From the IMG/VR virus record IMGVR_UViG_3300022745_000107, positions 1 to 34,991 of that record: a stretch of DNA of 34,991 nucleotides; one strand, written 5' to 3'. The position numbers and the translations under genes were made by a program. Of the stretch, positions 1 through 34,991 are shown one piece after another. Every line of letters begins with the position of its first letter. Position 1 is the stretch's first letter. The DNA comes from a virus. The notes under the pieces were generated by a model. It did not search any database. It worked only from the letters and a program-made list of their open reading frames with translations, and was not told the origin of the DNA.

Positions 1-35
1 TTGCAAGGGCGTCATTCAAGCTCACCGGACCGAAT
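1..35. other. Sequence outside the left phage terminus
   Basis: These 35 bases lie outside the inferred TG terminus at position 36 and code for nothing visible. They are probably host DNA, or host DNA carried on a virion end as Mu does. Bases 2-12 repeat bases 136-146 exactly (TGCAAGGGCGT). That is odd for unrelated flank and may be chance or an assembly effect. Confidence 0.5.
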
Positions 36-61
36 TGTATTGCGCCAAAAAAAATGACAGG
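36..61 (+). repeat. Late-side phage terminus (terminal inverted repeat)
   Basis: The end begins TGTATTG, the same first seven bases as I recall for the phage Mu left end. It continues into GCC followed by eight A and TGACAGG. The reverse complement of 34950-34975 also begins TG and matches 20 of 26 positions, with GCCnAAAAAAATGACAGG shared. TG...CA ends are typical of Mu-family transposition. This end adjoins the last late genes, so it corresponds functionally to the Mu right end. Confidence 0.8.
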
Positions 62-74
62 CCCAAAACCGGGT

Positions 75-94
75 TGGAAGAACTAGAGATTATC
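75..94 (+). repeat. Internal transposase-site candidate, late side, site 1
   Basis: The 20-mer beginning TGGAAGAACTAGAGATTATC matches, inverted, the site at 34831-34850 with one mismatch. It starts 39 bases inside the terminus. It probably binds the MuA-like transposase, inferred from position and inverted arrangement. Confidence 0.65.
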
Positions 95-109
95 GGCCCG
101 GATTTCGCT

Positions 110-129
110 TGGCAGAGTTAGCGTTTCCG
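110..129 (+). repeat. Internal transposase-site candidate, late side, site 2 (degenerate)
   Basis: TGGCAGAGTTAGCGTTTC resembles site 1 (TGGnAGAnnTAGnGnTT) and begins exactly 35 bases after it. The two sites at the other end have the same spacing. The match alone is weak; the spacing is what makes it credible. Confidence 0.45.
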
Positions 130-144
130 GCAAGCTGCAAGGGC

Positions 145-158
145 GTTGCAATCCGCCT
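145..158 (+). repeat. 14-bp direct repeat, copy 1
   Basis: GTTGCAATCCGCCT occurs here and again at 34771-34784 in the same orientation, just inside both ends. It is direct rather than inverted, so it does not belong to the terminal inverted arrays. GTTGCAA is partly self-complementary. Function unknown. Confidence 0.6.
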
Positions 159-590
159 TCAGGGCGCCGGCCAATGCATCACAAAGCCATCGAACTGCGC
201 TTCCTTGTGGTTTGCTAGAAACCAGCCGGTCATTGCGGCCATGTCGGCAAAGCCATCGGCACGGGCGAAACTATCGACGGCCGAACCCTCCAGCTGAACA
301 CCGTCCACCCAGAGTTGCCCAGTCTCCCAGTTCGCCCGAAATCGCTGAACGAGACTTAGGCGCGTCTCGCGGAGTGTTAGTTGGGGGCTGCGGTAGGGTA
401 GCCCAGACCATTGCCGCAGGGATACCTTCTGACCCATTTTCGGCAGCCCTCGCTTCCCGTTTGGCCGGATCGTTTGCGTCTTCCAACCAGCCCGCACGTC
501 CGCCGCGAATCGATGCTGGAACATAATGACAAGGACAGGGTCTTTGACCGTGTTGAGCGCGACTGCTGTCGCCAGTTCCGATGGATTCAT
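159..590 (-). CDS. ASCH-like domain protein at the late end
   Basis: This 143-residue protein has an N-terminal stretch (FQHRFAADVRAGWKTQTIRP, about residues 24-43) followed by KMGQKVSLRQWSG and PYRSPQ. That pattern is typical of phage ASCH/PUA-related proteins: a short strand, then G-K-x-Q-T-I-R, then a basic G-x-x-hydrophobic-S segment. ASCH domains are linked to RNA or modified-nucleotide binding; the target here is unknown. The ATG at 590 is preferred over upstream in-frame starts that would overlap SSB deeply. It is the last gene before the terminus, where Mu carries the mom modification gene. Assignment is from motif resemblance only. Confidence 0.6.
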   Translation of the reverse strand: MNPSELATAVALNTVKDPVLVIMFQHRFAADVRAGWKTQTIRPNGKRGLPKMGQKVSLRQWSGLPYRSPQLTLRETRLSLVQRFRANWETGQLWVDGVQLEGSAVDSFARADGFADMAAMTGWFLANHKEAQFDGFVMHWPAP

Positions 591-603
591 ACCGCAAATA
601 GAT

Positions 604-1029
604 TCAGAACCCCACGTTGGCCTCTTCGGGCGACAGGGAAGCCGGGGCGGAGGCTGGCGGAACCCCGCCGCCAGCTCCCCCGGCTTCATCTTCACGACGG
701 CCTCCGACGAATTGGAACCCTTCCAGGACAACCCCGAGGCGGGAACGCTTTTGGCCGGTCGCCTTGTCGTCCCAGGTGTCCAGCTTCAGACGGCCTTCCA
801 CCATCAGGGGTTTCCCCTTGCGACAATACTGGGCGATGACTTCCGCCTGTTTACCCCAGGCGTCGACGTCAACGAATGTGACCTCCTCCCTGGGTTCACC
901 GGTTTCGGTCGTGTATCGGCGGTTCACGGCCAGGCTCAGCCGGGCAATGGCTGTGCCCTTCGGAGTGTAGCGGATCTCAGGATCCCGCGTGAGGTTTCCC
1001 ATCAAGATGACTTTATTGAAGTTGGCCAT
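604..1029 (-). CDS. ssb: Single-stranded DNA-binding protein
   Basis: The protein has 141 residues with a classic bacterial SSB OB fold. It opens MANFNKVILMGNLTRDPEIR, then has TAIARLSLAVNRRY, VTFVDVDAWGKQAEV and KGKPLMVEGRLKLDTW. A Gly/Pro/Ala-rich linker follows from about residue 112. The C-terminus is EEANVGF rather than the usual DDDIPF, so it keeps only an acidic residue pair and a final Phe. That tip normally recruits replication and repair partners. Its position beyond the tail genes is unusual for a replication protein; in Mu-like phages SSB is not normally a late-end gene. It would coat single strands during replicative transposition or recombination. Confidence 0.95.
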   Translation of the reverse strand: MANFNKVILMGNLTRDPEIRYTPKGTAIARLSLAVNRRYTTETGEPREEVTFVDVDAWGKQAEVIAQYCRKGKPLMVEGRLKLDTWDDKATGQKRSRLGVVLEGFQFVGGRREDEAGGAGGGVPPASAPASLSPEEANVGF

Positions 1030-1056
1030 GGCTGGAGGAGGTAGGGTCCAATCCGA

Positions 1057-2142
1057 TCAGACGGTCGCCATGCCGTATTGGTAGGCGAACAGGTTGTGCA
1101 GCTGGGCGGCGGTGGCGTAAGGGTCGGCCATGCGGTCCGGAAAGAAGATCGCGGTGCCGACGTCCACCGTGGACAGCAAATCGCCTTCGGGGGCGCTGCC
1201 TAGGCCGTATCCGATCGGATTCGAGCGGTCCCAGGTGCCGGGGAAGGCAAGGCCGGACGCGGCACCATCCGCAAAGAGAGCCACGTTGCCGCCGTCGGTG
1301 TTGTAGTGGACCAGAAAAGAATGCCAGACATTCGCGGGCGTGTTGCCCCGCCGACAGGTGATGTGCGTCGTGCTGGATCCAAGCCACGGGCCCCATTCAT
1401 TCCCCGAGAAAAGACACAATCCGACGCCGTGGTAGCCACCTCCTCGACCCAGCCCAAACACGATCTGGTGACTGTAGGTTTCGTCAGCCCGAGCGATCAC
1501 AAACAAGGTGCTCCGGCGGCCGGACCAGCCGGGTGGAATCGGGCCCAAGGCGTTTCCAGTGCTCCCGGTGAATGCGTAGCGCGAATACGCTTCCGTGAGG
1601 CCCGTGAACCGGGCGCCGGTGCCGGTCCATGTGCCGCTTCGCCGCCGGCTGACGACGTCCCATGGGCCTTTTTCGTAGGTCTCGGCGCCCATGTGGGTGA
1701 CCACGGATTCCCGGTTTGCATCGAGCCAGAGCGTGGGCGCCACCCCGGAGGCCGCCGCCGTGACCTCGGACAGGCTCGGAAGAGCCCGGCGGGAACTGGT
1801 TTCGGTGAGCTTGACCTCGATCGCCCGATTCATCCGGCTGATCACGGGCCGGAATCCGTCCCCGAAGCGGACTTTGTGGTTGCCGGTGCGGTGGATCGAG
1901 TCGCGGAACCAGAAATCATCCTTGGCCGCCGTCCGATCGCCGTGGAATTCCATCAGCGTTGCCATTTCGGCGTCGGTCAGCCCTCCGTGGTTGATCGCGA
2001 ATTGCCGGCGTAGGTGGTTGGCCGGCCACATGGCCCGACGGCTCTCCGTGCCCGATTCGTAGGTATCCGTGAGCACGCGGGAATAGTTTTCGACGGAGAA
2101 CTCGCCCCCGATCAGGGCCAATGGATAGATGTAGTCGCTCAT
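1057..2142 (-). CDS. Tail tip protein with DUF2460-like N-terminus and LamG-type C-terminus
   Basis: This is a 361-residue tail protein. Residues 1-110 resemble DUF2460 of gene-transfer-agent and siphovirus tails, with ESGTESRRAMWPANHLRRQF and then FHGDRTAAKDDFWFRDSIHR. After a linker, residues from about 135 (APTLWLDANRE) to the end form a predicted concanavalin/LamG-like beta sandwich, with FVIARADETYSHQIVFGLG and NVWHSFLVHYNTDGG. Such domains bind glycans, so this could be a receptor-binding or adhesion part of the tail tip. Its ATG overlaps the stop of the gpJ-like gene (ATGA), indicating translational coupling. The family assignment is by pattern and the host receptor is unknown. Confidence 0.7.
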   Translation of the reverse strand: MSDYIYPLALIGGEFSVENYSRVLTDTYESGTESRRAMWPANHLRRQFAINHGGLTDAEMATLMEFHGDRTAAKDDFWFRDSIHRTGNHKVRFGDGFRPVISRMNRAIEVKLTETSSRRALPSLSEVTAAASGVAPTLWLDANRESVVTHMGAETYEKGPWDVVSRRRSGTWTGTGARFTGLTEAYSRYAFTGSTGNALGPIPPGWSGRRSTLFVIARADETYSHQIVFGLGRGGGYHGVGLCLFSGNEWGPWLGSSTTHITCRRGNTPANVWHSFLVHYNTDGGNVALFADGAASGLAFPGTWDRSNPIGYGLGSAPEGDLLSTVDVGTAIFFPDRMADPYATAAQLHNLFAYQYGMATV

Positions 2143-4211
2143 GCGGAGAGGAATTCGGAGGCTTTGATCACGATCCGGTCCATGTCGTCCATGGTGATGT
2201 CATCGATCCGGAAAAGTTTCCCGGCCCACCGGGGCTGGCTGGGATGGGTGACGTCGATCACGTCGCCAGGTTCCAGGGCAATGCCTTTCAACGACGCCGT
2301 GAATTGGACGGCCCAATTGGTGTCGATTTCCGAGGACAGTCCGGCCCAGGCCAACCGGACCGCCTGCGCCTCCGTGTCGACCGCCGAATATTTGAGGGCT
2401 TCGGAGCGAACCCCTTCGCCACCACGGAGCGCCCGCGAATCCTGATCGGCCCGATCGCCCACCATCACCGTATCCTCGCCATTGAACGCCAGCGCGGAGT
2501 GGTATTGCAGCTTGATTTCGTTGGATCGGGCAGACTGATCGAGCAATTCGCTGGTGAAACTCCCCTCCAAAATGTTGCTCCCGTCGAAACTGAAAACGCT
2601 GGTGTCCGTTGGCTTCAGTGGCTTCAGCTTGATCTTCCCGTTGGTCCGCAGAATAATCGAGCGGCACGCATTGAGCAGTTCCCGCAGGTGCTCGACGACC
2701 GGCCGCTTCTGATCCAAGAGGTAGTTGGTCGTGAATCGGGGACCGGTCACCAAACCCGCCGAAGTGGGCGTGGTCACGTCTTCTGCGTAGTAGGCGCGTG
2801 CCGCCTCAAAACTCGTAAAATCGATCCGGCTTTCGTCGAGGCCAAGCCCCCGACCAGGTTCGGCCAACAACGACAGAATGTGGTTGGCAGGATTCGACCA
2901 ATCGTACCGGTTGAAGAACGTGAAAATGACCGTCCAAGTTCCGCCCCCGGTTGGCGCAATGTCAGGGAACGTGAGAATGCCTTTCGTGCGATTCAGCACA
3001 TAAACCCGGCCGGTCTGATTGGTCGGTCCCATCTCTGACCACGTGTTGATCCCGTAGGCCAAAAACGTGATCTCTTTGATATCCGAGCGGGACATCTTGT
3101 AGCGCCGAGTACCGTCGGCGGCGGGCTCCGATGTTTCGGTGTCGATCACCCAGCCGTCTGCGTCGAAGCTCCGGGTTTTACCCCCCTTGCAACGGGCCAG
3201 CAGATTGAAGTTCGCGTACTTGGCGGAATCGACCATCCGAAAGACCGCGTAGGCGCACCCGTTGAATCCCCAAATCGGCATGTCGCGGACGTACTGCGCC
3301 CGTACATCCACGGGGACATCCAGTGCGTACGTGCCGGGGTAGATCGTGACGCTTGGCCGGTTGCTGCCGCCGTCAATGCTACCATCGATGGCCTCGCTTT
3401 TGACCTGCACCGGATCAAGGTAGATGCCGGTGTTGCCACCGCCGGACCACCAATAGGATGCATCGTAGCTCAGCCCATTGATGCGAAACTCGTAGGTCTC
3501 CGTGCCAACCGATTGATACGGGCCTTGGCCAAACACGACGATCCTGGTCGCTTTCTGACCGCTGGCGGCCGTCACCGCGGCCAGCTTGTCCGAAGGCTCC
3601 GTAAACGGCGAATTGCCGGCCAGCGTCACCGTCCCGAGCAGGGTGGGAATGGTCAGATCCCCACGGTTTTGGGTGATCAAAGCGTCGTACCCGTAGCGGC
3701 CGTTTTGCGCGCCAAACCGGGGAGCGCCAGGCATCAATGCGACGGACAGCGCCATGGAGACCACGGCCACAATGATCACCACCCAGGTGATCGGATCACC
3801 CAGTCCCTCACTCTTGAGCGCCTCGATCAGCGTCGTCGTCTCGCTCAACGGGATCCCACCGATCAGATTCAGGCCAACGCGTTCAGCCAAGCGAAGGTCG
3901 TTGTCGCACCGGGGCCCGCCGTAGATGCAATGCAGGAACTTCCCATTGGGCAGCACGACGCCCACGTGGCTGGGAACCCCGTTTCGTTCGAAGAATAGGA
4001 CGCAGTCGGGGTGGTCCTTCAGCGGCCCCGCAATGGGCTTGCAGAGCGACCGCAACCACGTTGCCGTTTGGGACCGTTTGTCGGTGGTCCCGATCGGTGG
4101 GAGATCGATTCCACGGAGCGCCGCGTAGGCCAGCACCATGCCGACGCAATCGATTCCAACCGGCCCACGGCCGCCTGGTTCCCACCGCATCTTCAGCAGG
4201 TTTTCGATCAT
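2139..4211 (-). CDS. NlpC/P60 peptidase fused to gpJ-like tail tip protein
   Basis: This 690-residue protein fuses two tail functions. Residues 1-115 are an NlpC/P60-like domain: GIDCVGMVLAYA places the nucleophile at Cys22, SHVGVVLPNGKFLHC supplies His82 and a further His94. A hydrophobic segment follows (ITWVVIIVAVVSMALSVAL, about 141-159), as seen at the start of lambda gpI/gpJ-type proteins. The remainder (about 165-690) is a gpJ-like hub/host-specificity region ending in a domain with EPGDVIDVTHPSQPRWAG. In lambda the K, I and J functions are separate genes. The ATG at 4211 overlaps the previous stop as ATGA; an upstream extension would only read the proline-repeat DNA in the wrong frame. 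Likely roles are peptidoglycan cutting on entry and tail-tip assembly. Confidence 0.8.
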   Translation of the reverse strand: MIENLLKMRWEPGGRGPVGIDCVGMVLAYAALRGIDLPPIGTTDKRSQTATWLRSLCKPIAGPLKDHPDCVLFFERNGVPSHVGVVLPNGKFLHCIYGGPRCDNDLRLAERVGLNLIGGIPLSETTTLIEALKSEGLGDPITWVVIIVAVVSMALSVALMPGAPRFGAQNGRYGYDALITQNRGDLTIPTLLGTVTLAGNSPFTEPSDKLAAVTAASGQKATRIVVFGQGPYQSVGTETYEFRINGLSYDASYWWSGGGNTGIYLDPVQVKSEAIDGSIDGGSNRPSVTIYPGTYALDVPVDVRAQYVRDMPIWGFNGCAYAVFRMVDSAKYANFNLLARCKGGKTRSFDADGWVIDTETSEPAADGTRRYKMSRSDIKEITFLAYGINTWSEMGPTNQTGRVYVLNRTKGILTFPDIAPTGGGTWTVIFTFFNRYDWSNPANHILSLLAEPGRGLGLDESRIDFTSFEAARAYYAEDVTTPTSAGLVTGPRFTTNYLLDQKRPVVEHLRELLNACRSIILRTNGKIKLKPLKPTDTSVFSFDGSNILEGSFTSELLDQSARSNEIKLQYHSALAFNGEDTVMVGDRADQDSRALRGGEGVRSEALKYSAVDTEAQAVRLAWAGLSSEIDTNWAVQFTASLKGIALEPGDVIDVTHPSQPRWAGKLFRIDDITMDDMDRIVIKASEFLSA

Positions 4212-5116
4212 TGGGGGGCAATCAGCGTTGGCGCCGGCGCGATCGCGTTCCCGACGATCAACAGCGCGATTTCCAACTGGGTCAAAGCCATGGATTTTGC
4301 CCGGCCATCCGTGCATTCGGCAATTGCCATGGCGAGTGCTTCGCCGGCGTTGCGGACGGCCAAGGCCCTGTCCGCCACCGGAGCCGGGACGACCGGAGCC
4401 GGGACGACCGGAGCCGGGACGACCGGAGCCGGGACGACCGGAGCCGGAGCCGGAGCCGGTGCCGGAGCCGGTGCCGGAGCCGGTGCCGGAGCCGGTGCCG
4501 GGGTCGGAGCCGCCGGAGCCGCCGGAGCCGGTACCGTGGGCGTCGGCATCACAGAGTTCGGCGCCAACGGGGCCGCGGATGGCCTGGGCATCACCACAGC
4601 AATTTGGGCAATATCCGGAATCGCAATGGACGACTTCCCATCTTTCCCGGCGACGATGAACCCCACAAAACGTCGCGGCACGGTCGTCGACCAAACAAGC
4701 GATCCACTATCACCGGCAACCGCCGGAAAATCGCAGACGACCCGACTGCCATAAATGCCTTCCAGTTTGGCTGAAACCTGCTGATTCAACCGAACCGATT
4801 CCACCACGACATTGTCGCCCGCGGCGGCGATATGGAGTTGGGTGAGGCATTCCGTTGGGATGGGAAAAAGCGGCAAACAGTAGTCGATGTCATCCACCTC
4901 CCGCTTCACCACAAAGTTGAAGTCGCACGCGCGGACGTCGCGAATATTGGTCGGGCCCCACACTTCCCTTTTCCACCCAGTTATCCAAGGCGTTCCATCC
5001 AGATTCAGGATCGACGCTGTGGTGAAAAAGTTCGTGGCGTGGTGACAGGCCAGAACACAGTCGGGAGTGACCGCAATGGCCGAATGCGTCGGCCCCATCA
5101 TGATTTTTGTAGGCAT
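4208..5116 (-). CDS. Putative trypsin-like serine protease with Pro-Ala repeat stalk
   Basis: This 302-residue protein contains GDSGSLVW (residues 135-142), the chymotrypsin-family nucleophile motif, with Ser137. VLACHHATNFF (residues 21-31) could supply the His (25 or 26), and DDIDYCLPLF (75-84) an Asp. Their order and spacing fit a compact trypsin-like fold. There is no signal peptide. Residues about 192-248 are a low-complexity stalk of PAP and PVVPA repeats, followed by a helical tail (about 249-290). The ATG at 5116 lies two bases after the upstream stop; an earlier start would overlap the preceding gene. Placed between two tail-tip genes, it is probably a virion protein that cleaves tail, host-surface or self substrates. 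It could also be a catalytically dead structural fold. Confidence 0.6.
   Translation of the reverse strand: MPTKIMMGPTHSAIAVTPDCVLACHHATNFFTTASILNLDGTPWITGWKREVWGPTNIRDVRACDFNFVVKREVDDIDYCLPLFPIPTECLTQLHIAAAGDNVVVESVRLNQQVSAKLEGIYGSRVVCDFPAVAGDSGSLVWSTTVPRRFVGFIVAGKDGKSSIAIPDIAQIAVVMPRPSAAPLAPNSVMPTPTVPAPAAPAAPTPAPAPAPAPAPAPAPAPAPAPVVPAPVVPAPVVPAPVVPAPVADRALAVRNAGEALAMAIAECTDGRAKSMALTQLEIALLIVGNAIAPAPTLIAPQ
4379..4535 (+). repeat. In-frame tandem repeat tract coding the Pro-Ala stalk
   Basis: Four exact tandem copies of the 15-base unit GAGCCGGGACGACCG occupy 4381-4440. Shorter GAGCCG and GAGCCGGTGCCG units continue to about 4535. All unit lengths are multiples of three, so copy-number change would lengthen or shorten the stalk of the minus-strand protease-like protein without breaking frame. 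Confidence 0.9.
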
Positions 5117-5118
5117 AG

Positions 5119-6642
5119 TTAGGAGATGTGTCGTTGAAGAGGAGCACCAGCAAAGCCACCCACCGACGCGTCCTGCGTGTTGCCGGATGCATCCGCCGCC
5201 AACTCGGTCCCGAGGGCATCCGGCCAGCCGCCGTGGTTCGCCCAATTGCCGTGCTCGCAGCAGTGGTTCCATGAGTTCGTGCAACCGCGTTGCAACGAGA
5301 ATTTGTCGGATCCCACCACGGGAGTTGCCGGCAACGGGCGATCCAACTGGAGAGTGTGGTAGTAGCTGGCGGATACCGTCCGGGAGATCCCGCGGAGCGC
5401 CGCGGTGGGTGTGTCCGCGGCGAAGGTGATTCGACCCCCGCGCCAGTAGTTGCGGCCGTTCTCGTAGGCCTCAACGGTTTTCAGGACCGGCGCCAGTTTC
5501 CCGGTGGCCCACCGGGTGCGCATGCAGATGCGCCAATACCGGTACGCCGTCGCGTTGGGCACATTCCAGTCGAACATCTTGTACTGCTCCGCGGGGTGCT
5601 CGAAATACGACACGTGATTCCACGTCGTCCCATTCGAGGATCCGAAGAGCAGCAGCAGCCGACACAACGCCTCCCGACCAAGTCCCGGAACCCCTTTCAC
5701 GCGCCACAACCGGGGCGTCTTGGCCGTGCCGAAGTCGAAACTGATGTACGGTTCCAGCGCCGCATTGGCGAGACCGTGCTGGGAATCGGGGATGATCCAG
5801 TAACCTTGGGTCAGAATCCCCCACCGCGCGGCGTTGGCTCCGGAAAAATCCGCGGAGAACCATTCCGAGTCAGTGGATGAAGACTTGACCTTGTATCCTT
5901 CAAAACCGCTCAGGGCGGTGCTGGTGGTGATTGCCGAGTCCGCGAGGGCATTTACCAGATCCGTTCCAAATGATGCCTCCGTCCCGGCGTCCTCGGTCAG
6001 GCTGGCCCACAACGCCAGGCGATCCGATCCGCTGGTGCAGGTCAGCTCCGGTTTATAGTTCGCCGGACTCCACTTGATCGTGCCGCAAAAATCATCGCCG
6101 TAACGGAACCGGCAGCTGGGGTGGAAGGTCGCCGACGGAAAGGTTTGTTGAAACGACCCGATATCCGAAGAGACGGACAAGGTCACCGCTTCCAGGCTGA
6201 TCCGGGCGCTGCGAACAAACCCGGTGAACAAGATCACGGCATCATTGTGGGTCAGCACCGCCGGCGCTTGAATGGGCACCTTGCGAATCATCATCCGGGC
6301 GCGGCGCCAATCGACGTCGGTCAACATGGCCGCCCACTCTCCGCTGACGTTGGATCCGCTGATCGTGAAGGTGTCGTTGAACTCGCCGCTGCTGTTGGCG
6401 ACCGGGCCGCGCTTCATCGGCCAAGACTTGTAGACGGCGGCGCTGTTCCGGGTCCCCGTGGGTTCAGGCGCGAGACCGGGCGCGAAAAACTTCACTTCGA
6501 CCGGATAACTGGCCACCCGGAGAATGGCGAGCGTGCCCCAGGGTGTGGTGATGGTTTCCGGCAAATAGATGTCGACGATCTCTGTCCAACCGGACATCGA
6601 TGCGGCGGCGTGATCGGAGACGGTGCTGGTGAGCGTGGTCAT
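5119..6642 (-). CDS. DUF2163/BR0599-like tail assembly protein with discoidin-like insert
   Basis: The protein has 507 residues. The N-terminal half carries a tail-protein pattern: DNA-independent strands, WRRARMMIRKV, VILFTGFVRSARIS, then the cysteine segment CRFRYGDDFCGTI. The C-terminus has CTNSWNHCCEHGNWANHGGW, matching in type the Cys/Asn/Gly-rich ending of BR0599/DUF2163 tail proteins of gene transfer agents. Between them (about residues 240-390) lies an F5/8-type-C-like insert, including YISFDFGTAKTPRLWRVKG and a GSSNGTTWNHV loop. Such domains bind sugars or lipids. It would sit at the distal tail. Its ATG at 6642 overlaps the upstream HD gene by four bases. Domain calls are by eye. 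Confidence 0.65.
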   Translation of the reverse strand: MTTLTSTVSDHAAASMSGWTEIVDIYLPETITTPWGTLAILRVASYPVEVKFFAPGLAPEPTGTRNSAAVYKSWPMKRGPVANSSGEFNDTFTISGSNVSGEWAAMLTDVDWRRARMMIRKVPIQAPAVLTHNDAVILFTGFVRSARISLEAVTLSVSSDIGSFQQTFPSATFHPSCRFRYGDDFCGTIKWSPANYKPELTCTSGSDRLALWASLTEDAGTEASFGTDLVNALADSAITTSTALSGFEGYKVKSSSTDSEWFSADFSGANAARWGILTQGYWIIPDSQHGLANAALEPYISFDFGTAKTPRLWRVKGVPGLGREALCRLLLLFGSSNGTTWNHVSYFEHPAEQYKMFDWNVPNATAYRYWRICMRTRWATGKLAPVLKTVEAYENGRNYWRGGRITFAADTPTAALRGISRTVSASYYHTLQLDRPLPATPVVGSDKFSLQRGCTNSWNHCCEHGNWANHGGWPDALGTELAADASGNTQDASVGGFAGAPLQRHIS

Positions 6643-7082
6643 TTGGATTTAGCGAGGAGCACCAGCAGCCCCCGCGCATATTTCTTGATTTGGTTCCGAG
6701 TTGGCGAGTCGCTCAGATTGTGGAGCATGTCCGCCACTTTTACCTTCCGGGATAGTTCGTTTTCCCGAACCCCTTTGAGGTAAGACCAGTAGGACTGGTC
6801 TTTGATGTGTGTGAGCCGAACCACGGCATCCACCACCTTCTCGTCGACTCCAGAGCGGCGCAGGTCGTCGGCAGTATATTGGGTGTCCTCTAGAACATCA
6901 TGCAGCCAGGCTACGGATTTCACCTCGTCAGTTTCCTGCGCCAATTTCTGCACGACGGCCGCCGGGTGGGTGATGTAGGGCGTCACGCCGTCGCGGCGGA
7001 ATTGTTTGGCGTGCGCCACTCGTGCAATTTGCTCGGCATGCCGTACGGCGTGCGAGGCGGAAGAAGACATTTCAGCGGGCAT
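6639..7082 (-). CDS. HD-domain hydrolase resembling small alarmone hydrolases (MESH1/SpoT type)
   Basis: This protein of about 147 residues has the full metal-binding pattern of RelA/SpoT-type HD hydrolases. In order these are His in ARVAHAKQ, YITHPAAVV, the HD pair in AWLHDVLEDT with the following Glu-Asp, and KVADMLHNL. MESH1-type enzymes remove pyrophosphate from (p)ppGpp, and some act on NADPH; the substrate here is not shown by sequence. The ATG at 7082 was chosen, but a TTG at 7109 would give a start overlapping the previous stop (TTGA) and an ATG at 7070 is also possible. It lies inside the tail operon yet has no structural look, so it may be a cargo gene acting on host stress signalling. 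Confidence 0.8.
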   Translation of the reverse strand: MPAEMSSSASHAVRHAEQIARVAHAKQFRRDGVTPYITHPAAVVQKLAQETDEVKSVAWLHDVLEDTQYTADDLRRSGVDEKVVDAVVRLTHIKDQSYWSYLKGVRENELSRKVKVADMLHNLSDSPTRNQIKKYARGLLVLLAKSK

Positions 7083-7105
7083 AGATTTATTGATCAAAGG
7101 GGTGT

Positions 7106-7681
7106 TCAAGGCGTCGCCACAGCCTCCCGGATCTGCCGGACAATCAGCGGCAAAGTCTCAATCAGCGCCGGCCGCAAGAACGGCCGGCCCGCGTAATTCA
7201 CGGTCCGCGTGTGGGCCCGGACCTGCTGGGAGACGCTGATGGTGCCATTGCGCTCCGCGCTCTGGGTCCGGGTTTCTTTGTATGCGATGAACCGGCCGGC
7301 GCGATCACGGATTGGCCGCCGGGTATCCACCACCCGGCCTTCGTGGAGTTCCGAAACCGAACGGGTGTGTGCCTTGACGTTGACCGTTCCCTTGAATCCC
7401 AGCTCGTGATAGGCCGCATACGGGATGTTGGTTCCGATCATGCCCAGCAATCCCGTTTCAGTCGCCACTACCCGATGGGTGATCGAGTTCAGCAGCCGCC
7501 CGGTGACCTTGTCGAGTCGTTGCGGGCGGGGCCCGGAGAGGAATTTGGTCTGGGCGATCGAAACGGCCTGTTGCAATCCACGTGCAAGGCCCATGGACGC
7601 CTTCGGCAACAGTTGCGCATTGAGTGCCTGGATCTCGCCAGCGACCGCCGCAATGCCATCCGTTTTGATGATGATTTTCAC
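7106..7681 (-). CDS. HK97 gp10-like tail completion protein
   Basis: This 191-residue protein has the layout of HK97-gp10/Mu gpG-type proteins. An N-terminal helical region is followed by LSGPRPQRLDKVTGRLLNSI, then GTNIPYAAYHELGF, and near the end the signature-like YAGRPFLRPALIE. Such proteins complete the head-tail joint or tail. They are normally encoded before the tube gene, so finding it after the tape measure is a rearranged order. The middle (about residues 105-150) carries an Arg/Thr-rich insert. It starts at GTG 7681, overlapping the tape-measure stop (GTGA). Confidence 0.75.
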   Translation of the reverse strand: MKIIIKTDGIAAVAGEIQALNAQLLPKASMGLARGLQQAVSIAQTKFLSGPRPQRLDKVTGRLLNSITHRVVATETGLLGMIGTNIPYAAYHELGFKGTVNVKAHTRSVSELHEGRVVDTRRPIRDRAGRFIAYKETRTQSAERNGTISVSQQVRAHTRTVNYAGRPFLRPALIETLPLIVRQIREAVATP

Positions 7682-9957
7682 GCGCGCGCAAGGCTTCGGA
7701 CTCGCCGACTGGTCTGGGAATCCTCGGTCAACCGTTGATCAATGCGGGTGACCGCAATGTCGGCCGCCTGGTTGGCAATCTCCGCCCGGAGGGATTGATC
7801 CAACGAAATATCGATCATGATCCGGCCACCGCTCCCGCCAGCCAGGGCGGAAAGGCCGGCAGTGCTGACCAGGCTAACGTCACTGCTACCCGCCCGACCC
7901 GAGACTGCCGGAACGCCACCAAAGTTCGTCGACCGCGGCTTGCTCAACACCGCCAGCGTTTCGCGGCCGGCCTCGCCCGCGACGACGTTGTGCCGGGGGA
8001 AATAGGTGGCCGAATCCAGATCAAAGGCACCGTTGACGCCCCCGGATGCCATCATGCGCGGGAATACCCCACCGTTGGCAGCCGGAAACGCAGATTGGCC
8101 GGACTCCCCGACGGTGCTGGTGCCACCGCCAGCGAACCCAAACGCGGCCCGGAGGGCGCGCAGGATGAGCAGTTGCAGGATCATCTCCGCGACCTGTTTC
8201 AGGAATGAGGAGGCAAACTCCTTGAACGCTGCCCCGGCATTCTTCCAGTCCGTGACCATCGTCACGATCGCGTGGGACATCGATCCGGCGAAGTTGGTCT
8301 TGATCGACTCGCCCAGGCGTTTGTACTCCTCGCTTTGCTCCCGCAGCTTCTTCACCACCTCGGCATGTTCCTGGGCGGCGGCTTCCTGGATTTTGTAGGA
8401 GGCTTCCTTCCGGAACTCGACCAGTTCCTCCTCGGTCATCTTGCCCTGGGCGACCAAGTCTTGATAGAGACTGATCCGGACCTCGTATTCCCGCTTCGCC
8501 TGCACCATCCGTTTGTCGGCGGAGTAGGTCGTGGTGATTTGCAGGTTTCGCTCAAAGTCGGCCAGTTCGGCGTTCAGCTCTTGCTTCCGGGTCGCGTCGG
8601 CCTCCTCCATCGCCCGCAAATGCTCGGCTTGCCACGCCAGCCGCTTCTGTTGCTCGACCTGCTCCTCTTTCGCCTGGACGATCGCATTCTCCGAATCTCG
8701 CACCTGGTTGTTGATGACGATCATCCGGTCGCGCGTGTCGGCGTCGACCTTGCCCAGTTCGGTCAGTTTCTCGATCTGCGCTTTCCGCTCTTCGAAGTTC
8801 GCATCGATGACCGCCCGTTCCTTCTCGTACCCGTCAAGGATATCAATCTCCATCTTTGCCTGAAGGCGGGCGAGATCCGAGACCGCTTTGAGCTGCTCCG
8901 GGCTGGGCGCGGTCACTTCTGGAGCCGCAACAGCCTCGGGACGGCGTTGGAGTAATTGAACGCCCGCGGTGACGGCGCTGGCGCGTCGGAGCCGGGCCGC
9001 ATCAAATTCGTCGTCCTTCAGCATCCGCCCCTCCCGGATGCCCTGATCCGCCTGGGAAGCGATCAACTCTTTGAGGGCCGCGCGGATTTGCCGTTGGCGT
9101 TCAACGCTCTTCTCAATTTTCAGCTCCGCCTGCAACAACTTGTCCAACCGCTCCGCATCCAACTTGGATTGGGCATCGTTGTAGGAGCTGATGCCAGAGG
9201 TTTTTGGACCATCCGGAACCTTCAATTCCTTGATCAGATCCCGCAGCTGTTTGAGGACCGGAATGAGCGCCGGAACGATCGTTGATCCGATGTCCTCTTT
9301 GAAGTCACCCCAGGCCTCTTTCAGCATCTTCAGCTGACCGGTGAAAGTCTCGGTATCACCGCGGGCCAAGCCGCCGAACCGGGTCTGAATTTGACCCAGC
9401 ACCGATTCGAGTTTCTTGGCGTTGCTGGCGGCTTCATCGATCGAGAAACCATAACGGCTGAAGATTCCGACTTCGCCAGTAATGGCCCGGCCAACCATGT
9501 TCGCCGCCGTTGCCAGATCGACCCGGAGACCGGAGGACAGATCGAGCACCGCCTCGGTGAGGGTTTTGATCTCGTCTTTGGTGGCCCCGAACGATATCAG
9601 CTGGGCCTCGACGTTGAGGATCGCCTCATCCCCATTCACCGTCACGTCCCGCAGCGATTCGGAAAGCGCCTTGAGTTGGTCGGCGTATTCCGTCGTGTAC
9701 TTGCCGCGGGCCCGGAGGACACCCGCCAACCGATTTGCTGATTCCTCACTCTCCGCGAACGCGGCCACGGACTCTTTGACGAAAGACGCGATCTCATTCC
9801 CGATGAAAGCACCCACGACCGCGGCCTTGAGCTTCTCCACCGACTCCGTGACAGCGGCGGCCTGGGCTTTCAGGTCACCAAGTTCCTTGGTGACCTGTTG
9901 CGCCCCGGTTCCCGTTTTTTCAACGGCGATTTCGACCCGCGTTTTTAAGTCGCTCAT
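7678..9957 (-). CDS. Tail tape measure protein
   Basis: The protein has 759 residues, mostly helical. The N-terminal portion (MSDLKTRVEIAVEKTGTGAQ; SVEKLKAAVVGAFIGNEIAS; LAGVLRARGKYT) is typical of tape measure starts. Residues about 190-260 include LKMLKEAWGDFKEDIGSTIV and PALIPVLKQLRDL. A long charged coiled-coil runs through about 380-560, and a hydrophobic segment follows (KQVAEMILQLLILRALRAAF), then a Gly-rich NGGVFPRMMASGGV region seen in lambda gpH-like proteins. It sets tail length and passes through the tail during DNA entry. Its size suggests a tail of roughly 110 nm by the usual ~0.15 nm per residue, an inference. The ATG overlaps the -1 frame chaperone stop as ATGA. Confidence 0.9.
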   Translation of the reverse strand: MSDLKTRVEIAVEKTGTGAQQVTKELGDLKAQAAAVTESVEKLKAAVVGAFIGNEIASFVKESVAAFAESEESANRLAGVLRARGKYTTEYADQLKALSESLRDVTVNGDEAILNVEAQLISFGATKDEIKTLTEAVLDLSSGLRVDLATAANMVGRAITGEVGIFSRYGFSIDEAASNAKKLESVLGQIQTRFGGLARGDTETFTGQLKMLKEAWGDFKEDIGSTIVPALIPVLKQLRDLIKELKVPDGPKTSGISSYNDAQSKLDAERLDKLLQAELKIEKSVERQRQIRAALKELIASQADQGIREGRMLKDDEFDAARLRRASAVTAGVQLLQRRPEAVAAPEVTAPSPEQLKAVSDLARLQAKMEIDILDGYEKERAVIDANFEERKAQIEKLTELGKVDADTRDRMIVINNQVRDSENAIVQAKEEQVEQQKRLAWQAEHLRAMEEADATRKQELNAELADFERNLQITTTYSADKRMVQAKREYEVRISLYQDLVAQGKMTEEELVEFRKEASYKIQEAAAQEHAEVVKKLREQSEEYKRLGESIKTNFAGSMSHAIVTMVTDWKNAGAAFKEFASSFLKQVAEMILQLLILRALRAAFGFAGGGTSTVGESGQSAFPAANGGVFPRMMASGGVNGAFDLDSATYFPRHNVVAGEAGRETLAVLSKPRSTNFGGVPAVSGRAGSSDVSLVSTAGLSALAGGSGGRIMIDISLDQSLRAEIANQAADIAVTRIDQRLTEDSQTSRRVRSLARA

Positions 9958-10307
9958 ATTCCAATTGCCGCTTTGAGTTCTTCCGGGGATCGGGGGATTT
10001 GTGATTTCCCGACGGTGCGCTCTGGCACCCCTTTGACTCGATCCTCCAGCGACCAAAGGAACTGCTTTACCTGCTCCCCTTCGGCTTGGGCGGCCCGAGC
10101 GATCATGGTCAGGTCAATTTGTTGCCTGGCTTCCTCCCGCATCAGGAGTCGGTCGAACTGGTTGAGCCTTTGGAGGGACCACTCCCGCGCTTCGGCGTAC
10201 CCGCACCGGACGGCGCGGAGTTCGAGGAGTCCGGAGTTGCTCCATTGGTCGTCCCAGCTGGGGATGGGGGCGGGAGCGACGCCTTCGGGGCGTTCTCCCT
10301 CTCCGCG
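9954..10307 (-). CDS. Tail assembly chaperone, -1 frameshift extension (GT-like)
   Basis: These 117 codons have no plausible start of their own and are open in the -1 frame relative to the upstream chaperone gene. Reading CCCAAAC at 10313-10307 with a -1 slip joins 92 codons of the first frame to this extension, giving a product of about 209 residues. The sequence looks like a genuine helical protein (WSLQRLNQFDRLLMREEARQ; QVKQFLWSLEDRV), whereas the zero-frame tail is low-complexity. Its stop overlaps the tape-measure ATG by four bases, the same layout as lambda G/GT and H. The extended protein would bridge tail tube and tape measure during assembly. Confidence 0.8.
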   Translation of the reverse strand, partial: RGEGERPEGVAPAPIPSWDDQWSNSGLLELRAVRCGYAEAREWSLQRLNQFDRLLMREEARQQIDLTMIARAAQAEGEQVKQFLWSLEDRVKGVPERTVGKSQIPRSPEELKAAIGI

Positions 10308-10582
10308 TTTGGGTCGGCATACCCAAACACGATCTGAGTCACGAGATTTTGAAGCGCGTGCATGTCCGTCACGTTGCACCCAGTGAAGTCCCGCGGGCCG
10401 CAGACAGCATCCATGAGCGGCTCAACGTCCCCCGCTTTGGGTCCGTCTGCGTACTGTTGGGCAACTCGAAGCTGCTCCTTCCAAGGCAAGAATCGGCACA
10501 CCACATGGAGCGTGCTGCCATCGATCACCCGCACGGGGTGGGTGATCTGGCCGGCCGTGATATGCTGAGCGGTAATCTTCAT
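10142..10582 (-). CDS. Tail assembly chaperone, short form (G-like)
   Basis: This 146-residue zero-frame product follows the tube protein and an unknown small gene. The first ~92 residues look folded (GQITHPVRVIDGSTLHVVCR; LPWKEQLRVAQQYADG; DMHALQNLVTQIVFGYADPN). After the slippery site the frame is Ser/Pro/Gly/Thr-rich and looks unstructured, as often happens when a frame is kept open only by overlap. Position between tube and tape measure, and the -1 extension below it, identify it as the G component of a G/GT pair. It acts in the cytoplasm of the producing cell and is not expected in the virion. Confidence 0.75.
   Translation of the reverse strand: MKITAQHITAGQITHPVRVIDGSTLHVVCRFLPWKEQLRVAQQYADGPKAGDVEPLMDAVCGPRDFTGCNVTDMHALQNLVTQIVFGYADPNAERENAPKASLPPPSPAGTTNGATPDSSNSAPSGAGTPKRGSGPSKGSTSSTDS
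10307..10328 (-). promoter_or_regulatory. Programmed -1 frameshift site (CCCAAAC) within a perfect hairpin
   Basis: On the minus strand, bases 10313-10307 read C CCA AAC in the zero frame, a canonical X XXY YYZ heptamer. The heptamer is the 3' arm of a perfect 8-bp inverted repeat: GTTTGGGT at mRNA positions 10328-10321, loop 10320-10315, ACCCAAAC at 10314-10307. Shifting back one base enters the open frame that runs to the tape-measure start. Having the slip site inside the stem rather than upstream of it is unusual. Confidence 0.8.
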
Positions 10583-10591
10583 GCGAAATGA

Positions 10592-10825
10592 TCAGGGCCG
10601 CGTCGCGGGTACCAGGGTGAGGTCCGTCGCCTTGTAATGCCCGGACGTTGTAGTGGATTGGCCAACGGCCGGGTGATGCTGCCATTCCACCCGGATTCCG
10701 AGGGGCTCATGGGCCTTCACTTCGCCGCGGGGTTTGCCCCCGCGGTAGGCCACTTTGCAGCCCACGGGAAATTGCGTTGCAACGTCAGTGCCGGGCGCTG
10801 CCGGCGGCGTCGAGGATTCAGGCAT
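10592..10825 (-). CDS. Small protein of unknown function between tube and chaperone genes
   Basis: This 77-residue protein is not recognised. It opens with a Pro/Ala/Ser-rich stretch (MPESSTPPAAPGTDV), then FPVGCKVAYRGGKPRGEVKA and IRVEWQHHP, suggesting a small beta domain. It ends shortly before the chaperone start at 10582 and follows the tube gene by 32 bases. Codon choice and position in a tightly packed operon support it being real. It may be a tail accessory protein. Confidence 0.55.
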   Translation of the reverse strand: MPESSTPPAAPGTDVATQFPVGCKVAYRGGKPRGEVKAHEPLGIRVEWQHHPAVGQSTTTSGHYKATDLTLVPATRP

Positions 10826-10857
10826 AATGGGATGGTTTTTGGGGACCGGGAATCAGT

Positions 10858-11883
10858 TCAGGAGAACTTCAGGAAGAACGTGTCAGCGTCTGGCGATCCC
10901 GGAGTCAGCCGCATAGCCGACAAGGTCGCCTGCTTGATGACCAACCCAGCACGATCGCCGTAGCTGAGGTTGCGGATCTGGGCGGCCATGTAGACCTCCA
11001 CGATGTTTCCGGTGGTCGTACCAGCGACGCACGAGATGCCGAGGGGATTCTGAGAATTCCAATTTTCCCAGTCCGGACGGGACGCCTCGGTGCCATCCTC
11101 GGGGTCCATGGTGCCGGTAATTTTCCGGTCACTGACCACGAAACCGTAAAACCCCTTGGCGGCGTTCGGGCAGTGCCGCATGGCGACGCTGTTGTCGATC
11201 GCGCACTGGAAGGCGGAGATGCAAACCGTGGCGGCGTTCACGGTGAACGCAGACGGATTTCCGATACCCCAGACCGGGGGAACAATCAGCGAAAAATCGG
11301 CCGTGGTTACCGTTGGGAGTGTGGCATCCGTCACGGGGATGTAGCCGCCTTGGAACTCGAAGTTGGCGCGGATGAAATCACCCACGGATGCGTTGAAGGT
11401 CACCTTGCCCTTGCAGCCCGTGAGGATGTGCAGTTTCCCGGCGTAGAAGTAATAGATCGTCAGCGTGGCGCCCTGGTCCGGCAGGAACGGTGCGGGCGTG
11501 TAGCTGATGTAGCCATTGCGGGCCCCTTCCTCGCTTTCGGGCGTGTAGTTGACTGCCAGATCGCAGGCGAGGAGCAACGGGTGCGTTTCGGGTTCGTTCC
11601 CGGCCGTACCCACCGCCACGTCATCCGGCGCGCCGTCGACACCGTTCCCGCGCAGCTCGCAGGTGAACGAGATTCGCCCGCGTTGCAGCTTCAGGATGGA
11701 CGCCAGATTCATGGTCTGGCCGTCGGTCACCGGCCGCTGAATCTCGTCGGCCTCGGCGCCGTAGACGACCGGATTCAGCGCAAACAGAGGTTTGCGGCCG
11801 GACAGGTCACCATCAATTGCGTCCACGCCAGGCGAGGGCTCGATGGCGGCATAGAGAAGAAGGATATTCGTGCGTGCGCTCAT
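10858..11883 (-). CDS. Major tail tube protein
   Basis: This 341-residue protein starts MSARTNILLLYAAIEPSPGV and continues with PVVYGAEADEIQRP and GRISFTCELRGNG, typical of siphovirus tube proteins (Phage_tube type). Its position between the tail terminator and the chaperone/tape-measure set fits. The extra length compared with ~200-250-residue tube proteins suggests an additional C-terminal domain. RNLSYGDRAGLVIKQATLSA near the end could form the last strands of the tube fold. It would polymerise to form the tail shaft. A 170-bp non-coding gap with a repeated hairpin element precedes it, so it probably has its own expression control. Confidence 0.85.
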   Translation of the reverse strand: MSARTNILLLYAAIEPSPGVDAIDGDLSGRKPLFALNPVVYGAEADEIQRPVTDGQTMNLASILKLQRGRISFTCELRGNGVDGAPDDVAVGTAGNEPETHPLLLACDLAVNYTPESEEGARNGYISYTPAPFLPDQGATLTIYYFYAGKLHILTGCKGKVTFNASVGDFIRANFEFQGGYIPVTDATLPTVTTADFSLIVPPVWGIGNPSAFTVNAATVCISAFQCAIDNSVAMRHCPNAAKGFYGFVVSDRKITGTMDPEDGTEASRPDWENWNSQNPLGISCVAGTTTGNIVEVYMAAQIRNLSYGDRAGLVIKQATLSAMRLTPGSPDADTFFLKFS

Positions 11884-11907
11884 GATCGTCAGTTCGTATC
11901 AGCAGTT

Positions 11908-11980
11908 TCGCCGCACACGGTGCGGGGATGACGGACGGAGCGCGACCAGCTCAGGGGAACACGGGCGAAGCGGGCGGGGA
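11908..11980 (-). promoter_or_regulatory. Intergenic hairpin element, copy A (upstream of tail tube gene)
   Basis: This non-coding stretch carries the perfect hairpin CCGCACACGGTGCGG (11911-11925). A region matching CGGAG, GACCAGC, GGGGAA, ACGGGCG and GGGCGG in order follows it on the plus strand. The same order occurs at 24686-24760. It lies about 25-95 bases upstream of the tail-tube ATG on the minus strand. A late promoter or activator site is the likeliest role; a translational control structure is possible. Confidence 0.6.
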
Positions 11981-12053
11981 TTTACCGCTGGAAAATGGGG
12001 AGAACGGCCGAAGAGATAGGCGCCGCCCCCGTCCCCGTAAAGGACCAACCAAA

Positions 12054-12488
12054 TCAGTACTGAATATCCGGCCTCGCGGTCTTACGGCGGTAAACGAGTT
12101 CGTACTGAATGAACGTCCCTTCCTGCGGTGAGGTTGAATCGGTAATGAACGGCTGCTCGCCGCGATAGGTGCAGCGAATCGCCTTACCGCCCAACGTCTC
12201 GTCCTTTTCCAGCGCTGCTTGAACAAACGCCACCAATTCCGCCGCGCGGCAGAACGGATCCCGCGTCGTGCCAAAGATCACCTTCAGCAGGATCTGGCGG
12301 GTGTTCGTGTATCCGCAGGTGTCCTCCTCCGCTGCTGACTCGTCACCGGGAATGATGTGCAGCGCCGGCGCAGCCTTGCATTCGTGGGCCACCGAGAGCC
12401 GTATTTCCACCTCCCGGAAGGAACCGTCTTCCAACAGGGGCAGCAGTTGGTTGCGGAGATTTTCGAGGCAGCTGGAAAGAACACTCAT
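12054..12488 (-). CDS. Probable tail terminator / head-tail joining protein
   Basis: This 144-residue protein (MSVLSSCLENLRNQLLPLLE...) sits between the connector and the tube gene, where lambda gpU-type terminators and minor joining proteins are encoded. An N-terminal helix is followed by alternating strands (VEIRLSVAHECKAAPALHII; TRQILLKVIFGTT) and a final strand ending RRKTARPDIQY, compatible with the terminator fold. The ATG at 12488 is two bases after the upstream stop, favouring this start. Identification rests mainly on size and position. Confidence 0.6.
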   Translation of the reverse strand: MSVLSSCLENLRNQLLPLLEDGSFREVEIRLSVAHECKAAPALHIIPGDESAAEEDTCGYTNTRQILLKVIFGTTRDPFCRAAELVAFVQAALEKDETLGGKAIRCTYRGEQPFITDSTSPQEGTFIQYELVYRRKTARPDIQY

Positions 12489-12490
12489 GA

Positions 12491-13072
12491 TCAGATCATC
12501 CGGAGGCGTTTGAATCCCTGCAAGGTCTCTTCGACCATCGGCAACAGGGTCAACTTCGAAAAGTTCGTGATCGATCCACCGCCGGCGCTCATGGAAGTCA
12601 CCCCAAGCCGATCCTTCGCCTGGTACCAAGCGGCGACCTGTTCAATGCAAGCGGCCTCCAGGTGGGCCGGCAACGCGGTCTGACCTTCCCCGATCTCGTC
12701 ACCCGGCATCACGTAGCCGCCGGTGTACAGCACGCGGGCAATTTGATTCTCGTTCCCAATCGGGCCATCCAAACGCAGCACACCCGAGGCGGAGTCCAGT
12801 ACCCAATCCAGATCGTCCAGGTCCACCCAGGCATTGCGGTCTTGCAGCTGGAAGGAGGTGATCACCTCGACGGGATAGCGGCGGAGCAGGATCGTCGTGG
12901 CGTCCGCGTCGAACTGTTGCAGCGCACCGGCAAAGCGTTCGAAATCGCGATTGCAATAATCGGCGAAGTATCCCCCGGCCCAGTTGATACAGCGCAATAG
13001 GAATTCGTCGTCCTTGGTGTCGGGGATCCCGAGGCGTTCGCGGCAGGAATCAACGGAGCAGAGCGTGGCCAT
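12491..13072 (-). CDS. Head-tail connector protein (gp6-like adaptor)
   Basis: This 193-residue protein begins MATLCSVDSCRERLGIPDTK, followed by FLLRCINWAGGYFADYCNRD. That is the helical start of gp6/gp15-type adaptor proteins, where a short helix is followed by a region binding a small-residue insertion point. TTILLRRYPVEVITSFQLQD and GVLRLDGPIGNENQIARVLYTGGYVMPG match the middle strands, and LEAACIEQVAAWYQAKDRLG the last helix. It would form the ring beneath the portal. It lies between the pectate-lyase-like gene and the terminator gene. Confidence 0.8.
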   Translation of the reverse strand: MATLCSVDSCRERLGIPDTKDDEFLLRCINWAGGYFADYCNRDFERFAGALQQFDADATTILLRRYPVEVITSFQLQDRNAWVDLDDLDWVLDSASGVLRLDGPIGNENQIARVLYTGGYVMPGDEIGEGQTALPAHLEAACIEQVAAWYQAKDRLGVTSMSAGGGSITNFSKLTLLPMVEETLQGFKRLRMI

Positions 13073-13077
13073 AATGT

Positions 13078-15141
13078 TTAAGGATTGAGGTCAGAGCGGG
13101 TGCGGGATGAAAACTCGACGAGACCGGCCGCCGCCTGGGTAATCGCCGGACGGTAATTGCCCTGGGCGTCGGTGTCGGCGTAGCGCAGTCGGGCGCCGGT
13201 GTAATTCGCGGTGGAAACCGTGGCGTCCAGGTACAGCGGGTTTTGGGCCGTCGGCGCCGAAAACCAGTTGCCGGTGAACCGACCCGAAAAATTAACGAAC
13301 GGCGGCGAATCCAGACTGGGTCCCCTGATCACCATCGCGACCACCATCGCATTGCCATGACTCCGGCACGCATTCCGTACCGTGTTGTTTGCCAACAGCA
13401 GCCGGCCCACGTTTTGGGCATCCAAAAAGCGACCGGCCAGATCCGTCGCCACGTTTCCGGTTATGATGGTTTCCGTAGCCGATTGAGCGGCCTCAATCAT
13501 CAGGCGGAAAGCATCCCCACTGCTTTCGAATTCCGAGGTGCCAAGCCCGTTGATATCGTTATCCCGAATCTTCGCGGAGCGAAATGCACGCGCGATGACC
13601 GCCGGGCCGTAGTTGGTCCTGACCGAATTGCCGATGAACTCCACCGCAGTGGCGCCGTAGCTGACCAGGCAACCGGCTTCCTCGTCTGGACTGCCGGTGC
13701 GGAATCGGCTGTTGGTCTGGACGAAGCGATTTCGATTTACCGCTACCAGCGCAAATTGATCTGGGCGGATATCCCCGGACGCACCGACTTCAATTGGAAC
13801 GATGGCGCAATCTTCAAAGAGGTTGTCCTCCACCACCATTTCGGTGGCACCACCGGAAAGCCACAGCACGGACGGCGTCTGATCGGGAAACATCGCCAGA
13901 TTGGGTATCCCGAACCGCGAGAATCGATTGCCCCGCCAAACGACCCGCCCCGCGGCGGATCCCTCGTTTGAAAGGATCCGTCCCCAGCGCGTGATATCGG
14001 CGAAGGAATTTCCCGCCAGCTCGATGTTCTTCCCGCCTTGGATGATCCAGCCGGCATCAATTGGGAACGGTTTCACGGCCGGATTTCCCGGGGAGTTCAA
14101 CCCGCTCCAGGCGTTCCCGGTGAACCGGACGCCATCGACCGTGCCCACATGCGCAACGCCCGTGTCATAGATCCCAAAAAGGCCGGCCCCACCCGGAACG
14201 ACATTGCCACTGACGACCACATTGGTCAGTCCGGCGTTCCCTCGAACCGCCTGGCAATAGATGGCCAGCGCAAAGCGGCCGGAGTTCGAGTTCGGATTCA
14301 GCGTCACACCGTCGGCTTCCGTGGCGAAAACTTTCGTCCAACAGGTATTGTTGGCGATCAGACTGTTGGCGGCGAAGGCACGCAAGGAACTGACCACGAT
14401 CGCGTCATCTCCGGCCTCGCTGTAATTACCGATGATCCGTACCTCCCGGCAGTCGGTCGCATGGATGCCGTCCTGGCCGCCCAGGTATTTCCGGACGCCG
14501 GCCACGCGGCGATTGTTGCAAAATCCATTGTAGACCCGGCACGACGTAATACTGACGTTTTGGCAAAGTTCGACCGCAAGCCCCCACATGATCCCGTTGG
14601 TCACGGTCAGATTGCGGATATTCAGGCCGGCCAGATCCGAGGCGTAAAAGGCATGGAAGGCGCCGGTCACCTCGGGCTTTTCAAAGTCCCACTCCGTCGC
14701 ATGCTGGGAATTCTGATCGATGATCCCGACTCCACCGCCATCAATGCTGACGTTCCCGGCCTCAGGAATCCCAAGGCCATCCCGGATGGTGCCGTTGTGA
14801 TCATTGTAGGTCGGACTGATGGCCAAGACGGTGGTATTGGTACCGTCGATGTTGCGCAGCCAGCCGAGACAACGGATCGCGATGTTTCCCCCGCGCACAT
14901 AGATTGTGCTGCCGACCGCGTATCTGCCCGGAGGGATTACCACCTCTGTGCCTGGTCGCCGCAACGCCCAGGCAATGGCGGCGTTGATCGCCGGTGCGTC
15001 ATCGGTCTTCCCATCACGACGGGCGCCCCAATCGAGCACGTTGGCTTCCCCGGCCGCCAACGACCAAGAGTCGGTCACTTCAGCGGACTGCACCCGAAAA
15101 AAGCTAAACAGAAAGAGAATGGAAAGGAGGAGTCGTTTCAT
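13078..15141 (-). CDS. Secreted pectate-lyase-superfamily beta-helix protein
   Basis: This 687-residue protein begins with a clear signal peptide: MKRLL, a hydrophobic core (SILFLFSFF) and a likely cleavage after VQSA. Residues about 31-70 carry the Pectate_lyase_3 signature (NVLDWGARRDGKTDDAPAIN, then IPPGRYAVGSTIYVRGGNI). A long right-handed beta helix follows with repeated xxVxxNxxx-type coils (VRIIGNYSEAGDDAIVVSS; VVVSGNVVPGG; VEFIGNSVRTNYGP). It could act on polysaccharide or be a structural spike. A signal peptide is unusual for a virion part made in the cytoplasm, so export by the host is likely. Embedding between capsid and connector genes means it is transcribed with the head genes. 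Confidence 0.8.
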   Translation of the reverse strand: MKRLLLSILFLFSFFRVQSAEVTDSWSLAAGEANVLDWGARRDGKTDDAPAINAAIAWALRRPGTEVVIPPGRYAVGSTIYVRGGNIAIRCLGWLRNIDGTNTTVLAISPTYNDHNGTIRDGLGIPEAGNVSIDGGGVGIIDQNSQHATEWDFEKPEVTGAFHAFYASDLAGLNIRNLTVTNGIMWGLAVELCQNVSITSCRVYNGFCNNRRVAGVRKYLGGQDGIHATDCREVRIIGNYSEAGDDAIVVSSLRAFAANSLIANNTCWTKVFATEADGVTLNPNSNSGRFALAIYCQAVRGNAGLTNVVVSGNVVPGGAGLFGIYDTGVAHVGTVDGVRFTGNAWSGLNSPGNPAVKPFPIDAGWIIQGGKNIELAGNSFADITRWGRILSNEGSAAGRVVWRGNRFSRFGIPNLAMFPDQTPSVLWLSGGATEMVVEDNLFEDCAIVPIEVGASGDIRPDQFALVAVNRNRFVQTNSRFRTGSPDEEAGCLVSYGATAVEFIGNSVRTNYGPAVIARAFRSAKIRDNDINGLGTSEFESSGDAFRLMIEAAQSATETIITGNVATDLAGRFLDAQNVGRLLLANNTVRNACRSHGNAMVVAMVIRGPSLDSPPFVNFSGRFTGNWFSAPTAQNPLYLDATVSTANYTGARLRYADTDAQGNYRPAITQAAAGLVEFSSRTRSDLNP

Positions 15142-15175
15142 GGGGAAGCGTTGGGGAGTTCGGAAGTTCGAAAGG

Positions 15176-15208
15176 GGGCCGCCCCACCTATGCCGGGAGG
15201 GGCGGCCC
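15176..15208 (-). terminator. Strong hairpin after the capsid gene (partial terminator or attenuator)
   Basis: GGGCCGCCCC (15176-15185) is exactly complementary to GGGGCGGCCC (15199-15208), with a 13-base loop. On the minus strand the stem is followed by CCTTTCG, a weak U tract. It lies between capsid stop and pectate-lyase start and would reduce transcription past the capsid gene. Confidence 0.55.
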
Positions 15209-15215
15209 TTGGAAA

Positions 15216-15240
15216 TCCGCGGGAGGAACAGGCCCGCGGA
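15216..15240 (-). terminator. Second hairpin after the capsid gene
   Basis: TCCGCGGG (15216-15223) pairs perfectly with CCCGCGGA (15233-15240) across nine bases. It begins eight bases after the capsid stop on the minus strand. Without a U tract it is more likely an RNA-stability or attenuation structure, acting with the larger hairpin downstream. Confidence 0.5.
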
Positions 15241-15247
15241 AAATTGA

Positions 15248-16534
15248 CTAGCTCGCGGCGGTCTTAATACCCGCCAGCGCGATCGCGGAACCGGTCTGCG
15301 AGCACAGCATGTTCACGGTGAACCGCTCCAGGAAGCGGATCCCGATTTCATCCGTGGTCCAATACGCCTGCTCCGAGAGCACGATTTCCGGGCTCATGCG
15401 GTCACCGATGTATTGGTACGAGGCGTCACCGAACACCGCGAACACCTGGCTGGCCGCGGCGCCCGAGGAGAGCGCGGGCATCGCATCGGTCCAGATGATC
15501 GGGAAACCGTCGAGCGTGGCACCCGCCAAAGCCCCGGTCGGGCCGGTCCCGAGGTCCGCATTGCGCGCACCGTCGGTGCGGTACGGTTGCAGAGTCGAGG
15601 TGTTGAACCCGGCCAATTGGGCCTCAAACGTCGGGTGAACGTAGTAGGCGCCGTTTCGCAAGGCATGTGCCGAAACCAGACCCCGCACGGAGCGGAAGTT
15701 AGCCAGGGTGCTGTCGGTGTTGGCCGTCTTGGTCGACGCCAGGACGATGCGCGTCCCCGACGCATCCACCACTTTCCGCAGACCGTTCAGACTGTGGTAG
15801 GTGCTGGTACCGTCGCCGCTGAAGAACGTATCGTCTTCGATTCGGGCAAAGTTCCGCGCGCCGTAGCGGGCAAGGAACTGACCGAGATTGACGATCGCCG
15901 CCATGTCGATTTCCCGGGGGAACCGCACGATGCCGCCCCATTTCTTGGCCACCAATTCGACGTTGGTCAGGGCCGGGCTCTTTTCCGCCACCGAACCGGC
16001 GGCGGCGATTGCCGTGAACACCGGATCGCCGGTGAGACTCGGCAACATGACGCTGTCCGCACCCATCGGGTACACAGTGCCAACCCGACGGGCGAGGCCG
16101 TAGTCACCGACCAACTCGACCACTTCGCGGCCGTATTCGGTCAATTGCGGGATGTCGCTCGAAGAGAGCGTGGTCTTCGCATTGATGCCGAGGAAATCCC
16201 GGCACAGACCAACCGCACGATCCTGATCGGAAGCGCTGCGGAAGTTCAGGGCACCCTGGGCGGCGGCCATCAGGATCACGTGGGAGGCCAGACTGCGGGC
16301 GGCGCTGTCCGAGATGCGGCCGCGGGGCCGGACCATATTACCGCGGCTTTGGAGGCCGGCGCGGCGGAGGTCTTCCAACGCCTTCGCATTTTCCTTGAAT
16401 CCACTTTCGAGGGTTTCAATGGATTTGCGGGCGGCGGCGAGGTCGGTGCCGGTTTTTTCAACCGTGGCGCCGAGCTTTTTGTGCTCGTCACCGATCTGGG
16501 TGAGGAGGTCTTCAACAGAGGGAGGTTTGTTCAT
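15248..16534 (-). CDS. Major capsid protein (HK97 fold)
   Basis: This 428-residue protein has the HK97 arrangement. An N-terminal coiled-coil delta region (residues 1-60, EHKKLGATVEKTGTDLAAAR) precedes the mature domain. VYPMGADSVMLPSL, AEKSPALTNVELVAKKWGGI and RFPREIDM mark the E-loop and spine-helix region; GARNFARIEDDTFFSGDGT and AMPALSSGAAASQVFAVFGD are typical later strands. The prohead protease encoded next to it would remove the delta region. Two hairpins after its stop may keep its mRNA abundant. Confidence 0.95.
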   Translation of the reverse strand: MNKPPSVEDLLTQIGDEHKKLGATVEKTGTDLAAARKSIETLESGFKENAKALEDLRRAGLQSRGNMVRPRGRISDSAARSLASHVILMAAAQGALNFRSASDQDRAVGLCRDFLGINAKTTLSSSDIPQLTEYGREVVELVGDYGLARRVGTVYPMGADSVMLPSLTGDPVFTAIAAAGSVAEKSPALTNVELVAKKWGGIVRFPREIDMAAIVNLGQFLARYGARNFARIEDDTFFSGDGTSTYHSLNGLRKVVDASGTRIVLASTKTANTDSTLANFRSVRGLVSAHALRNGAYYVHPTFEAQLAGFNTSTLQPYRTDGARNADLGTGPTGALAGATLDGFPIIWTDAMPALSSGAAASQVFAVFGDASYQYIGDRMSPEIVLSEQAYWTTDEIGIRFLERFTVNMLCSQTGSAIALAGIKTAAS

Positions 16535-16575
16535 AGACGTTACTATTTTTGAGACGTGATCCGTGCTGCGGCGGA

Positions 16576-17253
16576 TCAGGAATGACCACGCATCATCGCG
16601 AGCGTGGTTTGCAGCTGTGTCACCAACCCGGCGGAGTCCGCGCCGCCCGGTGCCGGGGCGTTGGCTGGCGGGACATGTTGCTGACGAAAGTTCTTGAGCC
16701 GGTCGATCTCGTCGCCCGAGATCGTGCCGTCTTCGATGGCATCCTGGAGGGCATTGGGATTGGCTGGGACCGCCACGGCGGAGAGTTCGACCAATTCAAC
16801 TTCCAGGTATTTGCGGCGATACCCCACGGCATCCCCACCATTCTCCCAGCGGATCGGGATGAACCCAACGGAAACGGCATTCAGGAATCCGCCGCGATAG
16901 AGTTTGTACGCCATGTCAGCCAGCGGATTGATGCCCGTGGCGAACTGGATGGTCTGCCGGAGCTTGCCGCCATCCACCCAGACCCGGATGGCTTTCCCGA
17001 TCGTGTCTTCGATGCAGTATTCGTGATCCGCCTGGAAGACCGGGTTCTTGAGATAGTTGCCCAGCTTCCATCCGGCGGGATCGATGATCTCGTTGTACCG
17101 ATCCAGCGTCGCGTCGGAGGCGGTGAACGTGATGATCGAATCTTCGCCTTGGGGCGCCGCTTCCGTGGTCAGGGCAGAACGCAGTCCGACCTGCCCATTG
17201 CGGAGGGTCAAAAGCCGGTGTTCGAAGTCTTTTTGAGCGAGCATGGGTTTCAT
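16576..17253 (-). CDS. Prohead maturation protease (HK97 family, peptidase S78)
   Basis: The 225-residue protein contains the herpesvirus-type protease core. FTASDATLDRYNEIIDPAGW resembles the usual start, QADHEYC holds the catalytic His (about residue 77), LNAVSVGFIPI the catalytic Ser (about 128), and ELVELSAVAVPANPNA the conserved end of the core. The C-terminal ~45 residues are a Pro/Ala-rich tail likely cut off during self-processing. It cleaves the capsid delta domain inside the prohead. It directly precedes the capsid gene. Confidence 0.93.
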   Translation of the reverse strand: MKPMLAQKDFEHRLLTLRNGQVGLRSALTTEAAPQGEDSIITFTASDATLDRYNEIIDPAGWKLGNYLKNPVFQADHEYCIEDTIGKAIRVWVDGGKLRQTIQFATGINPLADMAYKLYRGGFLNAVSVGFIPIRWENGGDAVGYRRKYLEVELVELSAVAVPANPNALQDAIEDGTISGDEIDRLKNFRQQHVPPANAPAPGGADSAGLVTQLQTTLAMMRGHS

Positions 17254-17394
17254 AGCGTGAAATTCAGTTGAGACGGGTGAACGGGGTGCGTTGCAAAACG
17301 CCGGATTGCCATTGCAATTCGTTTTGGGCAGGTGGAGTGGTCCCTAGACAGGGTCCAATTCGTCCTAGGGCAACTGTGAGCGTTTTTGGCGGGT
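17254..17394 (-). other. 141-bp non-coding gap between portal and prohead protease genes
   Basis: No gene is seen. CCCTAG at 17342-17347 can pair with CTAGGG at 17365-17370, or CCCT with AGGG at 17350-17353, so two alternative small hairpins exist. A promoter for the protease-capsid genes or a weak attenuator would fit, but nothing decides between them. Confidence 0.35.
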
Positions 17395-19533
17395 TCATTT
17401 TTCACCTCCCGCCGCTGCCCAGGTGCGGTAATCCAAGAACTCGGTTGGCTTCAGGCAACGGTATCCCGCTTGGGCATCACCCACGACGGCCAACACGGTG
17501 CAACGGCAGTTGATCACGTTGCCCGGCGAACCCTTCGGATCGCCCGGATGATCCAGATCCTCACCCCCCACCAAAAAGGAATCATCGATCGGGATGGGAT
17601 CGGCCATCGTATAGGTCTCCTCCGCCTGAAGATGAGCCGGGCGGGTGCCCTCCAAATTTGAGGCGAGCCAAGCCTTGTACTTCACGCCACTTTCCTTCAT
17701 GCAGCTGAAGCGGCCGGAGTTGATCGCAATGCCGACTTCGGTTTGCGCGATGGTTTCCGCCCGGTGATTGGTCGCGTCGGTGAAGACCTCTTTCACCCGC
17801 TCAGTCAGGGCGGCGAAGGATTCGCCATTTTTCAACCCTTCGTCCAACTGCGCCTTGATTCGCTCGAAGGTCGTGTCGTTGATGCCCCGGATTTCCGAGC
17901 GGCGTTTTGCCAGGAACTCCGAAGCTTTGGCCGGGGCCAAGCTGAACTCGTTCCCCAACTCCCGAGCGGCCTGCGCCACGCCGAAGTTGAAGTCGTCCAT
18001 TAACAGTTTCCCGAGGCTCGCTTCCAGCAAAGCATCTTCAGTCGGTCCATTCCATAAATCGTCGGCCAGACCCTTTTGCAGCGCTGTTGCATCGGCCTTG
18101 CTTTTCGCCGCGAGTTTGGCGAGGACGCGGGTCCGTTGGTCAAAGAAGAACCGGGAGGAACGCGACCGCAGCCGGGAGACGGCCGCCCGAATTGCCTTCG
18201 CGAAGGCGTCCGAACCTTTGCACTCATGCGGGCGGTCAGCCTTCAGAGCGGCAGCCAGGGCTCGGAATGGATCGCTTGATTTGGCCGGGGTTGCGGGCGG
18301 GACTTCCGGCGGGGGAAGCGGGGCCGCATCCACTGCTTCCAACGAAAACGGCTTGTACCAGGTATTGCCCCAGGGCTGATCCTCGAAACCCAGATCCAAA
18401 ACGCGGTTCGCTTCGTTGAAGCTCACCCCGATGGAGCAAACCTTCACCGCCGCATCAATGCGCGCCCGGCGAGCGCTCACCATGATCGGGTGGGCGTCGA
18501 TGTCGTGGGCGGCCACCAACCCGTCGATCATGGCGATCGCTTCGAATGCGGCATCCAACCGTTCGACGAGCGGCGCCAGATTGTTGTAGATGAACCCGAC
18601 GTGCTGTTCTTCGCCGTTGGACCGATTGGCGTTCTCCACGAATCCCAGCAGCGCTTCCGGGACGCCGAAGATGGCGCAGATTTCCTGCCGGGACGCTTTC
18701 CGCGCTTCGAGGAACTGGGCATCTGCGGACGTGATGGCCGGCTTCTCCACCTTGCAGCCGTTGGGGAGAAACAACGGACGGGCAGCGTTGCCGGTGCCCT
18801 TGCGGCGTTCAGCCAGGGCGGCCTTTACCTGCGCAATCTGCTCGTCGCCCAAGTTCTGGTCGGACGTCACGAGAAAGCCCAGCTCGCCGTTGCTCTCAGC
18901 AAGGCCTCGTTGAAAGAGCCCGGCGGCCCGATCCGTCGCGGCCGCGAGCCAAGCCACTTCCAGCGGTGCCAAACCACCCCAGAAATGGAACGGATTGGGC
19001 GCCGCAATGAAGATCAGCTCTTCCGGCAGGAACAGATTCGACGGGGAAAGATCCTGGAAGGCGGCGCTGTACCGCCACCCCCGCAGGTACTGGGCGGCGA
19101 AGATAGGCGTAACGCGATCCGATGGCAGAACCACCAGGCTGGCGGGGATTTGTGCCATGGGGCCGCGCAAACTGACATAGCGGCCGGAGCGATCGAGCCC
19201 CGCAATAAAACACCGCCCACGGAGCAACAGCCAGGCGAGCGAGAGTTCCCAGAGGTCGGTGCGGGAAATGTACTCGTGGGGACGGTTGAAAAGATCCACC
19301 ACCGGGCCGGACTCCACCACGGTGCCCCCCTTGTCGGATGTCTTCAACACGTACGGCAATCGCGAGACGTTGCGCGCGAGAAATTGCACGCACGAGTACA
19401 CCCAGGCGGATTGCTCCAACGGGTTCGTCATCGTCGCGCCACCCGCGCTGGTGGATCCTTGCAGGAAGGCCTGCGTTGGGCTGATCCCCCGTAACGCGGT
19501 CCAAGCTGCGGAAAAACGTTCCTTGAATTTCAT
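17395..19533 (-). CDS. Portal protein fused to Mu F-like head morphogenesis domain
   Basis: This 712-residue protein joins two head functions. Residues about 30-400 are an HK97-type portal (NPLEQSAWVYSCVQFLARNV; LYRYVSLRGPM-type region; EICAIFGVPEALLGFVENAN near 275-300). After a Pro/Ala linker (about 400-430), residues about 430-712 are a Mu gpF/SPP1 gp7-like domain with RSEIRGINDTTFERIKAQLD, AETIAQTEVGIAINSG and the closing GNVINCRCTVLAVVG. In most phages these are adjacent separate genes. The ATG at 19533 shares its first base region with the terminase stop (TAATG overlap); an upstream in-frame start would run into the terminase gene. Confidence 0.9.
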   Translation of the reverse strand: MKFKERFSAAWTALRGISPTQAFLQGSTSAGGATMTNPLEQSAWVYSCVQFLARNVSRLPYVLKTSDKGGTVVESGPVVDLFNRPHEYISRTDLWELSLAWLLLRGRCFIAGLDRSGRYVSLRGPMAQIPASLVVLPSDRVTPIFAAQYLRGWRYSAAFQDLSPSNLFLPEELIFIAAPNPFHFWGGLAPLEVAWLAAATDRAAGLFQRGLAESNGELGFLVTSDQNLGDEQIAQVKAALAERRKGTGNAARPLFLPNGCKVEKPAITSADAQFLEARKASRQEICAIFGVPEALLGFVENANRSNGEEQHVGFIYNNLAPLVERLDAAFEAIAMIDGLVAAHDIDAHPIMVSARRARIDAAVKVCSIGVSFNEANRVLDLGFEDQPWGNTWYKPFSLEAVDAAPLPPPEVPPATPAKSSDPFRALAAALKADRPHECKGSDAFAKAIRAAVSRLRSRSSRFFFDQRTRVLAKLAAKSKADATALQKGLADDLWNGPTEDALLEASLGKLLMDDFNFGVAQAARELGNEFSLAPAKASEFLAKRRSEIRGINDTTFERIKAQLDEGLKNGESFAALTERVKEVFTDATNHRAETIAQTEVGIAINSGRFSCMKESGVKYKAWLASNLEGTRPAHLQAEETYTMADPIPIDDSFLVGGEDLDHPGDPKGSPGNVINCRCTVLAVVGDAQAGYRCLKPTEFLDYRTWAAAGGEK

Positions 19534-20927
19534 TAGTCGAGCCAGATGGGTTCCCGGTTGCCACTCTCCTTGCCGGCATGCTTGGCGAGTGCGAGCGCCC
19601 AAAATTCATCGGCGTGACCGTTCGCGCCCCGATCGGCGGCAAAGCGAATGTTGCCGCTGGCGGTGGTCTCCTTCCGGATGGCACGCAACGCCGCCCGAAT
19701 CTTCGGTTGTTGTGGGATCCGGATGGAGCGGTCCTCAAACGCAGCCCGGACCGGATAGGCGAGTTCCTCTTTGACGGGTCCGGAGAACGTGACGCCCTCC
19801 ACGCGGTACTTCCCAAACCGTTCGGTTGCCCGCTCGGCGAATTGCATGCCCAGCCCCGTCGCATCAATGCAGACCCGACGGCATTTTTCGAGCCACGGAT
19901 AGATGGCCGCTTCTTGCGCGGCGAACGTCTCTTTGCTCAGTCGCAGGACCTGCCGGGTGTGCAGCACGTCCCCGACCTTTTCCACGATCCACAGCACCGT
20001 CAGATCCTGGTGGCGGCCGATATCGAGGCCACCAAAGAGCGTGCCGCAGGTCGGCGGGAGTTCGTTGATCGCGTATTCCCACGAGTCCGTCGGGCGATAT
20101 TCACAGGCCGCAATCTGGTCGTACGTCAGGAAGGCGGAATTGTCGTCCGCCGGATTGCAGCAGTATTCCTGCTGGAAGCTCTCTTCATCAGCGCAACCGG
20201 ACCGGACCCAGTCAAAATAAGATGCTTCGTCGAACTGTTGCCGCGGATCGCTCTCGGCGAGTTTTGACTGGAGCTTGTAAAGGAAGCCGTCTTCCAAGGC
20301 CCGTTGCAAGGTGACCGTGTGCAACGAGAAGCCCTTGGGATTCCCCTTGTGCTTGATCTCCTCCACCAACTCGTTGAAGAAGTTCGCCGTTCCGCGGTGC
20401 GTGGAAATGATCCGCAGCGACCCGCCCCAGGTGATACCGGGATAGGCGATGGTGTAGAGCTGCCGGGGGTCATTGTGCAGCGCGAACTCGTCTAGGATGC
20501 GATTGCCCCGCTTGCCCGCCTGGGCGTCGGGATTGCTCGTCATGGAGTGGGTCTCCATGCCCGAGGCATACCGGATCACGTACGCCTTGTTACCCTTGTC
20601 ATCGATCACCCGTTCGCCCAGATCCTGCGCGCCCTTGTCGTAGATCTTGGCAAAGGCGTTGCAGTCGCGAATGAAAAGGATGGCCTGTTCCTCATCCCGG
20701 GAACTGACCCAATCGTCGGTGGGGGTGATCCCCGACCGGGCGGCCGCCTCTTTGCTCAACGATTGATCCCGCACGAGCCCCAACGCGGTGGCCCACGAGA
20801 AACCGATTTGCCGGCTCTTTTCGACCAGCACCAACCGCGAGCGGTCGGCGACGTAATCCGATTGGTAGGGCAACAGCAGGCTGTCCTTGGCGGGCCGGAC
20901 CTTCGCATTCCCGACGAACTTTTTCAT
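19533..20927 (-). CDS. Terminase large subunit (Mu gp28-like)
   Basis: This 464-residue protein has an ATPase half and a nuclease half. LVEKSRQIGFSWA (residues 34-46) is the deviant Walker A segment typical of Mu gp28-type terminases, and RILDEFALH (143-151) is Walker B. The RNase-H-like nuclease has GGLDIGRHQDLT with Asp302, VCIDATGLG with Asp355, and GHADEFWALALA with Asp441. It pumps DNA into the prohead and makes the packaging cuts. In Mu the headful starts at the prophage end and includes host DNA, which would fit the short foreign flanks here. Confidence 0.93.
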   Translation of the reverse strand: MKKFVGNAKVRPAKDSLLLPYQSDYVADRSRLVLVEKSRQIGFSWATALGLVRDQSLSKEAAARSGITPTDDWVSSRDEEQAILFIRDCNAFAKIYDKGAQDLGERVIDDKGNKAYVIRYASGMETHSMTSNPDAQAGKRGNRILDEFALHNDPRQLYTIAYPGITWGGSLRIISTHRGTANFFNELVEEIKHKGNPKGFSLHTVTLQRALEDGFLYKLQSKLAESDPRQQFDEASYFDWVRSGCADEESFQQEYCCNPADDNSAFLTYDQIAACEYRPTDSWEYAINELPPTCGTLFGGLDIGRHQDLTVLWIVEKVGDVLHTRQVLRLSKETFAAQEAAIYPWLEKCRRVCIDATGLGMQFAERATERFGKYRVEGVTFSGPVKEELAYPVRAAFEDRSIRIPQQPKIRAALRAIRKETTASGNIRFAADRGANGHADEFWALALAKHAGKESGNREPIWLD

Positions 20928-21535
20928 AGGAGTGCCACGGCCTCCTCGATCTGGCGGCGGGCCTCTTCGCTGAGGCCGCCCTCCCGTTTGACGATCGTGA
21001 GCTTGTCCTTCGCCTTCGCGGCCGCTTCCTCGTACCGCCGCACCTTCAGTTCCAGCTCGGCGGCCTTGCGTTTGCCTTCACTCGTACCGGCCGCCAGATC
21101 CGACAACCAGCGGAGCGCGGCCAAGGGTTTGTCCTTCGCGGCTTCGCGGAGGGCCGCGGGGTCGAAATCATCCAGCAGATCGTCGGCGATTTCGAGGAGC
21201 CGGGTTGCGTTCGCGTCGTTGAGGTCCAGGCCTTCGCTGGCCAATTGCTGGCGCAGGGCGGCCCGGGCCTCGGCCTTTAGCTTGATGTCCTCGAAACGCT
21301 GCCGGGACTTCAACCAGGTCGCGTACCCGGATTGCCGCCAGTTGCTCAGGTTCTCGACGTTGAATTCGCCCCATCCTTTGGCCGCCAATATCGGCTGCAC
21401 CGTGGGGTTTGAATTCAGGAAATCGCAGAGCTCTTGCAGCGTCGCGCCATTGAGCAAACGCAAGTTCAGGTCGTCGCGGATTGCTTTGGGCAACCCGGCG
21501 ACCTTCCCCAGTTCCTTGCGCGGCAGCTCGTTCAT
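20924..21535 (-). CDS. Mu gp27-like protein (DUF3486 type), probable terminase small subunit
   Basis: This 203-residue mainly helical protein has a DNA-binding-like start (LPKAIRDDLNLRLLNGATLQ, ELCDFLNS) followed by helices rich in Ala/Arg/Glu. Order and overlap (ATGA) with the gp28-like terminase match Mu gp27, which is thought to act as the small terminase subunit. It would recognise the phage end for packaging. The call relies on position and general pattern. Confidence 0.7.
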   Translation of the reverse strand: MNELPRKELGKVAGLPKAIRDDLNLRLLNGATLQELCDFLNSNPTVQPILAAKGWGEFNVENLSNWRQSGYATWLKSRQRFEDIKLKAEARAALRQQLASEGLDLNDANATRLLEIADDLLDDFDPAALREAAKDKPLAALRWLSDLAAGTSEGKRKAAELELKVRRYEEAAAKAKDKLTIVKREGGLSEEARRQIEEAVALL

Positions 21536-21789
21536 TGGTTCTCGAAGTGGGCGACGCCCGCGGAGGTGGCGGCAAACCGTTCCTGGTTGGTCGCCGCGTC
21601 GTGACTGACGGCCACCAGGGGCGGATTCAGGCCGGCCAGGTAGTGGGCTTCCTTGCGCAATTCCAGCTCGGCAAAGTCAAACCCGGAGCGGCGGGCGGTC
21701 TTGTGCAGACGCTCAACCGGAACCTGGGCGGGAAAGGCCGCAACCAACTGCATCAGCACTTCGTCGCGGATGGCGGAGGATCGGTTCAT
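21532..21789 (-). CDS. Small probable winged-helix protein in the gp26 position
   Basis: This 85-residue protein begins MNRSSAIRDEVLMQLVAAFP and has VERLHKTARRSGFDFAELE and LRKEAHYLAGLNPPLV. That suggests two helices plus a recognition helix of winged-helix type. It overlaps both neighbours by four bases (ATGA), as do genes 25-28 of Mu. A role in packaging or head assembly is inferred from position. Confidence 0.55.
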   Translation of the reverse strand: MNRSSAIRDEVLMQLVAAFPAQVPVERLHKTARRSGFDFAELELRKEAHYLAGLNPPLVAVSHDAATNQERFAATSAGVAHFENQ

Positions 21790-22133
21790 TTCTCGGATTG
21801 GACTTCTACGCGGGCGAGTTTGACCGCCAGCGTCTGGATGTAGTCGCGGAGTTGTTCGGTGCGGTGTTCACCGGCCTTATTGAGTTCGATGGTCAGAGAA
21901 TCCATACGCTCAAAGATACGCCGGATGTCGGCATTGAGTTCCGAACGGAGCGCCATCGTCTGGCCGGACAGCTCACCCTTGATTGCCGCCAGCTCCTCCT
22001 TGGTGGCGAACTGGGCATCAATCGGCGGGTTCCGCCGTCCGGACATGACGATGTTTACAACGCCAACCGCTAGAGAAACCAATGCGGCCAGGCCGACCAG
22101 TAACTGGCCATTGAATAGGTCTTGATTGGGCAT
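21786..22133 (-). CDS. DUF2730-like membrane-anchored coiled-coil protein (Mu gp25 position)
   Basis: This 115-residue protein has one N-terminal membrane segment (LLVGLAALVSLAVGVVNIVM, about residues 11-30) followed by a charged coiled coil to the end (LRSELNADIRRIFERMDSLT). This matches the shape of Mu gp25 (DUF2730) and also of inner-membrane spanins. It lies directly before the gp26/27/28-like genes. A lysis role is possible because no spanin pair is seen elsewhere. Confidence 0.65.
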   Translation of the reverse strand: MPNQDLFNGQLLVGLAALVSLAVGVVNIVMSGRRNPPIDAQFATKEELAAIKGELSGQTMALRSELNADIRRIFERMDSLTIELNKAGEHRTEQLRDYIQTLAVKLARVEVQSEK

Positions 22134-22162
22134 GGGTTGGGTTGTTGTGGCTATCCAACCGA

Positions 22163-23662
22163 TCAGCCAAGGACGGTGATCGTCAGTTGACGGAGGTTGA
22201 AATAGATATCCTCAGCCGGTTCCCCAAGCCCCGGGCGTTGCACGGTCAAATAGAGGTGTCCATCGAACGTCGGTGGGGTCATGTTGTCACCGCGGCCGTT
22301 GTAATTGATCAGCGCACCGGCCGGAATCATCGACCCAGCTACATCACTCGCACGGACCGAAACACTGCTTTGGGTATCCGACGACAAAAACGTGGAATCC
22401 ACCTTAAAAATCGTGAACCTCGACGAGAATTCGCCAATCAATTCGCAATTGGAATCGAATCGCAGATGGATCGCGATACCATATCGAGTCGATTCGGAAT
22501 CAAGATGGAGTAGGAGAGTGACTTGTGCCGGCGCATTGGCAGAATCAATTTCAAACCCTCCAGATATTGTGAACTGAACTTTTTTCCCGGAATCCAGCGC
22601 GGGGATAAGACCATTGATTTCACCAGACGGAATATTTTCGTCTGAACCATACATCGCGCTGAGGTCAAACGGGGATCCAAACGCAAAGCCCGCCTGATCT
22701 GCCAATCTGAAGTTCAATGAGGTGTTGGGATCGAGATTCACCAAAACCCGTCCAAGTACTTCAGATTTTTCAACTGCCAACAAACCGCCGTTCGAAGTGC
22801 GACCCACCAGTTTGTAATTCGACACAACTCCGGTTTTGATCGGCGGTGCGCCAATGTTCAGCTCGATTTGGTGCCCACTGATTGCCGCACCAACCACCCT
22901 GATCCAAATCGAATCAGTAGGGTCTTGAGTAAGCTGCCCGGATGGGCCCACAAATACCGGACCCGGGGAAAAGTCCCAGTCGGGATTGGTAATCGTCCCG
23001 TTGGATTTTACGACCGCACTTTGCCCTTCGACTGCCGTATCGACAATCACACCAATTACGGCATTTATCGTGGCATCGTTGGATGGATCCACAGCCTGTC
23101 CGATTTCCGACTCGTCCAGGTAAATACACGTAAAAGCCGGTAAATCGGCCCCCATAACGACGTTCCGGTCATTGACTCCACCGCCATCCGGCGCAGGCAG
23201 CGCTTTCGCAACCAACCGACCGGACGCATCCAACCCCAACTGAAGCTCGGCGTCATTGTCCAGGAATGCCGTGGGCACCCCGAAATGCAGCTCGATGACC
23301 GTCGCGGTGAGCGCCACGCCGATGATCTTGTGGAAGGCCAAGCCGTCACGGTTTTGCGTAACCAACCCATCAATTCCGCAGTACACCGGGATCCCCGGAG
23401 TGAGCTCCCATCCATCATCGGTGACCTTACCACTGGTCAGAATCTCCGCCGCCACACCATCGGTGCTTTCGGCCTTCAACATGCCTATGATGCCTTTGCC
23501 GTCATCAGCCACGGATCCGTCAGCAACGGTGCATTCGCCCGCAGCATTGAATCCGACGCAGGTGTGCGCCGGATGTACTCCGGTAATGACTTCTTTACGG
23601 GGAGGAGTCGGCGGGCCTTGGACGGCATCGGGGAAGTAGACGTTTACGACGTTGTCACTCAT
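22163..23662 (-). CDS. Putative virion appendage protein with a duplicated beta module
   Basis: This 499-residue protein is not recognised by family. Two similar modules are visible, at about residues 22-125 (GVHPAHTCVGFN...GIIGMLKAES...GIPVYCGIDGLVTQ...ATVIELHFG) and about 153-265 (GADLPAFTCIYLD...AVIGVIVDT...GPVFVGPSGQLTQ...GHQIELNIG). The C-terminal half is rich in strands (VQFTISGGFEIDSANAPAQ, DGHLYLTVQRPG) and could be a trimeric fibre head. No signal peptide is present. It may be a head fibre, decoration or tail fibre. The ATG at 23662 overlaps the next upstream stop by four bases; the region around 22.4-22.7 kb is noticeably less GC-rich than its neighbours. Confidence 0.55.
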   Translation of the reverse strand: MSDNVVNVYFPDAVQGPPTPPRKEVITGVHPAHTCVGFNAAGECTVADGSVADDGKGIIGMLKAESTDGVAAEILTSGKVTDDGWELTPGIPVYCGIDGLVTQNRDGLAFHKIIGVALTATVIELHFGVPTAFLDNDAELQLGLDASGRLVAKALPAPDGGGVNDRNVVMGADLPAFTCIYLDESEIGQAVDPSNDATINAVIGVIVDTAVEGQSAVVKSNGTITNPDWDFSPGPVFVGPSGQLTQDPTDSIWIRVVGAAISGHQIELNIGAPPIKTGVVSNYKLVGRTSNGGLLAVEKSEVLGRVLVNLDPNTSLNFRLADQAGFAFGSPFDLSAMYGSDENIPSGEINGLIPALDSGKKVQFTISGGFEIDSANAPAQVTLLLHLDSESTRYGIAIHLRFDSNCELIGEFSSRFTIFKVDSTFLSSDTQSSVSVRASDVAGSMIPAGALINYNGRGDNMTPPTFDGHLYLTVQRPGLGEPAEDIYFNLRQLTITVLG

Positions 23663-24018
23663 ACGGGGATGGTTATTTGGACGCGGTTGGTGATCAGCCA
23701 CTCCACCGGATACTGCACATCGCCCGTCTCGCGGGTGACGCGTAAATCAGCGTAGAGTTTGCCGAGCGGAAATTGGGCGGTATCTGCGGCTTCGAATCGG
23801 ATGGGCAACAGGGCCGTGGCGCGCCCTTGTGCATCCAGATCAACGATTGGTTCGGGCGTGATCTCTTTCAGGGGCTCCGTGGCCGAGGGGGAGGCCTTGA
23901 TCTGCATCAGGAACGAGGACCCCGCCCAGTCCGCGCCCTTTTGCACTAGGACCACCGGCAACAGCCACGTAGCCCCGCGCTTGCGCGTGATCGGTACTCG
24001 GATGGGTTTCTCCCTCAT
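23659..24018 (-). CDS. Small probable virion beta protein, partner of the appendage protein
   Basis: This 119-residue protein (MREKPIRVPITRKRGATWLL...) is predicted to be almost entirely beta strands: VPITRKRG, FLMQIKAS, ATALLPIRFEA, KLYADLRVTRETGD, NRVQITIPV. This outline resembles small phage proteins often encoded next to appendage or fibre genes. It overlaps the next gene by four bases, so the pair is likely co-translated. Function is unassigned. Confidence 0.5.
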   Translation of the reverse strand: MREKPIRVPITRKRGATWLLPVVLVQKGADWAGSSFLMQIKASPSATEPLKEITPEPIVDLDAQGRATALLPIRFEAADTAQFPLGKLYADLRVTRETGDVQYPVEWLITNRVQITIPV

Positions 24019-24046
24019 GTTCCCTGGGGTTGGAGGCGGTGACGGG

Positions 24047-24682
24047 TTACCGGCCCAGAATGCCACGGAGGTTTTTTAATACCTCCACGTCGTTCGTGGT
24101 CGCGCCGGCGGTCGTCGTCTCGCCGTCGACACCAATGGCCAACGTCTTCCCGGCGCTCAGCCGCCCCTTGGCGAGTTCCGCGGTGGCCGGCCAGATCGCG
24201 ACGGACGTCGCTTTCATCGTGCGCAGTTGAACAACCCCGTTGGTCGTCTCGGTGCGCTCGTGAATGTAGGGTCGTTGCAGGGCACAACCCGCTATCAACG
24301 CACACACGCACAACAGACCCGCCAGAATGGCCGCCACGGCCAGCGTGGGTTGCGCGGCGCGCGGCGGAGACGTGACCAGGCGGAACCACTCGCCAACCCG
24401 CGACATTATCCTGGGCGCCGCGGGAGTCGTAGGAGGGACCGATCCGGATTCATGGTCGGATCCCATGCCAGTGCCGGCACTCGTCGGATCGATCGCGATC
24501 GCGTCGATGCCGTTGCGACTCACCGCGGACCGCAAGAACCCCAAGCCAAGGAATCCAAAGATCGTGATGATCGACTCATTGGGCTGGAGACTTTGGAACT
24601 GGCACCAGAGGAGATAGGCCAGCGCCAGCGCTGCCACGATGTAGGTGCGGCGGCCAACGAGGAAAGAAGAGAGAGCGTTCAT
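24047..24682 (-). CDS. Lysis-region membrane protein with lipobox-like C-terminal segment
   Basis: This 211-residue protein has an N-terminal hydrophobic region (TYIVAALALAYLLW, then IITIFGFLGLGFL) like a small holin. An acidic/Pro-rich linker follows (about residues 65-95), then a second membrane segment ending AILAGLLCVCALIAGC with a lipobox-like LIAGC, then a ~75-residue tail. A holin fused to an outer-membrane or spanin-like part is one reading. The internal lipobox could not be processed as a normal lipoprotein signal, since it is not N-terminal. It follows the hairpin element at 24686-24760 and lies in the lysis-gene position of Mu. Confidence 0.5.
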   Translation of the reverse strand: MNALSSFLVGRRTYIVAALALAYLLWCQFQSLQPNESIITIFGFLGLGFLRSAVSRNGIDAIAIDPTSAGTGMGSDHESGSVPPTTPAAPRIMSRVGEWFRLVTSPPRAAQPTLAVAAILAGLLCVCALIAGCALQRPYIHERTETTNGVVQLRTMKATSVAIWPATAELAKGRLSAGKTLAIGVDGETTTAGATTNDVEVLKNLRGILGR

Positions 24683-24685
24683 ACG

Positions 24686-24760
24686 TCGCCGCACAACGTG
24701 CGGAGACGATAGACCGGAGACGACCAGCGGCGGGGAAGACGGGCGGGACGGGCGGAGAAA
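24686..24760 (-). promoter_or_regulatory. Intergenic hairpin element, copy B (upstream of lysis-region gene)
   Basis: It carries the perfect hairpin CCGCACAACGTGCGG (24689-24703), ending six bases before the ATG of the membrane-protein gene. The following ~57 bases match copy A at 11908-11980 in order and spacing, apart from a one-base indel. It also holds most of the gap between that gene and the HTH gene upstream. A Mor/C-type late promoter is the leading idea. Confidence 0.6.
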
Positions 24761-24795
24761 ACAACCGCGAAATCAATTCCCGCAACGGGGGAGAA

Positions 24796-25173
24796 CTACC
24801 ACCCGCACCAGACAATCGTATCCCAGTATCCCGGGACTTCCGAATTCTTTTTGTGGTCCATCAGGCTTTGCAGCTCGTACTCCACTTTGCGCGGCAGTGG
24901 CCGCCGGTGGCGCAGGACGGGCTCGCCATTGCGGGTCGAGCAGCGCAGCCGTCGGAGGGACTCACAACCGCCGTTGGACTTCCCCGGCGTTTTGCTCTCG
25001 CGCCAGGGTAAACCAAGGATCTCCGCCGCCCGGCGGGAACTCACCCACGTTTCGCCCGTGCCCGATTGGGTCAGATTGACCGGCACCGGTTTGTAGTTGC
25101 CGTCCCCAACGTGCTGCAACCGGCAGATCACGAGACCCGGCAGCTCGGGATGATCGGATGTGGGCTTTTTCAT
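24796..25173 (-). CDS. HTH protein in the late-activator (Mor/C) position
   Basis: This 125-residue protein has a helix-turn-helix segment of MerR/excisionase style (WVSSRRAAEILGLPWRE, residues about 43-59) with a following basic stretch (LRRLRCSTRNGEPVLRHRR) that may form the wing. It is the last gene before the hairpin element and the lysis/head genes, where Mu has mor and C, the middle and late activators. It is not recognisably homologous to Mor/C. The DNA-binding call is moderate and the activator role is inference. Confidence 0.45.
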   Translation of the reverse strand: MKKPTSDHPELPGLVICRLQHVGDGNYKPVPVNLTQSGTGETWVSSRRAAEILGLPWRESKTPGKSNGGCESLRRLRCSTRNGEPVLRHRRPLPRKVEYELQSLMDHKKNSEVPGYWDTIVWCGW

Positions 25174-25177
25174 GGGG

Positions 25178-26086
25178 TCAGTTTTGGATGAACGAAACCA
25201 AGGCGGAAATCACATCACACGCAAGCGCCGGCGGGACCGAGTTTCCCAAAAGATGGATCGCCAATTTGCGATTATCAGGCAACGGATAGGTGGCAGGAAA
25301 GCCCATGGCATCCCGGTATTCATCCACCGTCAACATGCGCATCTTGTCGCCTTCCACGAGGCCGTAGCGATCCCGCGTTGTGATCGTACCGATGGGCGCA
25401 TGAATTGTCCGTCCGCCTTTGCAGGACGAATAATAGGGCAAGAGAAAGCGATCGCCGTGATCGTGTCGGCCTTTGGCAGCCCGGTTCCGCGTCTTCAGAC
25501 ACAGGTTTTTGATGGGCGTTTTTGCCGGAATATCCCGCAAAAATGAAATGGCCGGTCTATGCATCCGTTTGGGCAGATCCAACGGCTCTTTCAAAGTCCT
25601 GCAACGGGTGGCGCATACGAAAACCCGATGACGATGTTGTGGCACCCCGGAATCAGCTGCATCGGCAATGGTTTCACACACCGAATATCCGAGGGTCATC
25701 AATGCAGCCCGCCAGTTGAGATAAAGACGCCAGTCCAAAAACTCGATGACGTTTTCGACAATTATCGCATCTGGAAGGTGCATTTCGACCGCGTCGATTA
25801 CTGCCCAGGCGGTGGATCGAGCGGCATCATGATGGGGCTTATCTTTGCCACGACCGCGGCTGTGGCCTTGGCAACAGGGACTGGCGAGCAGCAAATCATG
25901 ATGGGGAACCATGCTCCAATCGACCCGGTGCAAATCTTCGCAGGCATGCTCGACGCCCGGGAAAGCCTTCTGATGCGTGGTTACCGCGTCGGGCCAATGA
26001 TTGGCGGCCCAGACAACGTCAACTCCGGCCATCTTGGCACCCAACGAAAAACCGCCAGCACCGGCAAATAGATCGATGGCCCTCAT
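25178..26086 (-). CDS. Orphan DNA (cytosine-5) methyltransferase
   Basis: This 302-residue enzyme has the ordered C5-methyltransferase motifs. Motif I is DLFAGAGGFSLG near the N-terminus, motif IV SPCCQGHS contains the catalytic Cys, motif VI is IIVENV, motif VIII is QHRHRVF and motif IX lies in RMLTVDEYRDAMGFP. Motif X is GNSVPP near the end. The usual SPPCQ reads SPCCQ, which keeps the catalytic Cys and Gln. The target-recognition region lies roughly between residues 160 and 240. No restriction nuclease is next to it, so it probably protects phage DNA from host restriction. An ATG at 26086 is preferred over the GTG immediately before it. Confidence 0.93.
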   Translation of the reverse strand: MRAIDLFAGAGGFSLGAKMAGVDVVWAANHWPDAVTTHQKAFPGVEHACEDLHRVDWSMVPHHDLLLASPCCQGHSRGRGKDKPHHDAARSTAWAVIDAVEMHLPDAIIVENVIEFLDWRLYLNWRAALMTLGYSVCETIADAADSGVPQHRHRVFVCATRCRTLKEPLDLPKRMHRPAISFLRDIPAKTPIKNLCLKTRNRAAKGRHDHGDRFLLPYYSSCKGGRTIHAPIGTITTRDRYGLVEGDKMRMLTVDEYRDAMGFPATYPLPDNRKLAIHLLGNSVPPALACDVISALVSFIQN

Positions 26087-26089
26087 CAC

Positions 26090-26320
26090 TCAGTTCCTCG
26101 CCACGTCGCCCGAGTCCTTTGGCAAAAATCGGTAGTAGCTTTTGCGCACCCCATCCCGCTTGATCTGCCGGTTGACGATCGTCATCCCCTCTTTGCGCAG
26201 ATCGGCAATCCGGGAGTGGACGGCGAAGCCGCCCATGCGTTTTGCCATCTTCGGCATCGGCACCCAACGGTTGCTGTTTTTGACCAGGATCCGCCGGACG
26301 ATATCGGTTTGGGTGCTCAT
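26090..26320 (-). CDS. Small winged-helix DNA-binding protein
   Basis: The 76-residue protein (MSTQTDIVRRILVKNSNRWV...) has helix 1 at about 4-13 (IVRRILVKN), then MPKMAKRMG and HSRIADLRKEGMTIVNRQIK as helix-turn-helix and wing. The pattern is that of small winged-helix phage proteins where a helical pair docks into DNA. It lies between the methyltransferase and a gp16-like gene in the middle operon. Regulation of middle or late genes is possible. Confidence 0.6.
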   Translation of the reverse strand: MSTQTDIVRRILVKNSNRWVPMPKMAKRMGGFAVHSRIADLRKEGMTIVNRQIKRDGVRKSYYRFLPKDSGDVARN

Positions 26321-26325
26321 TTTTT

Positions 26326-26799
26326 TTAGGTGGTTTGCTTGAGAAGAAACATCAGCGTGCGATGCAAAGCCGACTTCAAGGCCCACTCATCGTGGTAGCG
26401 CAGCTTGCCCTTGATGGCCGAGATCTTCTGAGGAGGATACCCCGCCGCCAGCAACCGACGTTCCAGATCATGCACCGATTCCGTGATCCGCTGTTTTTGA
26501 TACCGGTCCCGGCTGGTGCTTTGGGCCTTGTTGCGATTCTTCCAAAATCCTTCCTTCAGGAAGGGTGCATTGGGCTTGCTGACGGGTTGTAACGTGCCTT
26601 CCTGGACGCGGCGCCAATAGATCGCCTCCAGGTACCCCATCATGCGATCCATGTGGACGTCACCCAGGCGGGGGTCGGTGCTGGTGTCGCAATCCATCCA
26701 GCCGGTGACCACCCGCCACATGTCGCGATAATCTTCCTCCGGCACAGCGGCTTGACGTTGCGCCCGTTTGACCAGGGATTTCTGAGGGTTGGATAGCAT
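26326..26799 (-). CDS. GemA/Mu gp16-like protein (DUF1018 type)
   Basis: This 157-residue protein has DYRDMWRVVTGWMDCDTSTD near the N-terminus and ESVHDLERRLLAAGYPPQKI further on. The overall pattern resembles Mu gp16/GemA-type proteins (YR-x-x-x-x-x-x-G followed by Ser/Thr-rich turn). GemA in Mu affects host gene expression and DNA topology. AAAGGA upstream of the ATG is a good ribosome-binding site, so its start is secure. The homology call is tentative. Confidence 0.55.
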   Translation of the reverse strand: MLSNPQKSLVKRAQRQAAVPEEDYRDMWRVVTGWMDCDTSTDPRLGDVHMDRMMGYLEAIYWRRVQEGTLQPVSKPNAPFLKEGFWKNRNKAQSTSRDRYQKQRITESVHDLERRLLAAGYPPQKISAIKGKLRYHDEWALKSALHRTLMFLLKQTT

Positions 26800-26810
26800 G
26801 GGTAATCCTT

Positions 26811-27377
26811 TCAGCCGAACAGTTCTGGAGTCTCTAAAATGGCGAGAGTCGCTTTTGGTGCGGGTTCGGGTTGGCGCTGTTTCCGTCGCTTGGCGGCCCG
26901 TTCCATGGCTTTGGCTTTGGAATCGGCCCGGAGCTTCGCATAGAGCTGGGCGGCCAATTCGGTGGCGGATACCGGCCGGGGCCCCGTGACCAATTCGCCG
27001 GTCATGCGCTCGACCTTGCTGAGCACCTTGCCCACCACGCGATCCATCTTTTGCTCCCGCTTCGCCTTGTCGTTCAGCTTTTCCGCCTGCTGATCAATGT
27101 GCCGGTCGACCGCATTCTGGAGGTACATCGGCAGGTAGCGCACCTGGTCTGCCCTGGTCAGGACATCGTTTAGGAGTTTGACCAGGGCGCCCTCAAAATG
27201 CGCCAGATCAAATTCCCATCCCCGATCAGCGCACGCTTTGCCGTAGCGCAACAGGGCCATCCGGAGGCGGGGCAAATCGCGCTGGAACTCGCGGGTGCCA
27301 TTGCCGCGGAGTTCGTAGAAACCCCGCCAGCACCGGGTCAACAGGCGGGTGATGACGTCGTCAAATTGACTGAGCAT
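26811..27377 (-). CDS. Early/middle protein of unknown function, basic C-terminus
   Basis: This 188-residue helical protein begins MLSQFDDVITRLLTRCWRGF. It continues with REFQRDLPRLRMALLRYGKA, a charged helix (EKLNDKAKREQKMDRVVGKV) and a very basic stretch (KAKAMERAAKRRKQRQP), and ends in ILETPELFG. Nucleic-acid binding is plausible from the charge; no family is recognised. AGGGGAG upstream of the ATG supports the start. Confidence 0.55.
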   Translation of the reverse strand: MLSQFDDVITRLLTRCWRGFYELRGNGTREFQRDLPRLRMALLRYGKACADRGWEFDLAHFEGALVKLLNDVLTRADQVRYLPMYLQNAVDRHIDQQAEKLNDKAKREQKMDRVVGKVLSKVERMTGELVTGPRPVSATELAAQLYAKLRADSKAKAMERAAKRRKQRQPEPAPKATLAILETPELFG

Positions 27378-27379
27378 AA

Positions 27380-27592
27380 TCACTCCCCTGGGATGACGAT
27401 GGACGCTGGTTTGTGGGCGAACGGTGCCCATTGGATGCCCAGTCCTTCGATGGCCTTTTTGAGTTCCTCGGGGCTGGGCGCGAGGATCAGCGCGGGCACT
27501 CCATCGATGTTGGTGGCGGTCACCTGGCCACAGAGGCGGAGTTCACCATCCACGAAGGCTTGTTTGGTCTCCGGCCAATTCTTGAACTTCAT
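27380..27592 (-). CDS. Small early/middle protein, unknown
   Basis: This 70-residue protein (MKFKNWPETKQAFVDGELRL...) has alternating strand and helix predictions, with VTATNIDGVPALILAPSPEE and LKKAIEGLGIQW. It overlaps its upstream neighbour by four bases and ends two bases before the next start, so it is part of a packed operon. No family is recognised. Confidence 0.55.
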   Translation of the reverse strand: MKFKNWPETKQAFVDGELRLCGQVTATNIDGVPALILAPSPEELKKAIEGLGIQWAPFAHKPASIVIPGE

Positions 27593-27963
27593 GGGATGAT
27601 GATTTGGGTTCCGGAGGGTTGGGGGAGAGCACCGAGCTTGAGGAATTGATGCATTTCATTGATCCAACCAATTTCACCCCATACGAAAATTTGGGATTCG
27701 GGCGTGCTCCAGGCACGCGAAAGAACCAAGTCATGGAAGAGTACCGCGCTGTTCGCGATGGCCATTGCCACACGCTTTTTCTCCGGCGGGAGATCAATCG
27801 GAACGATGATTGCATTGAGACAGGCGCCTTTCACCTGAGTGGTATCGATCAGAACTTTGATGCTGTGGATCGGCCCTTTGGCGCATCCGACGACCATCGT
27901 TTCAGATCGGGGATTGGTAGCCGGAGCGATTGCGTCCACCAGCGAATCAGATTTCACGCTCAT
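27589..27963 (-). CDS. Small early/middle protein, unknown
   Basis: This 124-residue protein (MSVKSDSLVDAIAPATNPRS...) looks globular, with GPIHSIKVLIDTTQVKG, LNAIIVPIDLPPEKKRV and IFVWGEIGWINEMHQFLKLG. The strong AAGGAGG ribosome site upstream of 27963 fixes the start. It follows Gam directly. No family is recognised. Confidence 0.55.
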   Translation of the reverse strand: MSVKSDSLVDAIAPATNPRSETMVVGCAKGPIHSIKVLIDTTQVKGACLNAIIVPIDLPPEKKRVAMAIANSAVLFHDLVLSRAWSTPESQIFVWGEIGWINEMHQFLKLGALPQPSGTQIIIP

Positions 27964-27964
27964 C

Positions 27965-28504
27965 TTACTGGCCCTCCTTCAAACGGGTTTCGGTGGCCTC
28001 GGCCATATTGGGTTCGACGAAAAACACGTCCTTTTGGAGAACTTCAAGGCCGGCCGCCTTCAATGTGACCGAGCCCAGTTCCTCCCGATCCTGTAACAGC
28101 GATTGCTTGTCGATCTCAGACTTGGTTCGGATGTACTTTTTCATGTACCGACTGTTTTCAAATCGGACCAACACCGCCTCCCAGGTTTCCCCGTCGATCA
28201 GGCCTAAAGAAGGAGGATTCGTGCGGAATCCCATGACTCCAGCGGGCGATTCAATCGAGCGTTTATCGGCGAACTCTTCGGGATGCTTTTCGGCCCATTT
28301 TTTGAGGGCCTTAATGTGCTTTTTGATCAACTCACTGTGTTCCTTGGTTTCGTTCTGGAACTCCTGTTCCAGTTGGGCGATTCCGACGTCGGTCATTGTT
28401 CGGGACCACTGGATATCAAGCGCCAGTTCTTGGATATCGAACAAGAGTATCAGTGCTTCATCGCGGGTGCTGATCGGCGAGGATTTCGGAGATTTCGTTT
28501 TCAT
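27965..28504 (-). CDS. gam: Mu Gam-like host-nuclease inhibitor
   Basis: The 179-residue protein fits the Phage_Mu_Gam pattern. A long N-terminal helix region (IAQLEQEFQNETKEHSELIK) is followed by KKWAEKHPEEF, the conserved core GFRTNPPSLGLIDGETWEAV, YMKKYIRTKSEIDKQSLLQD and a closing DVFFVEPN. Mu Gam binds DNA ends, as a Ku relative, and shields them from RecBCD-type nucleases. Its location just after the B gene equals Mu. The TEIK-type lysines may contact DNA. Confidence 0.85.
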   Translation of the reverse strand: MKTKSPKSSPISTRDEALILLFDIQELALDIQWSRTMTDVGIAQLEQEFQNETKEHSELIKKHIKALKKWAEKHPEEFADKRSIESPAGVMGFRTNPPSLGLIDGETWEAVLVRFENSRYMKKYIRTKSEIDKQSLLQDREELGSVTLKAAGLEVLQKDVFFVEPNMAEATETRLKEGQ

Positions 28505-28507
28505 GAT

Positions 28508-28654
28508 TCAGTTCTTTGGTTGGGCGGTTTCGTTCGGGTTGGTTGGGGCGTCGATCTCGTGGCGGCGGTGGGCAATCAGGGGGCAAAATGCCAGACCGAT
28601 CACGATACTGGCCCAGACCAGGCTGATGAGCCCGGCGAGGATTCGGAGCATCAT
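28508..28654 (-). CDS. 48-residue single-span membrane protein between B and Gam
   Basis: On the minus strand a short open frame begins MMLRILAGLISLVWASIVIG, followed by LAFCPLIAHRRHEID and an Asn/Pro/Thr-rich tail, 48 residues in all. It overlaps the B stop as ATGA and ends four bases before the gam ATG, exactly filling the gap between them. One N-terminal transmembrane helix (about residues 4-26) is visible. Role unknown; such tiny early membrane proteins may modify host membrane processes. Confidence 0.6.
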   Translation of the reverse strand: MMLRILAGLISLVWASIVIGLAFCPLIAHRRHEIDAPTNPNETAQPKN

Positions 28655-29763
28655 CGGGCACCCCCAAACTGTTGACGTTCCCGCAGCGTGTGGCCGGCGA
28701 AGATGTGCTTTTCGTTCAGCTCCTGCCGTTGATCGGAGGCGAGCCGGGAACCGAACCGCAACGCCTCGACGACGTACCGGAGGCGGCCCAAATCACGATC
28801 GTTTGCCCAGGCAACCAGGACCTCCGTCAGCTTGTCGCTCGGCTTTGGAATGTACTGCCGGGCAATCGGCAGGACATCGTCTTCGGTGAGCGTGTCCGTC
28901 AGCACGAACGGCTTCGATGTGCGGCCCGTGATTTGTTCGTACATGTACGAGTTGCCCGCCTGGGTCAGCTGTTGGCGCACCCGGACCGTGCCCAGGTAGC
29001 TGAGGCTGCATCCGGAAATGTCGCGGATGCGGCGGATCATTTCGAGCGCGACCGGCATCTTGCCCGACGTGGGGAGGTAATGCTGGATCTCGTCGACGAT
29101 CAGAATCCGATTCGGGTTGAATGCGCGAATGACGCTGTCGAGCATTTGCGTGGCGCTGGCGGTCCGACTCACCCCGACGGCGCCGGCAATCAGGCGAAGC
29201 AAGCTATTGGCGCCACCGATCGGAAGGCCTTCGACAAACACGGTGCGGCCCATGCCATTGCGCCGTTGCCACTCTTTGGCGCAGGCGGTCTTTCCGACGC
29301 CCGATTCGCCGAGAATCATCGTGCAACCGTTGCTGCCCTGGGTGTAGTCCAGGATCCATTCCATCTGGCGAAAGGTGCGATTGTCCGCGAAGACGGCCGC
29401 CTGCACTTTGCGGCGTTTCTCCCACAAGCGTTTGAACGACGCAATGGACCGACAGACTTTATCGAATGATCCTTCGTAGGTCCCTTTGAGGACTCGGAAC
29501 ATCGTGGTCTTGTCGTAGTTCACGGCGGCGGCCAGTTCCGTCCATCCCATCCCTTCGGTGATGGCGATTTGGTGCAGCCAGGCGAGCAGGTCTTGCTGTT
29601 CCTGCGGCAGGTGTTTCCAATTCGCCAAGTTCATTGGGATTGCAATCCCGGTATTGGCGGCGTTGATTTGCCCGAGTTCCGACGGATCGATTCCGGCATC
29701 CATTGCGGATCGCAGTTGTGGCGGAAGCTCCGTTTCGAGCGTTTCGAGGTTTTCGACTGGCAT
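28651..29763 (-). CDS. MuB-like AAA+ ATPase, transposition target selector
   Basis: This 370-residue protein has an N-terminal HTH-like domain (GMGWTELAAAVNYDKTTMFR, about residues 71-90), then an AAA+ core. Walker A is GESGVGKT (152-159) and Walker B is ILIVDEIQH (220-228); a sensor-like SLSYLGTVRV follows at about 253-262. MuB forms ATP-dependent filaments on DNA, delivers target DNA to the MuA transpososome and protects the phage's own genome from self-insertion. It follows transposase A directly, as in Mu. Confidence 0.92.
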   Translation of the reverse strand: MPVENLETLETELPPQLRSAMDAGIDPSELGQINAANTGIAIPMNLANWKHLPQEQQDLLAWLHQIAITEGMGWTELAAAVNYDKTTMFRVLKGTYEGSFDKVCRSIASFKRLWEKRRKVQAAVFADNRTFRQMEWILDYTQGSNGCTMILGESGVGKTACAKEWQRRNGMGRTVFVEGLPIGGANSLLRLIAGAVGVSRTASATQMLDSVIRAFNPNRILIVDEIQHYLPTSGKMPVALEMIRRIRDISGCSLSYLGTVRVRQQLTQAGNSYMYEQITGRTSKPFVLTDTLTEDDVLPIARQYIPKPSDKLTEVLVAWANDRDLGRLRYVVEALRFGSRLASDQRQELNEKHIFAGHTLRERQQFGGAR

Positions 29764-29810
29764 AGGATTTTTACTGTTCTCGGGGTTGTTCAGGCCCCGT
29801 TTTTTCTGTG

Positions 29811-31787
29811 TTAGGTGAGCGGGTTCTGGCCGGTGATTTCGGCCATCTCCTGCTCGGAAATTAGGGAATCGGATTCCGCGGACGCTCGCGGGCGGTAGCC
29901 GTCCAGTTCGTCCGGGATCTCCACCGTGGCGGCACGGGAGACGCGGCGGGCGGTTGCGGTCTTTTCCTTGGCGGCGGTGGTGGCAGCGGCCAGGCGGTCG
30001 CCGTTGTCAGCCGTGGTGGCGTCCACCGGAATCACGCTCTGGCGGAGATAGTGGGGCGCCAAGCTGATGTGCTCGTCGCGCACATACCGGCGGTAGTCGG
30101 CCAGGGATTGTGAGTTCGCAGCGAACTGTTCCTTGGTGCCGTCGAATCGGTGGATCGGGGCGACGTATTGAACCGAGCCCAAATAGCGCCGGGTGTCGCC
30201 AGCCAGGATGATCGCGTCGGCCTCGGGGTGATCCTGATTCCAATAGACGAACACCGTCCGGCCGGCCAACGGCAACAGCACATCGGCGTTGCGGTAGAGA
30301 TGCGCGACCGAGAAGCGGCCGGATCCGACGACGACGCGCAGCTGGCCATCGCGGCGGACCTGCACCTGGGATTTGGTGGACCGGTACAACCATTTTGCCG
30401 AGTCCGGGAAAATGGCGAAGGACGGGTTGTCGAGCGCCCATTTCTCGTCGGGGCTCATTCCCCGCAGGATCACGCCGTCGTTCCGCTCGGCGTTGAGAGC
30501 CTGCATCGTGGCCATGACCTCGTTCTTGAGGTCGGAAAGGTGCAGCAGATGCCCGCGGGGATGGATCTGGTCCGTCTTGATCGCCTGGAGGAGTTTCTTC
30601 GTCGCCTCGGGGCAATCCTCGCGTTCGTTGCGGCCGGCGTAGCCCGGCAACCGGTCACCCGCGGCCTGGAACTGCGCGAATCGTTCCTCGATCGGTTTTG
30701 AGCGGGGCAAATGTGAGTGCCGCAGGATGGCACCAAACGTTCGGAGGCCACCGAAGCGCTCGTCGTCACTGATGCCGGTGCGGTGGCCGCGGACGGCGTT
30801 CCCGCGCCAGATACCGCCTTCGAAGAGGTATTCGGGATAGGTGCCGTACTGGTCTGCAACGTCTCCAATCCCGCCCCACACGTCGTCCGAGTTGTACTGA
30901 CCATTGGATCGGATCACCAGGCGGGCCACGAGCCAGCGGAGAGTGCCGCAATCGAGGAAAGCGAGCAGCTGCGGGCGGACGACCAGGAAGCCCTTGGCGT
31001 TGGGCCATTCCACCCAGCAATAGACGTTCATCGTCATGTCATCGGCGGTGACGACGCGCCCGGCCTTCACCTGCGACCAGTCGGCCGGGGTATAGGGCGA
31101 GTTGAGCCGATAGGCCCGGTTGCCCTGGGCGAGGTCTCGCGCTGACGGCGACACGCGAAGGCTATCGCGCACGCTCCGTGGAACGTAGCTCTTGCTGGCG
31201 TATCCGGAGTGGAAGGCGTCCCGCATATCTGAAGTCGCGTCGGGATGGGTCACGATCACCGAGCGGAACGCACGGGCGAAATTCTGACGTCCTTTGACTC
31301 CCAATGTTCCGTGTTCAACTGATGCGGCCGCAGCCTGTGCCAGGATCTCGTCAGGGATGGCGACGGCGCGGCGCCCGACGACGCCTTGCTTCTGTTCGCA
31401 GAGTCCGTCCGTGCCGAACTGATGATAGCGCTTCACCCAGCGCCGCACGGCGCTCTTGGATCCGCCGGCAACACCGTCTTCCCGGAGTTCTTCGGACACG
31501 ATCTGCAAAGCCATTTCCGCGCCGGTGCCGTTGCGTTGCAATTCGGCCACCCGCAGCACGGCCCGTTCCCGGCGCAATACCTTCGCGCGTTGCTCGGATG
31601 AATGGGTCAGATCCGCGTAGGTGACCGCGGGGGAATCGCCCCCGCCCGTCGACTGGATCGACTCACTCAAGTCGATCCGCCCCAGTCGATCGGGCGAGGG
31701 CAAATGGATCTCCCCAACCGCCGCGTCGGGCGTCCGTTGGTGCGTGGTTTCGGTCGGCATGGTCGTGTTGGGGAAAAGGGAGGTCAT
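29811..31787 (-). CDS. MuA-like DDE transposase
   Basis: This 658-residue protein carries N-terminal HTH regions (about 85-120, including SKSAVRRWVKRY), an RNase-H-like core and a beta-barrel domain (about 475-550). The first catalytic Asp is in VVTADDMTMN (249/250) and the Glu in SKPIEERF (368/369). The second position reads YLFEGGIWRGN (Glu323) where MuA has Asp in a DN motif, so the triad may be D-E-E. The ATG at 31787 overlaps the upstream stop (ATGA); a second ATG at 31760 is possible. It cuts the TG/CA ends, joins them to target DNA and drives replicative transposition with MuB. Confidence 0.93.
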   Translation of the reverse strand: MTSLFPNTTMPTETTHQRTPDAAVGEIHLPSPDRLGRIDLSESIQSTGGGDSPAVTYADLTHSSEQRAKVLRRERAVLRVAELQRNGTGAEMALQIVSEELREDGVAGGSKSAVRRWVKRYHQFGTDGLCEQKQGVVGRRAVAIPDEILAQAAAASVEHGTLGVKGRQNFARAFRSVIVTHPDATSDMRDAFHSGYASKSYVPRSVRDSLRVSPSARDLAQGNRAYRLNSPYTPADWSQVKAGRVVTADDMTMNVYCWVEWPNAKGFLVVRPQLLAFLDCGTLRWLVARLVIRSNGQYNSDDVWGGIGDVADQYGTYPEYLFEGGIWRGNAVRGHRTGISDDERFGGLRTFGAILRHSHLPRSKPIEERFAQFQAAGDRLPGYAGRNEREDCPEATKKLLQAIKTDQIHPRGHLLHLSDLKNEVMATMQALNAERNDGVILRGMSPDEKWALDNPSFAIFPDSAKWLYRSTKSQVQVRRDGQLRVVVGSGRFSVAHLYRNADVLLPLAGRTVFVYWNQDHPEADAIILAGDTRRYLGSVQYVAPIHRFDGTKEQFAANSQSLADYRRYVRDEHISLAPHYLRQSVIPVDATTADNGDRLAAATTAAKEKTATARRVSRAATVEIPDELDGYRPRASAESDSLISEQEMAEITGQNPLT

Positions 31788-32113
31788 TTGGTGCGGTAAC
31801 CGGTTAGCCGCTGCATAACGGTTTCGAATCGCTCGCGGTGTTCCCGGTCGGTCTTGATCATCGCCCGAGTGGCGCGGATGGCATGGTCAACGGCGCTGAT
31901 CGAACGGCCGGTGAATCCCGCGATTTTTGTGGTCGGTACGTGGAAGGTCTTCAGAATCGCGCAGAACTGGCCCCGTGCGTCGGCCACCCACCGGGTGCGG
32001 GAACGCCCGAGGATTTCGGCCGGGGTGACCGGAAACCACACGTTGGCAACCTTGCCGAGCGCGATTTCAGCAAACAGGGACAGCTTGGTTTTCGGGCGAT
32101 CTTTCAGTTTCAT
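31784..32113 (-). CDS. Free-standing DnaA domain-IV-like DNA-binding protein
   Basis: The 109-residue protein has ARGQFCAILKTFHVPTTKIA, then GFTGRSISAVDHAIRATRAM. This follows the plan of the DnaA C-terminal domain: a helix beginning ARQ, a turn with I-A/G, then G-R-S/D-x-x-x-V-x-H-A. There is no ATPase domain. GGAGG upstream of the ATG at 32113 supports the start, which overlaps the previous stop by four bases. It may bind DnaA-box-like sites to influence host or phage replication initiation. Confidence 0.7.
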   Translation of the reverse strand: MKLKDRPKTKLSLFAEIALGKVANVWFPVTPAEILGRSRTRWVADARGQFCAILKTFHVPTTKIAGFTGRSISAVDHAIRATRAMIKTDREHRERFETVMQRLTGYRTK

Positions 32114-32787
32114 GCGGCCTCCGCGTTCAAAGTGATTTCCTTCATGCGGGCCTCGACCTTCGAGAGCGCGGTGGCGAGCTGATCGCGGATCTCGGGGAGC
32201 TTCTCCTTGGGCAGGTGCTCGGTGGAGACCTGGTCGAGCAGCGCCATGTGGCGCAGGCCCGCCATGGCGACCCCGAAGTCGAAGGTTATTTGCACGGGCT
32301 CGCCGCCCTTCGCCGCACGGGCTTTCGCGGCGGCGTTGCGCACGGCGTCGTACTCCCCAAATTTGCGGAACAGGGAGAGTTCGCGGCACAGCTCGACGAA
32401 GCCGATGGAGGAGTGCAGGACGGCGTGTTTTCCCGCTTCCAGCAGCTTCGGATCCTCCATCTCCGCATGGGACGGCTGGTAATTCTTCAGCTGATCGTCG
32501 GTGAACTTCTTCTTCTGACCCAGGACCGTCACGATCACATCCTCGGCAAACGCGATGTAGCTGCGGACGGTCCGGGAGCTGACGGCGTTATATGCCTGGA
32601 GGAATTCCTCCCATTCGCCGTGGGGAATTTTTCGCCGGGCATTCCCGAAAAACCAACCGGCCAGCAAGGCCTTTTCCTTTACGGATTGCAGCGCGACGCG
32701 CGCGCCCAGGGCCTCCTCAATGCCCCGTTCCATCCACTTCTTGGCCTCAACGGTCGGATCAACCTTGGTGACAGCGTTTTTACTCAT
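32110..32787 (-). CDS. DUF3102-like early protein
   Basis: This 225-residue protein has LLAGWFFGNARRKIPHGEWE and VSSRTVRSYIAFAEDV, the pattern (G-x-x-L...HG-x-W-x-x-F...S-x-R-T-x-x-x-Y) seen in DUF3102-type phage and plasmid proteins. The N- and C-terminal parts are helical and charged. That motif is thought to be DNA-binding by analogy. It would be an early regulator; role unproven. Confidence 0.6.
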   Translation of the reverse strand: MSKNAVTKVDPTVEAKKWMERGIEEALGARVALQSVKEKALLAGWFFGNARRKIPHGEWEEFLQAYNAVSSRTVRSYIAFAEDVIVTVLGQKKKFTDDQLKNYQPSHAEMEDPKLLEAGKHAVLHSSIGFVELCRELSLFRKFGEYDAVRNAAAKARAAKGGEPVQITFDFGVAMAGLRHMALLDQVSTEHLPKEKLPEIRDQLATALSKVEARMKEITLNAEAA

Positions 32788-32801
32788 TTTGGTGATCGTG
32801 A

Positions 32802-33023
32802 TCAGTTGGTGCCGAACCGGGTGAAGAACGAGAGGTGCTCGTGTTTTTGCCCTGGCGGCCGATTGTGCGAAGTCACGACGACTTCATTGATTTGGCCGAA
32901 GGTGCCTTTGCGGGACCGCTCTTCGGCATTCACCCGCTCGGGGCGAGTCTTGCGGGTTCCGAACGTGATCAGGTCGCGGCGGAATCCGTGATCCTCCGTC
33001 GGTTGCAGTGTGGTGTTGGGCAT
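32802..33023 (-). CDS. Small early protein, unknown
   Basis: The 73-residue protein (MPNTTLQPTEDHGFRRDLIT...) is basic, with many Arg/Lys residues (RKTRPERVNAEERSRKG) and ending FFTRFGTN. AGGA ten bases before the ATG at 33023 is a credible ribosome site, supporting this gene. It sits between the Ner-like gene and the DUF3102-like gene at the start of the early operon. Confidence 0.5.
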   Translation of the reverse strand: MPNTTLQPTEDHGFRRDLITFGTRKTRPERVNAEERSRKGTFGQINEVVVTSHNRPPGQKHEHLSFFTRFGTN

Positions 33024-33039
33024 AGTGTTCCTGTTTTGG

Positions 33040-33255
33040 TTAGTTGCGGTCTACCGGGGCGCAGGCGCGGACCCGGCGAAAGGGAAGGGCTTGATCGAGC
33101 GCCCGGATGGTCGGGCCGTAGGCCGACGGACGGCTGAGGGCCGTGTAGAGAGTCACCCGGTTGCGGCTGACCTCGCTGGCCAAGTGCGTCACCGACGCAA
33201 ACCCATTCAGGGCGGCCAACCGAGCCAGATTCTTCGCTGTAAGTTCCAGTTCCAT
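33040..33255 (-). CDS. Ner/Cro-like HTH regulator
   Basis: The 71-residue protein has LASEVSRNRVTLYTALSRPS (about residues 25-44), a Cro/Ner-type helix-turn-helix, preceded by LARLAALNGF as helix 1. It is the first gene leftwards from the operator region and divergent to the larger repressor, as Ner is in Mu. It would switch off early and repressor promoters after induction. Confidence 0.75.
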   Translation of the reverse strand: MELELTAKNLARLAALNGFASVTHLASEVSRNRVTLYTALSRPSAYGPTIRALDQALPFRRVRACAPVDRN

Positions 33256-33265
33256 GCTTACGTGC

Positions 33266-33291
33266 AGTAACGCTACGTATAGTAACTATAC
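33266..33291 (-). promoter_or_regulatory. Early promoter/operator O1: GTATAGTAACTATAC palindrome and AGTAAC repeats
   Basis: GTATAGTAACTATAC (33277-33291) is a perfect 7-bp inverted repeat around one base. AGTAAC occurs at 33266-33271 and again, in the same orientation, at 33281-33286. On the minus strand TATAGT at 33290-33285 could be a -10, with TTTACC at 33311-33306 as a -35 (15-base spacer). An operator overlapping the early promoter for the Ner-like gene fits. Confidence 0.65.
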
Positions 33292-33306
33292 TTTGCAAGA
33301 GAAAAG

Positions 33307-33337
33307 GTAAACATTGTTTACACTACACAGTGTAAAC
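33307..33337 (+). promoter_or_regulatory. Operator O2/O3: three GTTTAC/GTAAAC half-sites in divergent switch region
   Basis: GTAAAC (33307-33312), a 3-base spacer and GTTTAC (33316-33321) form one inverted repeat. The latter extends into GTTTACACT (33316-33324), which pairs with AGTGTAAAC (33329-33337), a perfect 9-bp repeat with 4 bases between. These lie between the divergent ner-like and repressor genes and are probable binding sites of one or both HTH proteins. Confidence 0.7.
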
Positions 33338-33367
33338 CTGTGGTGGTGGGGTACACGGGTGGACAAA

Positions 33368-33982
33368 ATGCTGAAAATGTATGCGGAAAATGCCGAATTT
33401 GCTCGACTCCTGCGGGAGGCGGGATGGACCCAGTCCCATGCGGCAGAGCAGCTGTCGCTCAGTCGGGTTTCAATAAACAAAATTGTCAACGGCAGGTTCC
33501 GGGTCTCGATGACGTCTCTTCGACTGCTTTCGGAGCTGAGCGGTGGTGCCATCCATTTGCCCGGATTTACCGAGGGATCAAAACAGCTGGCCGATGGGAA
33601 AACTCAGTACCGCGCGACGGGATGGGAGAACGATCTGATCCGGGAGTGTCGGCAATTAACGGCTGCCCAGCGGAATCTGCTGATGGAGACTGCGCGGCAA
33701 TTTGTGGTATCCAAGACCAGGCCGACCGAACAGCCGGGGGTGTCAAAACCGGAAAATTCTTCCCCTTTGAATGCTAACCCATTGATTGATAGAGGTGATG
33801 GCCGTGAGAAAATGACCAGTGAAGCCCCCGTACGGACTCTCGAAAAGCATTTGATCGCAAAAGGCCCGCGCGATCTCGAACCTATGCGGCCGGTTCCCTC
33901 AGAAAAAACTCGTGCCTCCTTCCGGGAATTTGGCCAAAGTTCATCCCGTATCATCTCAAAAAAAGGAGCTCAAAAACAATGA
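33368..33982 (+). CDS. HTH phage repressor (C-like)
   Basis: The 204-residue protein has an N-terminal HTH: FARLLREAGWTQSHAAEQLS and LSRVSINKIVNGRFRVS. A helix with LRECRQLTAAQRNLLMETAR follows, then a long Ser/Pro/Arg-rich C-terminal half. No S24 peptidase motif is seen, so RecA-linked self-cleavage is not expected. The ATG at 33368 follows the operator region; an ATG at 33377 and a GTG at 33359 are alternatives. It would keep the prophage silent by binding the operators. Confidence 0.8.
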   Translation: MLKMYAENAEFARLLREAGWTQSHAAEQLSLSRVSINKIVNGRFRVSMTSLRLLSELSGGAIHLPGFTEGSKQLADGKTQYRATGWENDLIRECRQLTAAQRNLLMETARQFVVSKTRPTEQPGVSKPENSSPLNANPLIDRGDGREKMTSEAPVRTLEKHLIAKGPRDLEPMRPVPSEKTRASFREFGQSSSRIISKKGAQKQ

Positions 33983-34398
33983 ACCGATTGATCGTTTTCC
34001 CACTGCTTGCTGCCCTCACCGGGTGCGTATCAACGCAACTGTCAACCCCCAGCCATCAGCCCGAGGTGACGATTCCCGGCCACACTTCCGAGGAGGTAAA
34101 GACTGCGGTCGTGAATCACTATCTGAACCAGCAATTTCAGGTCAAATCGTCGGATAATTTGAACGTTGTGATGGAAAAGGAGGCGAGCATCATGGCCTCA
34201 GTGTTGCTAGCTGATTCCGCTAGCCCCGTGACGTACACTCGGTTGATTGTAACCCTTTTGGCGCAGCCCGATGGGGCAATCCGCTTGATTGTCGTGCCGC
34301 ATCTCGTCTCACGGCGAAATGATTTGGTGCTAGACGGGAAAGGATTCCGGCAGGCCCAGGGAGATTTAGACCGGATCGCCGAGAAATTGAAAAAGTAG
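33979..34398 (+). CDS. Lipoprotein expressed with the repressor
   Basis: This 139-residue protein begins with a lipoprotein signal, MNRLIVFPLLAALTGC, with lipobox LTGC and Cys16. The mature part has EEVKTAVVNHYLNQQFQVKS and a strand-rich centre (VTYTRLIVTLLAQPDGAIRL). It overlaps the repressor stop as ATGA and has an AAGGAG ribosome site. It would be made in the lysogen and sit in the envelope, suggesting a role in superinfection exclusion or host surface change. Confidence 0.85.
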   Translation: MNRLIVFPLLAALTGCVSTQLSTPSHQPEVTIPGHTSEEVKTAVVNHYLNQQFQVKSSDNLNVVMEKEASIMASVLLADSASPVTYTRLIVTLLAQPDGAIRLIVVPHLVSRRNDLVLDGKGFRQAQGDLDRIAEKLKK

Positions 34399-34405
34399 TG
34401 TGGTC

Positions 34406-34714
34406 TCAGTTTCGGTGGTTTTGAGCGTCCGGATGCTCAAACCACTTGGTCGTGTTATCGGCGGGATTGATCTCAAAAAACGAATCGCTCAACATAACCC
34501 ATTGGTGTTGGGTCGACTGCATGATCCACCAACCCGTCCAAGATAGCTTTCGGCTGTAGTTCACGATCTCCGACCGGCTCATTGCGCTGATTCGGTCCCT
34601 TAGCCAGGCGTCCTCTGATTCGAAATCCATTTGGTCCTCCTGAATGGGTGGCTTCGCGAGCCGCTCAAGGATATCACCCATGGTTACCCGAGGATCGCCC
34701 GCCGGGTCAGTCAT
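34406..34714 (-). CDS. Small protein of unknown function at the early end
   Basis: This protein of about 102 residues (MTDPAGDPRVTMGDILERLA...) has a natural composition, with DAWLRDRISAMSRSEIVNYS and SWTGWWIMQSTQHQWVMLSD. It faces the lipoprotein gene convergently, eight bases away. A GTG start at 34744 is also possible. No family is recognised. It could be a cargo gene expressed from the phage end. Confidence 0.5.
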   Translation of the reverse strand: MTDPAGDPRVTMGDILERLAKPPIQEDQMDFESEDAWLRDRISAMSRSEIVNYSRKLSWTGWWIMQSTQHQWVMLSDSFFEINPADNTTKWFEHPDAQNHRN

Positions 34715-34770
34715 CCGCCGTCTGATCAACCCCCAAAGTAGCACGAGTTATTCACCGCCATTGCAGACCC

Positions 34771-34784
34771 GTTGCAATCCGCCT
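34771..34784 (+). repeat. 14-bp direct repeat, copy 2
   Basis: GTTGCAATCCGCCT matches 145-158 exactly and in the same orientation, just inside the early-end site array. Confidence 0.6.
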
Positions 34785-34795
34785 GGTCTCCCCGA

Positions 34796-34815
34796 AATAG
34801 TCTCAAATTCTTCCA
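34796..34815 (-). repeat. Internal transposase-site candidate, early side, distal site
   Basis: The reverse complement reads TGGAAGAATTTGAGACTATT, matching the neighbouring site at most positions. It is 35 bases further inside, the same spacing as the late-side pair. Confidence 0.6.
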
Positions 34816-34830
34816 GCCGGATTCCGGCCT

Positions 34831-34850
34831 GATAATCTCTAATTCTTCCA
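34831..34850 (-). repeat. Internal transposase-site candidate, early side, proximal site
   Basis: The reverse complement TGGAAGAATTAGAGATTATC differs from the late-side site at 75-94 by one base. It begins 125 bases inside the terminus, leaving a gap between terminal and internal sites such as Mu has between L1 and L2. Confidence 0.7.
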
Positions 34851-34949
34851 GAGATCGAGCGCCGACCAGGATCTTTGCGACCGCCGGCCGAAACGTGAGA
34901 ATTCCCGGCCGTTTCCGTGCATTTCAAAGCATTTCAAGCCCGGCCCGTT

Positions 34950-34975
34950 CCTGTCATTTTTTTCGGCGTGTGTCA
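34950..34975 (-). repeat. Early-side phage terminus (terminal inverted repeat)
   Basis: Read inwards it begins TGACACACGCCG and shares GCCnAAAAAAATGACAGG with the other end. If the true end is two bases further out (34977) it would begin TGTGACA. No 5-bp target duplication with positions 31-35 is visible for either choice. Confidence 0.75.
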
Positions 34976-34991
34976 CATCCGCTGTAAAAAA
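34976..34991. other. Sequence outside the right phage terminus
   Basis: About sixteen bases outside the TG...CA end, ending in A6. They show no feature and are probably host flank. Confidence 0.5.

Follow-up and report, generated by a model that had tools for sequence, protein, structure and literature searches.

Is the small open reading frame (ORF) that precedes the tape-measure gene of this virus a tail assembly chaperone gene extended by a −1 programmed frameshift, the means by which phage lambda makes its tail assembly chaperones from G/GT (PMC5009743), and does a hairpin lying over the slip site govern the shift? The initial annotation of the 34,991-base virus record (the window, considered here at its full length) had proposed both: a slip at C CCA AAC into an open −1 frame, and a perfect inverted repeat that masks this site until it is melted, timing or limiting the shift, in a geometry different from that of known systems with structure downstream. 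We integrated reading-frame and codon-usage analyses with protein structure prediction, RNA folding and a comparison of related phages, and we treat the frameshift and the hairpin as separate questions.

Gene organization and reading frames

The tail region is read on the minus strand, where the order is tail tube, a 77-aa ORF, G, T and tape measure (Table 1). The locus lies directly 5′ of the tape-measure gene and 3′ of the tail tube gene, the position expected of a G/GT pair, and the window shares with lambda a small ORF between these two genes.

Table 1. Features of the tail region of the window, with the evidence for each.
Feature	Positions	Strand	Evidence or remark
Tail tube protein (Phage_tube_2), 341 aa	10858..11883	-	Domain match, 2.6e-13
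Small ORF between tail tube and G, 77 aa	10825-10592	-	
G, putative tail assembly chaperone ORF, 146 aa	10142..10582	-	Gene order, ORF, structure model
Slippery heptamer C CCA AAC, 0 frame of G, codons 91-92	10313-10307	-	Codon-usage change point at 10303
Upstream hairpin, slip site in its 3′ arm, function doubtful	10304..10331	-	Folding; absent from relatives
Predicted downstream stimulatory hairpin, 7 nt 3′ of the heptamer	10272..10299	-	RNA folding
ATG in the T frame overlapping the G stop (TGATG)	10140..10142	-	Rival start, 62-aa separate product
T, −1 frame extension, 117 aa, ending in ATGA with the tape-measure start	9954..10307	-	Homology to the L009 −1 frame
Tape measure protein, 759 aa	7678..9957	-	PHROG 27166, 3e-16

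The heptamer is found exactly at the coordinates where the initial annotation had placed it (10313-10307, minus strand). The codons before and at the slip site, GAC-CCA-AAC (10315-10307), set it in X XXY YYZ phase inside G. From 10307 the −1 frame runs open past the G stop to the TGA at 9956-9954, which overlaps the tape-measure ATG at 9957 (ATGA). A slip would join 92 residues of G to 117 residues of T, and the resulting 209 aa agree with the product of about 209 residues that had been predicted. Scored with the codon usage of the window's other genes, the frame switches from 0 to −1 at codon 10303, two codons beyond the heptamer, and the GC content at the three codon positions of the overlap likewise tracks the −1 frame (0.75/0.53/0.80 versus 0.54/0.80/0.74 in the 0 frame). 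The 0-frame tail of G past the slip site (10304-10145, minus strand) is rich in Ser, Pro, Thr and Gly, as it is in the relative L009 (see below), and looks like a by-product of coding in the −1 frame.

At the protein level, AlphaFold predicts order in G up to about residue 88 and disorder from there on, consistent with a folded chaperone domain that ends just before the slip site. The likeness to lambda thus extends to an X XXY YYZ site close to where the folded part of G ends, to T in the −1 frame and to a fusion that ends near or at the tape-measure start. The two differ in the heptamer, which is C CCA AAC in the window and G GGA AAG in lambda, and in that the window protein has no detectable similarity to a named chaperone family: G matched no Pfam or PHROG chaperone family. 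Among its weak fold matches in BFVD some are named tail assembly chaperones, with E-values that are non-significant, and a PDB fold search with the G model returned nothing useful.

An AAC codon in the A site is expected to slip less in Escherichia coli than AAG. Haloarchaeal G-T sites use AAC as the second slippery codon (PMC5009743); they share this codon and the gene pair with the window and differ from it in the first codon and in the domain of the host. A literature search for CCCAAAC together with frameshifting retrieved unrelated papers only.

Related phages and conservation of the −1 frame

Direct searches found no close homologue of G, the tape measure protein or the capsid protein in IMG/VR and none of G in phage records, after which relatives were found via the terminase. 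A weak G match (L005) was dropped, as it sits in an unrelated ORF. The IMG/VR contig 3300034073_004938 (L004/L009) carries tail tube, G, a −1 frame T and tape measure in the same order as the window. Its G aligns with that of the window at 26% over 89 aa (E 1.5e-5), with coinciding slip sites; its heptamer is A AAA AAA, and its T lies in the same −1 phase. Between the two T sequences, identity is 40% across 60 aa; the pairwise E-value is about 1e-9, and a tblastn search of 2.8 Mb gave 1.4e-4. Hence the product of the −1 frame is conserved as a protein, and the arrangement that encodes it is kept in relatives.

At the equivalent place, A AAA AAG occurs in L181, L183, L184 and L189, and A AAA AAC in L186, L190, L288 and L289. 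The G of L189 has a match to PHROG 1442, a family annotated as tail assembly chaperone (9e-7). A scan of 65 tape-measure matches, mostly distant, gave no heptamer overlap for most of them; the few overlaps that it did yield include L196 and L203, which carry C CCA AAA/T. AAC as the second slippery codon is common around the lineage (L186, L190, L288 and L289).

Could T instead be a separate 62-aa protein, made by reinitiation at the ATG at 10142, with the −1 frame upstream of it open by chance? The TGATG overlap with the G stop is a common arrangement for translational coupling, this ATG is in the T frame, and L186 likewise has an ATG overlapping its G stop. Conservation of T, however, begins about 40 residues before this ATG, the earliest plausible start in the T frame: T residues 16-74 align with L009, and the ATG corresponds to T residue 56. 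By codon usage the −1 frame sets in at about 10303 and not at 10142, and no clear Shine-Dalgarno sequence precedes the ATG. Were the two parts separate genes in homologues, each would have its own start; in L009, the closest homologue, and also in L189, the T frame holds no ATG, GTG or TTG past the slip site. We therefore consider reinitiation very unlikely.

The reading of this locus as a −1 frameshift of G/GT type held up in the homology of T, the codon-usage change point, the codon-position GC and the heptamers of the relatives. Given a heptamer, its phase, an open frame, the conservation of T in the −1 frame, a frame change at the site and the gene order, all of which can be read from the DNA, the locus is very probably a lambda-type G/GT tail assembly chaperone pair with a −1 frameshift.

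Structures flanking the slip site

In free RNA the region is predicted to fold as two adjacent hairpins, one on each side. The downstream one is GC-rich (GGGAG.ACGCC-CCGAA-GGCGU..CUCCC, 10299-10272, minus strand) and is separated from the heptamer by a 7-nt spacer, within the 5-9 nt that are usual between heptamer and structure (PMC7618472) and as in a canonical −1 signal. The folding energy over +6..+50 is −16.1 kcal/mol (z −1.9, P 0.04 versus shuffles), a modest gain. GC-rich stems occur at a similar distance in several relatives, most clearly in L190 (z −3.3); in most relatives they are individually non-significant, given the GC-rich DNA. The initial annotation had overlooked the hairpin at 10299-10272, a conventional downstream structure, and its claim of a different geometry therefore falls.

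The inverted repeat over the slip site is itself as described: GTTTGGGT (10328-10321) and ACCCAAAC (10314-10307) pair perfectly over 8 bp around a loop of 6 nt, and in the predicted fold the stem grows to 11 bp, one of them a G-U pair (10331-10321/10314-10304). Is this stem exceptional? We resampled the codons upstream of the slip site synonymously, keeping the amino acids and using the codon usage of the window. A perfect stem of at least 8 bp on the slip site arose in 3% of these re-codings (P = 0.03), whereas the energy of the stem is ordinary, being equaled or bettered in 21% of them (P = 0.21; 0.12 versus shuffles). The window holds about nine distinct perfect inverted repeats of at least 8 bp with short loops; counted with nesting, there are 14 such repeats of at least 8 bp, versus 6.1 expected. 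The upstream stem is only marginally unusual.

Nor does it recur. Six relatives that share the system lack the stem; the pairing of their heptamers with upstream sequence is 0-0.13, versus 0.98 in the window. This absence, in relatives that are distant and mostly have A-rich heptamers, shows that the stem is not general to the system; it does not imply that the stem is useless in the window phage. The exact hairpin pattern was present in nine IMG/VR contigs, and in none of them (0/9) did a G-like ORF of some length run into a long −1 overlap of the kind in the window.

Upstream hairpins that modulate −1 frameshifting are already described, in the SARS-CoV element and in model hairpins (PMC3639245, PMC6321510), though wholly 5′ of the site. 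The window hairpin resembles these attenuators in its place, 5′ of or at a −1 slip site, and in that a second structure follows the site. It departs from them in that attenuators are stable hairpins wholly 5′ of the slip site that refold behind the ribosome, whereas here the 3′ arm of the hairpin is the heptamer itself; any effect is putative. Judging from ribosome dimensions, with CCA and AAC in the P and A sites, the ribosome or its exit path would enclose the 5′ arm, and the stem would be open during the slip.

These observations bear on the proposal of an upstream stem that hides the slip site and, on melting, times or limits the frameshift. In its favor, the stem, perfect over 8 bp and 11 bp long with one G-U, takes in the whole heptamer, a stem of that length falls on the site in few synonymous resamplings, and stable hairpins placed upstream can dampen −1 frameshifting by 70S ribosomes (PMC6321510). 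Against it stand the heptamer pairing in the six relatives, energies that neither resampling nor shuffling sets apart, the fact that perfect 8-bp repeats are not rare in the window, and the mode of action of known attenuators, which refold behind the ribosome (PMC3639245), while this stem could refold only after the ribosome has left the site. Masking thus has neither conservation in the six relatives nor an energy signal nor a workable geometry to recommend it, and we judge it highly improbable. We give as little credence to a stem that sequesters the slip site and thereby sets the G:GT ratio, for instance via ribosome spacing or arrival, on top of a conventional downstream hairpin.

A milder role, in which the upstream stem tunes the ratio slightly without masking the site, for example through a ribosome pause ahead of it or through competition with other structure, fits the prediction that it forms together with the downstream hairpin in free RNA, and structures flanking slip sites have been discussed as bidirectional control (PMC10885494). 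The same lack of conservation and of an energy signal makes this, too, unlikely. The upstream stem is most likely incidental; its effect, if any, would be a slight change in how ribosomes reach the site or in efficiency. The sequence does contain a hairpin over the slip site, but nothing here supports it as a regulatory device.

Other features of the record

A perfect inverted repeat longer than that at the slip site, GGTCACCAAG-GAA-CTTGGTGACC (10 bp, 3-nt loop; 9895-9873, minus strand), lies about 60 nt inside the tape-measure gene. Four further observations, all on the minus strand, concern the gene content of the window. Portal and minor head (head morphogenesis) domains are seemingly fused in one 735-aa ORF (17395-19602), whereas they are split in many phage records. 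Between the capsid and head-tail connector genes, 13078-15141 encodes a 687-aa right-handed beta-helix/pectate-lyase-like protein, in the position of which L004 has a 1092-aa ORF. An AAA/TniB-like ATPase (28651-29763) adjoins a 658-aa protein with weak helix-turn-helix matches (29811-31787), and this pair (28651-31787) suggests a Mu-like transposable phage. A C-5 cytosine-specific DNA methylase is encoded at 25178-26089 (5e-43).

Proposed mechanism and implications

For the G/GT pair, we infer that slippage occurs, how often it does, what the downstream hairpin contributes and what the proteins do, as follows. Most ribosomes would translate the 146 aa of G and end at its stop. A smaller share would slip one base back at C CCA AAC, probably aided by the GC-rich hairpin 7 nt downstream, and would continue in the −1 frame to give the 209-residue G-T fusion at a low level beside G. 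A long and a short form of the tail assembly chaperone, made through such a programmed slip, are common among tailed phages. By analogy with lambda (PMC5009743), G may coat the tape-measure protein, and the T part may recruit tail-tube subunits.

The idea of a masking stem would matter only if an experiment gave an effect, and the sequence evidence does not favor masking. The frameshift itself would add a diverged phage lineage, with C CCA AAC as its slip site, to those that use G/GT frameshifting; the relatives of this lineage come from IMG/VR contigs and from genome assemblies, Verrucomicrobia among them.
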